Positions 1 through 63,571 of a stretch of 63,571 nucleotides of DNA are shown piece by piece (within the stretch, counting starts at the first letter, position 1; every line of letters begins with the position of its first letter). Position numbers and translations under genes: made by a program. The stretch is from the NCBI GenBank assembly GCA_949293185.1, contig CASFCQ010000003.1, forward strand, positions 1-63,571, in the 5' to 3' direction. Under the pieces are notes generated by a model. That model saw only the letters and a program-made list of their open reading frames with translations. It made no database searches and was not told where the DNA came from. The DNA comes from an uncultured bacterium. GTDB taxonomy: Bacteria; Cyanobacteriota; Vampirovibrionia; Gastranaerophilales; Gastranaerophilaceae.

Positions 1-2
1 GC

Positions 3-1409
3 GATCACTCAAATTTACTCCCCTTATTTACAAAAGATGTCGTAAACAGCACAGGGATGACTGCTTTTTCTTACGACGCAGGCGGAAAAATAGAAGCAAA
101 AGACAGATGTATCGATGAATTCGGTACTCAGGCAATATGGATGGGCGGACTTCCGGGGTTTAAGCTCCTTATTGATCTTACTGCCTATAAACTCGCAAAA
201 ATCAATCCTAATGTCGATGTCAGACTATTAAGAGATAAAGAACAATTAGGCGTAGCTCAGAAATATGCTAAAACGCTTAAAGATAAAAACATTTCTAAAA
301 CACTTAATCATGCTGTTAAAAACACAAAACTTGCTCAGGGTCTGTTCCTTGGAAAGTTTGCTGCTGCAACTGCATTAACTCTAGCATCTTTCTTTACTCT
401 TGTTAAAGTTAAACAGCACTATACTAAGAAAGAAATTGAAAAACAGTTCTGGGCAAAAAAATCAGAGCAGCATTTCTACAACAATAATGTAGCACAAAGC
501 CCTGCATTCAAAGCTTTTATGCCGGCAGGCGAGCAGCAAAAAGCTAACAACAAAAACGTTGCTTTCAAAGGTTTTGCGTCAAAAATTACAGATGTTATGT
601 TCGACCCTGTTAAAAACTTATTCATAGTAGATGCAGGTATTACCGGAGAAAGACTTATTGCTTCAAGAACAAAAACAGAATTCGCAGAGACAGCTATTAA
701 AGAAGGCAGTTTGTTGTTCTTCTTATATGTTGCCGGCAGATACGTGCAAGAAGGTATAGAAAAACTCAGCGAAAAATTAGGTAAACCTATCGGTTTGCAT
801 GCAGAAGTTCTTGCTTCCGGATATATGAAAGATTCAATTGTCTCCGGAAAAGCAGCTGAAGATGTAAAACAGGTTAAAGCTTTAACTAATGCAGTGAATG
901 CTGCTAAAGATAACTTTAAAGCTGACAAATCAGTAACGGCAAAGAATGAATTAATTAATGCAAAAAAGGCATTGTATGAATTTATTTATGATGCTAAAAA
1001 TCAGGATAATACAGTTATCAAGGCTGCTAAACATTCCGGTACAATAAAAACAATTGTAAACGGCAGCTGGTGGCAAAAACTTACAGGAAAAGCTGTTAAT
1101 ACACACAAAATTGATCCGCAAAAATACATTAAGATAGGTGATATTGATAATTGTGCCGACAACATTGAAAAACTCTACAAACAGGCTGTAAAACACAATA
1201 ACATTGAAGCATTCCTGAAAAAATGCAGAAATATGAAGATTGGCTCGGTTGCAGCAAATATGGGTATTACCTGCCTGTTCTTAGGTTTGATTGTTCCTTA
1301 CTCAATGATGAAATACAGAGAAAAACATCAAAACGGTAAAAAAGAATTCCATGTACAATCAGAAATAGAAAGACAGCTGGAACAAAGCTTTAAAGGCAGA
1401 GTTGCTTAA
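3..1409 (+). CDS. Membrane-associated hypothetical protein, 5' end cut by window edge
   Basis: I do not recognise this family. The reading frame stays open from the first ATG (position 57) back to the window edge at codon position 3, and the upstream codons read as normal protein, so the true start is probably outside the window. The ATG at 57 also lacks a convincing ribosome binding site. The visible part has about three hydrophobic stretches: near residues 95-118 counted from M57, near 216-230, and near 398-422. Basic and Lys-rich segments separate them, and the C-terminus is charged and probably cytoplasmic. An internal NKNVAFKGF segment resembles the short F-x-G motif near the N-termini of the proteins at 41062, 54150 and 55001. 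It converges on the gene at 1480. Function unknown. Confidence 0.75.
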   Translation, partial: DHSNLLPLFTKDVVNSTGMTAFSYDAGGKIEAKDRCIDEFGTQAIWMGGLPGFKLLIDLTAYKLAKINPNVDVRLLRDKEQLGVAQKYAKTLKDKNISKTLNHAVKNTKLAQGLFLGKFAAATALTLASFFTLVKVKQHYTKKEIEKQFWAKKSEQHFYNNNVAQSPAFKAFMPAGEQQKANNKNVAFKGFASKITDVMFDPVKNLFIVDAGITGERLIASRTKTEFAETAIKEGSLLFFLYVAGRYVQEGIEKLSEKLGKPIGLHAEVLASGYMKDSIVSGKAAEDVKQVKALTNAVNAAKDNFKADKSVTAKNELINAKKALYEFIYDAKNQDNTVIKAAKHSGTIKTIVNGSWWQKLTGKAVNTHKIDPQKYIKIGDIDNCADNIEKLYKQAVKHNNIEAFLKKCRNMKIGSVAANMGITCLFLGLIVPYSMMKYREKHQNGKKEFHVQSEIERQLEQSFKGRVA

Positions 1410-1479
1410 TTGTCAGAGAGCACATCCTTGTTGTTACAGGTGTTGATGTTGTAATACAATGGTTGAACTTAAGCGTATA

Positions 1480-2298
1480 TTAATTCGTAAGCGATTCAAA
1501 CAGTTTCTTTTCTGTTTTGTAGAGCACAATTTCGGATTGTATACGTTTTCTTTCTTCTTTTGTTAAATCATCTCTTTTTAGCAGTTCTTCATTTTCTTTT
1601 AACTTTTTATCAGCTTTATCAGCCTGTGTTTTCATCGTCTGAAGCGCGTTGTTTCCAAAAAACATTTTTTCATTATTGTCTGTAATGTCAAACATTTCAG
1701 ATTTATTTGTTGCTTCTGAAAAATCCGAGGGTTTAGTGTTAACTGTTGCGAGCGCCTGCTTCAATACGGAAGTAAACGCTGATACGTCAAAGCCTGTACC
1801 TTTAAGCGCAGCAACTGTGGATGACAGGCTTACCATTGTTTCTGATATCAGATATAAATCCATAATTTTTGTATTGGCTTCCATAGCAGCTGCTTGTATT
1901 TTATCCTCAATAAGTTTTATTTTCGATTTCTTTTCCGAATCACTTAAAAAAGGATTGTTCATAATATCTGCAATTTCAGATGCATATCCGTTTATAGCTG
2001 ATTTTAATGAGCTTATAATAGAATTTGCCTTTGAAGAAGCACTTAGTGCAACTGATGTAAGCTCATTTGCATTTAATTTGCTCAATATATCAGTATTATT
2101 AATCATCTTGTCAGCAAGATCCATTGCTGTGGCCATTTCTGTCATGTATTTGGCACTCAGCTGGCTTCTTGTTGAATCAATTTCAGACGTTTGCGTCTGA
2201 TTAAAAAAGTTTGAATCTTCTGTTGAATTTAGAGCTTTTGTTTCTTTTTTTTGTGATACTCTTTGGCTTATACCCGTGTTAAAGATGGCTATGTGCAT
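1480..2298 (-). CDS. Helical hypothetical protein
   Basis: A 272-residue protein I cannot assign. It has no signal peptide. It is predicted almost wholly helical, rich in Ala, Ser, Lys, Glu and Asn, with a C-terminal charged coiled-coil-like stretch (about residues 215-272). The N-terminal 55 residues are polar and probably disordered. An AGGGG ribosome binding site about 7 nt before the ATG supports the start. It lies downstream of the GNAT/rib operon on the same strand, separated by about 85 bp, so it may be the last gene of that operon or have its own promoter. Composition is that of a small structural or secreted helical protein, but that is inference only. Confidence 0.7.
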   Translation of the reverse strand: MHIAIFNTGISQRVSQKKETKALNSTEDSNFFNQTQTSEIDSTRSQLSAKYMTEMATAMDLADKMINNTDILSKLNANELTSVALSASSKANSIISSLKSAINGYASEIADIMNNPFLSDSEKKSKIKLIEDKIQAAAMEANTKIMDLYLISETMVSLSSTVAALKGTGFDVSAFTSVLKQALATVNTKPSDFSEATNKSEMFDITDNNEKMFFGNNALQTMKTQADKADKKLKENEELLKRDDLTKEERKRIQSEIVLYKTEKKLFESLTN

Positions 2299-2383
2299 AA
2301 ATTTACCCCTGAATAAATTAATGTGTAATTATTTTATCGGGCAAATAATAAATAACTTTAGGTGTTTAACTACAAACGTAACA

Positions 2384-3364
2384 TTACTTAACAGGTCTGT
2401 AAGCTTGCGGGTAATAGTAGTCTTCTTTAAATCCCATCCTGCGATACATTTTCAACGCCGGATAATTGTCTGTTTCTGTGCTGGCATTGACTTCCGAAAG
2501 GTGATTTAAATGTTTGGATATCAGTTTTGTCAGCGTAGTGTGCAGCATTGCCTCGCCGAGTCCTTTGCCGCAGTGTTCTTTTTTCATTCCTATAAGAGGA
2601 ATGTTTGCTATTTTACCTGCTGTTATATTTGCAAAGCATATGCCTACAGGCTTTTTATTATGCAAAAGTATACAGGAGCATTCCGGCAAAAATCTTCCGT
2701 AAATATTGCCTGTGATTTTAGCTACAATGTCTTTGCACCCTTCTTTTGAAGAAAATCTGGGGTCAAAAAGTGCATCAGATGTGTTGGCAAATGAAGAATT
2801 TACTACATTTACGACTTCATCTTTATATTTAGAGTCCCATTCAACTATTTTATATCCGTCAGGCAACGATTTTTGTTTGTATGATTTAAATATTTCCACA
2901 GAAGCTATATTAGAAAAAATCAATCTTTCAACAGCAAGACCCACAAGTTTAAAGCCATAATTGGTGATTTCCGGAGTAAATTCATCCTGACTGCCGAGCA
3001 TAGGATATGTTACAACTTTTTCGTTTATAATATCTTTATTTAATTCCATAAACTTATCCATAAGCAAACGTCTCTTATAGTTAAGGTTCTCCTCGCCGAG
3101 ACAATGGATAATGTTCAGCTCAAGCGCTTCGCTAATCTCTGTTGTGTAAACAAGAAATGCTGTTGGTATCTGTTCTTCAAAAAGGATAAGACATTTTATT
3201 AACCCGGCGTCTAAGCTTGCTGTAAACTCATCATACTCTAACGGCTCGAGTTCAAACTTGTAGAGAGAGTATGCTTTGTTTTTAAAATCATTATAAACGC
3301 CTTTAAAAATATTTTTATATTCGTCGTTGTATTCTTGTACTTTATAAGCTAAAGTTTCTGTCAT
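2384..3364 (-). CDS. Tandem GNAT acetyltransferase-like protein
   Basis: A 326-residue protein of the GNAT N-acetyltransferase superfamily with two GNAT-like halves. The C-terminal half (about 190-326) shows the usual acetyl-CoA core: a GKGLGEAML helix, then an NASTETDNYPALKMYRRMGF segment, which is the classic end of the fold. The N-terminal half (about 1-160) is more divergent. The ATG overlaps the ribBA stop codon by one base (TAATG), so translation is probably coupled. Being last in a flavin-related operon does not reveal the substrate. Such proteins usually acetylate small amines, peptides or protein N-termini; which one applies here is unknown. Confidence 0.85.
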   Translation of the reverse strand: MTETLAYKVQEYNDEYKNIFKGVYNDFKNKAYSLYKFELEPLEYDEFTASLDAGLIKCLILFEEQIPTAFLVYTTEISEALELNIIHCLGEENLNYKRRLLMDKFMELNKDIINEKVVTYPMLGSQDEFTPEITNYGFKLVGLAVERLIFSNIASVEIFKSYKQKSLPDGYKIVEWDSKYKDEVVNVVNSSFANTSDALFDPRFSSKEGCKDIVAKITGNIYGRFLPECSCILLHNKKPVGICFANITAGKIANIPLIGMKKEHCGKGLGEAMLHTTLTKLISKHLNHLSEVNASTETDNYPALKMYRRMGFKEDYYYPQAYRPVK

Positions 3365-4647
3365 TATACTTGCTCCATAGTTTCTTTTATTTTGTCTATT
3401 TCAAGCAAATGATGCATTTTATTTGCTTTTGTGCAGAGATATCTATAATTATATTTTGTGCATTCAGAGTCAACATGTACTCTTTCAACTATTTCCAGCC
3501 CGTAGCCCTCCAATCCGACTATTTTTTGAGGGTTGTTTGTTATAAGCTTAAACCTTTTAAAGCCTAAATCCAACAGGATTTGCGCCCCATCGCCGTAATC
3601 TCTTAAATCTGAATTAAACCCGAGTGATAAATTTGCCTGAACAGTATCTTCACCTTTGTCCTGCAGAGCATATGCCTTTATTTTATTAACAATGCCGATG
3701 CCTCTGCCTTCGTGATTCATTAGATACACAACAGCTCCTTTGCCGTAGCGCTCAATCATTTGCATGGAATTTTGAAGCTGGCTGTTGCAGTCGCATCTCA
3801 AGCTGTGGAATGTATCACCCGTCAAACATATACTGTGCATTCTCACAAGAGGTATTTTATCTGAACCGTCATCTTTTAATAATGCCACGTGTTCCTGTCC
3901 TGTTAATGCGTGTCTGTATCCGATTAAAGTAAATGTTCCAAATGCCGTAGGCAAAGTAACCTGAGCTTCTCTTATCATCAGTTTTTCATTTTTAAGACGG
4001 TATGCAATAAGCTGAGCTACAGTTATAAATTTTAAATTATGCTTATCAGCAAACTTTTTTAAGTCGTCGCGTCTTGCCATTGATCCGTCAGGGTTAACTA
4101 TTTCGCAGCAAACACCAACATCCTTAAGTCCTGCCAGCCTGCACAAGTCAACAGCAGCTTCTGTATGCCCCACTCTTTCTAGTACACCGCCCTGTTTGGC
4201 GATAAGAGGAAAAATATGACCTGGCTGTCTGAAATCTGAAGCTATTGCTTTATCAGAAGCCATAAGCTTAAGCGTAACTGAACGGTCAAACGCAGACACA
4301 CCTGTTGTAACACCGTATTTGGGGTCTGCATCAATAGTCTGGGTAAATGCTGTGCCTTTTATGTCAGTGTTGTGTTTAACCATATAATCAAGTCCGAGTT
4401 TTCTTGCCCTGGACAAACTGATTGGTGCGCAAAGCACGCCCTTTGCTTCTGTTATAATAAAGTTAACAATCTCAGGCGTAGCAAATTCTGCAGCACAGAT
4501 TAAGTCGCCTTCGTTTTCTCTTGATTCATCATCAGCGATTATAACCATAGAACCGTTTTTTATAGCTTCTATTGCTTCTTCTACGGTATCGAAATCGAAA
4601 TTTGTATTGTTTTTGTCTGCATCTTTTATATTTTCAAGTACTGACAT
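3364..4647 (-). CDS. ribBA: Bifunctional DHBP synthase / GTP cyclohydrolase II
   Basis: This enzyme starts both branches of riboflavin synthesis. The N-terminal domain makes 3,4-dihydroxy-2-butanone 4-phosphate from ribulose 5-phosphate; the C-terminal domain opens GTP. The N-terminal half (about 15-215) has the acidic DDESRENEGDLICAAEF loop, RQPGHIFPL and GHTEAAVDLCRLAG. The C-terminal half (about 220-415) has the zinc-binding cysteines of CLTGDTFHSLRCDCNSQ, then EGRGIGIVNKIKAYALQDKG and the TNNPQK segment. Length 427 is usual for RibBA. It directly follows ribE with no gap and overlaps the GNAT gene by one base. No ribD or ribH is in the window, and no FMN riboswitch precedes the unit. Confidence 0.97.
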   Translation of the reverse strand: MSVLENIKDADKNNTNFDFDTVEEAIEAIKNGSMVIIADDESRENEGDLICAAEFATPEIVNFIITEAKGVLCAPISLSRARKLGLDYMVKHNTDIKGTAFTQTIDADPKYGVTTGVSAFDRSVTLKLMASDKAIASDFRQPGHIFPLIAKQGGVLERVGHTEAAVDLCRLAGLKDVGVCCEIVNPDGSMARRDDLKKFADKHNLKFITVAQLIAYRLKNEKLMIREAQVTLPTAFGTFTLIGYRHALTGQEHVALLKDDGSDKIPLVRMHSICLTGDTFHSLRCDCNSQLQNSMQMIERYGKGAVVYLMNHEGRGIGIVNKIKAYALQDKGEDTVQANLSLGFNSDLRDYGDGAQILLDLGFKRFKLITNNPQKIVGLEGYGLEIVERVHVDSECTKYNYRYLCTKANKMHHLLEIDKIKETMEQV

Positions 4648-5301
4648 TTAAAGAAACCCGTTTCTTTCTAATAAATTCATATCAATGGTAGTGGCATTCT
4701 TGCTATTATTATCATTCGATAATAAATATTTTTCAACATATTTTGCAATTACATCAGTTTCAATATTAACTAAATCCTCTGTTTTTAGATACTTTAGGGT
4801 CGTATTTGCGTATGTATGCGGTATCACTGCTATTTTAAAAACATTATCATTAATATCTGCAACGGTAAGGCTTATTCCGTTTATAGTTACAGAACCTTTG
4901 CGTATAATTTGTCTTGCAAGTGAGTTATCTGTCAAAAAAGTAAATACAAAAGATTCTCCGTCTTTTTCAATGCGTTGCAGTTTGGCAGTGCCGTCAATGT
5001 GACCGCTGACAATATGACCATCCAGTCTGTCACATAGGCGCAGTGTTCTTTCAAGGTTGACGTAGTGTCCTGCAGTTAAATTATTAAATGTTGTTACTCT
5101 GAGTGTTTCAGAGGAGGCAAAAACTTTAAATCCTTGCGGCAATATTTCCGTAACAGTCTGGCAAGCACCGTTAACAGCGACACTATCGCCTATTTTTAGA
5201 CCTTCAAGTATTTTTGTACATCCTATAGTCAGATAAAGCGAATTATTTCCTTTATCTGCTCTGATGACTTTGCCTATTTCTTCTACTAAGCCTGTAAACA
5301 T
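4648..5301 (-). CDS. ribE: Riboflavin synthase alpha subunit
   Basis: This enzyme dismutates two molecules of 6,7-dimethyl-8-ribityllumazine to riboflavin and a pyrimidine product. It begins with the signature MFTGLVEEIG and consists of two lumazine-binding repeats. The first runs from 1 to about 95 and the second from about 96 to 190; they are linked by VSGHIDGTAKL. Length 217 is typical. It sits immediately upstream of ribBA on the same strand and 28 bp after the FAD oxidoreductase, so the flavin pathway is co-transcribed with a flavin user. No clear Shine-Dalgarno sequence precedes the ATG. Confidence 0.96.
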   Translation of the reverse strand: MFTGLVEEIGKVIRADKGNNSLYLTIGCTKILEGLKIGDSVAVNGACQTVTEILPQGFKVFASSETLRVTTFNNLTAGHYVNLERTLRLCDRLDGHIVSGHIDGTAKLQRIEKDGESFVFTFLTDNSLARQIIRKGSVTINGISLTVADINDNVFKIAVIPHTYANTTLKYLKTEDLVNIETDVIAKYVEKYLLSNDNNSKNATTIDMNLLERNGFL

Positions 5302-5329
5302 ATATATACTTTAACATAAAAATGCAATG

Positions 5330-6604
5330 TTATAGTTTGCCTAATATTCTGGCTACATCTTTAGCGGCAGCCTCTCCCATAGAAAAGCATGAGGACTGTA
5401 TTCTCAGGGCAGCCTGTGCTTCAAAGTCAGCAGAGACTATTCTTCCCGCTATATAAAGATTATCATATCCTGATGCTTTCAGACACTCGATGGGCAGTTC
5501 GTAATCTGCCTTTGTAGGCTGAAGAGTTGAGCCGTCTTTTGAGTAAGAGTGTATATCAATAGGATAATCAGCGTGTAATACAGGATTATCATAGGTTTTT
5601 CCGCTTAAAATATCCTCTTTGGTATATATTTTCTGACCTTCAACCCTTCTTGATTCGCGTATACCAACCATATCAGCCATATTAGAAATGTATGAACGTT
5701 CAAACCCCGGAAAATATTTCTTTAAGAAACAATAAAGATGCCAAATCTGCTTTCTTGCAAGGGTTAGAGCCTTAGAACGCGCAAAAGGATCAAGAGGGTC
5801 AATATCTTTATCCAGCTGTATTCTCGGGCAGTTCAAGGAAATAGAACCCGGCATCCCGGGTATGCTGAATATCTGGAAATAGGCAGTATCTGATATAGTC
5901 AAATCACCGTTTTTAACGGCCTCATCAAATATCGGCTTTAATGCCCAGTGTCTGTTGTTATCCCAGGTACATGCAGTAGACAAGTGTATTTCGCCGTTTA
6001 CTTCACAAACAGTTGTGACATTCCTGTCTTTGTCTGTTTCTAACAGCCAGTCAGCAAATTTTTTCATATCAATATTCGAGATTTGAAAGCGCAAAGTCAT
6101 TGGTTGTCTGGATTTTGGATTTTTTAGCATTTTATTTTTTAAAGCTTGAGAAAAATTTCCATCTCCTGTTGCGTCTACAAAATATAACGAATCGATATAT
6201 AATGATAACATTTTTGAAGAAACACAAACCGATTTAACCAATCTATTTTCTGTAAAAGCGTTAATTATTTCTGTATTATACAAGATGTCGCAATTTACTT
6301 TTTCAAGCATACTGTCTAATGCAAGTTTTGACAGCTCGGGATTGAACCATCCTCGATTACCGTCACAGTATGTGATTTGACCGTTGAATCTTTTTAGTTC
6401 TTCTATAAAATCATTGTAAAATTCGCAATTTATATCACACGTGTTGGATTTCATAACCGGCATTACAAGAGCAGAGGTCATTGTTCCGCCAAGATGTATT
6501 CTTTTTTCAATCACAAGAGTTTTGAGTCCGTATTTTGCTCCTATATAACCTGCAGCAACACCGGCTGTTCCGCCTCCGCATACTGTTAAATCATATTGAG
6601 TCAT
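5330..6604 (-). CDS. FAD-dependent oxidoreductase (FAD_oxidored family)
   Basis: A 424-residue flavoprotein of the FAD_oxidored type. The N-terminus carries the dinucleotide fold (CGGGTAGVAAGYIGAKYG, then an acidic VIEK at the second strand) followed by LGGTMTSALVMP. The middle has VDATGDGNFSQ. The C-terminal FAD clamp is GRIVSADFEAQAALRIQ, with SCFSMGEAAA after it. Substrate is unknown; family members act on diverse small molecules. The gene overlaps the upstream MnmC-type methyltransferase by 14 bp, and a GGAG binding site lies within that gene. Close coupling to a tRNA U34 methyltransferase is notable because MnmC itself is a methyltransferase fused to a different FAD oxidoreductase. Whether this protein acts on tRNA is speculation. 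Confidence 0.9.
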   Translation of the reverse strand: MTQYDLTVCGGGTAGVAAGYIGAKYGLKTLVIEKRIHLGGTMTSALVMPVMKSNTCDINCEFYNDFIEELKRFNGQITYCDGNRGWFNPELSKLALDSMLEKVNCDILYNTEIINAFTENRLVKSVCVSSKMLSLYIDSLYFVDATGDGNFSQALKNKMLKNPKSRQPMTLRFQISNIDMKKFADWLLETDKDRNVTTVCEVNGEIHLSTACTWDNNRHWALKPIFDEAVKNGDLTISDTAYFQIFSIPGMPGSISLNCPRIQLDKDIDPLDPFARSKALTLARKQIWHLYCFLKKYFPGFERSYISNMADMVGIRESRRVEGQKIYTKEDILSGKTYDNPVLHADYPIDIHSYSKDGSTLQPTKADYELPIECLKASGYDNLYIAGRIVSADFEAQAALRIQSSCFSMGEAAAKDVARILGKL

Positions 6605-7682
6605 AATTATTCTCCGTTTTGTATTTTTTTATAAATTGGCTTGAAGACATAAGCGATGATTCGGACTTGTCTTTCTCATAGCGCTCAATAATTTCCTGCG
6701 GTGATGAATTCAATGAACTGTCACGATAATATATTCCCGCTTTTGTTTGCATGAGTCCAGTATCGTAATCATCTAATTTGTTTTTTATAAGTCTTGCATC
6801 GGGTGATGCTATAGTTCCGCAGTGTCTATTGTTTTTATCAAACAACTTGCCTGCATAAAATCCGCTATCTATCATTGCATGTCTTACAGCAGCTGAGTTT
6901 GAATAAGTAACCATTAAGCAATCTTTCTTTGAGAGTCTGTAAAGTTCATTAAAGAAATCAATAGTCCATAAAGTCGGAAGCTTAGAAGGTGTAAAAGCAT
7001 CCAAAAATATAATGTCATACTTATCCGTCATACCTTGAACTGTGATTCTAGCATCGTCAAAATATGGTTTAATTATAAAATTCTTTAATTTAAAGCCTCT
7101 CAAAGGTCTTTTAATGCGCTGCGATATACATTGATAATATATATTATGTAAAAACGAATTATTTTTACCTAGCGGGGTATAACTATACCCGAGATAATGA
7201 AATTTTTGCATTAAAGACCTGTAAAATGGCTCAAAAAATTTTTTGTTATTTGAATCTGACATTAACAATTTTAATAAATCTTTGTTATCATAAATTTCAT
7301 TAATGAGAGACGATGACAAGATATAGGAAACCTCAGGATATTTTTTAAACAAATTGTCTTTGATAAAAGGAGAAATTGTTACAAGATTTTTATCGTACTC
7401 CAATATATCAATATAAACTTTGCCTTTATATTTTGTTTCAATAATTTTTTTTAATAAAGTCTTTGTGTTGTATCCGATACCATAACATATATCAAGAACT
7501 TTTAGATTCTTTCTTGTACTAAAATTATTTACAAAATCCAGAGGCGTTATAAATTTATCTTGCGCCTCTTCCTGTGCTCCATATATAGAATGGTATACAT
7601 CATCTACAGTTTTGTTATACAGTCCTGTTGATTTATCTTTTGTAAAATTGAATTCAAAGTAGTTATCATTTTTTATATCCAT
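6591..7682 (-). CDS. MnmC/MnmD-type tRNA methyltransferase domain protein
   Basis: A 363-residue SAM-dependent methyltransferase of the Methyltransf_30 family. This is the domain which in MnmC makes mnm5(s2)U at tRNA wobble uridine. Motifs: an N-terminal DDVYHSIYGAQEEAQDKF, the SAM loop VLDICYGIGYNTK, and the catalytic LDAFTPSKLPTLW followed by TYSNSAAVRHAM. There is no fused C-terminal FAD domain, so it is a stand-alone (MnmD-like) form. A long insertion lies between the SAM loop and the catalytic motif. A TATAAT box ends 7 nt before the ATG and there is no Shine-Dalgarno sequence, so the mRNA may be leaderless. It is first in the operon with the FAD oxidoreductase, ribE and ribBA. Confidence 0.88.
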   Translation of the reverse strand: MDIKNDNYFEFNFTKDKSTGLYNKTVDDVYHSIYGAQEEAQDKFITPLDFVNNFSTRKNLKVLDICYGIGYNTKTLLKKIIETKYKGKVYIDILEYDKNLVTISPFIKDNLFKKYPEVSYILSSSLINEIYDNKDLLKLLMSDSNNKKFFEPFYRSLMQKFHYLGYSYTPLGKNNSFLHNIYYQCISQRIKRPLRGFKLKNFIIKPYFDDARITVQGMTDKYDIIFLDAFTPSKLPTLWTIDFFNELYRLSKKDCLMVTYSNSAAVRHAMIDSGFYAGKLFDKNNRHCGTIASPDARLIKNKLDDYDTGLMQTKAGIYYRDSSLNSSPQEIIERYEKDKSESSLMSSSQFIKKYKTENNYDSI

Positions 7683-7751
7683 ATTTATTATTATAAAATT
7701 AATATCTTATAAGTGCTATTTGTAAAGTTAATTTTATCAATGTATAACGCA

Positions 7752-7807
7752 ACGATACATAACGATAAAACTTGAACTCCACACCAAATATTATCAATAT
7801 GTATCGT
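7752..7807. promoter_or_regulatory. Candidate operator: inverted and direct repeats of an ACGATA core
   Basis: The 298-bp divergent spacer between the methyltransferase operon and the response regulator contains ACGATACATA at 7752-7761 and its exact inverse TATGTATCGT at 7798-7807. A second ACGATA lies at 7762, ten bases (one helical turn) after the first. A further TATCGA lies near 7846. The arrangement is typical of a cooperative regulator site; the adjacent response regulator is the obvious candidate binder, but this is inference. The rest of the spacer is AT-rich with nothing else recognisable. Confidence 0.35.
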
Positions 7808-7980
7808 GTCGATTTACTGTTGCATTAAAAATATTATCATTATATATCGAAATGTAATAAATTATTTTTAAATTTTAAGATAGAAAATTATGCTACACAA
7901 AAAAATTTTCCGGTGATGTAGTTTTATCTGGCTTTAATTATATTTTAATTAGAAAAATTCACACGAGAGAGGAATTTGTT

Positions 7981-8643
7981 ATGAAATCAATATCACTTCT
8001 TATGGTTGAAGACCATAAGTTACTCAGGGTTGGTCTTAAATCGCTTTTTAACGATACACCGGACATAAAGTTGGTTGCTGAGGCAGAAACAGGTAAAGAG
8101 GCAGTAGACAAAGCCAGACTTCTTAAGCCGGATGTTATTCTTATGGATATAGGGCTGCCTGACATATCCGGAATAGACGCTACACGTAGAATACTGTCAA
8201 ACAGCCCTGAGCAAAAGGTTATCATGCTTACATCGCATATTGATGAGAAAGAAGTGATGAGTGCTTTGAACGCGGGTGCTTATGCATATGTTATAAAAGA
8301 TATCAATACCGAAATACTCCTTATGGTAATAAAAACAGTTAATGACGGTGCTATATGGCTCGACCCGCAGGTAGTGCCGCTTATACGCGACAAATCATCC
8401 TGTTTTATCCCTCAAAAACAAACATCCAGAGCCGCATTCAGGGCACAACACGGAAACCTCACGGAAAGAGAATACGAGGTTTTGAAGCTTGTAGTCGACG
8501 GTCAATCCAATGCACAGATAGCCAATACACTTACAATAAGCGAGCATACTGCCAAAGCTCACGTATGCAATATTATACAAAAGCTGGTTGTTGATGACAG
8601 AACACAGGCTGCAGTAAAAGCTATCAAAGAAGGTTTAGTTTGA
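7981..8643 (+). CDS. NarL/LuxR-family response regulator (orphan)
   Basis: A 220-residue two-component regulator. The receiver domain (1-120) has the acidic pair E10-D11, phospho-acceptor D56 in LMDIGLPD, the Thr/Ser switch in MLTSH and a conserved Lys in YVIKD. The DNA-binding LuxR-type helix-turn-helix (about 152-215) begins at LTEREYEVLKLVVDGQSN and continues with ANTLTISEHTAKAHV. An AGAGAGG binding site lies about 8 nt upstream. No histidine kinase is nearby, so the partner is elsewhere. Its 3' end overlaps that of etfA by 9 bp on the opposite strand. Target genes are unknown; the repeats in its own upstream spacer are candidate autoregulatory sites. Confidence 0.93.
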   Translation: MKSISLLMVEDHKLLRVGLKSLFNDTPDIKLVAEAETGKEAVDKARLLKPDVILMDIGLPDISGIDATRRILSNSPEQKVIMLTSHIDEKEVMSALNAGAYAYVIKDINTEILLMVIKTVNDGAIWLDPQVVPLIRDKSSCFIPQKQTSRAAFRAQHGNLTEREYEVLKLVVDGQSNAQIANTLTISEHTAKAHVCNIIQKLVVDDRTQAAVKAIKEGLV

Positions 8644-9615
8644 TAGTTTGGATATTAAGCTGTTTATAACGTCCGGTGCATCAGCTGGTATTGCAACATC
8701 TGCCGCATTCATAATCGGTGCACTTTTATCAATATTTACCGCAATAATTTTTTCGGCATTGCTTAATCCGGACATATGCTGCAGGGCGCCTGATATGCCA
8801 AATGCAATATACAATTTTGGCGATACGCAGCAGCCTGTTTGCCCTACCTGTATACTCTGAGATGCCCAGCCCAGTTCTACTGCTGCTCTTGATGCGGCAG
8901 GTTTTGCCCCGAGAAGTTCAGCCAATTTGTATATAAGTTCAAAATTTTCTTTTGATTTAAGCCCTAGTCCGCCTGCTATAATTACTTCCGCGCTAGTCCA
9001 ATCATCAGGCTGTGCTTTAATCTCACTTGCCAGTACTTCTGTTTTGTTTAATATGTTTTCAATACCTGAAAAATCAGCGTCATAATAACAAATTTCCGGT
9101 TGCTTAACATCTGGTTGTTTAAATTTAAATGCACCCTTTCTTACTGTTGCAAAATTGGGTTTGGTTTTGGAAATAATTGTTGCCATCATTTTCCCGCCGT
9201 AAGTCGGGCGTGTAGCCAATAACAGCCCTTCTGTATCAAGCTGTAAATCAGTACAGTCTGCAGTAAGCCCTATATCAAGGTTTGAGGCAATTCTCGGCGC
9301 TAATTCACGACCGTAAGATGTCGCCCCCATAAGGAATACATCAGGTTGTATATTGTTTATAAGCTGTGCAACAACTTTTGAATAGACACACACATTGTAC
9401 TTAGCAAGCAGCTCATTTTGAACTATAAATATTTTATCCGCGCCAAGAGAATTTATTTCATCAAAACAAGCTTGTATTGCTTGCTCCGAACCGACAACAA
9501 CAGCACAAATTTCTGTATCAGAAAAATGCTTGCTGACATGAGATACAATTTCTTTTGAAACTATTTCTGTTTTATTATCGTTAATTTCTATATAAACAAG
9601 CGTTTTAGTTGTCAT
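8635..9615 (-). CDS. etfA: Electron transfer flavoprotein alpha subunit
   Basis: The FAD-binding subunit of the heterodimeric electron transfer flavoprotein, a cytoplasmic carrier that takes electrons from flavin dehydrogenases. The conserved C-terminal FAD domain (about 205-320) reads GWASQSIQVGQTGC, then SPKLYIAFGISGALQHMSG and IIAVNIDKSAPIMNAADV. The N-terminal half is the usual alpha/beta domain. Length 326 is normal. It overlaps etfB by 11 bp and ends the nadB-nadC-etfB-etfA unit. The Cys-Cys pair in the GQTGCC loop replaces the common GKT/GRT. Confidence 0.95.
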   Translation of the reverse strand: MTTKTLVYIEINDNKTEIVSKEIVSHVSKHFSDTEICAVVVGSEQAIQACFDEINSLGADKIFIVQNELLAKYNVCVYSKVVAQLINNIQPDVFLMGATSYGRELAPRIASNLDIGLTADCTDLQLDTEGLLLATRPTYGGKMMATIISKTKPNFATVRKGAFKFKQPDVKQPEICYYDADFSGIENILNKTEVLASEIKAQPDDWTSAEVIIAGGLGLKSKENFELIYKLAELLGAKPAASRAAVELGWASQSIQVGQTGCCVSPKLYIAFGISGALQHMSGLSNAEKIIAVNIDKSAPIMNAADVAIPADAPDVINSLISKLSN

Positions 9616-10408
9616 CTTGTTCCTTACATTCTTGAATTGCTGCTAAAATATAGTCAGCGATTTTAGTTACATTATTCTCTTCAATAATTTTTGTGCTGCG
9701 CTCTATAACAGGTCTAAATGCCTTTTTTACCTGTGTCGGAGAACCGGCAAAACCTGTTTTATCTGCTTCTGTCTGCAAATCCTGAGCACAAAGTATTTTT
9801 ATATCTGCAGCCTGAGCCTTTATATATCCGTTAATATCAGGCAAAATTTCCGTATTATTAATCGTTGTAGATATCAAAGCCGGATGACAGATTTTTATTT
9901 GTTGATTGAGCGTACTTGAACTTTTGAACCATATTGAATAATCATTTGTAATTTCTTTTAAAGCTGTTACGCCTGTGATTTGAGGAATATCAAGTTTTTG
10001 TGCAAGACTGGATGGCGTTTGTGCCGTGTCGCCGTCAACAGCCTGATAACCGCAGATTATCAAGTTAAAATCGTTTAAGTGAGATTTAATAAATTTTGAT
10101 AAAACATAAGCAGTTGCAAGTGTATCAGAGCCTGCAAATTTCTTATCACAAAGCAGGTAAGCATTGTCGCAGCCCATTGCCAGAGCTTCTCTTAATGCGT
10201 CTTTTGTTTGCACAGGTCCCATCGACACAGCTGTAATTTCACAATCATCAAGCAAAAACTTTACGTTTTTAGCGAGTTGAATTGCACCTATATCATAAGG
10301 ATTAATAACAGATTCAAGCCCCTCTCTTTGTATTGTATTATGTTCTGTCCATCTGATATCATCAGTGTCAGGCACCTGCTTTATAAATACTGCTATTTTA
10401 AAAGTCAT
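9605..10408 (-). CDS. etfB: Electron transfer flavoprotein beta subunit
   Basis: Partner of EtfA. The N-terminus is characteristic: KIAVFIKQVPDTDDIRW and later VINPYDIGAIQLA. ETF-beta family features continue in CGYQAVDGDTAQTPSSLAQ. Length 267 is typical. It begins one base after the nadC stop codon, so it is surely co-transcribed with the NAD genes. Whether it binds AMP (plain ETF) or FAD (bifurcating ETF) cannot be decided by eye. No acyl-CoA dehydrogenase or Fix genes are in the window, so the electron donor is unknown; the upstream L-aspartate oxidase is a candidate by position only. Confidence 0.95.
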   Translation of the reverse strand: MTFKIAVFIKQVPDTDDIRWTEHNTIQREGLESVINPYDIGAIQLAKNVKFLLDDCEITAVSMGPVQTKDALREALAMGCDNAYLLCDKKFAGSDTLATAYVLSKFIKSHLNDFNLIICGYQAVDGDTAQTPSSLAQKLDIPQITGVTALKEITNDYSIWFKSSSTLNQQIKICHPALISTTINNTEILPDINGYIKAQAADIKILCAQDLQTEADKTGFAGSPTQVKKAFRPVIERSTKIIEENNVTKIADYILAAIQECKEQDDN

Positions 10409-11254
10409 CTACTGAATATCCAATCCTAAATCAATAACAGGAGCTTGCGCTACAATTGCACTTGTCGATATAACATCGACGCCTGTTGATGCAATTTCAT
10501 TTATGGTATTTATTTTAACATTACCGCTGGCTTCCACAATAGCTCGCTTGGCGATAAATGATACACACTTTTTCATTTCATCTACAGGCATATTATCAAG
10601 CATAATAACATCACAACCCGATGCAACCGCCTCTTTAACCTGTTCAAATGTATCGCATTCTATCTCAATTTTATGTGCATGGGATAAATTAGCTTTAATA
10701 AGGTTAACTGCTTTTGTTACAGAACCGGCATGCTTTATGTGGTTGTCTTTAATCATTACGCAATCGGATAGATTGAATCTGTGAAGTCTTGCTCCGCCTA
10801 TCATTACCGCGTATTTTTCAAACATTCTGAATCCGGGGGTGTTTTTGCGGGTATCTGTAACTTTCGCCTCATACGGTGCAATAGCATCCTGAAATTTTTT
10901 AGTTTGTGTTGCAATGCCGCACATTCTTTGCATGTAATTTAAAGCAGTTCTTTCTCCTGTTAAAATATATCTGGCAGGGCCTTTGACTTCTGCTAAGGTT
11001 GTGTTTTTAGCCACAATATCACCGTCTTTATAATAAGTATTCACCCTGACTTTATCTGACAGAGTGGCAAAAACCTGTTTGAATACATCTAATCCGCATA
11101 CAACTGTATCTTCCCTTGTGTTTAATTGCGCGGTAATCTCATCGTTTTCCGTATATAAAAAATCTGTAGTTATATCTCCGAACCCGATATCTTCTTTTAA
11201 AGAATTTTTAATGTGTTCTTCAACAATAAAACTATGCAATAATTTTTGAGTCAT
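10409..11254 (-). CDS. nadC: Quinolinate phosphoribosyltransferase
   Basis: Converts quinolinate and PRPP to nicotinate mononucleotide with loss of CO2, the third step of de novo NAD synthesis. Family motifs are clear: RTALNYMQRMCGIATQT, DTRKNTPGFRMFEKYAV, GGARLHRFNLSD and CVMIKDNHI, with IEIECDTFEQ and a C-terminal VEASGNV barrel segment. Length 281 is normal. Its start overlaps the end of nadB by 23 bp, indicating translational coupling. nadA (quinolinate synthase) is not in the window. Confidence 0.96.
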   Translation of the reverse strand: MTQKLLHSFIVEEHIKNSLKEDIGFGDITTDFLYTENDEITAQLNTREDTVVCGLDVFKQVFATLSDKVRVNTYYKDGDIVAKNTTLAEVKGPARYILTGERTALNYMQRMCGIATQTKKFQDAIAPYEAKVTDTRKNTPGFRMFEKYAVMIGGARLHRFNLSDCVMIKDNHIKHAGSVTKAVNLIKANLSHAHKIEIECDTFEQVKEAVASGCDVIMLDNMPVDEMKKCVSFIAKRAIVEASGNVKINTINEIASTGVDVISTSAIVAQAPVIDLGLDIQ

Positions 11255-12875
11255 CAGCTCTATCCTCTGATTTTCCTATTGAGTCTGTCTGGATATTTTC
11301 TGAAATATTTTTAACAGAATCTGCCCTGTAATGAGCGCCAATTGAGTCTTTTCTGTTTATTGCAGCGTTTATAATACATTTTGCAACAAGCAGCATATTT
11401 CTCAGTTCATATTCTTCAAGAGATGAACACATATTTTTATTATCAAAAATTTCATCGATTTTATTTATTTCGGAAAGCGCGGTTAACAGTGAGTCTTCTG
11501 TTCTAATTATGCCGACATTATTCCACATGATATTTTTAAGTTTTGCTTTAAGTTCGCTGACATTGCAATTATTGGCATTACAGCCGTCAGTTTCCGTATA
11601 CTTTTTAATAGTATTTAAGACGGTTTCGTCAATAATCTTTGAACTTTGCAAATCCTGTTTGGAAATAGTATTTACAAGCTCATATGCACACACAACACAT
11701 TCCAGAAGAGAGTTGCTGGCTAGCCTGTTAGCACCATGCAAAGATGTACAAGCAGCCTCGCCGACAGCATAAAGATTTTTTATGGAGGTTTTTCCGTTAA
11801 CCTCTGTTTTTATACCGCCCATACAGTAATGCGCTGCAGGTGATACGGGTATAAAATCTTTTGTGATATCTATATTGTTTTCCAGGCATGTTTTATAGAT
11901 ATTAGGAAATCTTTTCTTAAACTTATCAACCCCTATAAAAGAAGCATCAAGAAAAACTTTATTTCCTCTTGATATTTGAGAATAAATTTCTCTGGCAACG
12001 ACATCTCTTGGTGCTAAATCTTTTTGAGGATGATTTTGCATAAAGTATTCACCGTTCTGGTTTATTAATTTTGCACCCTCACCGCGTACGGATTCTGATA
12101 TTAAAAATCTGGCATCGCTATTTTCAAGAGACAGTGCCGTTGGGTGGAATTGTATAAATTCCATATCCTTGATATTGGCATGTGCTTTAATTGCAAGAGC
12201 CAGACCGTCACCGGTTGTAACAGACGGATTTGTCGTATATTTGTATATTTGACCTGTACCGCCTGTTGCGAGCACTGTAACAGGTGCATATAATGCTTCG
12301 TATTCTTTTGTTGCTGCATTAAAAGAGATAAGACCTCTGCAGTTGTCATGGGCATCGAGAAGAAGTTCTACAGCAAGTGTCTGCTCATAAATAGTTATAT
12401 TAGAAGAAATAGCTTTATCATTCTTTATTTTGTCGACAAGAGCTTTTTCTATACCGAATCCTGTAGCATCTCCTCCGACATGGAGAATTCTTCTGACACT
12501 GTGAGCGCCTTCCAGTGTAAAATTAAGCTGATTTTGTTCGTTTTTATCAAAATTTACCCCGCATGCCATTAAGTCTTTTATGGCATGCTGACTGTTTTCC
12601 GAAATAAATTTAACGACATTAAAGTCAGACAATCCGCAGCCGGCTTTAATTGTATCAGCTACGTGCAGGCTTATTGAATCTTGTTTATTTTCATCAAGAA
12701 CGCCGACTATACCGCCTTGTGCGTATCTTGAATTACATTCCGAAAGGTTTGATTTTGTTAATAATAAAATACCGTCGGGGACTTTTGCTGTTTGTGCAAG
12801 TTTAATCGCTGCATATAGACCGGCTATTCCGCTGCCTACAATTATTACTGAATAAGTTGAATGTTTCATCGGCAT
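11232..12875 (-). CDS. nadB: L-aspartate oxidase
   Basis: FAD enzyme that oxidises L-aspartate to iminoaspartate, the first step of de novo NAD synthesis. It belongs to the succinate dehydrogenase/fumarate reductase flavoprotein family. Motifs: IVGSGIAGLYAAIKLA at the N-terminus, SRYAQGGIVGVLDE, DMEFIQFHPTAL, RDVVAREIY, and AVGEAACTSLHGANRLASNS near residue 365. Length 547 is usual. A strong AAAGGGG binding site supports the start at MPMKHS. It heads the nadB-nadC-etfB-etfA operon. In anaerobes the electron acceptor is often fumarate; the ETF pair downstream suggests another possible route here. Confidence 0.96.
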   Translation of the reverse strand: MPMKHSTYSVIIVGSGIAGLYAAIKLAQTAKVPDGILLLTKSNLSECNSRYAQGGIVGVLDENKQDSISLHVADTIKAGCGLSDFNVVKFISENSQHAIKDLMACGVNFDKNEQNQLNFTLEGAHSVRRILHVGGDATGFGIEKALVDKIKNDKAISSNITIYEQTLAVELLLDAHDNCRGLISFNAATKEYEALYAPVTVLATGGTGQIYKYTTNPSVTTGDGLALAIKAHANIKDMEFIQFHPTALSLENSDARFLISESVRGEGAKLINQNGEYFMQNHPQKDLAPRDVVAREIYSQISRGNKVFLDASFIGVDKFKKRFPNIYKTCLENNIDITKDFIPVSPAAHYCMGGIKTEVNGKTSIKNLYAVGEAACTSLHGANRLASNSLLECVVCAYELVNTISKQDLQSSKIIDETVLNTIKKYTETDGCNANNCNVSELKAKLKNIMWNNVGIIRTEDSLLTALSEINKIDEIFDNKNMCSSLEEYELRNMLLVAKCIINAAINRKDSIGAHYRADSVKNISENIQTDSIGKSEDRADDSKIIA

Positions 12876-13126
12876 AATTAATCCCCTTTAATTAGAATTT
12901 TAATACAAAAGGTTAAATTTTACTACTATTCATATAGCGATGCCGATTAAAATTTGCATTTATACAATGTTAGAGATATTCTGGATATACTGGAATATTT
13001 TAAGATAGTTAATGCGTATCGTTTTTTGTTAACTTTTGTTAATAATCCGGTGTTCAGCTAACAAATTTTTTTATATTTGGTTATTAAGCTAATGTAAACC
13101 ACCTACATCTGTTTAACGGAGGGAAA

Positions 13127-13315
13127 ATGATAAATCAACCTACTACTTATTCACCAATGCCTCAGGCGCCGGTGATGCCTCAAGCTCCACAGTTTAATGC
13201 AATAAAAATCGACATTCAAGGTGCTACTGTCGGTACAGGTGCTCCTGCACCCGTTATTACTCAGCAGCCAGTGCAGCCGGAGAATGTTGGACAAAATGTA
13301 AATTATACAGCTTAA
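13127..13315 (+). CDS. Small Pro/Gln-rich protein with NAIKI tag
   Basis: A 62-residue protein, rich in Pro, Gln, Ala and Val and probably disordered, preceded by a strong CGGAGGG binding site and followed by its own terminator. Residues about 22-31 (QFNAIKIDIQ) match the N-terminal EYNAIKINIV of the next gene at 13468. The Met/Pro/Gln lead-in before this segment is also alike in the two proteins. It therefore looks like a miniature or truncated paralogue of the N-terminal part of its neighbour. No signal peptide. Function unknown; the shared segment might be a binding or targeting tag. Confidence 0.75.
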   Translation: MINQPTTYSPMPQAPVMPQAPQFNAIKIDIQGATVGTGAPAPVITQQPVQPENVGQNVNYTA

Positions 13316-13322
13316 ATAATTA

Positions 13323-13352
13323 GCAACCGTTGTTATTAACGGTTGCTTTTTT
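13323..13352 (+). terminator. Intrinsic terminator after the 62-residue gene
   Basis: A perfect 9-bp stem (GCAACCGTT / AACGGTTGC) with a 6-nt loop is followed by six T residues. It lies a few bases after the stop codon at 13315. Confidence 0.9.
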
Positions 13353-13467
13353 ACACTTGAGTGCAAATGTTACAATTTATTAATTAAATTATTACCAAAT
13401 AGCAATTTTAAATATTCAGCAATATTAAATAAATAGCTAATGAATTAAGTTAAATAAGGGGAAAAAA

Positions 13468-14544
13468 ATGATACAGTCACCTTTACAAAATTACACTATG
13501 CCCATGCAACCGGCACAAATTCCGGCACCGGAATACAATGCGATTAAGATTAACATTGTTGATCCAAAGGTCAATGTACCTGGCGCTCAACAAACACCTT
13601 CTGTATATTCTTATCCGCAATCACAAATTTACAGCTACCCGCAAGCACAACAACAAGTTTATGCACCGCAGGTATATGCCCAGCCGCCTGTACAGCAACA
13701 GGCACAAGTTTACATGCCGCAGCCGGCAGTAGTTCCCCAACCTGTATCAGTTCCAGCTCCTCAAGTTATAAATACACAAAATGTTAACGCTGCACCGCAG
13801 CCTGTAATTCCTCAACCTGAAGCACAGACACAAGCACCTGCAGCTCCTGCACCGGTTAATGCACCTGAACCAACAGCTGCACCTCAGCCTGCTGCAGCAC
13901 CGGCAGTAAATGTACCGGCTTTTACACAAAGAATTAAATCAGATGACCTGGAAGATGCAGGAAAAGCAATTGAAGAAGTAGCTGATATTGCACAGACCAG
14001 ACCTGCACCGGAACTTCTGGATACCGATTTAATGGAAGCTTTGCTCGGTGTAATCGGAAAAGACAGCAGTACACTAGAAGGTCCTACTGAAAAGCAGAAA
14101 GAATTGAGACAGCAGGTTTTAGAAGGCAAGCAGCTTTCTGATGCCGATATGGCAGAAGCTAACAAAATTACTCCGTTAGAAATGGCTGAAAGAAATAAAC
14201 AATATGCATTGTTCACAACAGCTATCTTGCAAAATCAATTAATTGATGAATTCAAAAAAACTAATAACGTAACTCCAGGTATCAAAGATTTACCGGGTAT
14301 GGAACAGATTGTTCAAACAATTAAAGACAACCCGAACCCGATGCTCAGAGCCAGCGGTCTTGCTGCATTAGCTTATAACGCCAGACCGGAATACAAACCT
14401 GTTATGAAAGAAATATTTGAACTGTCTCAACAGGATGTTGATGAAAACGTTCAAAAAGTAGCAGCAGAAGGTCTTGCTAAATTAGCAACAATTATGGACG
14501 CTCCTGCAGCTCAACAACCGTCAGCCCCGGCTCAGGCAGCATAA
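13468..14544 (+). CDS. Pro/Gln-rich protein with C-terminal HEAT-like helical domain
   Basis: A 358-residue protein of unknown function. Residues about 1-150 are low-complexity, dominated by Pro, Gln, Ala, Val and Tyr, with repeated YPQ, YAQP and APAP units. They begin with the EYNAIKINIV tag shared with the gene at 13127. Residues about 155-345 are helical. The last part (NPMLRASGLAALAYN to DENVQKVAAEGLAKLAT) resembles HEAT/ARM-type repeats, which usually bind other proteins. There is no signal peptide or membrane segment. An AAGGGG site precedes the ATG and a terminator follows. It looks like a scaffold or adaptor with a flexible arm; that is inference. Confidence 0.8.
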   Translation: MIQSPLQNYTMPMQPAQIPAPEYNAIKINIVDPKVNVPGAQQTPSVYSYPQSQIYSYPQAQQQVYAPQVYAQPPVQQQAQVYMPQPAVVPQPVSVPAPQVINTQNVNAAPQPVIPQPEAQTQAPAAPAPVNAPEPTAAPQPAAAPAVNVPAFTQRIKSDDLEDAGKAIEEVADIAQTRPAPELLDTDLMEALLGVIGKDSSTLEGPTEKQKELRQQVLEGKQLSDADMAEANKITPLEMAERNKQYALFTTAILQNQLIDEFKKTNNVTPGIKDLPGMEQIVQTIKDNPNPMLRASGLAALAYNARPEYKPVMKEIFELSQQDVDENVQKVAAEGLAKLATIMDAPAAQQPSAPAQAA

Positions 14545-14562
14545 TAAAGTTACTAAATATGG

Positions 14563-14606
14563 ATAAAGGCAGATCTGTAAGTTTTCAGATTCTGCCTTTA
14601 TTTTTT
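14563..14606 (+). terminator. Intrinsic terminator
   Basis: Stem ATAAAGGCAGA / TCTGCCTTTAT, extended by a smaller ATCTG/CAGAT inner pairing, followed by a run of T. It ends the 13468 transcript. Confidence 0.88.
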
Positions 14607-14621
14607 ACAAATTTTAATATT

Positions 14622-14656
14622 TAGACAGTTTTTATAAAATAAGCTTTAATAAAGAT
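14622..14656 (+). promoter_or_regulatory. Promoter giving a probably leaderless mRNA
   Basis: TAGACA (14622-14627), a 17-bp spacer, and TTTAAT (14645-14650) lie just upstream of the ATG at 14657. Only six bases separate the -10 box from the start codon and no Shine-Dalgarno sequence is visible. The transcript should therefore begin at or next to the ATG. Confidence 0.5.
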
Positions 14657-15001
14657 ATGTCAGATGAAATAAATAAAAAAGTTATAAATATATTCAGCAA
14701 ACATATTAAAAACAAGCCTGTTAACACACCGGAAAAGGTAAAAACTTTTGCAGGTTTTAGTTATGTTAGAATGGATAAAGATGTAAACGGCTATCCGTTT
14801 AAAGAAGAAAATCTTTTGGATTACGCAAAAGAATGCCACTATATTGTTAAAGTTATGCGGCTAAAAAACGGCACACCATCTTTATACAGCTATAATGTTC
14901 CAAGTGAAAAGCTGCTTGATTTTCTTTTAATGTTCAGAAATAATGAACTTAACGGAAGTATCATTGAAATAGATAAATTTTTGCCGAAAAGTATAATATA
15001 A
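14657..15001 (+). CDS. Hypothetical protein upstream of the radical SAM gene
   Basis: A 114-residue soluble protein I cannot assign. It is Lys-rich, with no Cys cluster and no membrane segment. A central hydrophobic core (about 60-95) suggests a small alpha/beta fold. Its stop codon overlaps the start of the radical SAM gene by one base (TAATG), so the two are translationally coupled and the protein may assist or be controlled with that pathway. It is first in the three-gene unit with the radical SAM protein and RNase E/G. Confidence 0.75.
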   Translation: MSDEINKKVINIFSKHIKNKPVNTPEKVKTFAGFSYVRMDKDVNGYPFKEENLLDYAKECHYIVKVMRLKNGTPSLYSYNVPSEKLLDFLLMFRNNELNGSIIEIDKFLPKSII

Positions 15002-17505
15002 TGAACAAATTTGATGAAAAAACACTTGATAAGCTTTTATTCAGCGTAAATAAGCCTTATCAATACATGGGTAATGAATTATACTCATACAATAAAGATT
15101 TTGAAGCTTCAGATGTTCGCTTTGCTATAGCGTTTCCCGACAAATATGAAGTAGGTGCAAGCAACCTTGGGCATCGAATTATTTATGAAACTCTAAATTC
15201 AATTGATGGCTGCATGTGTGACAGAGCTTATGCGCCGGACAAGGATTGTAAGACAGAAATTGAAAAACAGGGGCTGTTTTTATACGGTGTAGAATCTAAA
15301 GTCTGCCTCGGAGATTTTGATTTACTTGGATTTTCATTGCAATATGAACTGGCATATCCGACAGTTCTTGCAATGCTTAAATTATCCGGCATTCCTGTGC
15401 GTTCAAAATACAGAAATGACAGCCACCCTATAATTTTATCTGGTGGACCTTGTACATACAATCCTGAGCCACTGAAGGACTTTATAGACGGTTTTTTAAT
15501 AGGGGATGGCGAAGATATATTAAAAGAAATTGTAGAGACCTACAGAAAAGCTAAAAATTCAGGAAAAAACCGCAAACAAATTATTGAAGAGCTTTCTAAA
15601 ATTGACGGTATGTATGTTCCTGCAATACATAACGGGCAAAAAATCAATAAAAGAATTTACGATTTTTCAATTGATTCTGTACCTAAAAAACCTCCAGTGC
15701 CGTTCTCTACATCTATTCATGACAGGGCTGTAACTGAAATCAGACGAGGATGCGGCAGAATGTGTAGATTCTGCCAGCCCGGGCACGTAAATTTGCCTAT
15801 AAGAGAAAGAAAAGCAACTGACATTATTAGCGTTACTAAAGAACTTGTTAAAAACACAGGCTATGATGAATTTTCAATGCTTTCTTTGTCTTCTAACGAT
15901 TATACAAATATTGAGCCTGTACTGGAGGAGTTAACATGTTATTTCAGCGATAAGAAGGTTTCTGCCTCTTTACCGAGCCAGAGGATTGACCGTTTTAATA
16001 TAAGACTGTCCAATCTGGTTAAAGATGTGCGCAAGACAACCATAACACTTGCTCCGGAAGCCGGATCGCAAAGGTTAAGAGATGTAATCAATAAAAACAT
16101 AACTCGAGAACAGATAGTTAACACAACTCTTGATTGCTACAAAAACGGCTACGACAGCATTAAATATTATTTTATACTCGGGCTTCCGACAGAAACCTAT
16201 GAAGATATAGATGAAATGATTGAGCTGCTGGGCGGCATCAGATACAGAGCAAAGCAGATTAAAAACGAATTAGGATTAAAGCAGGATTTAAAACTTAACT
16301 GTACTCTTTCAATATTTGTACCAAAACCATTTACTCCATTCCAATGGGTAGGACAGGATTCTCTTGATACAATTACTGAAAAAATTGCTTATATCAGAGA
16401 AAAATCCAAATCTCTCAAGGGTGTAAGAATAAAAATTCATGAAAAATACATATCTGAGATAGAAGCTGTGCTTACGCGCGGCGACTCGTCACTATGCGAA
16501 TATATTGAAAAACTTTACGAAAACGAGTGTTATCTTGATGCCTGGGATGAAAATTTTGATAAAGATAAATGGTATTCTATTGCTAAAGATTGCGGATTCT
16601 CTCTTGGAGAACTTTCTCAAAAGACATTTGAATTGGATGAAGAACTTCCCTGGGATTTTATTAATGTGGGAATAAAGAAAGACTGGTTTGTTAACGAATA
16701 TAAAAAAGCATTGAAAAGCGAATCCAGCGTTCCCTGCGAGACTAAATGTTCAAATTGCGGCATTTGTCAGGAATACAAGGTGGCAAAACATCTTGACACT
16801 CCGTACGAACCTAAAATAATGCCTAAAATTGAACATTCTAAAGAGACAATAAAAAAATACAGAGCAAAAATTACTAAAAAAGGATATTTAAAATACCTCT
16901 CGCACCTTGACTGGCAAAACACTCTGGTAAAAGGTCTGTTTCGTTCAGGCTTGCCTGTTGTATTTACAGAGGGATTCAACCCTATCCCTAAAATTTCTCT
17001 TGGTGCAGCTTTACCTATTTTCATTGAAAGTTTGACAGAATTCATTGATTTTGAGTTATACGGCAATACTGCGCTTGCCGATATAAAAGCAGCTTTGAAC
17101 AGCGCTTTTGATAAAAATGCTCAAATTATTAATATTTATGAAATACCTAAAAACTCTGAATCACTGGATATAACTACACAATGGGCAAGTTATGAGATAT
17201 CTCCATTGGATGAGGGTATTTTCAAAATTGAATTTTTAGGGTATATTAAAGACAAGCTTACTTCAGAAGATGAAATATTCTTAAAGAAGAAGACTAAAAA
17301 AGGTATAGATAAATTAATAAACATTAAAAATTCAGTCAAAGATGTTGAATTTAAAGATAATAAGCTATATGTAACCCTAAAAGCAGGTCAAAATCAGGAG
17401 ATTCCTGCCCTGCGTGCTGATGATTTAATGCAAATTTTCTATCCCGAAGATAAGTTTAATATTACCAGAACAGCTTTGTATGACAAAGATTTTAACGTCT
17501 TATAG
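15001..17505 (+). CDS. B12-binding-type radical SAM protein fused to DUF2344 (TIGR03960-TIGR03936)
   Basis: An 834-residue fusion. The N-terminal region (about 30-200) matches the cobalamin-binding-like part of TIGR03960 proteins. The radical SAM core follows, with the [4Fe-4S] ligands C251-x3-C255-x2-C258 in RRGCGRMCRFCQPGH. The C-terminal DUF2344/TIGR03936 region (from about 620) begins at KYRAKITKKGYLKYLSHLDW and contains TEGFNPIPKISLGAALP. A small Cys cluster (CETKCSNCGICQEYK, about 579-593) joins the two parts. This fusion is commonly found just before RNase E/G, exactly as here (50 bp gap). The reaction is not established; an rRNA, tRNA or ribosome-related role is often supposed from the gene order. 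Confidence 0.92.
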   Translation: MNKFDEKTLDKLLFSVNKPYQYMGNELYSYNKDFEASDVRFAIAFPDKYEVGASNLGHRIIYETLNSIDGCMCDRAYAPDKDCKTEIEKQGLFLYGVESKVCLGDFDLLGFSLQYELAYPTVLAMLKLSGIPVRSKYRNDSHPIILSGGPCTYNPEPLKDFIDGFLIGDGEDILKEIVETYRKAKNSGKNRKQIIEELSKIDGMYVPAIHNGQKINKRIYDFSIDSVPKKPPVPFSTSIHDRAVTEIRRGCGRMCRFCQPGHVNLPIRERKATDIISVTKELVKNTGYDEFSMLSLSSNDYTNIEPVLEELTCYFSDKKVSASLPSQRIDRFNIRLSNLVKDVRKTTITLAPEAGSQRLRDVINKNITREQIVNTTLDCYKNGYDSIKYYFILGLPTETYEDIDEMIELLGGIRYRAKQIKNELGLKQDLKLNCTLSIFVPKPFTPFQWVGQDSLDTITEKIAYIREKSKSLKGVRIKIHEKYISEIEAVLTRGDSSLCEYIEKLYENECYLDAWDENFDKDKWYSIAKDCGFSLGELSQKTFELDEELPWDFINVGIKKDWFVNEYKKALKSESSVPCETKCSNCGICQEYKVAKHLDTPYEPKIMPKIEHSKETIKKYRAKITKKGYLKYLSHLDWQNTLVKGLFRSGLPVVFTEGFNPIPKISLGAALPIFIESLTEFIDFELYGNTALADIKAALNSAFDKNAQIINIYEIPKNSESLDITTQWASYEISPLDEGIFKIEFLGYIKDKLTSEDEIFLKKKTKKGIDKLINIKNSVKDVEFKDNKLYVTLKAGQNQEIPALRADDLMQIFYPEDKFNITRTALYDKDFNVL

Positions 17506-17554
17506 TATTCTGGTAACTTTATAAAGGTTTATACAAGTTTAAAAGGAAATTTTT

Positions 17555-19417
17555 ATGGCTAAATCAATTGTTATTGCAGAACGCGACAATATCGCTGCTG
17601 TTTTTGAAGATAACCAGATTACGGAATTTTATATTCACAGAGGCGACATCCTTTTAGGAGATGTCTATTTAAGTAAAGTTGAAAATATATTACCCAGTAT
17701 TGAGGCTGCATTTGTCAATGTAGGGTCTGATAAAATGGGCTTTTTGCACGCCGCAGACGTAATCGGTAAAGGCGGTTTGCAGGATAAATTGTCTCCTAAG
17801 CAAAAACTCGTTGTTCAGGTTGTAAAAGAACCGACCGGACATAAAGGACCGAGAGTTACAACTTCAATTAGTCTTCCCGGCAGATTCTGCGTACTTATGC
17901 CGCAGGAGTCAGGTATTAGCGTAAGCAAAAAGATTATGTCTTCCAAAGAACGTGCTAGACTCAAATCAATTGTCAGCCTTCTTAAACCGGTCGGGCTCGG
18001 TGTTATTATAAGAACTGAGGCAGAAGGTCAAACAGAAGCAGAAATTCAAGAAGATTTGGAAATTCTGCTTGAAAAATGGAATACAATTGTTACTCAGGCA
18101 GAGCTGGTGGAAGCGCCAAACCTCCTGTACAGAGATCAGGATTTACTTTACAGAGTTATCAGAGAGGCTTGTACAGAAGATGTTAAGGAAATCGTTGTGG
18201 ATACGCCTTATGCAATGCACAGAACACAACAACTTATACAAAACTGGAATTTAAACAGAAATATTGATATATCTGTTTATAAAGGCAGCGAACCGCTTCT
18301 TGTTGCTTCAGGAGTAAAAAAAGAAATTGAGCTTGCCCTGCAGGACAAAGTTAACCTACCGTCTGGCGGTTACCTGTTTATCCAAGCTACAGAGGCACTG
18401 ACCGTAATCGATGTTAACAGCGGTAAGTTTATAAGCTCGGCAACGCAGGATGAAACAATCCTTAAAACTAATAAAGAAGCTGTTAAAGAGATTGCCAGAC
18501 AGCTTAAATTAAGAAATATCGGCGGTATGATTATTATCGACTTTATAGATATGCTCAGCCGTGCTGATAAGATTGCTATTTTGGAAGAGCTTGAGCTTGC
18601 AGTTGAAGATGACAAGTCAAAACCGCAGGTAGGTCAGCTGTCTGACCTGGGGCTTGTTGAGATGACAAGACACAGACAAGGTCAAAGCCTCGCTGAAATA
18701 TTTACTAAAAAATGTCCGCATTGCCACGGAACAGGACATATTCTTGAAGACTTCGGTTTTGCGTCAGCGGTTTCCGAGGGTGAACAGCGTTCTAAAGCTG
18801 CCAAACTTAAGCTTCCTATGAACGGCAACAAAAATAAACATAACGATAAACACAATAAGGTATTCAACTATCAAAATCCGGGACAAAATAATCAACCAAA
18901 AAATGATTATGATAGAAGAAACCACAAACCTGAGGATGCTGCAGTTGATGTAGAAAATATTGAATCTCAAGCAGAACAAAAGCCTGATAAAAAGCAGCGT
19001 TTTAATAAAAATAACAGAAGAAACAGAAATAAAAAAGATAATAACTATAAAGAAGAAAACATTCAACAGCCGGAAAATCTTGCAGATGAACCAATCGTGC
19101 AGCAAGTTGAAATTCAGCCTGAAAATACTCCGCCTGCAGAAACAATTGCTGCTGCCGATGAAAAACAAGAACCTGCTGAAAAACCTTCAAAAACTACAAG
19201 AAAGCGTACTTCACGCAAGTCTAAAAAGCAGGAAGAAGCTCTTATAAAAGAACAAGAAGCTGCTGCAGTAACGCCAGAACCGGTATCAAACGTACAGGAA
19301 TTGCCTGAAGCTGAGCAGCCAAAAACTGTGAAAAAGCCGACAAAGACAAGAAAAGCATCAAGAGCGAGAAAGAAAACGGTAGAAAAGTCTGAAAACACTG
19401 AATTACAAAACGTATAA
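17555..19417 (+). CDS. rng: Ribonuclease E/G
   Basis: Single-strand endoribonuclease for rRNA maturation and mRNA decay. The catalytic part (1 to about 425) has an S1 domain (GDVYLSKVENILPSIEAAFV, then MGFLHAADV). The metal-binding aspartates lie in VIDVNSGKF and MIIIDFIDML, and the zinc-link cysteines in CPHCHGTGH. About 195 residues follow as a highly charged, disordered tail with basic blocks (RFNKNNRRNRNKK, KTTRKRTSRKSKK, KTRKASRARKKT). RNase G lacks such a tail, so in architecture this is nearer cyanobacterial RNase E. The terminal basic blocks might contact RNA or polynucleotide phosphorylase; inference. An AAAAGGAA binding site precedes the ATG. Confidence 0.95.
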   Translation: MAKSIVIAERDNIAAVFEDNQITEFYIHRGDILLGDVYLSKVENILPSIEAAFVNVGSDKMGFLHAADVIGKGGLQDKLSPKQKLVVQVVKEPTGHKGPRVTTSISLPGRFCVLMPQESGISVSKKIMSSKERARLKSIVSLLKPVGLGVIIRTEAEGQTEAEIQEDLEILLEKWNTIVTQAELVEAPNLLYRDQDLLYRVIREACTEDVKEIVVDTPYAMHRTQQLIQNWNLNRNIDISVYKGSEPLLVASGVKKEIELALQDKVNLPSGGYLFIQATEALTVIDVNSGKFISSATQDETILKTNKEAVKEIARQLKLRNIGGMIIIDFIDMLSRADKIAILEELELAVEDDKSKPQVGQLSDLGLVEMTRHRQGQSLAEIFTKKCPHCHGTGHILEDFGFASAVSEGEQRSKAAKLKLPMNGNKNKHNDKHNKVFNYQNPGQNNQPKNDYDRRNHKPEDAAVDVENIESQAEQKPDKKQRFNKNNRRNRNKKDNNYKEENIQQPENLADEPIVQQVEIQPENTPPAETIAAADEKQEPAEKPSKTTRKRTSRKSKKQEEALIKEQEAAAVTPEPVSNVQELPEAEQPKTVKKPTKTRKASRARKKTVEKSENTELQNV

Positions 19418-19429
19418 GGTGAGAACATA

Positions 19430-19756
19430 ATGAGTAAAAAAAATATCCTGACGGCTGCTGCTGTTATAATATTAGGTCTATTTTCAATTATGCCGGTTTG
19501 TGCAGATACTGCTGTGCCTCAATCGCCACAAAACGTGCAGACAAAAAGCGAGCTTAAGCATGTTCTTAAAAAATTTGTCTTTGCAATGTCGCTTGTCGGA
19601 GGTTCTTGCTTAATACTTTACTTTGCATTAAGAACTTACAAACGACTTAAAGAGCAAGAAGATACGACTGACACATATATTGTTGATGTAACAAAAGATT
19701 TGACAACACCTGATAACATTGATGATGCAACAAAGCTGTTTATTGAAAAATTTTAA
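19430..19756 (+). CDS. Small secreted/membrane hypothetical protein
   Basis: A 108-residue protein with a Sec-type signal (MSKKNILTAAAVIILGLF, cleavage likely after CADT or VCA near residue 25). A second hydrophobic segment follows (about 47-67, FAMSLVGGSCLILYFALRTY), then a charged cytoplasmic-type tail. If the signal is cleaved it is a single-pass membrane protein; if not, a hairpin. A GGTGAG binding site lies just upstream, 12 bp after the RNase E/G stop, so it is the last gene of that unit. Function unknown. Confidence 0.8.
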   Translation: MSKKNILTAAAVIILGLFSIMPVCADTAVPQSPQNVQTKSELKHVLKKFVFAMSLVGGSCLILYFALRTYKRLKEQEDTTDTYIVDVTKDLTTPDNIDDATKLFIEKF

Positions 19757-20007
19757 AAGTTAGATATTTTTTTATAGACAGTATCTGGCTTGCCATAAGC
19801 TTTTAAGAGTGCATTGACTATCTTTGGCATCTGGCAAACAAAAGAATAGTTGTAATCTGAACTGTGCAGCGAACATTTTTTGCAATCTGAGGCTATTTCA
19901 TAGCACTCTATTGCCTGTAATGTCCAATTCTGCATTATAGAAGGTGAAATTTCACCGTTTGTTTGAGGCACATATAAATCAGTGATAGCAGTTACTGATG
20001 AAAACAT
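19753..20007 (-). CDS. Small cysteine-containing hypothetical protein
   Basis: The start at MFSSVTAITD is chosen over an upstream ATG because a GGGAGT ribosome binding site sits about 6 nt before it. The 84-residue product has the Cys pattern C-K-K-C followed 10 residues later by another Cys (CKKCSLHSSDYNYSFVC), with one further Cys upstream. A metal or Fe-S site is possible but unproven. It converges on, and overlaps by 4 bp, the gene at 19430. Function unknown. Confidence 0.6.
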   Translation of the reverse strand: MFSSVTAITDLYVPQTNGEISPSIMQNWTLQAIECYEIASDCKKCSLHSSDYNYSFVCQMPKIVNALLKAYGKPDTVYKKISNF

Positions 20008-20100
20008 ATATACTCCCATCTCATTAAAAATACACAAAAGTTACCCACATGTATACTTTAACGCATTTTTCATGTGATTTACTCGGCTTAATGTATGAAT

Positions 20101-20874
20101 TTATACATTAAGTACATGTGCATCGTATACTAATTTAAGACCTTCCAGTGTAATATTAGGACTTATGTAATCAAATTTGCGCTGCATATACTGTGCTACG
20201 ATGTCAGAATATCCTCCTGTAGCTATAACGACAGCCCTTTCGCCTAGTTCCTGTTCGCATTCTTTTATAAGTCCGTCTATCATGCAGGCATGTCCTCTGA
20301 CTATACCTGACAACATTGCATCAATTGTGTTTGAACCAATAGCATTTTTAGGAGCTTCTATTTTGATTAGAGGCAGCTTAGATGTGAATTTTTTAAGACT
20401 TTCAGCCTGTATTTTCATACCGGCGCATATTATGCCTCCGATAAACTCTCCGTTTGATTTAACAATATCAAAAGATGTTGCAGTACCCATATCTACAACA
20501 ATACAGGTTTTATGGTACAAAGAGTATGCGGCAAAAGCGTTAACAATACGATCTGCACCTAATTCCTCAGGATAATCAACAGAATATTTAAGCATATTTG
20601 TTGTTTTATTGGATACAACAAACGGTTCAATACCCAGATATCGTTTTAGTGCATTCTTATATCTTTCCGTCAGGCAAACCACAACGCTGCATAAACACGC
20701 CGAATCAACGTCTTTTTCGTAATTATGTATTCTTAAAAGATTTAGCAGCAAAATACCTATCTCGTCTTCAGAACGATGTTTTTCTGAAGCGATTGTCCAG
20801 GTTTCCAACAAATTATCACGGTCAAACAGACCTATTGTTGTTGATGTATTTCCTATATCTAATGTTAGCAGCAT
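20101..20874 (-). CDS. coaX: Type III pantothenate kinase
   Basis: Phosphorylates pantothenate, the first committed step of CoA synthesis, with the ASKHA fold. Motifs: LTLDIGNTSTTIGLFD at the N-terminus, GADRIVNAFAAY, VVDMGTATSFDIV, GGIICAGMKIQAESL and a C-terminal VIATGGYSDIVAQYM. Length 257 is typical. A GAGGT site supports the start. It stands alone here, but panB and panC lie about 10 kb away, so the pathway from pantoate onward is largely present in this window. Confidence 0.96.
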   Translation of the reverse strand: MLLTLDIGNTSTTIGLFDRDNLLETWTIASEKHRSEDEIGILLLNLLRIHNYEKDVDSACLCSVVVCLTERYKNALKRYLGIEPFVVSNKTTNMLKYSVDYPEELGADRIVNAFAAYSLYHKTCIVVDMGTATSFDIVKSNGEFIGGIICAGMKIQAESLKKFTSKLPLIKIEAPKNAIGSNTIDAMLSGIVRGHACMIDGLIKECEQELGERAVVIATGGYSDIVAQYMQRKFDYISPNITLEGLKLVYDAHVLNV

Positions 20875-20977
20875 ATTTTTACCTCAGTATTATTTTAACA
20901 AAAAAATACTATTAAGTAATTTTATACAGTAATTAATTTTTGTTATAATGTTGGCAGAGTATTACAGTGAGGTAAAA

Positions 20978-21964
20978 ATGAAAAAAACACTTGTAGTGTT
21001 AGCATTACTTTTTTCTACTATAGTTCCTTCATATGCTGACACAAATACAAATACAAATACAAATGCTAATGCCAAAGCACAGGCTGAAACCCACAATACA
21101 GAAAGTATTGATATAACAAAAATAGGCTTTCATAAAAGACTTGATATTGCACCTCAGGTACAGATGAAAGAAATGTTTAAAAATTACCAGAAATATCTTA
21201 ATTCAAAGGATATTGATAAATTTCTCGGGGTGTATGATGAGTCTTATAAAAGCTCTGACGGATACGGCAAAGATAAGCTCAAAGTTCTTGCAGAAGCTGT
21301 TGTAAAAAACTATCCCGATATGAAATATGATATTAAAGTTGTTTCTATAGATGTAAATGTAGACAATGCTACCGTTATAACACGGGAAAAGATGTATGCA
21401 ACTCTGGATTCCAACATACAGTATATAAAGGGAAAAGGTAATATTGACGCAGAATCTACCAATATATACTATTTAAGAAGATTTTCTAACGAGTGGAGAA
21501 TTACATCTGATTTTATTATTAATGAAAAAACTGCAATCAGATACGGTCTGGCAAAATACGTTCCAATGCTCTTGGACGCACCTTCTACAGTTTCTCCGGG
21601 GCAGGATTATACTGCTGTATTAAAAATGAATCTGCCTGATAAATACAAAGCGCTCATTGCAATTGACAGCGAGCCGATTTCTTATCCAGCGGAAAAATTA
21701 CCGGAAACATTCAGAGGATTAAAACCATCCGGAATACAGGAACGTATACTGTATAGCAACAAAGAAAATAAAAACGAAAATGCCATAGCATCTATAGGTA
21801 TAGTCAAAGCAGACATTAAAGATGATAATATAAATGTAAATATAGTAGGTCTTGCATTTTTATCGAGCAGAGTAAACGTGATAGAGCAAAAAGCAGACGA
21901 TTTTGTTATTAATTCGTCAGAACCAAAAGCAGAACAAAATAAGACTCCTGAAAGTAAAAAATAA
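20978..21964 (+). CDS. Secreted NTF2-like protein
   Basis: The start is placed at MKKTLVVLALLFS because of the GTGAGG binding site; an upstream in-frame ATG has none. The signal peptide is about 20 residues (cleavage after SYA). A Thr-Asn repeat follows, encoded by four copies of ACAAAT. An NTF2/SnoaL-like domain (about 60-180) shows the usual YQKYLNSKDIDKFLGVYDES start and the FSNEWRITSDFI end strand. The C-terminal half (about 185-310) looks like an extra beta domain. In a Gram-negative cell it would be periplasmic or surface exposed. It is immediately followed by lspA. Function unknown. Confidence 0.82.
   Translation: MKKTLVVLALLFSTIVPSYADTNTNTNTNANAKAQAETHNTESIDITKIGFHKRLDIAPQVQMKEMFKNYQKYLNSKDIDKFLGVYDESYKSSDGYGKDKLKVLAEAVVKNYPDMKYDIKVVSIDVNVDNATVITREKMYATLDSNIQYIKGKGNIDAESTNIYYLRRFSNEWRITSDFIINEKTAIRYGLAKYVPMLLDAPSTVSPGQDYTAVLKMNLPDKYKALIAIDSEPISYPAEKLPETFRGLKPSGIQERILYSNKENKNENAIASIGIVKADIKDDNINVNIVGLAFLSSRVNVIEQKADDFVINSSEPKAEQNKTPESKK
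21041..21064 (+). repeat. ACAAAT x4 coding microsatellite
   Basis: Four perfect tandem copies of a 6-bp unit just after the signal-peptide codons of the gene at 20978. They encode Thr-Asn pairs. Because the unit is two codons long, changes in copy number would lengthen or shorten the mature N-terminus without shifting the frame. Confidence 0.85.
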
Positions 21965-22429
21965 ATGATTAGTGAAAACCAAAAAACATGCTGTTTTATT
22001 TTAATAGCCTTGGTATTGTCTTTGTTATCATTTTTAGTAAGAAATGTGCTTGTCAGTCACTTTAACAATGCTGACTTTGTGCTATTTAAAGTTGACTTTA
22101 TTAAAAATTACGGTGCTGCATTTAGTTTAATGCATACACATACATCTTTTCTTATATGCATATCAGTGCTTATACTTATAGCCGCTCTGTTTTACATATT
22201 AAAAAACATAAAAGATTTTTCAAAATTTGACTTACTATTCTCTGCAATGCTTTGCGCAGGTATTATCTGTAACCTTATAGAGAGAATTGTTGACGGCTAT
22301 GTTACGGACTACATCAGGCTGACATTTGTTGCTTTTCCTATTTTCAATACATCGGATATTTACATAAGCATAGGGGCTTTTATTCTTATTTGTAATATAC
22401 TTTTTAATAATGAGCGAAAAAAAGATTGA
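21965..22429 (+). CDS. lspA: Lipoprotein signal peptidase (signal peptidase II)
   Basis: Cleaves lipoprotein signal peptides in the inner membrane. About four membrane helices in 154 residues. Family motifs: KNYGAAFSL (NxGxAF type), CNLIERIVDGYVTDYI with one catalytic Asp, and FPIFNTSDIYISIG with the second. The N-terminal D-Q-x-x-K-type motif is not evident (FLVRNVLVSHF instead), so the protein is divergent at that end. The ATG abuts the previous stop codon, and the gene overlaps rluD by 20 bp. The lspA-rluD order is common in bacteria. Confidence 0.93.
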   Translation: MISENQKTCCFILIALVLSLLSFLVRNVLVSHFNNADFVLFKVDFIKNYGAAFSLMHTHTSFLICISVLILIAALFYILKNIKDFSKFDLLFSAMLCAGIICNLIERIVDGYVTDYIRLTFVAFPIFNTSDIYISIGAFILICNILFNNERKKD

Positions 22430-23336
22430 GACATTTATTATAGAACAAGAAGACTCAAATATCAGGCTGGATACATATCTTTCCAACATTTATCCTGATA
22501 TGTCGCGCTCTTTTATCCAAAAACAGATTAAACTCGAAAACGTAAAAGTTAATAACACTACTGCAAAACCGTCTTATATTCTTAAAACTGATGATATTGT
22601 ATCAACAGCTTTCGCCGACAGTACTACCGAAGTTATAGAGCCTCAAAACATACCAATAGAAGTATTGTATGAAGATGCCAAAATGCTTGTTGTTAACAAA
22701 CCATCCGGGATGTTAACACACCCAACCTCAACGGAAAAGAAGAATACTCTTGTCAATGCACTGCTTTATTATACAAAAGGACATTTATCCGATTGCAACG
22801 GTCATTTAAGACCCGGTATAGTGCACAGACTGGACAGAAACACCTCCGGTCTTTTAATGATTGCTAAAGATAATGAGGCTTACAATTTTTTGAAAACCCA
22901 GATGCAACAGCACAAAATCGAAAAAAAGTACTATGCACTGGTATGCGGGGTACTAGAGAACGATAAAGGAACAATTAATGCCCCGATAGGTCGGCATCCC
23001 AAAAAGCCCGAAAAAATGGCTGTAGTGCCTGACGGAAAACCTTCTGTGACACATTACAGTGTTATTGAAAGATTCTGCAGTCATACTTTTGTTGATATAA
23101 ACCTTGAAACAGGCAGAACCCACCAGATAAGAGTGCATATGTCATATATTAATCATCCGGTGGCTAATGACTCGCTCTACGGCGCACATCGAATTCCCGT
23201 AAAAACACAGGAGCAGGTTCTTCAAGCATACTCTCTAAAATTTATATCACCTGCAGACGAATGCGAACATCTGATAACAATCGGCTTTGATGATGATATA
23301 ATAAGAACATTGAACTATTTAAGGAGCAAAAAATGA
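22410..23336 (+). CDS. rluD: RluA/RluD-family 23S rRNA pseudouridine synthase
   Basis: A 308-residue pseudouridine synthase. The N-terminal S4 RNA-binding domain (about 15-75) contains IRLDTYLSNIYPDMSRSFIQ. The catalytic domain has HRLDRNTSGLLM with the essential Asp, VNKPSGMLTHPTS and the C-terminal LETGRTHQIRVHM followed by HPVANDSLYG. RluD-type enzymes modify helix 69 of 23S rRNA; the exact target here is assumed from similarity and from the lspA neighbour. It overlaps lspA and the next gene (by 4 bp), so all three are coupled. Confidence 0.93.
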   Translation: MSEKKIETFIIEQEDSNIRLDTYLSNIYPDMSRSFIQKQIKLENVKVNNTTAKPSYILKTDDIVSTAFADSTTEVIEPQNIPIEVLYEDAKMLVVNKPSGMLTHPTSTEKKNTLVNALLYYTKGHLSDCNGHLRPGIVHRLDRNTSGLLMIAKDNEAYNFLKTQMQQHKIEKKYYALVCGVLENDKGTINAPIGRHPKKPEKMAVVPDGKPSVTHYSVIERFCSHTFVDINLETGRTHQIRVHMSYINHPVANDSLYGAHRIPVKTQEQVLQAYSLKFISPADECEHLITIGFDDDIIRTLNYLRSKK

Positions 23337-23695
23337 ATAAAACTATAGAAAAATATATGTATCTGTTAATTGAGATAGCTGTGCTAATAGCATTTATCAT
23401 CTTTATATACTTTAATAAAAATGCATCAGTAAGTTATTTTTGTCCGGTTATGCAAAAAATGTATACGACAAAGCTTATATATCTTGCAATTTTAATATTT
23501 GTCATCTCACACACAGCAGGCTTTGCGCTTTGTGCGTTTTTCAAAACAAAGGTTAGCGCACTTGTTGATGCATATCAAAAAAGACACGAAAATATATCTA
23601 TCCAAAAAGACTCTGATAATGCTAAAATAGCTGCGCTGGAAGCAAAAATAGCCACTCTGGAAGCTGCATTAGAATCTGCATTAAAAAATAAGTAA
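23333..23695 (+). CDS. Two-helix membrane protein with C-terminal coiled coil
   Basis: A 120-residue protein. It has membrane segments at about 9-28 and 47-70, then a basic linker and a heptad-rich tail (AKIAALEAKIATLEAALE). The topology resembles LapA-like membrane proteins, but I see no family motif. It overlaps rluD by 4 bp (ATGA), so it belongs to the same operon, which ends at the terminator downstream. Function unknown. Confidence 0.78.
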   Translation: MNKTIEKYMYLLIEIAVLIAFIIFIYFNKNASVSYFCPVMQKMYTTKLIYLAILIFVISHTAGFALCAFFKTKVSALVDAYQKRHENISIQKDSDNAKIAALEAKIATLEAALESALKNK

Positions 23696-23721
23696 ATACA
23701 AAGTATATACTCTATAATTTA

Positions 23722-23758
23722 AAAGCAAGACTGAAATAACCCACCAGTCTTGCTTTTT
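23722..23758 (+). terminator. Intrinsic terminator of the lspA-rluD operon
   Basis: An 11-bp stem AAAGCAAGACT / AGTCTTGCTTT with a 13-nt loop and a T-run. The A-rich 5' side also allows partial function on the other strand. Confidence 0.88.
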
Positions 23759-23946
23759 AGCATGTATATACAAAATGTAAACAAATGTTAAGCAATATAT
23801 AACAAATATAGCAATTTTCTATAACAAAATTTTTTTATATATGTACAGAGAGAAAAAAGATAAACAAAAAGGTTTATCACTAATACCTAATAAATACCAT
23901 TAAACTATTTACCACCGTACCTAGACTAAGTTTTAAGGAGAGCAAA

Positions 23947-24252
23947 ATGACTATAGGGGCTATTAACACAAGATTATTGTCTTTGACGTTGTACAAAAGC
24001 AACTTGGAGTACAGCATCACTTCTATCAGCAACAAAAGACAACAGATTGCATATCAGACAATGCAGTTGTCAGATGTAGATTGGGAAAGCGATCCCAGAG
24101 TTCAACAGTTGCAAGCAATGGATTCATACCTTGAATTGCAGCAGAAAAACTTGGAGACACAGCAAAAAGCTGCTGCTTCCGAATTGGAAAGCATGCAGAA
24201 AATATTGGATACAAACGTTAAGAACGATTTCCAATTGAACTTGAATGCATAA
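23947..24252 (+). CDS. Short coiled-coil hypothetical protein
   Basis: A 101-residue protein with a strong TAAGGAG binding site. From about residue 25 it is a long helix rich in Gln, Glu and Leu (QLQAMDSYLELQQKNLETQQ), very likely a coiled coil; residues 41-50 (QLSDVDWESD) interrupt it. No signal peptide. I do not recognise the family. The size and layout recall secretion or flagellar-type helical chaperones or filament components, but there is no other evidence for that here. Confidence 0.78.
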   Translation: MTIGAINTRLLSLTLYKSNLEYSITSISNKRQQIAYQTMQLSDVDWESDPRVQQLQAMDSYLELQQKNLETQQKAAASELESMQKILDTNVKNDFQLNLNA

Positions 24253-24372
24253 TAACAGGGAATGCATTTCTAGTTACAAGAATGTAAAAAAATACCTTAA
24301 AATCTTTACCAATCCTTTATAAATAAGGTTTAAAATTTGAATTTCACATGCTTGTTTGTTAATATAGGCGTG

Positions 24373-24672
24373 ATGAAGAAGATTAATATTTTTCAAACTT
24401 TCGAAACATTTATGGCTGAACCATTGAGTATTATTCGTGATCGGATAATACAAATTTGTCATGTTGAAGCGGACGGTGTGGATGTACCAAATAAAATACA
24501 GTTTAATTTGTCTGATGAATCAGCTCAAATTAATGTGTATAACAGTCCCGGTGCATATAATCTTCTTTCAGCAGTATTGTATAAAAAAAAGATATTGAGC
24601 GGTAAAAATGATAATCAAACAGGCAAAATTTCTCACGAGCGCACAAAATCTCTCACAGTGTCCAAATTATAA
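24373..24672 (+). CDS. Possible small protein overlapping engB
   Basis: Low-confidence call. A frame beginning MKKINIFQTFETF, with a weak AGGCG upstream, encodes 99 residues and runs 65 bp into engB. The first 80 residues have ordinary protein composition (for example EPLSIIRDRIIQICH and KIQFNLSDESAQINVY). The part inside engB is Lys/Thr/Ser-rich and may be a chance extension. If real it would be coupled to engB. If not, the stretch 24253-24607 is non-coding. Confidence 0.45.
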   Translation: MKKINIFQTFETFMAEPLSIIRDRIIQICHVEADGVDVPNKIQFNLSDESAQINVYNSPGAYNLLSAVLYKKKILSGKNDNQTGKISHERTKSLTVSKL

Positions 24673-25180
24673 CCTTCCGGAAATTGCTCTTCTCGGACGC
24701 TCTAATGTTGGCAAATCGTCATTTATAAATACTGTATGCTGCAATTCAAAGCTTGCAAAAACAAGCAACAAGCCGGGTAAAACAAGACTTATTAATCTTT
24801 TTAACATTGATGACAGGTTTATCATTGCAGATTTACCGGGTTACGGTTATGCACAAGTTTCTAAAGAAATGCAAAATCAGTGGCAAAAGAACCTCGAAGA
24901 ATATCTTTTAAAAAGAGATTCCTTAAAATTGTTAGTACAATTTATCGATTCAAGACACGACTTGCAAAAAAATGACCTGCAAATGCAGGAATGGCTTGAA
25001 TACAACGGACTTGAGTCAATTGTAATTGCTACAAAAATCGATTTGACTCCTAAATCCCGCATACAGGTCAAAATTAATGAGCTGAAAAAGTTTACCCAAA
25101 GAGAAGTATTTCCTTTCTCTACAGTTAACAAACGCTATAATGACTTGGTGTTAAATTACATAGAAAAAACGATTTTATAA
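24608..25180 (+). CDS. engB: Ribosome biogenesis GTP-binding protein EngB/YsxC
   Basis: GTPase of the TrmE-Era-EngA-EngB group needed for large-subunit assembly. Motifs: G1 LLGRSNVGKSSFIN, the T of G2 in KTSNKPGKTR, G3 DLPGYGYAQVSKE and G4 ATKID. G5 appears as FSTV. The start is fixed by the family-typical MIIKQAKFLTSAQNL. Length 190 is normal. It converges with the zinc-ribbon gene at 25175, sharing 6 bp at their 3' ends. Confidence 0.96.
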   Translation: MIIKQAKFLTSAQNLSQCPNYNLPEIALLGRSNVGKSSFINTVCCNSKLAKTSNKPGKTRLINLFNIDDRFIIADLPGYGYAQVSKEMQNQWQKNLEEYLLKRDSLKLLVQFIDSRHDLQKNDLQMQEWLEYNGLESIVIATKIDLTPKSRIQVKINELKKFTQREVFPFSTVNKRYNDLVLNYIEKTIL

Positions 25181-25516
25181 GTTCTTTTTTAAGTTCTCAG
25201 GTATGTATTTTTCCCAACTTTCATCAAGGTTTTTAAAAAAGTTGTGCGCGTCTATAACATCGTCATAGCAAATAGCGTCAGGACCGTCTTGAATTTGCAG
25301 TGCAAGCTCGTTTTGGGAATGTTTTACTGCCTCTTTCTCGTCACAGTCACCTAAAATTGCTATTCCGAAAGATTTGCCGCAGTTCTGGCAAATTACCTGT
25401 ATAACATTCAAGTTCTTTTCTTTTCTCAAAACAAATACCGAGTCCTCAGTAAAATCAGCTTTACACTCGGAACAGCACATGTCTGAAAATAGCATATTTA
25501 TTAATTTCTTATTCAT
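25175..25516 (-). CDS. Zinc-ribbon-like hypothetical protein
   Basis: A 113-residue protein. Two Cys pairs (CCSEC near residue 14 and CQNC near residue 44) are spaced like a zinc ribbon. The C-terminal half is acidic and helical (DDVIDAHNFFKNLDESWEKY). No signal peptide. It resembles small conserved zinc-ribbon proteins of unknown function. Its 3' end overlaps that of engB. A role in nucleic acid or protein binding is plausible but unsupported. Confidence 0.75.
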   Translation of the reverse strand: MNKKLINMLFSDMCCSECKADFTEDSVFVLRKEKNLNVIQVICQNCGKSFGIAILGDCDEKEAVKHSQNELALQIQDGPDAICYDDVIDAHNFFKNLDESWEKYIPENLKKNL

Positions 25517-25663
25517 ACAACCCTCATCTTACTATAAAAATTGTAAAGTTTTATTACAAATTTCCAAAAATCAACCAAAAATATGTTATAAATTCTGAAA
25601 ATTGGGAATTATATACATGTAATAGTTAAATGTTGTAGTTAAACAGAATAAGTAGGTGGCATC

Positions 25664-25762
25664 ATGGAAATTTTAACTTTAGTAGCATTTGGCGGTTTAA
25701 TGTATTTAAGCTTAATTACCATTCCTGAAATTATGGAAAAGAGAGCAGCTAAACAACAGTAA
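25664..25762 (+). CDS. 32-residue single-pass membrane peptide
   Basis: A very short frame beginning ATGGAAATTTTAAC, with a good AGGTGG binding site 7 nt upstream. A terminator-like hairpin follows about 25 bp after the stop. The product MEILTLVAFGGLMYLSLITI has one hydrophobic helix (about 3-21) and a charged tail ending KRAAKQQ, so it is probably a single-pass inner-membrane peptide with the tail inside. Coding is supported by the site, the clean boundaries and the isolated placement. Function unknown; it could be a small subunit of a membrane complex or a toxin-like peptide. Confidence 0.6.
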   Translation: MEILTLVAFGGLMYLSLITIPEIMEKRAAKQQ

Positions 25763-25787
25763 TTAGCCAAAAAGGATTTATTCAACT

Positions 25788-25824
25788 CCCCTTGTGTATT
25801 AGTTATATATGCAAGGGGTTTGTT
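25788..25824 (+). terminator. Weak intrinsic terminator after the 32-residue ORF
   Basis: A 7-bp stem CCCCTTG / CAAGGGG with a 17-nt loop, followed by TTTGTTG. The imperfect T-tract makes it a weaker case. Confidence 0.6.
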
Positions 25825-25860
25825 GTAAAAACATGACGAATAAAAATTGGAAAATGTTCC

Positions 25861-26274
25861 TTATTTAACTAATTTATCATCATGCTCAGAGCTGATATTT
25901 TCTTCCTTAGAAGCATCATCCAGCTTTTTTTGAGCAATTGAGATATTTTTTGCGTTATGTTCATTAATCTTTTTAAAAACTTCTCTTATTCTCTCTTCAC
26001 TGGGCGATATCGGAGCAGCTGTACCGAAGGAAATAGCCAAATCACCTTTATTAAGAGCATAAACAGAAAGTGCAATTATACACCACAATATAACCCCGTG
26101 TACAAGGTTCATAACAGGTGCCTGAATAAAAAATCCTGCAAAATAGTTCCATACATGCATACAGACCCAGCCGGGAAACATTAAAAAACCGGCCATTAAG
26201 CAGCCAAGGCAAAACACAGCAAGGATTATACCTTTAATACCATTTATTTTAATTACACTAAATTTTTTATTCAT
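25861..26274 (-). CDS. Membrane hypothetical protein downstream of ligA
   Basis: A 137-residue protein with the start placed at the ATG of MNKKFSVIKI; an in-frame TTG four codons earlier is the alternative. Three hydrophobic segments lie in the first 80 residues (GIILAVFCLGCLMAGFLMF, a middle one, and LVHGVILWCIIALSVYAL). A polar, charged C-terminal tail of about 55 residues follows. The start lies next to the ligA stop codon, so the genes are probably co-transcribed. Family and function unknown. Confidence 0.7.
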   Translation of the reverse strand: MNKKFSVIKINGIKGIILAVFCLGCLMAGFLMFPGWVCMHVWNYFAGFFIQAPVMNLVHGVILWCIIALSVYALNKGDLAISFGTAAPISPSEERIREVFKKINEHNAKNISIAQKKLDDASKEENISSEHDDKLVK

Positions 26275-26275
26275 A

Positions 26276-28309
<2,034 letters not shown>

Positions 28310-28333
28310 TTACAACAAAAAATTAAATCAAAT

Positions 28334-29689
28334 ATGAGTCTTACAAAAAAAATTAAGGATTATTATAAAAAGCAAAATACCCTGCTTTTTACAACTCCAT
28401 CACATGCGCAGGGAAGATTTGTAGTTCCTCAGGCAGAAAAAATACTTGGTTCAACGTATTTTAAAGCGGATTTTTCCGAAATCGAAGGTTTTGACAATCT
28501 AAGAGCGCCGCAGAGCACAATAAAGAGTGTTCTTAACAGAATATCCAGTATATATGATTCCAAAGCATCATTTATGCTCATAAACGGTTCTACATCGGGT
28601 ATCCTTGCTGCTATGCTGACTGTATTACAAGACAATGACAGAGTGCTTGTAGCAAGGAATTGTCATATATCGGTTTACAACGGGCTTGTCTTAACAGGTG
28701 CAATACCTGTATGGTTTTCACCGGAATATGACAACGAATGGGGTATCTATAAAGGGGTTACAAGGCAGGATATTGAGGATTATTTAAATAAAAACAAAGA
28801 CATAAAGGCGCTTATAATCACAAGTCCTACCTACGAAGGCATATTCAGCGATATTTATGAAATATCAAAAATCTGTAAAGAGCATGATGTAATACTTATC
28901 GTTGATGAGGCTCATGGCGCACTGCTAAATTTTGGAAAGTTTAAATCAAAACCTGCAATACTGCAGGGAGCGGACTTGAGCATACAATCCCTTCATAAAA
29001 CTGCCGGTGCAGTCAATCCTGCAGCTTTATTACATATTTCAAAATCAAGCAGCATTTTGCCGGAATCTGTCCAAAACTCATTAAATTTGATAAACACAAC
29101 TTCTCCATCGTATCCGCTTATGGCTGACATAGAAGCAACTGTTGAATATCTGCACTCCGATAAAGGTATAAAACATATTGCAAAACTCATTGAAGATATA
29201 AACGCTTTTATTAAAGCTCTGCCAAAAGAAATAAAAGCATATCCTTATGACAGTGACCCGACAAAAATTTTATTAAAATTGGATGGATGCAATGCAAATG
29301 ACATAGCAGACATTCTTAATCGCAAATATCGCATTGAAGAAGAATATTCAACCCAAAATGCTATGCTGTTTATTACAGGAATAGGCACTGATAAAAATAT
29401 GCTAAAACAGTTATTATGTGCTCTAAAGAAGATTATGAAAACGAAATCAGACCGCATTTTTTGTTCTGATGATATCAAAATACATAATTTAAAAACAGAT
29501 ATAAAATATCCTCCAAGAATAGCACGCAGCAAGCCCAAAAAACTTATTAAAGTTAATCAGGCAGCGGGACAAATATGCGGTGAATGCATTATGAAATATC
29601 CGCCCGGAATTCCGCTGCTGCTCCCCGGAGAAGTAATTTCAAAAGAACATATTCCTTATATTGAAAAAGAAGCAATACTAATAATTTAG
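28334..29689 (+). CDS. Orn/Lys/Arg decarboxylase-like PLP enzyme
   Basis: A 451-residue fold-type I pyridoxal-phosphate protein of the short arginine/lysine/ornithine decarboxylase group. Motifs: TTPSHAQGRFVVP at the N-terminus, LINGSTSGILAAMLTV, IVDEAHGALLNFG with the cofactor Asp, and SIQSLHKTAGAVNPAALLH with the Schiff-base Lys. A C-terminal PPGIPLLLPGE is typical of the family. The substrate (arginine for polyamines, or lysine) cannot be told by eye. It is divergent from ligA; a TATAAT at 28290-28295 may be its -10 box. It converges by 4 bp on the gene at 29686. Confidence 0.9.
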   Translation: MSLTKKIKDYYKKQNTLLFTTPSHAQGRFVVPQAEKILGSTYFKADFSEIEGFDNLRAPQSTIKSVLNRISSIYDSKASFMLINGSTSGILAAMLTVLQDNDRVLVARNCHISVYNGLVLTGAIPVWFSPEYDNEWGIYKGVTRQDIEDYLNKNKDIKALIITSPTYEGIFSDIYEISKICKEHDVILIVDEAHGALLNFGKFKSKPAILQGADLSIQSLHKTAGAVNPAALLHISKSSSILPESVQNSLNLINTTSPSYPLMADIEATVEYLHSDKGIKHIAKLIEDINAFIKALPKEIKAYPYDSDPTKILLKLDGCNANDIADILNRKYRIEEEYSTQNAMLFITGIGTDKNMLKQLLCALKKIMKTKSDRIFCSDDIKIHNLKTDIKYPPRIARSKPKKLIKVNQAAGQICGECIMKYPPGIPLLLPGEVISKEHIPYIEKEAILII

Positions 29690-30627
29690 TATTTACGTCT
29701 TAATGCATATATCATAACAGAATCCAATTTTCCGGCTTCTTCCGATTCAATGTGGTACTCTCCCATTACGTCAAAATGGTAGAGGCTCGGATAAATTGTT
29801 TCGAAATACAGTTTATATTTTGGTGTAGCTATAATTTTATTTTTAATTTTAATGTTTAATACTCTGTCAAGATAAGCTGCTCTTGCAGGCAAATCTGCAA
29901 GATTGTCGAGTAAATCAACAGCGCAATAAAAAGCAATTTCGAGTTTCGGTACGATTTCAGGCTTTATGAGTCTTGATGAATTAGTAACAAGGTTTACTAT
30001 AAAATCTTTTGACATAGAAATATCATTTAAAAGAAAGGTTAAAGAACCGTTTGATATAGATTTTTCTTGTATATACGACTCATTCATTGCGGCAAGTATA
30101 CCTTTTTGGATTTTTTCCTCGAGTTTTGCCGTATCAACCTGAGCATCAGTCATTGCTGTCAGATAAGATGAATGCATAGTAGCTGCAATCTTAATTTTCA
30201 ACAGCATATGACTGTTTTTCTTAAGTTCTTTTATAAAGTCGTGTTGCAGTTCTTCATTGATTTTTTTAGCAATTTTATGTTTGTAATCATCAACTTTTTT
30301 ATTTAAACGCTCGTGATTGTTTTCCAAAAATACAACAAAGCAGTTCAAAAAATATGTGATAATTATAAATATACCGGAAACTAAAACAGGCAAAACAGGT
30401 ATAATCTCTTTATAGAACGGAGTTCCTTTTATACTTTGAGCAAAGAAATCAATAACATTCCAAATAAAAAGCTCAAGCCAGTAAGGCATTGTAAGTCTTG
30501 CACTGAACACAAGCCAGTATATAAAAAACAAAACAGCCATAGCAATATTAAAAAATGCTATGAGAGTAATCATATACTTAATTTCTTCAAAGAAATTGTC
30601 AAGATATTTTGCTATCTTATAAAACAT
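29686..30627 (-). CDS. Two-TM membrane hypothetical protein in the pan operon
   Basis: A 313-residue protein. It has two clear membrane segments (about 18-42, MITLIAFFNIAMAVLFFIYW, and about 77-98, VLPVLVSGIFIIITYFLNCF). A basic coiled-coil-like stretch (HERLNKKVDDYKHKIAKKI) and a helical cytoplasmic domain of about 200 residues follow. A GAGGT site supports the start one base after panC. No recognisable motif. Its last place in the panB-panC run does not reveal a function. Confidence 0.75.
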   Translation of the reverse strand: MFYKIAKYLDNFFEEIKYMITLIAFFNIAMAVLFFIYWLVFSARLTMPYWLELFIWNVIDFFAQSIKGTPFYKEIIPVLPVLVSGIFIIITYFLNCFVVFLENNHERLNKKVDDYKHKIAKKINEELQHDFIKELKKNSHMLLKIKIAATMHSSYLTAMTDAQVDTAKLEEKIQKGILAAMNESYIQEKSISNGSLTFLLNDISMSKDFIVNLVTNSSRLIKPEIVPKLEIAFYCAVDLLDNLADLPARAAYLDRVLNIKIKNKIIATPKYKLYFETIYPSLYHFDVMGEYHIESEEAGKLDSVMIYALRRKY

Positions 30628-31488
30628 TTATACCTCAAGTACAATATTGTCTATCAATCTAACATCTCCGACCCGCGCAGCAAGAGCACATATAGCGGTG
30701 TGGGATATATTTTCCACGGGTTTGAAGGTATCAAAATCCACAAACTCCAGATACTCTAGTTCAACATTTTTATCAAGATTTGTCAATCCTGTATCAAATA
30801 ATTTTTTGGTTTCTTTTATGCCTGCTTTATACACATCTCTTATTGCAAAAAGTGCTCTGCTCAAAGATAACGCAGACTTTTTCTGCTCTTCTGTAAGATA
30901 TTTGTTTCTTGAGCTTAAAGCCAAACCGCTTTCTTCTCTCACCAAAGGACACGGAATTATTTCAACAGGAAAATTTAAATCTCTTACCATCTTTTTTATT
31001 AAAAAGAGCTGTTGAATATCCTTCATTCCAAAACACGCAATATCCGGCTGAACAATATTGAAAAGTTTAGTAACAACCGTTTCAACACCGTCAAAATGTC
31101 CAACACGGGATTTTCCACACATTATATCCGTAAGTTCATATGGAGGAGCAACCATTGTTAAATCTGAAAATTTTTCCAGATTAGGATACATTTCACTGAC
31201 TGATGGAGCAAAAATAATGTCAACGCCGGCTTCTTGTGCAACTGCTTTATCTGATTCCAAGGTTCTCGGATATTTATCATAATCCTCACCTGGACAGAAT
31301 TGAATCGGGTTTACAAACACCGATGCAACAGTAATGTCAGCAACTGAATGCGCCTTTTGCATAAGCGATTTATGCCCGTTATGAAGACATCCCATAGTAG
31401 GAACAAGAGCAATGCTTTTGCCTTGCTTTTTGTATTCTTTTATAATTTCTCTGAGTTTATTTATTTCATTTACTACAACTAAGCTCAT
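30628..31488 (-). CDS. panC: Pantothenate synthetase
   Basis: Joins pantoate and beta-alanine with ATP to give pantothenate. Motifs: LVPTMGCLHNGHKSLM (HIGH-like), SVFVNPIQFCPGEDYDKYPR, GMKDIQQLFLIKKMVRDLN, and PLVREESGLALSSRNKYL (KMSKS-like). Length 286 is normal. It overlaps panB by 23 bp. No panD or panE is in the window, so beta-alanine and pantoate reduction are handled elsewhere. Confidence 0.97.
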   Translation of the reverse strand: MSLVVVNEINKLREIIKEYKKQGKSIALVPTMGCLHNGHKSLMQKAHSVADITVASVFVNPIQFCPGEDYDKYPRTLESDKAVAQEAGVDIIFAPSVSEMYPNLEKFSDLTMVAPPYELTDIMCGKSRVGHFDGVETVVTKLFNIVQPDIACFGMKDIQQLFLIKKMVRDLNFPVEIIPCPLVREESGLALSSRNKYLTEEQKKSALSLSRALFAIRDVYKAGIKETKKLFDTGLTNLDKNVELEYLEFVDFDTFKPVENISHTAICALAARVGDVRLIDNIVLEV

Positions 31489-32356
31489 TTTTATTTATCT
31501 CCTGCAACTTTTGTAATTCACTTAACGAGGCATCATCCAGGTGAAACACCTCTGATTCGGCAGGAAATGCGCCGGTATGAACATCATTGACATAGTCTGA
31601 TGCAGCATTTTTGATAATTGAATGCAAATCAGCGTATTTTCTTGCAAATTTCGGCTTAAATTCTCCGTATTTTCCGAGAATATCGTCTGCGACAAGCACC
31701 TGACCTCCGGTGTATCGCCCTGCGCCTATACCTATAGTCGGTATATCGAGATTTTCCGTAATATATTTAGCAGACTCTTCAGGAACCATTTCTAAAACAA
31801 CACAAAACGCGCCAGCCCGCTGTAATTTTTTAGCCTGCTGAAGTATAAATTCTGTTTTTTCTGCGGATTTTCCCTGTATTTTATATCCGCCTAACACGTT
31901 CAAGTACTGGGGAGTGAATCCCAGATGCCCTACAACCGGTATACCTGATTCAACACATCTTTGAACAACATTTAAAATATGTTCGGTTGCGCCTTCGAGT
32001 TTGACTGCTGATGCACCTGCTTTAATAAGAGCTCCTGCATTCTTTAGTGCTTCTTCGACCGATAAATGATAGCTCATAAAAGGCATATCAGCTACAACCA
32101 AACATCTCTTTGCACCTCTTGTTACTGCAGATGTAAACGTCAACATATCCTGCATTGTTACATGTACTGTTGAATCATAGCCTAGCACTACCATTCCAAC
32201 AGAATCGCCGACAAGAATAGCATCAACGCCTGCCTCGTCAAAATACTTTGCTGTTGAATAATCATATGCTGTCAGCATAGTAATTTTTTCATTATTTTGT
32301 TTCTTTTTTGCAAAAGTAGCGACTGTAACATCTTTAAGCTTTGTTTCGACTGACAT
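31466..32356 (-). CDS. panB: Ketopantoate hydroxymethyltransferase
   Basis: Makes ketopantoate from ketoisovalerate and methylene-tetrahydrofolate. Motifs: MLTAYDYSTAKYFDEAGVDA, VGDSVGMVVLGYDSTVHVTM with the metal-binding Asp, VVADMPFMSY, and AVKLEGATEH. Length 296 has a C-terminal extension of roughly 25 residues over the minimal enzyme; this extension contains the panC overlap. An AAGGTG site lies inside the end of the preceding yvcK gene, so translation is coupled. Confidence 0.97.
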   Translation of the reverse strand: MSVETKLKDVTVATFAKKKQNNEKITMLTAYDYSTAKYFDEAGVDAILVGDSVGMVVLGYDSTVHVTMQDMLTFTSAVTRGAKRCLVVADMPFMSYHLSVEEALKNAGALIKAGASAVKLEGATEHILNVVQRCVESGIPVVGHLGFTPQYLNVLGGYKIQGKSAEKTEFILQQAKKLQRAGAFCVVLEMVPEESAKYITENLDIPTIGIGAGRYTGGQVLVADDILGKYGEFKPKFARKYADLHSIIKNAASDYVNDVHTGAFPAESEVFHLDDASLSELQKLQEINKNELSCSK

Positions 32357-32357
32357 A

Positions 32358-33698
32358 TTACACCTTACTTACTTTTTTATTGCCGTTCTTATTCTTCAAT
32401 TGTTTTTTATACCAGTAGCTTATAGCTCTTGCCAGTCTTGAAGGACTGTGACGGACATATTTTTCTTCATTTTCTTCATACAGTCTTGTTGCAACAACAT
32501 TAATGTTGAGAGCTTTAATCTTATCAACATCAACAACGACAGGATAAGAATTAGCCGCTGCATAGTCAGGTGACAAATCATCCGGCAGTGAATTATTCAC
32601 AAGTACAGATTCTATCATATCCGGACATCCTGCATGGTCTAATATTGCTTTAATATGTTCAGATGCTGTATATCCTGTTGTTTCGCCCGGCTGGGTCATA
32701 ATATTGCATACATATATTTTTTTTGCACTCGATTTTGAAATAGCCTGAGATATTTCTCTGATTAACAGGTTAGGGATAACACTCGTATAAAGGCTTCCCG
32801 GTCCTAAAATAATCAAATCGGCTTCTTTTATTGCCTGCAATACATCCGGCAGTGCTTTACAGTTTGCCGGTTCAGTAAACAGCCTTTTGATTCTTTTGCC
32901 GGTTTCAGGGATACTTGATTCCCCGCGCACGATTGTACCGTCTTCCAGTTCAGCTGCCAGTTTCATATCATCTAAAGTAGAAGGCAAAACCCTGCCTCTG
33001 ATGGAAAGGACTTTGGATGACTCCTGTACCGCACGCACCATATTACCGGTAATTGAGCACAGCGCAGTTAAAAACAGATTGCCGAAACTGTGTCCTTCCA
33101 GACCTTCACCTGTTTTAAATCTGTATTGGAATAGTTTTGTAACCAAATCCTCATCGTCTGCAAGGGCGGCAATACAGTTACGGATATCACCCGGCGGAAG
33201 CACACCCATTTCATGTCTTAACCTGCCTGAGCTGCCGCCGTCATCACCAACGGTGACAACTGCAGTTATGTTATTTGTAAGTTTTTTTATACCTTTCAAC
33301 ATTGTAGACAGTCCTGTTCCGCCGCCAACAGCAACGATTTTAGGACCGTAGTTTAATTTTCTTCTTTTGTATAAAGATTCCAACAGAGCATGTCTGTCTC
33401 TGTCTTCTGTTAAATCAAGTATCGAATAATTTGTATTCTTCCAGCCTTTTAAAAAGATATAAGCGCCTGCAAATACAAGAATAATTCCAAGCAGTTCCTG
33501 ATTAACTGTTGTAGCAATATATTTTAAAATACCAACAGCAAAATATACAGGACGCATATTAAAAAGCACGCATAAACCAAGTAAGCTTATAACAGTACCA
33601 ATTATTATTAAACCGAACCATCTTTTTACCTGCAGCCCCGGCAACAACCAGCCTGCGTCTTTCGGCATTCTAATTTTGTTAAAAATCTTTTTCAACAT
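32358..33698 (-). CDS. YvcK/CofD-like protein with N-terminal membrane anchor
   Basis: The start is placed at MLKKIFNKIRMPKDAGW because a GGGAG site precedes it; a longer frame upstream would overlap the neighbouring gene. The N-terminal part (about 25-95) has two membrane segments, as in cyanobacterial members. The YvcK/CofD domain begins at KIVAVGGGTGLSTMLKG and includes VTVGDDGGSSGRLR and PPGDIRNCIAAL. YvcK proteins bind UDP-sugars and are linked to cell wall synthesis and carbon flux; the anchored form suggests action at the inner membrane. It is co-directional with panB (spacing 1-2 bp). Confidence 0.9.
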   Translation of the reverse strand: MLKKIFNKIRMPKDAGWLLPGLQVKRWFGLIIIGTVISLLGLCVLFNMRPVYFAVGILKYIATTVNQELLGIILVFAGAYIFLKGWKNTNYSILDLTEDRDRHALLESLYKRRKLNYGPKIVAVGGGTGLSTMLKGIKKLTNNITAVVTVGDDGGSSGRLRHEMGVLPPGDIRNCIAALADDEDLVTKLFQYRFKTGEGLEGHSFGNLFLTALCSITGNMVRAVQESSKVLSIRGRVLPSTLDDMKLAAELEDGTIVRGESSIPETGKRIKRLFTEPANCKALPDVLQAIKEADLIILGPGSLYTSVIPNLLIREISQAISKSSAKKIYVCNIMTQPGETTGYTASEHIKAILDHAGCPDMIESVLVNNSLPDDLSPDYAAANSYPVVVDVDKIKALNINVVATRLYEENEEKYVRHSPSRLARAISYWYKKQLKNKNGNKKVSKV

Positions 33699-33726
33699 AC
33701 TTCTCCCGATATCATCACTCAATAAT

Positions 33727-34497
33727 TTATTCAACCCATCCTGAGGCTGCAACTTTGTTGTAATTTACAGGTCTGGGTTCAACAATTCCGTTTGCTTCTT
33801 TAAGCACTTCGGACAGATTTTCAGTATTCACATCAAAATGTATAGTATCATACTCAATTTTGGCAAATTCGTTTTCCTCATAATCAATTTCACTGTTACT
33901 GATTAAATGTCTAAAACGCGACAATAACAGTTCGCTGCTGTTGATGTTTTCAGCAGAAAAATCCGCAGCAGCATTTGAATTATATTTTTTGTTCAATAAG
34001 ACTTCCTGAGCAATATTAATATTTGCAGCAGCCTCGGTTTCTTTAATAACACTGCCTGCTGCACCGTATAACATAAGCCACTCGCTGTAAGTTTTAACAG
34101 CTTTGGCAATTGCGACCGAAAAATCAAGACTTTGTGCTGCAGCCTGATACATCAACCCGCAGGGTCTGACATGTTCGATGTTAAGACTTGCTGCCCTTGT
34201 AAATGAAGAAATCGCCCCGAGCTGGTATAAGACAATAGCAGCAATCTCTTCTTCACTTAATGAAAAAGGATCTGATACAGACTCAGGTAAAGAGATTAGC
34301 GCACCTATTTCTTTGCTCTTGAATTTGCAGTATTCAACAGCCTTTTTTATTGCAATCGGACAACCGCCTGTAATTGCGCAGGAAATATTTACAGAACTAA
34401 CAAAATCAATCAGTTCAAAACCTTTATCAATATTATTTTCATCAAAAGATTGTGCAAGGTTGATATTAAAATCGACACGCTTATTAGTATTTTCCAT
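33727..34497 (-). CDS. Degenerate LamB/YcsF (PxpA)-like protein
   Basis: A 256-residue protein whose layout follows the LamB/YcsF family (PxpA, subunit A of 5-oxoprolinase) throughout. DFNINLAQSF stands for the usual DLNCDLGESFG. SVNISCAITGGCPIAIKKAV stands for SANIACGFHAGDP. GALISLPES stands for GAHPGYPD. LSEEEIAAIVLYQLGAISSF and HVRPCGLMYQAAAQ stand for the HVKPHGALYN region. The conserved His and acidic residues of the active enzymes are replaced, and the last 60 residues are unlike the family. It is therefore probably a non-catalytic homologue. No pxpB/pxpC is nearby. It heads the leftward yvcK-panB-panC run. Confidence 0.7.
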   Translation of the reverse strand: MENTNKRVDFNINLAQSFDENNIDKGFELIDFVSSVNISCAITGGCPIAIKKAVEYCKFKSKEIGALISLPESVSDPFSLSEEEIAAIVLYQLGAISSFTRAASLNIEHVRPCGLMYQAAAQSLDFSVAIAKAVKTYSEWLMLYGAAGSVIKETEAAANINIAQEVLLNKKYNSNAAADFSAENINSSELLLSRFRHLISNSEIDYEENEFAKIEYDTIHFDVNTENLSEVLKEANGIVEPRPVNYNKVAASGWVE

Positions 34498-34611
34498 TAT
34501 ATTTAAAATCGAACTCCAAAATCTGATTCCACAAATAAATTATAACTCAACAAATTTATGAGTCTATAGGTTTTTAATTAAGAAAAGATAAAGAATTATT
34601 CACAATTGTAT

Positions 34612-34638
34612 TGAAAAATCTCAATTTAATGTTATTAT
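34612..34638 (+). promoter_or_regulatory. Candidate promoter of rimP-nusA
   Basis: TTGAAA near 34612 and TATTAT near 34634, separated by about 16 bp. Transcription would start around 34645, only about 10 nt before the hairpin at 34653. Confidence 0.4.
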
Positions 34639-34652
34639 TAAATGTGTTAGGA

Positions 34653-34680
34653 AAAGAAACGGCACTACCGTTTCTTTTTT
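34653..34680 (+). terminator. Terminator-like hairpin in the rimP-nusA leader (possible attenuator)
   Basis: A perfect 10-bp stem AAAGAAACGG / CCGTTTCTTT with a 5-nt loop, continuing into T residues. It lies between the presumed rimP promoter and the rimP ribosome binding site. No rightward gene ends upstream, so it is not an ordinary 3' terminator. It is well placed to attenuate the rimP-nusA operon. Confidence 0.7.
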
Positions 34681-34710
34681 ATTTAAAACAAAAATTTGCA
34701 GGGGGATATT

Positions 34711-35199
34711 ATGCAGCCCGCGAACTTTAGTAAATCAGAAATTCTTGAAAAACTTACACCTCTCATTGAAAATACAGCAATGAGATATAACATGATTCCT
34801 ATAGAAATTGATTTTTCTAAAGAATCAGGAAAGTGGTTCTTAAGAATATTTCTCTACAAAGACAGCGGTGTTACACTCGATGATTGCGAAAATGTTTCAC
34901 GCAGTTTGAATCCGTTCCTTGATGAGCTTATCCCTGTAAAATTTTATCTTGAAGTCAGCTCTCCGGGGTTGGAACGAAAATTAAAGTCCGACAAAGAGTT
35001 TATTATTTTTAACGGAAAGACAATTGATTTAAAACTAAAAAGTCTTATTGAAGGTACGGACGAAAAACATTTTTTATGTAAAATAGCGGATTTTGATGTC
35101 GAAAGAGGTTTAACTGTAATAAAGCTCGACGACAATAAAGAATACACTATACCTAAAGACAAAATATTAAAAGCACAATTACATATGGAAGAGATATAG
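34711..35199 (+). CDS. rimP: Ribosome maturation factor RimP
   Basis: Helps assemble the 30S subunit. The start is placed at MQPANFSKSEIL, 9 nt after a GCAGGGGG binding site; a TTG further up would lie before that site. Family motifs: the acidic VTLDDCENVSRSLNPFLDE stretch and FYLEVSSPGLERKL, the RimP signature. A C-terminal SH3-like region begins near residue 90. Length 162 is normal. nusA follows 9 bp later, the usual rimP-nusA order. Confidence 0.95.
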   Translation: MQPANFSKSEILEKLTPLIENTAMRYNMIPIEIDFSKESGKWFLRIFLYKDSGVTLDDCENVSRSLNPFLDELIPVKFYLEVSSPGLERKLKSDKEFIIFNGKTIDLKLKSLIEGTDEKHFLCKIADFDVERGLTVIKLDDNKEYTIPKDKILKAQLHMEEI

Positions 35200-35208
35200 G
35201 AGAACAAG

Positions 35209-36447
35209 ATGATTAAAATCGGAACTGCTCTTTTTGAAGCAACAGAAGAACTGGAAAGAGAAAAAGGAATCTCTAAAGAAGTTATTATAGAATCCTTAAA
35301 AGATGCACTTGTTGCAGCTTACAAAAAACATATCAGAGCTAAAGAAGCGCCTAATGTAGAAGCAATCTTAGATGAAGTAACAGGTGAAATCGGCGTTTTC
35401 AGAACTAAACTCGTTGTTGAAAATGTTGAAGATGAAAATCTGGAAATTTCGTTGGAAGATGCAAAAGAAATTGATGACGAAGTTGAACTTGAAGACGAAG
35501 TTAAAATTGAAGTAACACCTGAAAACTTTGGACGTATAGCTGCACAATCCGCAAAACAGGTTATTACCCAAAGAATCAGAGAAGCTGAAAGAAAACTCGT
35601 TTTAGACGAGTTTATGGAAAAGAAAGGTACTCTGACAACAGGTATTATTCAGCGTGTTGAAAACAGAAATGTATATGTAAATATCGGAAAAACAGACGCT
35701 ATCTTACCGTTCAGAGAACAAATCCCCGGAGAATACTATAAACCCGGCAACAGAATAAGAGTTTTTGTGCTTAACGTTAAAGAAACAAACAGATTGCCGC
35801 AGGTAATTGTTTCACACGCACACGCAGAAATAGTAAGAGAGCTGTTTGAACTTGAAGTTCCGGAAATCGAAGACGGCATTGTTGAAATTAAATCAATTGC
35901 CAGAGAAGCAGGTTTCAGAACAAAACTCGCAGTACACTCAAATGACCCTGAAATCGATTCTGTAGGCGCTTGTATCGGACCAAGAGGTTCAAGAATTCAA
36001 ACTATAGTCGGCGAACTTAAAAACGAAAAAATTGATATCGTAAGATGGTCGGAAGATCCTGTTGAATACATAGTCAATGCACTTTCTCCGGCAAGAATAC
36101 TTTCTGTTGATATTCTCGCTGACGACGAAAATGCTCACGAGGCGCTCGTTATTGTACCTGATGACCAGTTGAGCCTTGCAATCGGCAGAGAAGGTCAAAA
36201 CGTAAGATTGGCTCACAAACTGACAGGCTGGAAGATAGACATCAAAAACGAATCTCAAGCAGCACAGGCAGAAGCAGCTTATCAGGCTCAATATGAAGAA
36301 GAGCAGCAGGCACAAGATGACTATGTTGACGAGCCGGTTGATGACACAGAAGATGAAGAACCGATTGTAGAAGAAGAATATGGTATTGACGCCGAAGATA
36401 TGGTTGAAGAAGTATCTGACCAATCTCAGGAAGAAGATGAAGAATAA
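35209..36447 (+). CDS. nusA: Transcription termination/antitermination protein NusA
   Basis: RNA polymerase-associated factor controlling pausing and termination. Domains in order: N-terminal RNAP-binding domain (1 to about 125), S1 (about 135-200, IIQRVENRNVYVNIGKTDAI), and KH1/KH2 with VGACIGPRGSRIQTIV and DDQLSLAIGREGQNVRLAHK. A strongly acidic tail (about 355-412) replaces the E. coli acidic repeats. An AGGAGAA site fits the start. A terminator follows at once, so the ylxR-infB genes usually found next are absent here. Confidence 0.97.
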   Translation: MIKIGTALFEATEELEREKGISKEVIIESLKDALVAAYKKHIRAKEAPNVEAILDEVTGEIGVFRTKLVVENVEDENLEISLEDAKEIDDEVELEDEVKIEVTPENFGRIAAQSAKQVITQRIREAERKLVLDEFMEKKGTLTTGIIQRVENRNVYVNIGKTDAILPFREQIPGEYYKPGNRIRVFVLNVKETNRLPQVIVSHAHAEIVRELFELEVPEIEDGIVEIKSIAREAGFRTKLAVHSNDPEIDSVGACIGPRGSRIQTIVGELKNEKIDIVRWSEDPVEYIVNALSPARILSVDILADDENAHEALVIVPDDQLSLAIGREGQNVRLAHKLTGWKIDIKNESQAAQAEAAYQAQYEEEQQAQDDYVDEPVDDTEDEEPIVEEEYGIDAEDMVEEVSDQSQEEDEE

Positions 36448-36480
36448 AAATCATTAATACTTCTACAATAAAATTTATAA

Positions 36481-36518
36481 GCAAAAGCGGGTACAAAATA
36501 TCCGCTTTTGCTCTTTTA
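36481..36518 (+). terminator. Terminator of rimP-nusA
   Basis: A 10-bp stem GCAAAAGCGG / CCGCTTTTGC followed by TCTTTT. It marks the end of the operon directly after nusA. Confidence 0.9.
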
Positions 36519-36553
36519 TAGGCATATAGATGCACAAATCAAAAAAACAAAGA

Positions 36554-36615
36554 TAAAAAAAGAGCATTCGCAATGAATGCCCAAAAGTATTTTTTCTACT
36601 AACACGAGGATATAT
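36554..36615 (-). ncRNA. Possible leftward small RNA or insulating terminator
   Basis: On the minus strand an 8-bp stem GGGCATTC / GAATGCTC (36562-36582) is followed by seven T residues, but no leftward gene ends here. A TTGAAA with an AT-rich -10-like box lies about 35 bp upstream on that strand. The unit could be a RNA of about 60 nt, or just a terminator that stops antisense transcription coming from rpoZ. Apart from this and the rpsT promoter, the gap 36519-36707 holds nothing I recognise. Confidence 0.25.
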
Positions 36616-36707
36616 GGATATATTTATATAATGCCCAAATTTTCAAATTTATAACACTTTTTTGTGAAATATTAAGAAATATTAACAAAAATATATTTTT
36701 AATGAGC

Positions 36708-36735
36708 TTGTAAAGAATTTTTCTTGCATTATAAT
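36708..36735 (+). promoter_or_regulatory. Promoter of rpsT
   Basis: TTGTAA (36708-36713), a 16-bp spacer and TATAAT (36730-36735). The start site would be near 36742, giving a leader of about 118 nt before rpsT. Confidence 0.65.
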
Positions 36736-36770
36736 AAAATTACTCACCAAACCTCTTTGCAGATTACAGT

Positions 36771-36830
36771 GGGGCTGTGAAAAGATAATGGCGTTTTGGT
36801 TATGAATACCAAAGTAATATCCTGCAGCCC
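36771..36830 (+). promoter_or_regulatory. Folded leader of rpsT (candidate S20 autoregulatory element)
   Basis: GGGCTG (36772-36777) can pair with CAGCCC (36825-36830), enclosing an inner hairpin TTTGGT / ACCAAA (36795-36813, 7-nt loop). The structure ends about 18 nt before the AAAGGAAAA binding site. E. coli S20 represses its own translation; a similar feedback is possible here, but the fold matches no leader class I can name. Confidence 0.4.
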
Positions 36831-36860
36831 GTATATATGCAAATGAAAGGAAAATAAACA

Positions 36861-37130
36861 ATGGCTAATATTAAATCCGCTAAAAAAAGAGTTCTCGTTG
36901 CAGAAAGAAACAGACAAAGAAACGTTGCTGTAAAGTCTGAAATCAAAACTGCAATAAGAAAAACTTTGGAATTAGCAAATGCCAAAAATGAAGCAGAATT
37001 GAAACCGGCTTTGAGCCATGCATACCAATTATGCGACAAAGCTGTTTCCAAAGGTGTTTTACACAAAAACACAGCTGCAAGAAAAAAATCAAGATTAACT
37101 TTAGCTGTCAACAAATTATTGGCAAAATAA
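36861..37130 (+). CDS. rpsT: 30S ribosomal protein S20
   Basis: An 89-residue basic protein that binds 16S rRNA in the body of the 30S subunit. The N-terminus MANIKSAKKRVLVAERNRQRN is the family signature, and the C-terminal GVLHKNTAARKKSRLTLAVNK is equally typical. A GAAAGGAAAA binding site lies about 8 nt upstream. It is a single-gene unit with its own promoter, structured leader and terminators. Confidence 0.98.
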   Translation: MANIKSAKKRVLVAERNRQRNVAVKSEIKTAIRKTLELANAKNEAELKPALSHAYQLCDKAVSKGVLHKNTAARKKSRLTLAVNKLLAK

Positions 37131-37142
37131 GTTTTAAAGCTT

Positions 37143-37189
37143 GAAATAAATAGAGCGCTCTAAATATTTTAGGGCGCTTTATTTATTTC
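37143..37189. terminator. Long hairpin after rpsT
   Basis: A long, slightly imperfect stem: GAAATAAATAGAGCGC pairs with GGCGCTTTATTTATTTC. Its AT-rich lower part gives T-rich 3' ends on both strands. It is the first terminator after rpsT. Confidence 0.75.
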
Positions 37190-37204
37190 AAATAGCTTTC
37201 AATA

Positions 37205-37235
37205 AAAAAGTTCTCCTGTATCAGGAGAACTTTTT
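37205..37235. terminator. Bidirectional terminator between rpsT and rpoZ
   Basis: A perfect 14-bp stem (AAAAAGTTCTCCTG / CAGGAGAACTTTTT) with a 3-nt loop. The A- and T-ends make it work in both directions, serving rpsT from the left and rpoZ from the right. Confidence 0.92.
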
Positions 37236-37257
37236 AAATATGTTTTATAAAAGAAAA

Positions 37258-37509
37258 TTATCCGACAAGTCTGCTTTCGTCAGATTCAGATGCTTTAACC
37301 ATTATAGCATGCTCTACAGGATTTTCTTTTTTAATGGAATTATCAAAACCGTAATCATCAAAACCCAATTCGTCTTTAGGTTTTTTCATTTGATATTCAT
37401 CAACAAGTTTTTTTGCAAGTTCAGCGATTTCATATACAAGCTGATATCTGTTTTCACTGTTTTCATTCAATTCCCAGGCTACCTTAATTATCTGATTTTG
37501 ATGAGTCAT
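37258..37509 (-). CDS. rpoZ: RNA polymerase omega subunit, cyanobacterial type
   Basis: The start is at MTHQNQIIKVAWEL, with GGAG 8 nt upstream. The 83-residue protein follows the cyanobacterial RpoZ plan: Q-x-Q-I, then NRYQLVYEIAELAKKL, an acidic linker, PVEHAIMVKASE and a short end. That corresponds to the NRYRITVQVAxRAKRR and KPVxRAIIEMSDE blocks of cyanobacteria. The linker (about 40-60) is longer and very acidic. Omega chaperones the beta' subunit. It stands alone between the bidirectional terminator and the serine hydrolase gene. Confidence 0.75.
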   Translation of the reverse strand: MTHQNQIIKVAWELNENSENRYQLVYEIAELAKKLVDEYQMKKPKDELGFDDYGFDNSIKKENPVEHAIMVKASESDESRLVG

Positions 37510-37590
37510 TTTATTCTCCAAAGTTTAAATCATAACAAAATATTGATATATTAACTATAATATAAGATAAAAACAATATCAATAAAAATT

Positions 37591-38760
37591 TTAGAGGTTT
37601 GTATTAATCATATAGTTATATATTAAAGAAGATGCTGCTACGATAAAATCTTTACCCAGCGGAGAGTTATAAGGTCTGTTTACAAGCATTACAACTATAT
37701 ACTTTTTGCCGTTGGGAGTATAGACAATACCTGCATCACCAAGCATTTTACCGATATCACCTGTTTTGTGTATAAATATTGCCTCCTTTGGCAATCCTGC
37801 ATGAATAAGTCTGTTGTTATGAACGTGACTCATATAATCTATCATCTTTTCACGGGAATTAAGCGACAAGAAATTAGGATTATCAATGTTATAGAGCAAA
37901 GTTGCCATTTCCTTTGCCGTAGTAACATTAGTACCGGCAAGATCCGGAAGCCAATCGTTTATTCTTGTTTCTTTCATCCCCCATTTTCTCAAAGACTGGT
38001 TAAGAGCATTCATACCGCCTGTCGCAGCAAGAAGCATGTTAGTTGCAGAGTTATCTGACTCAGTAATCATAACACGTGCAAGTTCATCAACAGTATAAAC
38101 ACTTCTAGCACCTTTAAATTGGAGACTTCCTGACCCTTCTGATTTATAATAATCAGTCATTGCTATTTTATCATCGAGTTTTATCGAGCCGGCTTCAATG
38201 GAGCGGAAAAGCTGTATTAACACAGGAATTTTTATAATACTTGCCGTTGCAAAAACGTCATTAGATGCAACATCAGCATGTTTCCCTGATTCATAATCCC
38301 ATACATAAACAGATGGTTTTAAAGACGGATAAGCTGCTGCAAGGTTCTTAATTTTTGACTCTAAAGCAGTCATACTGTATGTTTCATACAGTTTTTGCAT
38401 TTGTGGTTTTTTAATCTCAGTACCCTGAAGATAATTCATCCCCATAAAATGACTATTGTGTAAATAATTCGATGTAGGAAAAGCTATTTTTCCCATATCA
38501 GTTTTTATTTCAGGATATTTGTTAGCTCTTGTCAAAACAGGTCTTGTGACGTGATTGTAATACACCGGAGCTACATAAATGACAAACAATGCAGCCAGAA
38601 TGATATTTACAAATAACGCCAGAGGATTAGCTTTATGTTTAGGCGTTTTTTTCCTTTTTACATAAGCAGGTCTAATGTTACTTGAATATTTTGAGCGTGT
38701 TTGCGTAGTGTAGTTTCTGTAACCTTGTATATAATCGTTCTTATACTGTGGCTTAGCCAA
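37591..38760 (-). CDS. Membrane-anchored PenP-fold serine hydrolase
   Basis: I place the start at a TTG (MAKPQYKNDYIQ) because GGGGG lies 8 nt before it; the upstream TTG would fall on that site. A basic N-terminal tail is followed by one membrane helix (about 46-66) and an outer domain of the class A beta-lactamase/PBP fold. Motifs: S174-x-x-K177 in ATASIIKIPV, S235-D-N in ITESDNSATN, and K332-T-G in FIHKTGD. The class A general base Glu (ExxxN) is not present; the omega-loop region reads WLPDLAGTNVTT. It may be a peptidoglycan peptidase or non-hydrolysing penicillin binder rather than a true lactamase. Confidence 0.85.
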   Translation of the reverse strand: MAKPQYKNDYIQGYRNYTTQTRSKYSSNIRPAYVKRKKTPKHKANPLALFVNIILAALFVIYVAPVYYNHVTRPVLTRANKYPEIKTDMGKIAFPTSNYLHNSHFMGMNYLQGTEIKKPQMQKLYETYSMTALESKIKNLAAAYPSLKPSVYVWDYESGKHADVASNDVFATASIIKIPVLIQLFRSIEAGSIKLDDKIAMTDYYKSEGSGSLQFKGARSVYTVDELARVMITESDNSATNMLLAATGGMNALNQSLRKWGMKETRINDWLPDLAGTNVTTAKEMATLLYNIDNPNFLSLNSREKMIDYMSHVHNNRLIHAGLPKEAIFIHKTGDIGKMLGDAGIVYTPNGKKYIVVMLVNRPYNSPLGKDFIVAASSLIYNYMINTNL

Positions 38761-38996
38761 AGTAATATCCCCCAATCATCTAATATATTAATATAATAAA
38801 ATCATTAATTTCATTATTCCATACAACATTTACAGTATATAATACCGAAACGTGATAAGAACACAATAGCACACGCTAATTACTTAAAACAAAGAATTTA
38901 CATTAATTAATTTACAGTTCGTATAAATTAATTATATACATTTATAAACACATTTGGTATTATAAAGATAATAAGAAAACACAAGGATAATTTATT

Positions 38997-39875
38997 ATGA
39001 AAAATATTGTAATTTTCAGCGACAGAGATAACACTCAATTAAACGAAATTCTATCAAAGAACGAAGAATATGATGTTCGGACTAAAAGTCTTGAAGAAGT
39101 TAAAGATGCGCAAAAATTCAATCCGTCAGCTCTTGTTTTCAACTGTTCGATTGAAAAGCTTAAAGACATCTCAATGGTGACTAAACTCCCTGCACCTGCG
39201 TTAATTGTTGCAGAAAAGTTTAATGATGATATCATTTTCAGAGGTGATTCATATGACTATGTAACAACGCCTATTGACGAAAAAGAGCTCAATCTAAGAT
39301 TAAAAAACCTTTTAAAAATAAAAGAGTTAAAAGAAACAATCAATCAGGTTTCTACAACGGATGCTCTTACCGGGCTGCATAACCGTAAATTCCTACATGA
39401 ACGTCTTGAAGCGGAGATTTCACGTTCAAAAAGATATGATACAAAATTAAGCTGCTTACTTCTGGACATTGACTTTTTCAAAGTTGTAAACGATATGTAC
39501 GGTTACGACTGGGGTGATGTTCTACTCAAAAAAATTGCGGAAATGTTAAAAGGTTTTATAAGAAAAGAAGATATCCTTACAAGATACGGCGACGAAGAGT
39601 TCATAGTTCTTTTGCCTAATACTCCAGAGGAAAACGCATTTTTGTTTGCTGAAAGATTCAGAAGAGAAATCGAAAAAATGGAATTTATACCGGCAGGCGA
39701 AGAAGAAAGACATCCTATCACAATTTCCGGCGGTATAGCTTCTTATCCGTTTTTACAAAATGTTGAGGAAGACGCAAACACTCTCATTAGATACGCAGAA
39801 CACGCACTGTATAACGCTAAAAAGAGAGGGAAAAACAAAATTGTTATGTTTTCTCAAATCAATATCGAATATTAA
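38997..39875 (+). CDS. GGDEF protein with degenerate receiver domain
   Basis: A 292-residue protein. Residues 1-105 have the receiver fold, but the phospho-acceptor region reads ALVFNCS, with no Asp, so it is probably not phosphorylated. The GGDEF domain (about 118-290) is well kept: TDALTGLHNRKFL, metal-binding D157 in LLLDIDFFK, and GYDWGDVLLKK. The signature reads G198-D-E-E-F instead of GG(D/E)EF. An inhibitory I-site R189-K-E-D192 sits five residues before it. It is likely a cyclic-di-GMP synthase or a product-binding relic. It shares a bidirectional terminator with the next gene. Confidence 0.88.
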   Translation: MKNIVIFSDRDNTQLNEILSKNEEYDVRTKSLEEVKDAQKFNPSALVFNCSIEKLKDISMVTKLPAPALIVAEKFNDDIIFRGDSYDYVTTPIDEKELNLRLKNLLKIKELKETINQVSTTDALTGLHNRKFLHERLEAEISRSKRYDTKLSCLLLDIDFFKVVNDMYGYDWGDVLLKKIAEMLKGFIRKEDILTRYGDEEFIVLLPNTPEENAFLFAERFRREIEKMEFIPAGEEERHPITISGGIASYPFLQNVEEDANTLIRYAEHALYNAKKRGKNKIVMFSQINIEY

Positions 39876-39894
39876 ATTCAGATTATTTATAAAT

Positions 39895-39923
39895 AAAAAA
39901 GCTCCGGATAGCGGGGCTTTTTT
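39895..39923. terminator. Bidirectional terminator
   Basis: A 12-bp stem AAAAAAGCTCCG / CGGGGCTTTTTT (one G-T pair) with a 5-nt loop. It serves the GGDEF gene on the plus strand and the TOPRIM gene on the minus strand. Confidence 0.9.
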
Positions 39924-39924
39924 A

Positions 39925-40950
39925 TTATAAACTTAACTCTTTGATTTTTGATATAATTTGATGAATCTCTTCTGTCAAATCGGTCTCATACTTTAAATTT
40001 TGCGCCAGTTCCTTTGCGAACTCTGCTTTTTGAAAATCCCCGAGTTCATGTATTCTGAAAAATTCAGAAAGCACTCTGGTCATTGGCTCATCGTGCTTAA
40101 AATCAGCGACGCAAGCTTCACAAATATTCTTATATCTGTTATTAATAGTTCTCTTGATTAAATTCAAAGAAAAAATATCCTCAAACTCACCGTGTTTTAT
40201 AAGGTAAATAGAATCACAATCACGTAAAATCGGCTCAATTGCATCAGAAGTTGGTTTTGCATCCGCATCTAACAATATAAACACAGGGATTTTAAGTTCT
40301 TCTTTTAATTCGCAATACAAACGCGCAACCTGACTTTTGCCGCCTGCACCGATAAGTTTTACCCCGTTTTTATAAAAATCATAGCCACATAATCTGGCGA
40401 AACCGGGCAATAAAATTTCCTCCGTGATTCCCTCGCAGAGAACAACCTTTTCAACAGGAAAAAGCAGACTGAATTTTTCTCTTAATGCTGCTTTATCCGT
40501 TTCACAATGCTTGAGTTTGAGCAGATATTTAATATTCAAGGGCAAATTGTCATATTCAGAGCTTTTTTGCATTATAGACAGCACTGCATTGATATTTAAA
40601 TCAGCTTCCACCAGTGTTTTAACGTTATCTGAAATATTGTATGTATCGTAAACCTCCTGTTTAAGCAGTGCATTAAATTTGTCATCAACAGCAGCATCTG
40701 GCACATATTGTTTTACGGAATCATTCCATACAACTTCAATAAAACTTTTTAATACTTGAGGCTCAAGTTCCAATATTTCTTTTTTAGACAATTTAGGGTA
40801 TAATAAATACTTGCATAAAATATCCGTAAATACCCTGTAGTATTTTGTTTCCGGATACTTAAAACGTGTGAGCCTGTCCAATGAAAGTATTAAATTTTCC
40901 TGTGAAATCGGCAAAAATTTGATTTTACTTATATCTAAATCTTTTATCAA
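39925..40950 (-). CDS. Stand-alone OLD-like TOPRIM domain protein
   Basis: A 341-residue protein. The TOPRIM domain spans about 168-260. The catalytic Glu is E173 in VVLCEGITEEILLPGFARL. GAGGKSQVARLY follows, and the metal-binding D-x-D is D228-A-D230 in FILLDADAKP. This arrangement matches the TOPRIM part of OLD/RecF-like nucleases. The N-terminal ~165 residues show no Walker motifs, so the usual ATPase is missing. No partner ATPase is adjacent. It may be a nuclease used in repair or phage defence, but that rests on the fold only. Confidence 0.78.
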   Translation of the reverse strand: MIKDLDISKIKFLPISQENLILSLDRLTRFKYPETKYYRVFTDILCKYLLYPKLSKKEILELEPQVLKSFIEVVWNDSVKQYVPDAAVDDKFNALLKQEVYDTYNISDNVKTLVEADLNINAVLSIMQKSSEYDNLPLNIKYLLKLKHCETDKAALREKFSLLFPVEKVVLCEGITEEILLPGFARLCGYDFYKNGVKLIGAGGKSQVARLYCELKEELKIPVFILLDADAKPTSDAIEPILRDCDSIYLIKHGEFEDIFSLNLIKRTINNRYKNICEACVADFKHDEPMTRVLSEFFRIHELGDFQKAEFAKELAQNLKYETDLTEEIHQIISKIKELSL

Positions 40951-41061
40951 AACTTCAAACTAATATAAAAATTTGTTAACATTACTTATAAATTATAGCA
41001 AAAAAAGCAAATTTTAAAATGTTCGGGTTTTAAACATATAGAAAAAGGTGGAAAATTAGAA

Positions 41062-42489
41062 GTGTATAATATTTCAGCATTAAACAATTACAATGTGAAT
41101 ATGCCGAAAGCCAATACTCTTAACGGTCTAAAGGGTGTTTCGAACAATAATGCAACAAATCCTGCTGCAGGTATTTCGCATACAAATGCCATTTATAACA
41201 CTCAATACTTTATGCCATCTTTTGGAGTAAATCAGATAAGGACTTCGCTTTCTAGCAGAGACGAGAAAAACAAGTATAACGAAATCTCCTCGATAATTGA
41301 TAAAAAAGCCAGAAAGGATTTGCAAGAGCTTTTAAAAAACGGCAAATTACTTAACGCAAATTCTAATGACGGAACAACAACTTTAGATAATTTATACACT
41401 ATAGCCACCGTAAAAAGAGCACAAGGATTGGATAAAAAGAACATCTTAGAAGAAACAATAAAAGCGATAAAACATCCGTACATTATTCCGCAAAAATTCG
41501 GAGATATTCCTGTTAACCTGCAGCCCGAGATTATTAATCACGAAACTGCACAAGGAAAAAACATCTCTTCTTACGATCTTGATGTAAAATCCAGCACCTG
41601 CCCAGCAGCAAGCATTGAATTTGATATTGCACACAGAATGCCGGCAGAGTTTGCCAGAATGGTTGCCGGTCTTACATCAGAAGACATGTGCATAACAAAA
41701 AAAATTAATGTGAATGAATTATCTCAGGGGCTTCTTGACACAGTATGGATGCTTAATGAATTCGGTACAGAGCACAAAATGGAAAATTGGAACACGCTCG
41801 TAGTCAAACTAAGACCTGACAGAAATGCAATAATTAGGGCAAGAATCCAAAATTCCTACAAAGACCCGGACGAAAGGTCACTTGTTGATGTATTGATGCA
41901 ATCTACATTTATGAATGTCGGTGCACAAAACACCTACGATTCGCTTATCGATAAAAGAATACCTAAATATAACGATGATGACAGCGGTCTTATTGATATA
42001 GAAAAAAACTTTGCAGAAGAACTGGCAACAGGCAAAGGTAAAGTGTGTGTTACTTATCAAAAAATAGACGACAATGGCAGACTTGTAGGCTATGAGTGTG
42101 ACCAGAGCGAAACCTTGTCTCACATACAAAACACGCTGAACGGCGGGGATAATGTTATCATCGGTTACACATACTGTGACAGTGATAACAATGTTATTGG
42201 CGGACACGAAATAACTATTATCGGCATAGATACTGATAAAAAAGGTCAGAAATATTTTATATGCAACGATACTGATGACGGAATATCTGACCCTATTAAA
42301 TATCGTGTTGATGAATTACTTCCTAAAATCCACCACGCAGGGATTCCGAAATCCGTACTTGTCGACAATGTTGAGTTTGTTGAAGGCTGGAAGGAATTAA
42401 TGCAAATATACAAAGAAAGCAAAACCCAAAGCGAACTGCAAAACAGCTTGCAAAACAACAGACTGTCCGTATTAACTCAGGCTGCATAA
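41062..42489 (+). CDS. Papain-like (C39-type) cysteine peptidase-like protein
   Basis: A 475-residue protein starting at GTG with AGGTGG 10 nt before. The N-terminal 60 residues are Asn-rich and contain MPSFGVNQ, an F-G motif like those at 54150 and 55001. A candidate nucleophile Cys lies in SSTCPAASIEFDIA (about 180). The catalytic His candidate is in GGHEITIIGIDTD (about 385), and an Asp/Asn follows in FICNDTDDGISDP. This His-then-NDT spacing is typical of papain-fold C39-like peptidases. There is no Sec signal. If exported it would need another route. The substrate is unknown; the assignment is by pattern only. Confidence 0.65.
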   Translation: MYNISALNNYNVNMPKANTLNGLKGVSNNNATNPAAGISHTNAIYNTQYFMPSFGVNQIRTSLSSRDEKNKYNEISSIIDKKARKDLQELLKNGKLLNANSNDGTTTLDNLYTIATVKRAQGLDKKNILEETIKAIKHPYIIPQKFGDIPVNLQPEIINHETAQGKNISSYDLDVKSSTCPAASIEFDIAHRMPAEFARMVAGLTSEDMCITKKINVNELSQGLLDTVWMLNEFGTEHKMENWNTLVVKLRPDRNAIIRARIQNSYKDPDERSLVDVLMQSTFMNVGAQNTYDSLIDKRIPKYNDDDSGLIDIEKNFAEELATGKGKVCVTYQKIDDNGRLVGYECDQSETLSHIQNTLNGGDNVIIGYTYCDSDNNVIGGHEITIIGIDTDKKGQKYFICNDTDDGISDPIKYRVDELLPKIHHAGIPKSVLVDNVEFVEGWKELMQIYKESKTQSELQNSLQNNRLSVLTQAA

Positions 42490-42570
42490 GTTGTGATGCA
42501 ATAACTTACTATTAGGAAAAATAATGTGCCCGCACAGAATAATTTATTTTACTGGAAATAACATTTCCCA

Positions 42571-42695
42571 GTCATTCTGAAGCGTCCATCGCTGCAGGTT
42601 TGCGAGGATTGTGTGTGTTCAGAATCTGACAGACGTTTTTTGTTATCTTTTTTAACAGGTAAGATCCTGAGCTCGCTTCGCTCCTCAGGATGACG
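42571..42695. repeat. 125-bp dispersed repeat, copy A
   Basis: Runs from GTCATTCTGAAGCG to CTCCTCAGGATGAC. It matches copy B at 46166-46290 in the same orientation over its whole length with scattered changes, mainly in the centre. Its ends are imperfect inverses of each other (GTCATTCTGA / TCAGGATGAC), and GAGCTCGCTTCGCTC inside is palindromic. It lies at the 3' side of the autotransporter gene. Confidence 0.92.
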
Positions 42696-42702
42696 TCCAG
42701 TT

Positions 42703-42780
42703 GTAGGGTGGGCAAAGCCCTAAGGCGTGCCCACCAACATAAAGCGTGTAGGTTGGGCTTTAAGCTCAACACTACATTTA
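42703..42780. repeat. Two further short palindromic repeats
   Basis: GGGTGGGC ... GTGCCCACC (about 42704-42735) and GTTGGGCTTTAAGCTCAAC (about 42753-42771) are GC-richer, palindromic and of the type that is scattered in intergenic DNA. They fill the gap between repeat copy A and the 3' end of the autotransporter gene. Confidence 0.6.
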
Positions 42781-42783
42781 TAT

Positions 42784-45700
42784 TCATTTATTGCCGATAT
42801 TCCATCTTAAACCTGCTGTCAATGACACACCGTTTCGTCCGCCGTTGTGTATCATTGTCTGGAAATATCCAAGGAAATCATTATTGAAACGTCTCTGAAC
42901 ACCTGCGCCGTACTGAACATATGGTCTTATACTCATTTCAGGAAGACGTACATCATTCGCCATAACTTTTGTATCATTAAGCAAATTCCATACCATGTTC
43001 ACACCAATGTATGGCTGCCAGCCGTTCTTGGTATTTCCAATTAATTTTATTCCCGGAGCAAGCTGGATTGCATGGAGCGGATCAGAATCAATACGTACAC
43101 CCGCAGCATTATTGTAATCAAAAGTATTTATAAAGCTATAAGATATTAACATACTTGGCTGAAAAATCATTTTTCCGTCCCAAAATTCAATGTTATAACC
43201 TGTTTTGTTACCGATACCCGCCATCAACATTGTATAGTTTTCAGAGCCGTACATTGTACTTGCATCACCTGCGGAAGCTCCTACACTTAAAGTTGTTGCG
43301 TTAAAGAAGTTACCTTTGTAGAAGGTTGCAGTAGAGCCTAACAATCCGCCGTTTTGATATGCATCAACGCCCTGATATCTTTGAGATGCGCCGTTATATC
43401 CGATATAACCGGTTAATACACGTTCCCAACCGTTTGAAAGCGTTGTAAGAGGGCTATCATATCCAACAAGAGTACCGTAATTTATGTTCGAAACTTTCTG
43501 ACCGTTTTTAAGTGGTATTGATTCAAAACTGGCATAAGGCTTTACCCAGAAACCGGCATCCTCTTCTTTGGTAAGAAGTGGTGAAAAAGTTCCAATGTCC
43601 GTTGCATCTCCTGTAGGAGAGAGTGCGTAACGCCCCTGATTTTTCATAGCAACACGTTCAATATACGGTATGTTCATAAATGTATCAGCATGCTGGAAGG
43701 CATAGTTAAACGCCTGCAGCTGGGTAGTATAAGCACCTGCCTGCTGAACAACAGGTGCTGCCAGTACAGAGGGGTTATAGCTGTTTGCGTTGCCTGCAGC
43801 ACCGCGGACAAATGTAAAATACCCGAGTTTATCTTCCGGATTAGTTCCGTATGATACGTCATATTTCCATATTTTTGAGTATGCTACAGGATTTATGCCC
43901 GTGTATTGAACATTTGGTGCTAATTCCTTATCAGCAAACAATACATGCGTAACATCTTTAGTTGCATCATTTAAAAGATTAAGCTGATTTACGTTAAGAT
44001 AAGCATCAGCATTAACATTGTATGTGTCAGCTGTTATTCTGTCCATCTTTGCATTTTTAAGATCAACATCAGCAGCAAGATTTGTATCTCCATTCAGATT
44101 AAGTACAGGGATATGCATTGTACCGACACTGTTATTCGTCATGTACATTGAACCGGAATTAAGACTCAATTTTTGTGATTCATCAAACACATTCTCTCTG
44201 CCAAGATACAGGTTTGTATTATCTAATGAAATGTTGGCGTTTATTACATCGTTATTTAAAATAACTTTACCTGTAGAGTCGCCTGTAATCTTTAAATTAA
44301 AAGCAGCTGACGGATCTTTTATTACAGCAACAGAAACAGGAGCAGCGTTAATCAAAGTTGAAACCCCATTCCCTATTTCAGAAATACCGCCGGATGCCGA
44401 CATATCGATTGCACCGCCTTTTATCTTGTCATCAAACCGTATAACACCGTTATTAACAGCTTTCAGAGTCAAAGTTGCAGGATTTTCTTTAGAGACATTA
44501 GGTACATCAGGTTTAACAGTCTCATAACCAGTAATCATAGAGGCTAAATCAACATAAACATATGTGCCGTCCTCGAGTTTAGTACCTATGCCGTAAATAG
44601 ATATAGCGTTTGATTCTTCTTTATCGCCTTTAATGGTTTTGTTTCCGCTAAACAAAGATAAACCGTTGTCTGCAGTAATATTTAAATCGGTGATACTGAA
44701 TATTGCACCGCCCGCGGCAATTCCGTCAGCATTTTTATTTTCTGCAACGTTATTTACGAACGATGAATTAATAATTTCACCGGGAGTAAATTCATAATGT
44801 ACAGATTGTCTGGTTGAACCTGTTACTTCTTCAATTTTTCCAAAGACACCAAAATTAGCTATAGCACCGCCTAAAGCCATTTGAGAATCAGTTACGGCTT
44901 TGTTATCCATAAAGTTGCCTTTGATATTACCAATTACAGAAGTATTAGCAATCGCACCGCCCATTGCTGTATAAGTCCCTTGAGCGTAGTTTGCAATAAA
45001 ATCGCCTGTGATATTACCTATTTGTCCTGATTCGTTTAAAATAGCGCCGCCCATTGCCGAATAATAAGGACTTAGAGCATAGTTTTTAATAAAATCACCG
45101 GTTATGTTTCCAATATCAGCCTGAGAATTATATATAGCACCTCCGCCCATACCACCTGACATTGCAGCCATAGTCTGAGCACCGGAAGATTGTTGAATTT
45201 GTGTTACATAATTTCCTATAAAATCACCGTTAACATCCCCGATTTCAGCCCCATACTCATTTGATATAGCACCGCCACTGGCATTGCCTTCAAAAGAAAC
45301 AGCGTAGTTGTTTATAAAATTAGCGTTTAATGAGCCAATAATTCCTTCGTTATGAAGTGCACCTCCTGATGCAACATAGTCAGCCTCAGCATAATTTCCT
45401 ATAAAATCACCGGATATGGATTTTATTACAGGTAATACCAAAGTTCCTTCACCCATAAGTGATGTATTGAGTACAACATTGCTTATTGCGCCGCCATGAG
45501 CTTCACCTGCCATTGATAATACAGATGCAGTGGTAGTTTGATTATTTTTGCTTGCAGACGCACTGTTATTTGCAAAAGTTCCTTCTATTTTATCTATATT
45601 GCCTGCGTTAGTTATTGCACCTCCATAGGCAAGACCCGAGTCAATTGAATTTGTATTATTTACAAAATCACCGGTTATACTGCCGACTGTATTTTGGGGA

Positions 45701-46170
45701 TTATTTATAACAGCAGCAGCCGCACCGTCGTGAGCTTGCAATCCAACAAAATCATTATCTATATTCGTATTGTTTTGCGATGTAACTCTGTCAGAAGCTA
45801 ATCTCTTTTCGTTGACATAATATGTTATATCGTGGTCACTTTCACTGCCATCAACAAGGACAGTACGACCGTTTATATTTTCAAACTTAAAGTAGAGTGT
45901 ATCTGATGAATTCAGCTTGTCACCGTATTCAATTTTGCTTAAATCAACACGGTAATATACAGGTACTAGCTTATTTTCAGTTTGTGAATACTCATATTGT
46001 GTAATAGTATCGGCATTTGGTGATTCAACTTTTGTTAACGTGTATGCGCTATTGTCTGTTTGTACGGATGCTGGGACAGGAGGTGTATCTGCTGCCATCA
46101 CAGGTGCTGCGATGAAGAAGGACAGTGCAAGGGTCAAGGCTGCCGTTTGCACGCTGCGAAGCAATGTCAT
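42784..46170 (-). CDS. Type V autotransporter with GGA(I/L)-repeat passenger
   Basis: A very large surface protein. Starting at MTLLRSVQTAALTLAL it has a Sec signal of about 27 residues (cleavage after VMA). A beta-helix passenger follows with many repeats of the form GGAI-N, I-G-N/D-I, G-D-F-I-x-N-Y-A, as in polymorphic outer-membrane and adhesin proteins. The C-terminal ~270 residues form an autotransporter barrel (FWVKPYASFESIPLKNG to the end), closing with GVSLTAGLRWNIGNK. The frame stays open upstream to an ATG at 46344 with AAGGA before it, but those 58 residues are encoded by repeat DNA. The real start is thus uncertain. Probable role: adhesion or interaction with host or neighbours. 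Confidence 0.9.
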   Translation of the reverse strand: MTLLRSVQTAALTLALSFFIAAPVMAADTPPVPASVQTDNSAYTLTKVESPNADTITQYEYSQTENKLVPVYYRVDLSKIEYGDKLNSSDTLYFKFENINGRTVLVDGSESDHDITYYVNEKRLASDRVTSQNNTNIDNDFVGLQAHDGAAAAVINNPQNTVGSITGDFVNNTNSIDSGLAYGGAITNAGNIDKIEGTFANNSASASKNNQTTTASVLSMAGEAHGGAISNVVLNTSLMGEGTLVLPVIKSISGDFIGNYAEADYVASGGALHNEGIIGSLNANFINNYAVSFEGNASGGAISNEYGAEIGDVNGDFIGNYVTQIQQSSGAQTMAAMSGGMGGGAIYNSQADIGNITGDFIKNYALSPYYSAMGGAILNESGQIGNITGDFIANYAQGTYTAMGGAIANTSVIGNIKGNFMDNKAVTDSQMALGGAIANFGVFGKIEEVTGSTRQSVHYEFTPGEIINSSFVNNVAENKNADGIAAGGAIFSITDLNITADNGLSLFSGNKTIKGDKEESNAISIYGIGTKLEDGTYVYVDLASMITGYETVKPDVPNVSKENPATLTLKAVNNGVIRFDDKIKGGAIDMSASGGISEIGNGVSTLINAAPVSVAVIKDPSAAFNLKITGDSTGKVILNNDVINANISLDNTNLYLGRENVFDESQKLSLNSGSMYMTNNSVGTMHIPVLNLNGDTNLAADVDLKNAKMDRITADTYNVNADAYLNVNQLNLLNDATKDVTHVLFADKELAPNVQYTGINPVAYSKIWKYDVSYGTNPEDKLGYFTFVRGAAGNANSYNPSVLAAPVVQQAGAYTTQLQAFNYAFQHADTFMNIPYIERVAMKNQGRYALSPTGDATDIGTFSPLLTKEEDAGFWVKPYASFESIPLKNGQKVSNINYGTLVGYDSPLTTLSNGWERVLTGYIGYNGASQRYQGVDAYQNGGLLGSTATFYKGNFFNATTLSVGASAGDASTMYGSENYTMLMAGIGNKTGYNIEFWDGKMIFQPSMLISYSFINTFDYNNAAGVRIDSDPLHAIQLAPGIKLIGNTKNGWQPYIGVNMVWNLLNDTKVMANDVRLPEMSIRPYVQYGAGVQRRFNNDFLGYFQTMIHNGGRNGVSLTAGLRWNIGNK

Positions 46171-46290
46171 TCTGAAGCATTTATCGTTGCAGGTTTGCGA
46201 GGATTGGGGGTGTTCAGAATCTGACCAATGTTCTTGGCAATCATTTATCACCGGTAAGATCCTGAGCTCGCTTCGCTCCTCAGGATGACA
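46166..46290. repeat. 125-bp dispersed repeat, copy B, at the autotransporter 5' end
   Basis: The same element as at 42571-42695, direct orientation, 3.6 kb away. The autotransporter start codon (46168-46170 on the minus strand) lies inside its first five bases. In the longer reading frame the repeat is translated as a CHPEERSE-type peptide, a product often seen when such repeats are called as coding. Confidence 0.92.
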
Positions 46291-46339
46291 TATTGTATTT
46301 TTAGAGCCTTGCTTGTGTCGTTGGCAAGAATCTAAAATG

Positions 46340-46425
46340 TACATAGATCCTTCGGCTAACGCCTCAGGATGACGTTCAGAAAATGTCTCTGGATGACATT
46401 CTGTAAATGCAATTTCTTCCGGATG
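46340..46425. repeat. Partial relatives of the dispersed repeat
   Basis: GATCCTTCGGCTAACGCCTCAGGATGACG (about 46347-46375) and CTCTGGATGACATTCTG (about 46389-46405) share the CAGGATGACG/GTCATTCTGA ends of the 125-bp element. The remaining gap to 46796 is AT-rich apart from a GC-richer patch at about 46434-46490 in which I see no gene. Confidence 0.6.
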
Positions 46426-46796
46426 TATTAAAGGCTGTTCAAGCCCCCACCATTTGGGTTAAACCGTTGGAGGACAAGGGTTTTAGGGAGTTACAAAGCC
46501 AAAATTCACGACACATTATATTTGCCTCACTACTTAATTATCTTCTATATAGTTAATTCCCATTTTTCATACTTTTTAAACATTTTTGTTTTAGATATTT
46601 AATAATTTGTTACAAAAATATTTTTCAAAAATCCTTCATACAGCTTATTTATACAAAAAATTCTTTGTAAAATATAACGATTACTTAATATTTAAGGATT
46701 TTACTAGCAACATTAATTTTTTTTACATTTTAGGATAAGATAAGAGAATTTAAAGTTGTTTTATTCTAATATAGATATATTGAATGGAAGTATAAC

Positions 46797-47642
46797 ATGC
46801 AGTTAACAGAAGATAATACTTTACAACAGACACAAACTTCAACTCTCGCTATCGTAGTCGAGATAGTTGAATGTCTGAAAAAAATTCTTGAAGAAGACAA
46901 ACAACAAAAACATCCTCTATTTCTTAACGTAAAGGAGTCTGTTATATTTAACACAGCGCGCCGTGCACTGGATAATCCTGATTTTCGTTTTCTTATAGGC
47001 ATTGCAGGCGAGTCCGCGTCAGGAAAAACTACGTTTGTACAAAATGCAATACGTTCTTGCATTGCAGAAGAACGCACTGATTTGTACACAATTGTGTGCT
47101 GTGATGATTACTACCATGACTGGTCAAAAGAATTAAAAGCTGCAGGCAGTTACGAAGCTTTCTTTGCTCAGGGATACAGTTTTGATACGCCGAAGGCAAT
47201 TAATCTGGATTTAATGAAACAGCACCTTATCAGCCTGAAAAACGGGTCTGCTGTCAGAAGCCCCGACTACAACTTTACAACATGTGAAAGTTTTCCCCAC
47301 GGTGTTTTGAAAAAACCGTCTAAAATAATTGTTAACGAAGGTTTGTACGTTCTTAACGAAGGTATCAGAGATATCATGGACATTAAAGTCTATGTATTCA
47401 CACCTTTTGAAATAATAAAAGACAGATGGTACAGAAGAGCGGAATCAAGAGGCAAAACCGGAAAGGCTGCCGATATGCAGTTTGAAAACGTTAACACTAC
47501 GGCACAAACTTACATAAGACCGGCAATGCAATGTGCTGATATTGTTATGAACGGTGTTGTTTCTAGCGCATATATTCAGGAAATGACAGAAAAAATCTTC
47601 CGTTCTATGGACAACATTATAAAAAAACATAAAGGTGTATAG
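46797..47642 (+). CDS. Uridine kinase/phosphoribulokinase-like P-loop kinase
   Basis: A 281-residue member of the uridine kinase/PRK superfamily. Walker A is IGIAGESASGKTTF (about residue 77). A CDDYYHDW motif follows, as in uridine kinases. FDTPKAINLDLMKQHL and the Walker-B-like KIIVNEGLYVL are in their usual places, and a lid-like RWYRRAESRGKTG comes after. The ~65 N-terminal residues are extra. The substrate may be uridine or another sugar or nucleoside; the exact role is uncertain. It stands alone, with a hairpin shared with rpsU behind it. Confidence 0.85.
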   Translation: MQLTEDNTLQQTQTSTLAIVVEIVECLKKILEEDKQQKHPLFLNVKESVIFNTARRALDNPDFRFLIGIAGESASGKTTFVQNAIRSCIAEERTDLYTIVCCDDYYHDWSKELKAAGSYEAFFAQGYSFDTPKAINLDLMKQHLISLKNGSAVRSPDYNFTTCESFPHGVLKKPSKIIVNEGLYVLNEGIRDIMDIKVYVFTPFEIIKDRWYRRAESRGKTGKAADMQFENVNTTAQTYIRPAMQCADIVMNGVVSSAYIQEMTEKIFRSMDNIIKKHKGV

Positions 47643-47665
47643 TTAATTAATAAACATTTAAAAAA

Positions 47666-47696
47666 CCCTCTTAATAAAAATTTAAGAGGGCTTTTG
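47666..47696. terminator. Shared terminator between the kinase gene and rpsU
   Basis: A 9-bp stem CCCTCTTAA / TTAAGAGGG with a 7-nt loop. On the minus strand it is followed by six T residues, making it a strong rpsU terminator; on the plus strand the tail is CTTTTG. Confidence 0.88.
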
Positions 47697-47710
47697 TATA
47701 TCTTTATAGC

Positions 47711-47884
47711 TTATACTCTGCGTTTGCGAGCAGCTTCAGATTTACGTTTTCTTTTTATGCTTGGTTTTTCATAAGTTTCGCGTCTTTTGATTTCAGACAA
47801 AATACCTGCTTTTTGGATTTTTTTCTTAAATCTTTTTAAAGCGCTTTCGATACTTTCGTTTTCACCGACTTTAACTTCTGGCAT
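47711..47884 (-). CDS. rpsU: 30S ribosomal protein S21
   Basis: A 57-residue basic protein beginning [20 protein letters not shown] and ending [10 protein letters not shown], the S21 signature. Middle residues [18 protein letters not shown] also match. The product joins the 30S platform near the anti-Shine-Dalgarno end of 16S rRNA. An AAGGTGG sequence lies upstream with rather long spacing. It is a single-gene unit ended by the terminator at 47666. Confidence 0.96.
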
Positions 47885-47999
47885 TCAGTTTTCACCACCT
47901 TCGCATAAATTTATTGTGACTATGACGTCATATTAACACGCACCAATTACGATTTCAAGAGTAGAGTCAAAATAATGTTTATACTAAAATAAAAATATC

Positions 48000-49253
48000 A
48001 TGGAAAAGAAAGTTGAATTATTACTGCCGGCAGGTAGTATCGAAAAATTAGATTATGCAATAAACTACGGCGCTGATGCCATTTATCTCGGAATGGTAGA
48101 CTTTAGCCTGCGAACAATGCGCAAAGGCGATGTTATTACAGCAGAAAACCTGAAAAAGGCAATTGACCTTGCGCACTCTTACGGCAAAAAAGTCTATATG
48201 ACGCTGAATATTTATGCTTATGATGAGGATATAAAAAATCTTTATGACAGCATTGACGTAATCAAAGACGCACGCCCGGACGCTCTCATTGTGAGCGATT
48301 TTGGAATTTTAAATATCATAAAAAACAAACTGCCCGATATAGATATACACATAAGCACGCAAACTAATACTCTAAACTCCGAAGCAGTAAAGTTTTGGAG
48401 AGATTTTGGCGCGACAAGGGTAATACTGGCAAGAGAACTTTCTATAAAACAAATTGCACAAATCAGAAAAAATGTTCCCGATATAGAGCTGGAAGTATTT
48501 GTACACGGTGCGCAGTGCGTATCACTTTCAGGAAGATGTCTGCTTAGTGATTATATGACGCACGGTGAACGCAAAGCCAACCATGGAGGGTGTTCACAGC
48601 CTTGCAGGTGGAAATATAAACTTCTGGAAGAAACCCGCCCGGGCGAATACTACGAAATAGAAGAAACAGCACGCGGTACTCATATTTTAAGCACAAAAGA
48701 CCTTGCTTTAATTAACTATCTGCCGCAGCTGATTGAAGCAGGTGCTGATTCGTTTAAAATCGAAGGAAGAACAAAAAGTTTATACTATGTTTCTGCAGTT
48801 GCCAAAGCTTACAGACAAGCTATTGATGCATACTACAGAGGGGAAAAACCTGACCCGCAGGAAATGTTCAACGAACTTTTAAAAATAGGCAACCGCGGCT
48901 ACACAACAGGTTTCTACCTTGATGAACAAGACCATGAAGGTTACAGCTACGATGTTTCCAAAGGGCTTGCAGGTTCTGACTTTTTATTCGAATTCTGGGA
49001 TAAATCACAAAAAGACGGCAAAAATATTTACAAGATTAAAATCAAAAATAAAATTCTTCTAAACGACAAAATAGAGGTAATTACTCCGTCAGAATGTTTT
49101 GAAACAACTGTTGAAAAGATATACAATACTACTCTGGACGAAGAAAAAGAAGTCGGCAATACAAACGACGAGATATGGATAAAGCTCAGTAACGAGCCGC
49201 AAAATTACAAATACGCAATCGCAAGAACAATAGGGATAAAAAACGTAAGATGA
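48000..49253 (+). CDS. U32 family peptidase-like protein (TrhP/YegQ type)
   Basis: A 417-residue U32-family protein. Motifs: ELLLPAGSIEKLDYAINYGADAIYLG at the N-terminus and HISTQTNTLNSEAVKFW. The U32 signature is EVFVHGAQCVSLSGRCLLSDYMT, followed by GGCSQPCRW, giving four cysteines likely to hold an Fe-S cluster. The C-terminal part has a beta domain. TrhP/YegQ-type members hydroxylate tRNA uridine-34 rather than digest protein; this is family knowledge and not shown here. TATACT ends 14 nt before the ATG, and no Shine-Dalgarno sequence is visible. It overlaps the next gene by 4 bp (ATGA). Confidence 0.92.
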   Translation: MEKKVELLLPAGSIEKLDYAINYGADAIYLGMVDFSLRTMRKGDVITAENLKKAIDLAHSYGKKVYMTLNIYAYDEDIKNLYDSIDVIKDARPDALIVSDFGILNIIKNKLPDIDIHISTQTNTLNSEAVKFWRDFGATRVILARELSIKQIAQIRKNVPDIELEVFVHGAQCVSLSGRCLLSDYMTHGERKANHGGCSQPCRWKYKLLEETRPGEYYEIEETARGTHILSTKDLALINYLPQLIEAGADSFKIEGRTKSLYYVSAVAKAYRQAIDAYYRGEKPDPQEMFNELLKIGNRGYTTGFYLDEQDHEGYSYDVSKGLAGSDFLFEFWDKSQKDGKNIYKIKIKNKILLNDKIEVITPSECFETTVEKIYNTTLDEEKEVGNTNDEIWIKLSNEPQNYKYAIARTIGIKNVR

Positions 49254-49723
49254 TATTAAAAGCGGATTATGAAGCCAAAACAATATACGAAATAGACTAT
49301 GACAAACTCAAAAACTCCGGAATAAAAGTAATAGCCTTTGACCTTGACAGCACTGTTATGAAGTCAAAATCCGGTACATTTTCGGCTGAAACACTGCAGC
49401 TGTTTGAAAAACTAAAAAAAGATTTTAGTTTATTAATCATCTCTAACAATCATAATCTTGAGTATATTTCAAAAGCCGCAAATCAGGTTGATTTTCCTGT
49501 TCTTGCTAACGCCAAAAAGCCTAGAACAAGAGTATCTAAAGAGTTTTTAAATGAACACGGTATTAACTGTAATGATATGGTTATGGTCGGCGACAGACCG
49601 CTGACTGATATACTTTTCGGAAAGTTTCTTGGCTGCAAAACCATTCTTGTTGATTCTATAAATTGGTATGAAGAAAAGCCTATAGTGCGTTTTGCAAGAA
49701 GTATAGAAAGAATTGTTTCTTAA
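49250..49723 (+). CDS. YqeG-family HAD phosphatase
   Basis: A 157-residue HAD-superfamily IIIA phosphatase. Motifs: I VIAFDLDSTVM with the nucleophile Asp, II LLIISNN, the Lys of NAKKPRTRV, and III MVMVGDRPLTDILFG. RANK-like YqeG features (GCKTILVDSINWYEEKPIVRFAR) follow. The family is similar to mitochondrial PGP phosphatase; the bacterial substrate is not settled. Coupled to the U32 gene by a 4-bp overlap. Confidence 0.9.
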   Translation: MILKADYEAKTIYEIDYDKLKNSGIKVIAFDLDSTVMKSKSGTFSAETLQLFEKLKKDFSLLIISNNHNLEYISKAANQVDFPVLANAKKPRTRVSKEFLNEHGINCNDMVMVGDRPLTDILFGKFLGCKTILVDSINWYEEKPIVRFARSIERIVS

Positions 49724-49852
49724 ATTGTAAACAAATATTACAAAATAATTTAATTTTGAAATCACGCCTCTTAATTTGTTTTTATTTATACGTGAGTAAT
49801 AAGTAAGTAAGCAATATTATTTAGACTTGGATAATTTAAGAGGAGCATTTAA

Positions 49853-50761
49853 ATGGGTGATTACCAAATTAAACCCGGCGATAACTTGTGGAAAATCGTC
49901 AAAAAAGAGCTGAACATTAAAAACGATACAGAAATTTTAAAAAAAGTTGATGAAATAGCAAAGCTGAACAATATTAAAAATATAAATTCAATCTTTGTCG
50001 GTCAGCACATTAAACTTTGTAATAATCAGGAAAAACCTGATACATCGCCTGCAAAAAAGCCCGACAGAAGCCCCTGCTTTGTGTTTGAATATGAACCTTC
50101 AACGATAAAAGGCTCATACCCTGATATTTACTTCCGCAGCCTGCAAAGAAGCTACGCATCATCAGCCAATTTGCATACTATACCTGCTGATTTAAATAAA
50201 GGGGAAATAGAAATCCCATTCAAACCGGGGATTAGCAGCATAGACAACGGGGCTTCTACTGTCCGGGAAAAAGAAGCGGTTAACCATCCGAAAAAGAAAA
50301 AAATACCGCTAAACAGCCTGCACAATTTTGATATAACAACAAAATTTGCCGGAACTGCAGAAGAAATTGACAGACACCTCGGCGGAGTATTAAAGGGCAA
50401 AGGTCAAAAATTCTTAGAACTGCAGGATAAATATGGCATAAACGCAGTATTTTTGGCTGCAATTACAATGAATGAATCAGAAAACGGCACGAGCTATTCC
50501 GCGCGCAAACGTAACAATGTCGGCGGAATAAGGTACAAAAACAGTTATAAATTCAGAACATATAAAAATGTTTCAGCTTGCCTTGATGATATGGCTTCAA
50601 TGCTAAAAAGAAACTACATAAATTGCGGCAGAAATACCGTATCATCAGTAGGTGCAAAATATTGTCCCGTAGCGGATAAAAGCGACAAAGAAGGCGAAAA
50701 CAAATACTGGGCGCGAAATGTAAGCTTTTACATGGACAAAATTATAAACGATACCGCATAA
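49853..50761 (+). CDS. LysM and glucosaminidase-domain protein without signal peptide
   Basis: A 302-residue protein with a strong AGAGGAGC site. An N-terminal LysM domain (2-56) reads YQIKPGDNLWKIVKKEL then INSIFVGQHIKL. A Pro/Ser-rich linker of about 100 residues follows. The C-terminal domain (about 170-300) looks like the mannosyl-glycoprotein endo-beta-N-acetylglucosaminidase type: FLAAITMNESENGTSYSARK with the catalytic Glu, RNNVGGIRYKN, then ARNVSFYMDKII. It should cut peptidoglycan glycan chains. There is no Sec signal, so export would need another route, or it is a toxin- or lysin-like enzyme. Confidence 0.85.
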   Translation: MGDYQIKPGDNLWKIVKKELNIKNDTEILKKVDEIAKLNNIKNINSIFVGQHIKLCNNQEKPDTSPAKKPDRSPCFVFEYEPSTIKGSYPDIYFRSLQRSYASSANLHTIPADLNKGEIEIPFKPGISSIDNGASTVREKEAVNHPKKKKIPLNSLHNFDITTKFAGTAEEIDRHLGGVLKGKGQKFLELQDKYGINAVFLAAITMNESENGTSYSARKRNNVGGIRYKNSYKFRTYKNVSACLDDMASMLKRNYINCGRNTVSSVGAKYCPVADKSDKEGENKYWARNVSFYMDKIINDTA

Positions 50762-50794
50762 AATCCACCATCACAACTACCCTATACGGCAAAT

Positions 50795-50896
50795 CACAAA
50801 CGCTGCCGCCTTAACAATTCTTACGGTCAACACAACATACCACCACACTACTCATCACACCTACTGTAAGAATCATAAGGCGGTTGTGTTTTCTTT
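50795..50896 (+). terminator. Unusual terminator with a long C/A-rich loop
   Basis: Two stacked 8-bp stems (CCGCCTTA/TAAGGCGG and ATTCTTAC/GTAAGAAT) with an outer CACAA/TTGTG enclose a loop of about 41 nt that contains almost no G. A T-rich tail follows. It ends the LysM gene; the loop is far longer than a terminator needs. Confidence 0.7.
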
Positions 50897-50910
50897 TTAA
50901 AAGTTTTTAA

Positions 50911-51138
50911 TTAACCGAAGATATCAAAGCCTGCAATAAAAGTTGCAACAAAAAATACAATAGCAACCCACATTGTAAGCTTATTTAAGCCGGATTCCGC
51001 ATTCTTTTGCGATGCAAAAACATGAGACGCACCGCCTATACCTGCTATGCCGTCGCCTTTAGGAGAATGAATCATAACAAGAAGTATTAAAATAAGTGAT
51101 GAAACTATTTGAATAATCCAGCATACAGTTGTTATCAT
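50911..51138 (-). CDS. secG: Preprotein translocase subunit SecG
   Basis: A 75-residue inner-membrane subunit of SecYEG. Two membrane helices (about 4-24 and 53-73) flank the conserved loop MIHSPKGDGIAGIGGASHVF, the SecG signature. An AAGGAAT site precedes the ATG. It follows the yggU-like gene by 21 bp on the same strand. Confidence 0.93.
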   Translation of the reverse strand: MITTVCWIIQIVSSLILILLVMIHSPKGDGIAGIGGASHVFASQKNAESGLNKLTMWVAIVFFVATFIAGFDIFG

Positions 51139-51159
51139 ATGTATTCCTTTATTTTGTAA

Positions 51160-51459
51160 TTATAAATTAATATTAGCACAAACATCTTTTATTTTATCAA
51201 TAGTACAACCTTCTATATAAAGAGATTTTATCTTGGAAGATGCACCGGATTTAAGAACTACACTCGATTTTGGTATCTTTAAAAGCTTTGCAAAAAACTT
51301 TACAAGCTCCTCATTTGCTTTGTTCTCAACAGCAGGCGCTTTAATTTTTACTTTCAAAGCATCATCCAGCACCCCGCAGATTTCATTTTTTGAAGAATTA
51401 GGCACAGCTTTAATTTTTAAAACTACTCCATTATTTGATGTATAATAAAAACTTTCCAC
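51160..51459 (-). CDS. DUF167 (YggU) family protein
   Basis: A 99-residue protein of the DUF167/YggU family, starting at GTG after GGGGGATAAG. Typical features: VPNSSKNEICGV, LKVKIKAPAVENKANEELVKF and SVVLKSGASSKIKSL. The family is widespread and small; its function is not known. It is upstream of secG and divergent from rel. Confidence 0.88.
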   Translation of the reverse strand: MESFYYTSNNGVVLKIKAVPNSSKNEICGVLDDALKVKIKAPAVENKANEELVKFFAKLLKIPKSSVVLKSGASSKIKSLYIEGCTIDKIKDVCANINL

Positions 51460-51469
51460 CTTATCCCCC

Positions 51470-51506
51470 TTGTGTAGTGCTGTTTAAAAGTGTACAATAA
51501 TTAACT
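51470..51506 (+). promoter_or_regulatory. Promoter of rel, probably leaderless
   Basis: TTGTGT (51470-51475), a 17-bp spacer and TACAAT (51493-51498). The rel ATG at 51507 is only 8 bases after the -10 box and no Shine-Dalgarno sequence is present, so transcription should begin at or just before the start codon. Confidence 0.6.
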
Positions 51507-53789
51507 ATGACAGACAATAGTGAAGAAAAAAATGAATTAGTGCCGGCAGATTCGGAGTCGGAATCAGAAAATAATACGGAGCTTGTTAAAGAACCGGAAG
51601 AACAAGGTCCTGATTTTAGTATATTTCAGCCCCTGAAAGACATGCTGATACAGCAGCACCGCACGCAGAAGGATATTAAAGAAATAGAAGATGCCTATGT
51701 GTTCGCAGCTAAATTACACGCAGGACAGTACAGGATAAGCGAAGAACCTTATATTGTCCACCCTGTTGAAGTTGCGAAGATTTTGACAGACTTAATGATG
51801 GACAAACATACTATTATTGCTGCACTTCTTCACGATATAATTGAAGATACAGGCACAAGCCCCGAAACAATAAAAGAACATTTTGGAGAAGATGTACTCA
51901 ACCTTGTTCAAGGTGTAACAAAACTCGGTAAATACCAGTTTAAATCAAAAGAAGAACGTCAGGCAGAGAACTTCAGGCGAATGTTTATTGCAATGGCTAA
52001 CGATGTAAGAGTTATTTTCTTAAAACTTGCTGACCGCCTGCATAATATGCGAACGCTGAATTATATGGCAGCAGCCAAACAGCAAAAAATAGCACAGGAA
52101 ACTCTTGATATTTTTGCACCTCTCGCAAACAGACTCGGTATCGGTAAAATTAAAGCAGAGCTTGAAGATTTATCATTGAGATACCTTAATCCTGAAAAAT
52201 ACTTTGAAATAGCACAGCTTGTCGCTCTAAAAAAAGCGGAAAGAGATGCAACAATACAGGTTCTTGTAGAAAAAATCAGCCAGATACTAAAACAACACAA
52301 AATAAAAGCTACTATCTCAGGTCGTTCAAAGCATTATTACTCTATTTATGCTAAAATGAAACGTCAAAATGTTGCATTCCACGAGCTTTATGACATATCG
52401 GCGGTAAGAGTTATAGTCGATACGGTAAACGAATGCTATGAGGTTCTCGGGATTATTCACTCACAGTTTAAACCTATACCGGGCAGATTCAAAGATTATA
52501 TAGCAATGCCCAAAAGCAACATGTACCGGTCACTGCATACATCTGTACTAGGTCCTAAATCAAAACCTATTGAAGTACAAATCAGAACACACGAAATGCA
52601 TCAGGTTGCAGAATACGGTGTTGCCGCACACTGGAAATATAAAGAAAAAGGTTCGCAAAAAGCTAATGCTGATACAGATATCCAATTTTCCTGGATGCGC
52701 AAACTTGCCGAAATGGAAAAAGACGTTTCCTCTGCCAGCGAATATGTTGAAAGCGTAAAACTGGATTTATTTTCCGATCAGGTATTTGCATTTACCCCGA
52801 GAGGCGATGTTATAGACCTGCCTAAAGATGCAACGCCTGTGGATTTTGCTTTTAGAATCCACACTGATGTCGGATTCAGAATAACAGGCGCACTTGTTAA
52901 CGGACGGATTTGCCCGCTTTCAACCAAACTGCACAACGGAGACATTGTTGAGATTATGACATCTAAAACGCCTGCACCCAGGTTAGATTGGCTCAACTTT
53001 GTTGTGACAAAACTTGCTCAATCAAAAATCAAGCAGTGGTACAAGAAAAACAAAAGAGAAGAACACGTTACACTCGGGCACAATATGCTTGAGGCTGAAA
53101 TCGGCAAGACTAAGCTGGATGAACTCGTTAAATCCGGCGAGTTGAAACAGATTGCAGAGTCAATGAACTATTCCTGCATTGATGATCTTCTCGCCGCACT
53201 GGGATACGGGGAGACAACCGTCAACAAGATAACTAACCGTATAAAAAAGCCGGATGATGATGACCAGCCTCTAATATCACACACTAAAACCAAAAAATCC
53301 AAAAATGACATAGTCGGGCTGGAAGGTATGCTGTATTACTTTGCAAAATGCTGCACACCCGTTCCGGGAGAACCTATTGTCGGTGTAGTAACCCGCAGCA
53401 AGGGGGTATCTATCCACCGTGTTGATTGCCCGTCTTTGGATAATGTTCCGGAAGAACGCCTTATTGACATAAAATGGGCAGACAAAGGACTGAACAAGAC
53501 ATATGTTGCATCTATACGTATTGATGTACAGGATAAAATGGGTATTTTAAAAGATGTAATGATAGAACTTACCGAATGCAATACCAATATAGCATACGCT
53601 AACATCAAATCTAATCCTGCAAAAAAAATCGGTATTATTGAAATGGGGATAGAGGTAGACAACGTCAACAGATTGAAAACTGTCATTACAAAATTACAAT
53701 CAATACCGGAAGTTATTTCTGTAAAAAGAATACAGGGAACTGCTAAACCACAAAATGAATCTGCACCCATGCCTAAAAAGAAAAAGTAG
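51507..53789 (+). CDS. rel: Bifunctional (p)ppGpp synthetase/hydrolase
   Basis: Stringent-response enzyme that makes and breaks (p)ppGpp. Domains in order: an acidic N-terminal extension (about 1-45), the HD hydrolase (about 65-215; YIVHPVEVAKIL, then LLHDIIEDT), and the synthetase (about 260-390). The synthetase shows the GRFKDYIAMPKSNMYRSLHT and VEQIR-like IEVQIRTHEM motifs. The TGS domain (about 410-475) has FAFTPRGDVIDLPKDATPVD. The C-terminal helical/zinc-finger region contains YYFAKCCTPVPG, and an ACT domain closes the protein. Both active sites look intact. Length 760 is normal. Confidence 0.96.
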   Translation: MTDNSEEKNELVPADSESESENNTELVKEPEEQGPDFSIFQPLKDMLIQQHRTQKDIKEIEDAYVFAAKLHAGQYRISEEPYIVHPVEVAKILTDLMMDKHTIIAALLHDIIEDTGTSPETIKEHFGEDVLNLVQGVTKLGKYQFKSKEERQAENFRRMFIAMANDVRVIFLKLADRLHNMRTLNYMAAAKQQKIAQETLDIFAPLANRLGIGKIKAELEDLSLRYLNPEKYFEIAQLVALKKAERDATIQVLVEKISQILKQHKIKATISGRSKHYYSIYAKMKRQNVAFHELYDISAVRVIVDTVNECYEVLGIIHSQFKPIPGRFKDYIAMPKSNMYRSLHTSVLGPKSKPIEVQIRTHEMHQVAEYGVAAHWKYKEKGSQKANADTDIQFSWMRKLAEMEKDVSSASEYVESVKLDLFSDQVFAFTPRGDVIDLPKDATPVDFAFRIHTDVGFRITGALVNGRICPLSTKLHNGDIVEIMTSKTPAPRLDWLNFVVTKLAQSKIKQWYKKNKREEHVTLGHNMLEAEIGKTKLDELVKSGELKQIAESMNYSCIDDLLAALGYGETTVNKITNRIKKPDDDDQPLISHTKTKKSKNDIVGLEGMLYYFAKCCTPVPGEPIVGVVTRSKGVSIHRVDCPSLDNVPEERLIDIKWADKGLNKTYVASIRIDVQDKMGILKDVMIELTECNTNIAYANIKSNPAKKIGIIEMGIEVDNVNRLKTVITKLQSIPEVISVKRIQGTAKPQNESAPMPKKKK

Positions 53790-53823
53790 GATATAGCATA
53801 AAATCTACATGCTTTTAAAGGGA

Positions 53824-53848
53824 TTGTAAATTTTTATTAAATTTACAA
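53824..53848. repeat. Perfect inverted repeat after rel
   Basis: TTGTAAATTT and AAATTTACAA separated by five bases. It is too AT-rich and lacks the T-tail of a terminator. It overlaps an AT-rich promoter-like stretch before the possible small RNA at 53862, so it could be an operator. Confidence 0.5.
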
Positions 53849-53861
53849 TTATAAATATAAA

Positions 53862-53954
53862 CATTTTTGCAAGAATGAATTATGATACATGTAACAAATC
53901 CCCAAATCTCCTCCCAAGATTATGAAGTATAAGCTGCAAAGCAGCTTTTTTTTT
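53862..53954 (+). ncRNA. Candidate small RNA with a CUCCUCC stretch
   Basis: A terminator (AAGCTGC-AAA-GCAGCTT followed by nine T residues, 53931-53954) stands about 140 bp after the rel stop with no gene between. Upstream lies an unstructured C-rich segment, CCCCAAATCTCCTCCCAAG (about 53900-53918), complementary to Shine-Dalgarno sequences. A promoter-like TATAAA is near 53850. This fits a short regulatory RNA, but it could equally be a rel 3' UTR. The rest of the gap up to 54149 shows nothing else. Confidence 0.35.
53931..53954 (+). terminator. Strong intrinsic terminator
   Basis: A 7-bp stem AAGCTGC / GCAGCTT with an AAA loop and nine T residues, ending rel or the candidate small RNA. Confidence 0.92.
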
Positions 53955-54149
53955 ACAAAGAAATGGTATATAATAATTAAGTTAACTTGTAACTGTAAAA
54001 AACCATGGTTAAAAGGAATTGCTAAAGGGGTTAATAAAAGTTCTTTGTTACAAAAATTTAATAAAAACTTTTACAAGTAGCAATTTTTAAAATCACACGT
54101 TTTTTATAAATGTATGTGAAAGTAAGATTAATAATTTGGAGTGTTAGAA

Positions 54150-54932
54150 ATGACATCTATTCATCAAAGCGTAGGTTGTTCACCAATAAAACCATCATTC
54201 AAAGGCAATCAGGATGTATTAAACGCAGCAGCTGACTGGTTAGAAGCTGCAGGTGCAAACGGCTATAACGAAGACAGTTTTCACAGTCTTGAAGGCGTTG
54301 CTGATAAAATGAATGACGGTCCAATTAAAACATTTGCTAAAATTGCAGCTATTGCAGGTGCAGCAGGTTTAGCCGGTAAAAAAGGTTTACAAGCAGCTTA
54401 CACTAAATTTTCTAACAATCCTCAGGTAAGAGAACATATTATGCAGCCGATTACAAAATTGGCTGACAAAGGTTTACAAAAATTAAACAGATTTGTCACA
54501 CAAAATCCGGCAGTCGGTCAAAAGAGCTTAAAGGGCTTTATCATGACAAACGCTAAAAAAGGAATGGAAGCTCTTAACGATTACGCTCAAAAAGGTACAG
54601 AAGCTGTAAAAGACAGTATTGACAAACAATTAGAAGGTATCAGAAAAGCAGCAGCTAATGCAGTTAAAAAAGCTGCAGCCAAAGACGGCAAAACATTAAC
54701 TGATAAACAAATTACTGCAGAAGTAACCAAAAGACTCGCAGGCAAATCCAAACAAGCAGAAAATTATAAAAAACTTGTTGAACAAAAGAACTTAGCTTCT
54801 ACAGACAATTTAATCAAAAAAGTATCAACTGATGTAGCAGGTATCTCAGCAGGTACAACAGCAGCAGTAGCTGCTAACAGAGACAAAGACGGCGATGGTA
54901 TCGCTGATATCGGTCAACACTCTGCTGCATAA
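54150..54932 (+). CDS. Hypothetical protein, first of a tandem paralogue pair
   Basis: A 260-residue protein; GGAG 8 nt upstream fixes the start at MTSIHQSVGCSP. No Sec signal. Order of features: a short N-terminal segment with PSFKGNQ, a weakly hydrophobic Ala/Gly helix (about 60-85, TFAKIAAIAGAAGLAGKKGL), and long Lys/Ala-rich helices. Then comes a KTLTDKQITAEVTKRL block, and at the C-terminus a calcium-loop-like DKDGDGIADIGQ. The plan repeats in the next gene. Codons are Lys/Ala-biased as in highly expressed genes. Function unknown; it may be a surface or shell-type structural protein. Confidence 0.8.
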   Translation: MTSIHQSVGCSPIKPSFKGNQDVLNAAADWLEAAGANGYNEDSFHSLEGVADKMNDGPIKTFAKIAAIAGAAGLAGKKGLQAAYTKFSNNPQVREHIMQPITKLADKGLQKLNRFVTQNPAVGQKSLKGFIMTNAKKGMEALNDYAQKGTEAVKDSIDKQLEGIRKAAANAVKKAAAKDGKTLTDKQITAEVTKRLAGKSKQAENYKKLVEQKNLASTDNLIKKVSTDVAGISAGTTAAVAANRDKDGDGIADIGQHSAA

Positions 54933-55000
54933 AATATAAACAAAATTAAAATTTACAATTACGAAACATTAATAACAGTTTACGGTAGGCATCACAAATT

Positions 55001-55828
55001 ATGTTACAAATTAACTCATTAAATACTTCATCCGCATATGGAACACATAGAACCAACTTCGGTCAAAAAGATTCTGACTTTCAAAGAATCACAAATGTTT
55101 TGACCCAAGAAAACCGTGCAGGAAAAAGCGATGAAGAATTTAAAGCCGAAAAATTAGAGAAGTTAGCAGAGATTATCAATGACAAAAACAAACAAGCACC
55201 AAGCGCGTTAAAATCATTTACTATAGTTGGCGCACTCAGTCTTGCAAGCGGATTGACAGCATCTGTTGTTACAGGCAGATTCTACAACTTTATCAATCAG
55301 GCAACACCATTCTTAGGCAAAATGGGCAGATATGCATTAAATAATCTCGGCAAAGCACAAGAATCCCTTGCTAAAGCAGCAAAACAAACAGAAGGCGCTA
55401 AAGCTACAGTTCTTAATGCAGGAAACAAAACATTAGTATGGTTAAAAGATTTAAGCAAAAACGGTGTAAAAAAAGAATTAGCAGAAGTTGCACATAAAGA
55501 CAAAACAGAATTAGCTAACCTGAGAAAGCAAATCAGAGAAGCAGCAGCTAAAAAAGGTAACAAATTAACTGCTAAAGAAGTTAACGCTGAATTAAAAAAC
55601 CGTCTTCAGTTAGAAACAGAAGAGGTAATGGGCGCTAACCTTCTAAAAAAAGGCACAAAAACCCTTGTTGGCGCTACAGCAGGTATCGGTACTTTAAAAG
55701 AAGCTGCAACTGATGAAAACAAAGACGGTATTCCTGATGTAGTACAAAGAAAAGACGCTCATCAAAAAGCAACAGAACAGGTTACAGCTGCACTTATTGA
55801 TTGTGCATTAGATTCTTGCGGAATTTAA
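55001..55828 (+). CDS. Hypothetical protein, second of the tandem paralogue pair
   Basis: A 275-residue protein with the same plan as its upstream neighbour, 68 bp away. It has an N-terminal NFGQKD motif, then a hydrophobic helix (about 67-92, SALKSFTIVGALSLASGLTASVV) clearer than in the first copy. Lys/Ala-rich helices follow, with a KLTAKEVNAELKNRL block and a C-terminal DENKDGIPDVVQ acidic loop. About 27 residues with two Cys extend beyond that loop. A GGTAGG lies before the ATG. Homology of the two rests on order and block similarity by eye. Function unknown. Confidence 0.8.
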   Translation: MLQINSLNTSSAYGTHRTNFGQKDSDFQRITNVLTQENRAGKSDEEFKAEKLEKLAEIINDKNKQAPSALKSFTIVGALSLASGLTASVVTGRFYNFINQATPFLGKMGRYALNNLGKAQESLAKAAKQTEGAKATVLNAGNKTLVWLKDLSKNGVKKELAEVAHKDKTELANLRKQIREAAAKKGNKLTAKEVNAELKNRLQLETEEVMGANLLKKGTKTLVGATAGIGTLKEAATDENKDGIPDVVQRKDAHQKATEQVTAALIDCALDSCGI

Positions 55829-55876
55829 TAAATTAAAATCTTCTCCTGTTAACATATTTTGTGTTAATTTAGATTT

Positions 55877-57058
55877 ATGGAGAATAATTTTAAACTTAAA
55901 ATTTTAAGCTGCAAGGAATCAGACCTCAAAGATATTGGTCTGGATAAAACGTACACACATCGAGCACTGGATAAGCACAGATTTAAAACGTTAAAAATTT
56001 ACGGTCTGTCTTGTGCGCAGGCTAATATTATCAAACAAACCGCACTCAGCAGCGGTACTGATTGTGCCGTACACAGAGAAGTCATCACCGGCAAAGTTGA
56101 AACATCAGACTGCATACTAAGCGGCAGCATAGATGAATTAAAAAAAATTTCCGAAAAACTAAAATACCAGCCTCTTAAACTGTCTGTACTGGCGCAGGAT
56201 ATAAAGAATCTTCTGGCTGACAATCTTTCGCCTATAACGATAAGAGATTTTGTACTTAATTGGGAAGAACCTTACATAATGGGGATATTAAACATAACCC
56301 CGGATTCATTCTCAGATGGCGGATTATATAACAGCCCGGAAAATGCTGTTGAACACTACAAATATCTTGTTGAAAATGGAGCTAATATTGTCGATATAGG
56401 CGGCGAATCAACAAGACCGTTCAGCGAAAAAGTTTCTCCTCAAGAAGAACAGAACAGAGTACTACCTGTTATAGCAAAAATACGTGAAATTGACAAAAAA
56501 ACAATTTTAAGTATAGACACAAGAAATGCATCTACGGCAAAGAAAGCATTAGAACTAGGCGTTGACATCATAAATGACGTGTCTGCAACAGAATGGGATT
56601 CTGATATACAAAAAGTTGCCTGTGAATATAATTGTCCTATTATACTCGGGCATGCCAGCGCATCTCCGGATATCATGCAACATCACACAGACTACAAGGA
56701 TGTAGTGGAAGAAATATTTAATTATTTCTATCAAAAAATCGATTTTCTAACATTTTTAGGTATAGAAAAACATAACATTATCATTGATCCGGGACTTGGT
56801 TTTGGAAAAACAACGCAGCAAAATTTCGAAATAATTAACAGAATTGAGGAATTTAAAACTCTGGGATGTCCCATACTTGTCGGACATTCACGCAAGAAAT
56901 TTATCAGAGAAACGCTTGAGACTGAAGATTTGGAAGAACTTGATGAAGCAACAGCAATACTAACTCAAAAGTTAATTGAAAAAAAAGTTAATATCATCAG
57001 GGTGCATAATGTAAAGCTGAACAATATTGCTAAAAAATTAAGCAAATCATTTTTTTAA
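55877..57058 (+). CDS. folP: Dihydropteroate synthase with N-terminal extension
   Basis: Condenses p-aminobenzoate with dihydropterin pyrophosphate in folate synthesis. The enzyme domain starts near residue 130: YIMGILNITPDSFSDGG, then VDIGGESTRPFSE, ILSIDTRNASTAKKAL, IIIDPGLGFGKTTQQN and VGHSRKKFI, all canonical. About 130 residues precede it with an unrelated fold, probably a separate small domain; such extended forms occur in some bacteria. The 3' end overlaps the opposite gene at 57047 by 12 bp. Confidence 0.95.
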   Translation: MENNFKLKILSCKESDLKDIGLDKTYTHRALDKHRFKTLKIYGLSCAQANIIKQTALSSGTDCAVHREVITGKVETSDCILSGSIDELKKISEKLKYQPLKLSVLAQDIKNLLADNLSPITIRDFVLNWEEPYIMGILNITPDSFSDGGLYNSPENAVEHYKYLVENGANIVDIGGESTRPFSEKVSPQEEQNRVLPVIAKIREIDKKTILSIDTRNASTAKKALELGVDIINDVSATEWDSDIQKVACEYNCPIILGHASASPDIMQHHTDYKDVVEEIFNYFYQKIDFLTFLGIEKHNIIIDPGLGFGKTTQQNFEIINRIEEFKTLGCPILVGHSRKKFIRETLETEDLEELDEATAILTQKLIEKKVNIIRVHNVKLNNIAKKLSKSFF

Positions 57059-57451
57059 ACTGTTAAAAACTTCTTCAAAAGATTCTATCGGTGTAAACTT
57101 ATAGCCGCAGTTTTTGCCAAGTTCTCCACCCATCATAAAAATCGCCTCAACAGGATAACGTCTGCAAATGCCGGGTCGGTTTTTATGTATTGTGCAGCGG
57201 TTTGTTTCTTTATCGAGTTTTTGGCACTCAAAAATCAGACCTATATCATCTTTTCCCGTGACTTTTAAATATGTATAAAAAGGATGGAGGAGCTTTAGTT
57301 TTTCAAATTCTTCTTCTGTCTGAACAACATTTTTTATGTGCCTTACATATATTTGTCTGCAGCATTCGCCACAGCCTATGCATTTTCCGGTTCTATAATA
57401 AGTCCGCCTTAAAATATATTTATAAAAAAACTTTTTTAATTTTTTAAACAC
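57047..57451 (-). CDS. YkgJ-family cysteine cluster protein
   Basis: A 134-residue protein. The start is taken as a GTG (MFKKLKKFFYKY) with AAGGGA 8 nt before it; it overlaps the end of the TPR gene by 8 bp. The family motif CIGCGECCRQ is followed by CQKLDKETNRCTIHKNRPGICRRYP, the usual zinc/iron-chelating pattern of the YkgJ/UPF0153 group. The function of this family is not settled. It is coupled to the TPR gene and converges on folP. Confidence 0.85.
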   Translation of the reverse strand: MFKKLKKFFYKYILRRTYYRTGKCIGCGECCRQIYVRHIKNVVQTEEEFEKLKLLHPFYTYLKVTGKDDIGLIFECQKLDKETNRCTIHKNRPGICRRYPVEAIFMMGGELGKNCGYKFTPIESFEEVFNSLKK

Positions 57452-58694
57452 CCAATTGTTCCCTTGCCAGCAAAATACGTTTGCAATCAGTTCTGCATTT
57501 AACAGCATATACAGCCTCTTTTGTATGACTGTCTGAAAGCTTCAATATTCTATCACAAACATCAACACAGGCATTTAATTTTTTACGATTCATAAGCTCA
57601 GGTATTTGTGAATACAAAACATTTACAACAAAAGGTTCCGGATTTATAAAAATCTTATACCTGTCTATTATTTGTTGTATCTCAGGATTATCAGATTCCG
57701 TAAGCATCGTGTAATTTTCATACTCGTCAACTGCACGTTCATAATCATTATCTGCTTCTGCCTCTTTCGCCGCCTGTAAATGTTTATCTATCAATTCAGT
57801 ATCTTTTAAAACATAAGATAAAACTCGAATCTTCTCCATCGCTTTTTCATAAAACGATGTGCCTTCCATAAGGTGCTTAACAGCCCGTGAATAATAGCAA
57901 TAAGCATAAGACGGTTTGTTTAGAATATAACAAAGATTCGCTATATCAAGAAGTATCTTTGGCGTATGAGGGTAATTAAAGTACACAGTTAAAAAGAACT
58001 CTAAAGCCTTTTCATAATTTTTATCAAAAAAGAATATCTCCGCAATATTGGCATATATGTTAGGAAGATTTGCATACGTTGCTATCATTTTTAAATAAAG
58101 CGCTGCTATCATCCTGATATCGCGTTTAGCCTTATACTCATTAACTTTTTTAGTAAAAAAATCGACTTTTGCGGTTAAATTAGAGATGGTATGCTTTATC
58201 TGCAAATATTCTTTTGATGTTGCATTGGATTCATATTGCAGATACTTTTCAAAATATTTTGTAGACTTAATACGGAATCCTTTTTTATTGTAAGCAGTTG
58301 CAAGATTCAAATTTACAACGGAATTTTCCGGAACAATTGTCGACGCTATAGTCCAGTTCAAAATAGCATCTGATATTTTACCGTCAGCGTAATATTCATT
58401 AGCTATATTTATGTATGCGGAATATTCCAGAGGTGAAATACTAATTGCTTTTTGCCAGTGCGCAATAGCCTTTTCCTTATTATTAATCGACTTGTAGCAA
58501 TTACCTATAAGAACCTGACCAAAAGCAGACGAAGAAATTTGAGAATCGTTTTCTGCAATTGCTAAAGCATCATTGTAGCGTTTATTCTGATAGAATTCAT
58601 ATGCACGTATAGTTTTATCAGACGCAACATCACCGGAACTGTCAATTTTTACACCGGACAGTCCTGAATTATTATCAAAATCTATATTTTCCAT
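57444..58694 (-). CDS. TPR-repeat protein
   Basis: A 416-residue protein with several tetratricopeptide units: SAFGQVLIGNCYKSINNKEK followed by AIAHWQKAISISPLEYSAYI, then NLNLATAYNKKGFRIKSTKYF, and later NIAEIFFFDKNYEKALEFFL and ANLCYILNKPSYAYCYYSRAV. The C-terminal ~130 residues are helical without clear repeats. No signal peptide. Such proteins serve as scaffolds. It is in an operon with the cysteine-cluster gene and possibly the gene at 58711. Confidence 0.85.
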   Translation of the reverse strand: MENIDFDNNSGLSGVKIDSSGDVASDKTIRAYEFYQNKRYNDALAIAENDSQISSSAFGQVLIGNCYKSINNKEKAIAHWQKAISISPLEYSAYINIANEYYADGKISDAILNWTIASTIVPENSVVNLNLATAYNKKGFRIKSTKYFEKYLQYESNATSKEYLQIKHTISNLTAKVDFFTKKVNEYKAKRDIRMIAALYLKMIATYANLPNIYANIAEIFFFDKNYEKALEFFLTVYFNYPHTPKILLDIANLCYILNKPSYAYCYYSRAVKHLMEGTSFYEKAMEKIRVLSYVLKDTELIDKHLQAAKEAEADNDYERAVDEYENYTMLTESDNPEIQQIIDRYKIFINPEPFVVNVLYSQIPELMNRKKLNACVDVCDRILKLSDSHTKEAVYAVKCRTDCKRILLAREQLGV

Positions 58695-58710
58695 TCTTAC
58701 CTAATCTAAT

Positions 58711-59052
58711 TTAACCAAACAAATCTTTTAAGAATGTGCGATTATTAAATATCCCCTCAATAATCTTATCCTCAAAGCCATCATCATGCCCGCCAAAAAC
58801 TCTTTCTGCAACCAGAGTATTGTGGCTTAAGTTCTCAGGGTCAGACATAGCCAGTGAAGCAAATTTTCTTATATCCAAATCTCTTTGATAAAGATTAAAT
58901 GCTTCATTTGAGATATTTGTTTCGTCTATTAGAAGATTTTTGTCGATGTTAGAATACGGATTGTTGTTCTTAGCTGCCAGCTTTTCCACATTGCTGTTCT
59001 GCTGAATCATATTCTGACTAACTAAATCCTGTCCGGAAAGTTTGTGTAACAT
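58711..59052 (-). CDS. Hypothetical protein upstream of the TPR gene
   Basis: A 113-residue soluble protein with a polar Asn/Gln-rich first third and a helical C-terminal part (EDKIIEGIFNNRTFLKDLFG). A GAGGAGAT-like binding site lies about 6 nt before the ATG. It precedes the TPR gene by 16 bp on the same strand, so they are probably co-transcribed. No recognisable family. Confidence 0.7.
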   Translation of the reverse strand: MLHKLSGQDLVSQNMIQQNSNVEKLAAKNNNPYSNIDKNLLIDETNISNEAFNLYQRDLDIRKFASLAMSDPENLSHNTLVAERVFGGHDDGFEDKIIEGIFNNRTFLKDLFG

Positions 59053-59238
59053 AAACTCATCTCCTCATATTAATATTATGAATAAGTTTAATCTATACGC
59101 TACAATCAACAGGTTAATCTTTATAGACCATGTGGTTAATAAGTCCGCAATGACGCGGTATTACAGAGAAAAATCAAACATACGCAGTAGTTGTTTCTTA
59201 TTTTGATAAATATTATAATAAACCCAAAGGGAAATTTA

Positions 59239-59940
59239 ATGGCATCAATAGTTGATTCTATAAGATCAGTATACCAAGACAACTATTCCTTGCTTAAGCT
59301 GGGAGCACTAAGCTATATAATGTTTATTTTGTATAGCATGATGTCGTTCGCCTCTGATTCCTTTAACATAATGAATTTTATTATAGCCCTGATTATATTT
59401 TATATATACGGAGGTTTTTGCTGCATTATAATAGGCAACCGTATAAACCAGAACCTGCAAACACTTCCGAACATGAACCTTGTTTTATTCTTTAATGTCT
59501 GTACAAAATCCTTTATTATAGCCATTCCTTCCCTTTTAACAGGATACTTTTTGGGAAACTTTGTAGTAGGACTGTTTAATTTTGAAAGTATACCTCAATT
59601 GATAGCAATATGGATAATAAGGTTTTTTGTTTTTGTAATACTGGTAACTGCATATATTGGCTTTGCCGAAAAATACCAGCTGTCAGAGGGCTTTAATGTT
59701 GCAAAAATACTCAATGGTGTTGCGGATGTACTTGTGTATACGGTAGTTTGTCTGATACTACTGGCTATATTATCGATTTTTATCGTAGCACCTACTCTAT
59801 TTTTGATTTACAACTTCTTTAAATTCGGAGCATTCTTTAACTATGCAGCGATATTTTTTGTCACAATGTATCTGGCAGTTTTGTCAGATTACTGGGGACA
59901 GTTACATTTTGATATAGAAAGCAGGAACAATTACTACTAA
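59239..59940 (+). CDS. Polytopic membrane protein (DUF4013-like)
   Basis: The start is placed at MASIVDSIRSVYQD, preceded by AAAGGGAAA; the ATG further upstream has no site. The 233-residue protein has about five or six membrane helices. Its general shape, an N-terminal cytoplasmic helix and a C-terminal polar tail, resembles DUF4013 proteins. The function is unknown. It converges on uvrB with a 3-bp gap. Confidence 0.75.
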   Translation: MASIVDSIRSVYQDNYSLLKLGALSYIMFILYSMMSFASDSFNIMNFIIALIIFYIYGGFCCIIIGNRINQNLQTLPNMNLVLFFNVCTKSFIIAIPSLLTGYFLGNFVVGLFNFESIPQLIAIWIIRFFVFVILVTAYIGFAEKYQLSEGFNVAKILNGVADVLVYTVVCLILLAILSIFIVAPTLFLIYNFFKFGAFFNYAAIFFVTMYLAVLSDYWGQLHFDIESRNNYY

Positions 59941-59943
59941 AAA

Positions 59944-61935
59944 CTATTTTGCCTTAACCATTTCCCTTAATTTTTTTAACTGATCGCGAATTTCCGCAGC
60001 TCTTTCAAAATCCAGGACTTTCGCAGCTTTGTGCATGTCTTTTTCGAGTTTTTGAATAAGCTTTGGTATATCAGATACGCTAAGGTTCATCTCAACCATT
60101 TCTTCAGCAACAATATCTTCAAGATTTCTGTAACTTGAAACGAGCTGCAGAAGGTTATTTTCAATAGGTTTTTTAATGGTTTTGGGAACAATATTATGCT
60201 CTTTATTGTAAGCCATTTGTATCTGACGGCGTCTGTTGGTTTCACTTATAGCAGCATCCATGCTGTCTGTCATTTTATCCGCATACATAATAACCCTTCC
60301 GCAGGCGTTTCTTGCCGCACGTCCGATAGTTTGAATCAAACTTGTTTCCGAACGCAAAAATCCTTCTTTATCGGCATCCATAATTGCAACTAAAGACACC
60401 TCCGGAATATCAAGCCCTTCCCTCAAGAGGTTTACACCAACCAGAACATCAAATGCACCCAGCCTCAAATCTCTCAAAATTTCCACACGCTCAAGAGATT
60501 GGATTTCGCTGTGCAGATATCTTACTTTTACACCCAGCTGGTTCATATACTCGGTTAAGTCTTCTGCCATGCGTTTTGTGAGTGTTGTGATTAGCACTCT
60601 TTCGTTTTTCTCTGTAATTTTTTGAATTTCTGCAATTAAATCATCCACCTGATGTTCTGTCGGTCTTACAACAATCTCTGGATCAACAAGCCCGGTAGGA
60701 CGAATAATTTGTTCAACCATCTGGTCTGATATGCTTCTTTCAAAAGCCGCAGGCGTAGCTGATATAAATATTTTTTGATGAACCCTTGCCCAGAATTCAT
60801 CTTCTGTTAAAGGTCTGTTATCCTTTGCACAAGGAAGCCTAAAACCGTAATCAATCAAAACATCTTTTCGGGCTGCATCGCCTCTGTACATTCCTTTTAG
60901 CTGGGGGATTGTAACATGAGATTCATCAATAACAAGTAAAAAGTCGCCCTTAAAGTAATCTATCAGCGTTTTAGGGGCAGAACCAGGCGGGCGGCGTTCT
61001 ATAATGCGGGAATAGTTTTCAATCCCCGAGCAATACCCCATCTCTTTTATCATTTCTATATCATATTTTACACGCTGTTCGAGCCTTTGCGCTTCAACAA
61101 GCTTGTTTTGTGCATATAACTCGCCCAAACGCATCTTTAATTCTTCTCTGATAAGCCTTATTGTTTCTTCTTTGTCTTCATCGTCAGAAAGATAGTGCAC
61201 TGCAGGGAAAAGAACGACCTCTTTTGGAGTTTCAAGTATTTCACCGGAGACAGGATCGATTCTTGTAATTTTTTCAATCTCATCACCAAAAAAGCTCACT
61301 CGGGTGATAATTTTCTCATAAGAAGGCATAACCTCAACAGAATCGCCCCGTGCACGGAAATTTGCACGGTCAAGCTCAAGGTCGTTTCTTGTATATTGAG
61401 CTGCAACCAGATGATGCAAAAGCTCATCTCTGTCCATATTCTGTCCTACTTTTAATGTGACAGAACCTTTATAGTAGCTTTCAGGAGAACCTAAACCATA
61501 AATACAGCTTACAGATGCAATAACAATAACATCATTTCTTGTATACAAACTTCTTGTTGTGTTATGCCTCAGCCTGTCAATTTCTTCGTTAATAGTTGCG
61601 GATTTTTCAATAAATGTATCCGTACGAGGAATATAAGCTTCCGGCTGATAATAGTCATAATAGCTGATAAAATACTCAACAGCATTGTTGGGGAATAATT
61701 CTCTAAACTCATTATAAAGCTGTGCCGCAAGTGTTTTGTTATGAGCAATAACAAGAGTAGGCTTTTGGACACGCTCTATAACATTGGCAATGGTAAAAGT
61801 TTTGCCCGAACCTGTTATACCGAGCAAGGTCTGTGCATCGCACCCCAGATTAATCCCCTCAACCAGCGCATCAATAGCTTTTGGCTGGTCGCCTGCGGGT
61901 TTGTATTTTGAAACTATTTCAAACTTTTTATCCAT
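59944..61935 (-). CDS. uvrB: Excinuclease ABC subunit B
   Basis: Damage-verifying helicase-like subunit of nucleotide excision repair. Walker [17 protein letters not shown] at the N-terminus; the beta-hairpin region with [20 protein letters not shown]; helicase motifs [21 protein letters not shown] and QTIGRAARN; and a C-terminal UVR domain ([23 protein letters not shown]). Length 663 is normal. It follows pth on the same strand by 33 bp. No Shine-Dalgarno sequence is visible. Confidence 0.97.
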
Positions 61936-61968
61936 AAAAATATATTAGCATTAAATACAGTAAACGGT

Positions 61969-62529
61969 TTAGTTAAATCGTGTTTGTGCAGCTTGCAAAC
62001 CTTGTTCAAGATAAGTTTCAACAGCACTTTGGGTATTTTTTAAAACCTGTTTTAATTCATTAAGCTGTTCATCGGTAAAGTTCTGTAATACATATACCTC
62101 AGACGGCAAAGGCGGCTGCGGACCAATACCGATTTTTAATCTGTCAAAAGTGTTATCACCGCCCAGAACTTTTATTATTGATTTTATACCGTTATGTCCG
62201 CCGTCAGAGCCTTTTGCGCGAAAGCGCATTTTACCCACAGGCATAGCAATATCATCATAAATAACAAGAATATCTTCTCTTTGAATTTTATAAAAATTCA
62301 TTACTGATATCAACGACTGACCCGAAAGATTCATAAAAGTAAAAGGTTTTAAAAGAATCAAAGATTCACCGTTACGGTTAATTTTTGCAATCTCGGCATT
62401 AAATTTAGATTCGAATTTAAAATCAAAATCCCACTGATATTTTAAGTAATCCAAGACCATAAAGCCAGCATTATGTCTGGTAAATTTGTACTTATCTCCC
62501 GGATTGCCCAGTCCTGTAATTAATTTCAT
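61969..62529 (-). CDS. pth: Peptidyl-tRNA hydrolase
   Basis: Recycles tRNA from dropped-off peptidyl-tRNA. Motifs: GLGNPGDKYKFTRHNAGFM with the catalytic His, KPFTFMNLSGQS, VIYDDIAMPVGKMRFRAKGSDGGHNGIKS with the key Asp. Length 186 is normal. It is upstream of uvrB. Its ATG is in a context without a strong binding site. Confidence 0.97.
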   Translation of the reverse strand: MKLITGLGNPGDKYKFTRHNAGFMVLDYLKYQWDFDFKFESKFNAEIAKINRNGESLILLKPFTFMNLSGQSLISVMNFYKIQREDILVIYDDIAMPVGKMRFRAKGSDGGHNGIKSIIKVLGGDNTFDRLKIGIGPQPPLPSEVYVLQNFTDEQLNELKQVLKNTQSAVETYLEQGLQAAQTRFN

Positions 62530-62707
62530 AGTTTAAATTTCCGTATAAATCGCTGTTTAAGTTTATAGATAAATAAGATAGCTCAAAACGTTACATACTT
62601 ATTACCAATAACAAAAAGAATGAAACAGTTTATCACTATAATAGAAAAAATAATACTTCAAATAAACTTTCGAAATACTTTATATATTTTAGGGACGGAG
62701 GGGATTA

Positions 62708-63274
62708 ATGTCAACTAAAAGTAAAGCTATAGTCAATCTAAAAAGCAGCGAAAAAGTTGCCAATTTTTTGGAATCAAACCATCTGCATAAAAAAGATTTT
62801 GCAGAAATGATAGGCGTAACACTATCATATGTCTACAATTTGATAGACAGTGCAATTCCGTTTTCAACAAGAGGAATAACACTTGAAAGAATAGCTACGG
62901 TTATGGATGTTGAACCTGAGGAGTTTGTGGAATACAAAATCCCTCAAGAACCTCTTATCATCGATGAATCAGTAGAATTTTTAAAAGATAAGCAACAGGA
63001 AAAAGGTATCTCAACAGTTCAGCTGCTAAAAAGTTTTCCGCGCAAAAAGCGCGTTGAAATTGTTGATATCTTAAGGGGGGCAAGACCTATACCGCTTGAT
63101 TGGAAAGAACTTTCTCTCATTGCGCAGGTCTTGGATATCAACAAGGAAGAAATTTACCCTTTCTGGGAAGAACGCGCAAGACAATTGTTTCAAAGCGCAG
63201 GCATGAATCTGCAGGCCAATCAAGGACTGGTTGACTCAATGTTTGATTGTGCAAGAGATTATGTGGATAAATAA
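62708..63274 (+). CDS. Double helix-turn-helix (XRE-like) regulator
   Basis: A 188-residue protein with a very strong GGACGGAGGGG site. Two XRE/Cro-type helix-turn-helix units are visible: residues about 15-80 (VANFLESNHLHKKDFAEMIG, then VTLSYVYNLI and GITLERIATVMDVEPEEF) and about 95-160 (STVQLLKSFPRKKRVEIVDI, then ELSLIAQVLDINKEEIYPF). The tail is short and polar. No effector domain. The target is unknown. It is likely a DNA-binding regulator acting alone; it is not next to any mobile element or toxin gene. Confidence 0.82.
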   Translation: MSTKSKAIVNLKSSEKVANFLESNHLHKKDFAEMIGVTLSYVYNLIDSAIPFSTRGITLERIATVMDVEPEEFVEYKIPQEPLIIDESVEFLKDKQQEKGISTVQLLKSFPRKKRVEIVDILRGARPIPLDWKELSLIAQVLDINKEEIYPFWEERARQLFQSAGMNLQANQGLVDSMFDCARDYVDK

Positions 63275-63299
63275 AAGCCGGTTTAATAACCGGTTTTTT
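63273..63299 (+). terminator. Intrinsic terminator after the HTH gene
   Basis: A stem centred on CCGGTT / AACCGG, extended by A-T pairs round a bulged G, is followed by six T residues. It begins at the stop codon of the HTH gene. Confidence 0.85.
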
Positions 63300-63308
63300 A
63301 ATAATAAA

Positions 63309-63360
63309 TTCAGAATGACATTTTTGTGTCATTCTGAAGCATTTTCGTCATTCTGAGCGA
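63309..63360. repeat. Palindromic GTCATTCTGA repeats
   Basis: TTCAGAATGACA and TGTCATTCTGAA form a perfect 12-bp inverted repeat with a 6-nt loop, followed by a second GTCATTCTGAGC. These are the same terminal sequences as in the 125-bp repeats around the autotransporter. Confidence 0.85.
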
Positions 63361-63482
63361 AGCAAAGAATCTATTTGATTTCCGGCGATTCATTGTCATT
63401 CTTGTATATGTTCCGTAATTCGATGACAAAAATAATTCTTTCTTAACATAAATAATATAAAAATTTTGTGCAAAAGCAATAA

Positions 63483-63571
63483 TAAACAAAACTGCGTCAG
63501 CAGTGTAAGCGGATTTTGCGTAGAGTGAGGACGGAGTCCGAAACTCGAAATAACGCCGAAAAAGTGAGCGT
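63483..63571. repeat. GC-richer terminal stretch, possible further repeat
   Basis: After an AT-rich spacer the last ~85 bases become clearly GC-richer. They contain small palindromes (ACTGC-gtca-GCAGT at 63491-63504 and GGACGGAGTCC near 63530). No frame looks coding. It may be another dispersed element or the edge of a RNA gene cut by the window end. Confidence 0.35.

What the first reader, a model, noticed from the sequence alone, without database searches (positions are those of the whole stretch)
54150..55828. Tandem paralogues with helical bodies and C-terminal calcium-like loops, no known family
Two adjacent genes encode proteins with the same order of parts: a short N-terminal F-K-G or F-G motif, an Ala/Gly hydrophobic helix, Lys/Ala-rich helices, an LT-x-K-x-x-x-A-E-x-x-x-R-L block, and a C-terminal Asp-rich loop (DKDGDGIADIGQ and DENKDGIPDVVQ) like EF-hand or thrombospondin type-3 loops. 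Neither has a Sec signal. Codon use looks like that of well-expressed genes. This is the strongest candidate here for an undescribed structural or surface system.
Basis: partly seen in the sequence, partly recalled or inferred. Interest (0 to 1): 0.65.

Follow-up and report, generated by a model that had tools for sequence, protein, structure and literature searches.

The report
Abundant tagged helical protein pair
Two neighbouring, probably very abundant bacterial proteins of unknown family are a duplicated pair with a short front-end tag that unrelated proteins also carry, which may be an undescribed address label in a group of gut bacteria.

Summary
Genes A (54150-54932) and B (55001-55828) are real tandem paralogues (BLASTP E 2e-9; profile-profile probability 99.7%). 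They match no known family or fold. Both are under purifying selection and among the most codon-adapted genes sampled (ranks 7 and 17 of 308). They sit between RSH (rel/spoT) and folP. Other members of the genus have one gene (C) there; A, B and C are each one clade, so the pair looks like a duplication. Relatives occur upstream of folP in other genera of the family and elsewhere in two more families of the order (Gastranaerophilales).

Three elements define the family: an N-terminal F-tag (39 of 39 rows), two weakly hydrophobic segments, and one DxDxDG-type loop (39 of 39).

The F-tag also begins unrelated proteins: a second GH77 enzyme carries it in 20 of 20 genomes, the first GH77 paralogue in 0 of 29. 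A planned replicate on a second M16 peptidase failed (5 of 20), and proteome-wide enrichment on held-out stretches is modest.

All 11 flagellin-less order members retain an FlhA homologue; in the two whose cluster I read, FliF, FliH and FlhA stand together. That is a candidate, unproven, export machine. Function remains inferred.

The parts
54150..54932 (+). gene A, 260 aa
   Evidence: RSH and folP as neighbours in relatives
55001..55828 (+). gene B, 275 aa, paralogue of A
54174..54206 (+). N-terminal tag of A (GCSPIKPSFKG)
   Evidence: F17 invariant in 25 rows; F[KGRQ] in the first 32 residues of 39 of 39 rows
55055..55066 (+). N-terminal tag of B (NFGQ)
   Evidence: F20 and G21 invariant in 12 B rows
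54321..54377 (+). first hydrophobic segment of A (residues 58-76)
   Evidence: hydropathy 1.13
55217..55273 (+). first hydrophobic segment of B (residues 73-91)
   Evidence: hydropathy 1.65
54696..54737 (+). LT...AE...RL block of A
   Evidence: alignment; confident helices around it
55565..55606 (+). LT...AE...RL block of B
   Evidence: alignment
54822..54878 (+). second, weak hydrophobic segment of A (residues 225-243)
   Evidence: hydropathy 0.86
55640..55696 (+). second, weak hydrophobic segment of B (residues 214-232)
   Evidence: hydropathy 0.60
54882..54917 (+). DxDxDG-type loop of A
   Evidence: 39 of 39 family rows; 2 of 1373 sampled ORFs outside the family
55712..55747 (+). DxDxDG-type loop of B
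55757..55816 (+). C-terminal helix of B, also in form C, absent from A
   Evidence: alignment; low-confidence model
53931..53947 (+). terminator-like stem between RSH and A
   Evidence: pattern only; 3 found against 2.5 in shuffles
51507..53789 (+). RSH (rel/spoT) gene, conserved upstream neighbour
   Evidence: named from its sequence by recall
55877..57058 (+). folP-like gene, conserved downstream neighbour
   Evidence: named from its sequence by recall
41062..42489 (+). unrelated protein in the window with a tag-like N-terminus (MPSFGVN)
   Evidence: no Pfam match

Best explanation
A and B are abundant, mostly helical proteins that share an N-terminal sorting tag (M-x-I/V, an N/S/Q/P-rich linker, then S/N/A-F-K/G/S/R) with unrelated proteins of the order. 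The tag most likely brings them, without a Sec signal, to or through the inner membrane. Their two weakly hydrophobic segments sit at a membrane, and the single DxDxDG loop behind the second one binds Ca2+ where Ca2+ is plentiful, outside the cytosol, ordering the C-terminus. One ancestral gene (form C) was duplicated in part of the genus; A lost the C-terminal helix and B kept it, so the two probably work together. The best candidate machine is the flagellum-derived export cluster that flagellin-less members keep. Shown: paralogy, synteny, purifying selection, codon adaptation, conservation of tag and loop, the tag on an unrelated enzyme. Inferred: sorting, membrane contact, Ca2+ binding, partnership, the machine.
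For: Tag F among six invariant columns of 25 rows at 38% mean identity and in 39 of 39 rows. Same tag in 20 of 20 second GH77 paralogues from 16 genera and 6 families, against 0 of 29 first paralogues; its F and R are 2 of 20 invariant columns in 17 rows. Loop in 39 of 39 rows, rare elsewhere; Excalibur calcium-binding domain is the only Pfam row for A's C-terminus, E 0.066, below its cut-off. N-terminal 30 residues of 39 tag-scoring proteins are rich in N, Q, H, P, S and poor in D, E, L against 436 others. CAI ranks 7 and 17 of 308. Class (ii) FHIPEP listed in all 11 flagellin-less order genomes and beside YscJ_FliF, FliH and a T3SS ATPase in the own genome. One duplication.
Against: No localisation data. 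The hydrophobic segments are weak (0.6-1.65). The planned M16-II test failed, 5 of 20. Held-out enrichment of the tag is modest and depends on the threshold. The tagged gene next to the export cluster is seen in G000 and G019 but not in L300, L301, L303, L304. The co-occurrence of tag and FHIPEP rests on few lineages and one FHIPEP-positive outsider lacks the tag. A and B are not in the export cluster. The relatives upstream of folP in other genera mostly lack the loop.
Confidence: 0.4

Rival explanations
1. A and B stay inside the cell as abundant scaffold or inner-membrane-associated proteins. The F-tag is a short docking peptide that binds one common cytosolic partner; nothing is exported.
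For: No Sec signal; weakly hydrophobic segments; the tag also stands on enzymes that are ordinarily cytosolic such as GH77; very high codon adaptation fits a bulk structural protein.
Against: A conserved DxDxDG loop makes more sense where Ca2+ is abundant (established knowledge, not tested here). Tagged N-termini are long, polar and poor in acidic residues, as recalled for type III export signals.
Confidence: 0.35
2. A and B work with their neighbours, in folate synthesis (folP) or the stringent response (RSH).
For: Conserved RSH-[A,B or C]-folP order in the genus; the place upstream of folP also holds in several other genera of the family.
Against: In families f6 and f7 the homologue is elsewhere, next to other genes. 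A and B look far more highly expressed than RSH and folP (CAI ranks 7 and 17 against 190 and 227 of 308).
Confidence: 0.05
3. The tag is chance similarity of short, low-complexity N-termini; A and B are simply a fast-evolving orphan family with a calcium loop.
For: Modest held-out enrichment and the failed M16-II test.
Against: 20 of 20 against 0 of 29 in the GH77 paralogues, with F and R invariant in 17 rows.
Confidence: 0.2

Closest known systems
Early (rod/hook) substrates of flagellar type III export: N-terminal hydrophobic signal plus gate recognition motif (Bryant et al. 2022, PMC8983047; abstract and passages read)
   Same: Unchaperoned-looking N-terminus with small hydrophobic residues near the start and a second short motif downstream; no Sec signal.
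   Different: The F motif in A and B lies 13-16 residues after the start residues, closer than the 26 or more residues reported there; no rod or hook homology; export not shown.
Type III translocator proteins (recalled)
   Same: Helical, one or two hydrophobic segments, two related genes side by side, no Sec signal.
   Different: No sequence or fold match found; not in the export gene cluster; carries a DxDxDG loop.
Excalibur, EF-hand and TSP3-type calcium loops
   Same: D-x-D/N-x-D/N-G-x-x-D-x-x-E/Q loop.
   Different: One loop only, behind a hydrophobic segment; no family model reaches its cut-off.
Partial flagella gene sets of Gastranaerophilales (Soo et al. 2014, PMC4040986; Di Rienzi et al. 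2013, PMC3787301; passages read)
   Same: The class (ii) FHIPEP cluster is very likely part of these sets.
   Different: Those papers read them as incomplete flagella; a use in exporting tagged proteins is my proposal.

Membership tests
EF-hand / Excalibur / TSP3 calcium-loop families | 12-residue loop with D/N at positions 1, 3, 5 and D/E/Q at 9 and 12 | tested here: met
   loop pattern (positions 1-9) in 39 of 39 rows; E or Q at position 12 seen in the aligned rows
EF-hand / Excalibur / TSP3 calcium-loop families | match to a family model above its cut-off | tested here: not met
   whole proteins and C-terminal pieces against Pfam; best is Excalibur at E 0.066, 14 bits against a cut-off of 22
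EF-hand / Excalibur / TSP3 calcium-loop families | binds Ca2+ | not testable with these tools
   needs a binding assay
Type III export substrates | export that depends on a type III machine | not testable with these tools
   needs a secretion assay
Type III export substrates | a type III export machine in the same genome | tested here: met
   FHIPEP, YscJ_FliF, FliH and T3SS ATPase in the own genome
Type III translocators | sequence match to a solved or modelled translocator | tested here: inconclusive
   no match by Pfam, NCBIfam or PDB sequence; fold search with a model of mean pLDDT 59
Type III translocators | genes in or beside the export cluster | tested here: not met
   A and B lie between RSH and folP; the cluster is on another contig

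The most novel reading that the evidence does not exclude
Gastranaerophilales use an order-wide N-terminal F-tag to route many unrelated proteins, A/B/C among the most abundant, into a flagellum-derived, flagellin-independent type III export machine. The 'incomplete flagella' of non-motile members would then be a working secretion system, and A and B its membrane-inserting, calcium-ordered products.
Probability: 0.2. Interest if true: 0.88.

Novelty: new variant of a known kind. Interest (0 to 1): 0.6.

Why it matters
Published work describes six of nine Gastranaerophilales genomes as having only a subset of flagella genes that would not make a functional flagellum (Soo et al. 2014, PMC4040986, passages read). 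Why such genes are kept is open. A conserved tag shared by unrelated proteins, together with an FlhA-type gene kept by all 11 flagellin-less genomes examined, makes that question directly testable. It would also give an address label for proteins of a widespread gut lineage in which many proteins have no known family.

Tried and rejected
Known families: Pfam, NCBIfam, PHROGs and PDB sequences gave no significant match for A or B; single members of the family had scattered hits to unrelated models, best E 0.00012. Foldseek against PDB: 0 matches at E<=0.001. VIA-align on Foldseek's matches: best Z 7.5, within what its note gives for chance helical matches. The B model was not searched.

The second gene upstream of folP in other genera (alignment A8) is not related to A/B/C by profile, so the two-gene arrangements there and here are not shown to be the same pair.

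Tripeptide counting did not reveal the tag. The first start-plus-motif test was made after seeing the data. Held-out tests were modest. The M16-II test stated beforehand failed, 5 of 20. The first M16 paralogue begins with hydrophobic, Sec-like N-termini in 28 of the 30 loci read.

The A+B+C profile over a class draw of 240 genomes gave 21 hits, all in family f1: not informative on the export machine.

Papers: 'Gastranaerophilales' with 'N-terminal motif' none; with 'type III secretion' two off-topic listings; Melainabacteria with flagella and type III secretion two listings; further listings. That the tag is undescribed rests only on these searches.

Full report
WHAT IS THERE. Gene A (54150-54932) and gene B (55001-55828) are real. 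They align at E 2e-9 by BLASTP and with probability 99.7% by profiles. Pairwise dN/dS is 0.06-0.12 in the four pairs computed for each. By codon adaptation to three ribosomal protein genes they rank 7 and 17 of 308 own-genome genes sampled, against 190 for RSH and 227 for folP. Their synonymous distances are also lower than those of folP (0.37-1.06 against 1.99-2.18, though not for all the same pairs). Both points fit high expression. A terminator-like stem lies upstream of A at 53931-53947; B ends 48 bases before folP.

THE LOCUS. With protein A as query 19 of 59 relatives had a match, all in the own genus; with B 13 of 59. With an alignment of A, B and C the count was 32 of 59 at the loose limit E<=1, weak rows included. 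All 21 genus members in which a folP match was found also have A+B or the single form C; in the loci I read it lies directly upstream of folP and, where the contig reaches that far, downstream of RSH. G004 and G015 (80% and 89% complete) gave no folP match. Form C joins the N-terminal sequence of A to the C-terminal helix of B. In a tree of 39 rows A (12), B (12) and C (9) are each one clade (support 98/98, 100/98, 100/100), as expected of one duplication; the tree warns of long branches, and one of the 13 A rows (L004) was left out. A sister genus has the single form at the same place (L309).

FURTHER RELATIVES. In seven stretches from other genera of the family a gene just upstream of folP, or one small gene further up, has the same layout (alignment A7). 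It matches the A+B+C profile with probability 97.3%, score 81.3. Decoys scored 18.0 (reversed), at most 13.4 (20 column shuffles) and at most 41.6 (15 block shuffles). Families f6 and f7 of the order hold homologues with tag, two segments and loop in other gene neighbourhoods (E 4.8e-10 to 1.2e-4).

CONSERVED ELEMENTS. In the 25-row alignment six columns are invariant: the start, the tag phenylalanine, one glycine, and D, G, D of the loop. Over 39 rows F[KGRQ] is in the first 32 residues, and the loop pattern in the last 70, in 39 of 39. Of 1373 sampled ORFs 16 have the loop there, 14 of them family members. The relatives upstream of folP in other genera mostly lack the loop.

THE TAG ON OTHER PROTEINS. 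In own-genome stretches similar N-termini occur on proteins with Pfam matches to PRTase-CE, RNase T, 5'-nucleotidase, protein kinase and PLD-like domains, and weaker ones to GNAT and HNH; of 20 scanned, 8 had no match at E<=0.01. In G019, G014 and G046 they occur on AAA, TPR, M16 and GH77 proteins. The strongest case is GH77. The first paralogue has no tag (0 of 29 read of 30 loci). The second has it in 20 of 20 genomes from 16 genera and 6 families, at varying distance from the start. The tag's F and R are 2 of 20 invariant columns in 17 aligned rows of 32% mean column identity (3 of the 20 were left out of that alignment). The pattern was sharpened after the first look; the looser one also hits 7 of 29 first paralogues. 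L255 and L269 have over-long predicted starts.

RESULTS AGAINST. I wrote down beforehand that a second M16 paralogue should carry the tag; 5 of 20 do. On stretches of four genus members not used for training, with training from the own genome only, N-terminal hits were 25 against 13 interior in 224 proteins at threshold 7 (paired one-sided p 0.037), 18 against 10 at threshold 8 (p 0.09) and 14 against 7 at 9 (p 0.09). Among M.[IV] starters at threshold 7 it was 11 of 41 against 14 of 183 (p 0.0014), at 9 it was 5 of 41 against 9 of 183 (p 0.14). In three other families together: 8 against 4 in 130 at threshold 7 (p 0.19) (all). So the tag is well supported in A/B/C and GH77-II, while its reach over the proteome is uncertain.

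A CANDIDATE MACHINE. FHIPEP (FlhA/SctV) is found in 58 of 59 relatives, the exception being the other-order genome G058. By score there are two full-length classes and a C-terminal-only class; this is a reading of scores, not a tree. By my count of the listed rows, class (i) is missing in all 11 order genomes without flagellin and in 4 of 47 with it. Class (ii) is listed for 54 of 58 order genomes (one split in two) and for all 11 without flagellin; the 4 misses are 88% complete or less. In the own genome class (ii) stands with YscJ_FliF, FliH and a T3SS ATPase; in two flagellin-less genomes, G027 and G031, FliF-like, FliH-like and FlhA genes also stand together (by sequence pattern). Outside the order, GH77 homologues lack the tag in 4 of 4 genomes without an FHIPEP match and in one with it (G120); another with it (G116) has an FGRAL that I judge by eye to be the tag, though the pattern used did not hit it. 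Soo et al. 2014 (PMC4040986) and Di Rienzi et al. 2013 (PMC3787301), passages read, describe partial flagella sets in this group. Bryant et al. 2022 (PMC8983047), abstract and passages read, describe a two-part N-terminal signal on early flagellar subunits with at least 26 residues between its parts; the tag resembles it loosely and is often shorter.

MECHANISM, SHOWN AND INFERRED. Shown: paralogy, gene order, selection, codon adaptation, conservation of tag and loop, the same tag on GH77-II. Inferred: that the tag sorts, that the weak hydrophobic segments meet a membrane, that the loop binds Ca2+ outside the cytosol, that A and B act together, and that the export cluster is the machine. Models of A and B have mean pLDDT 59 and 56; only A's helices at about 151-222 are confident, and no fold match is convincing.

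VERDICT. The pair is a duplicated, probably abundant, undescribed family. Its most interesting feature is the N-terminal tag, which it shares with at least one unrelated enzyme across the order.

Noticed in passing
L298:6707-8164 (own genome, contig C50); also beside the second GH77 gene in G034, G031, G027, G035: Stand-alone proteins of about 490 aa whose C-terminal part matches the cytosolic half of FHIPEP/FlhA (E 6e-54), in the own genome beside genes that look like minC/minD/minE, elsewhere next to the tagged GH77 gene.
   Followed up: partly
L296:6389-7549 and L306:3963-5132: A tagged protein without Pfam match stands directly upstream of the FliF-like gene of the class (ii) export cluster in two genus members.
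   Followed up: partly
L315:2755-4824: Three tandem genes for small proteins with hydrophobic stretches and similar tag-like N-termini in another genus of the family.
   Followed up: no
window 41062-42489: Protein with a tag-like N-terminus (MPSFGVN) and no Pfam match; by eye its C-terminal half could be a cysteine-peptidase-like domain.
   Followed up: no
window 42784-46344: 1186-aa protein on the minus strand with GAISN/GDF-type repeats and an autotransporter-like C-terminus, by eye.
   Followed up: no
window 13468-14544; L110:16282-17490: Other genes of unknown role with codon adaptation near that of ribosomal proteins.
   Followed up: no
L275-L294: The second M16 peptidase paralogue often starts with a long N/Q/Y/P-rich extension without F-tag or Sec-like start.
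   Followed up: partly
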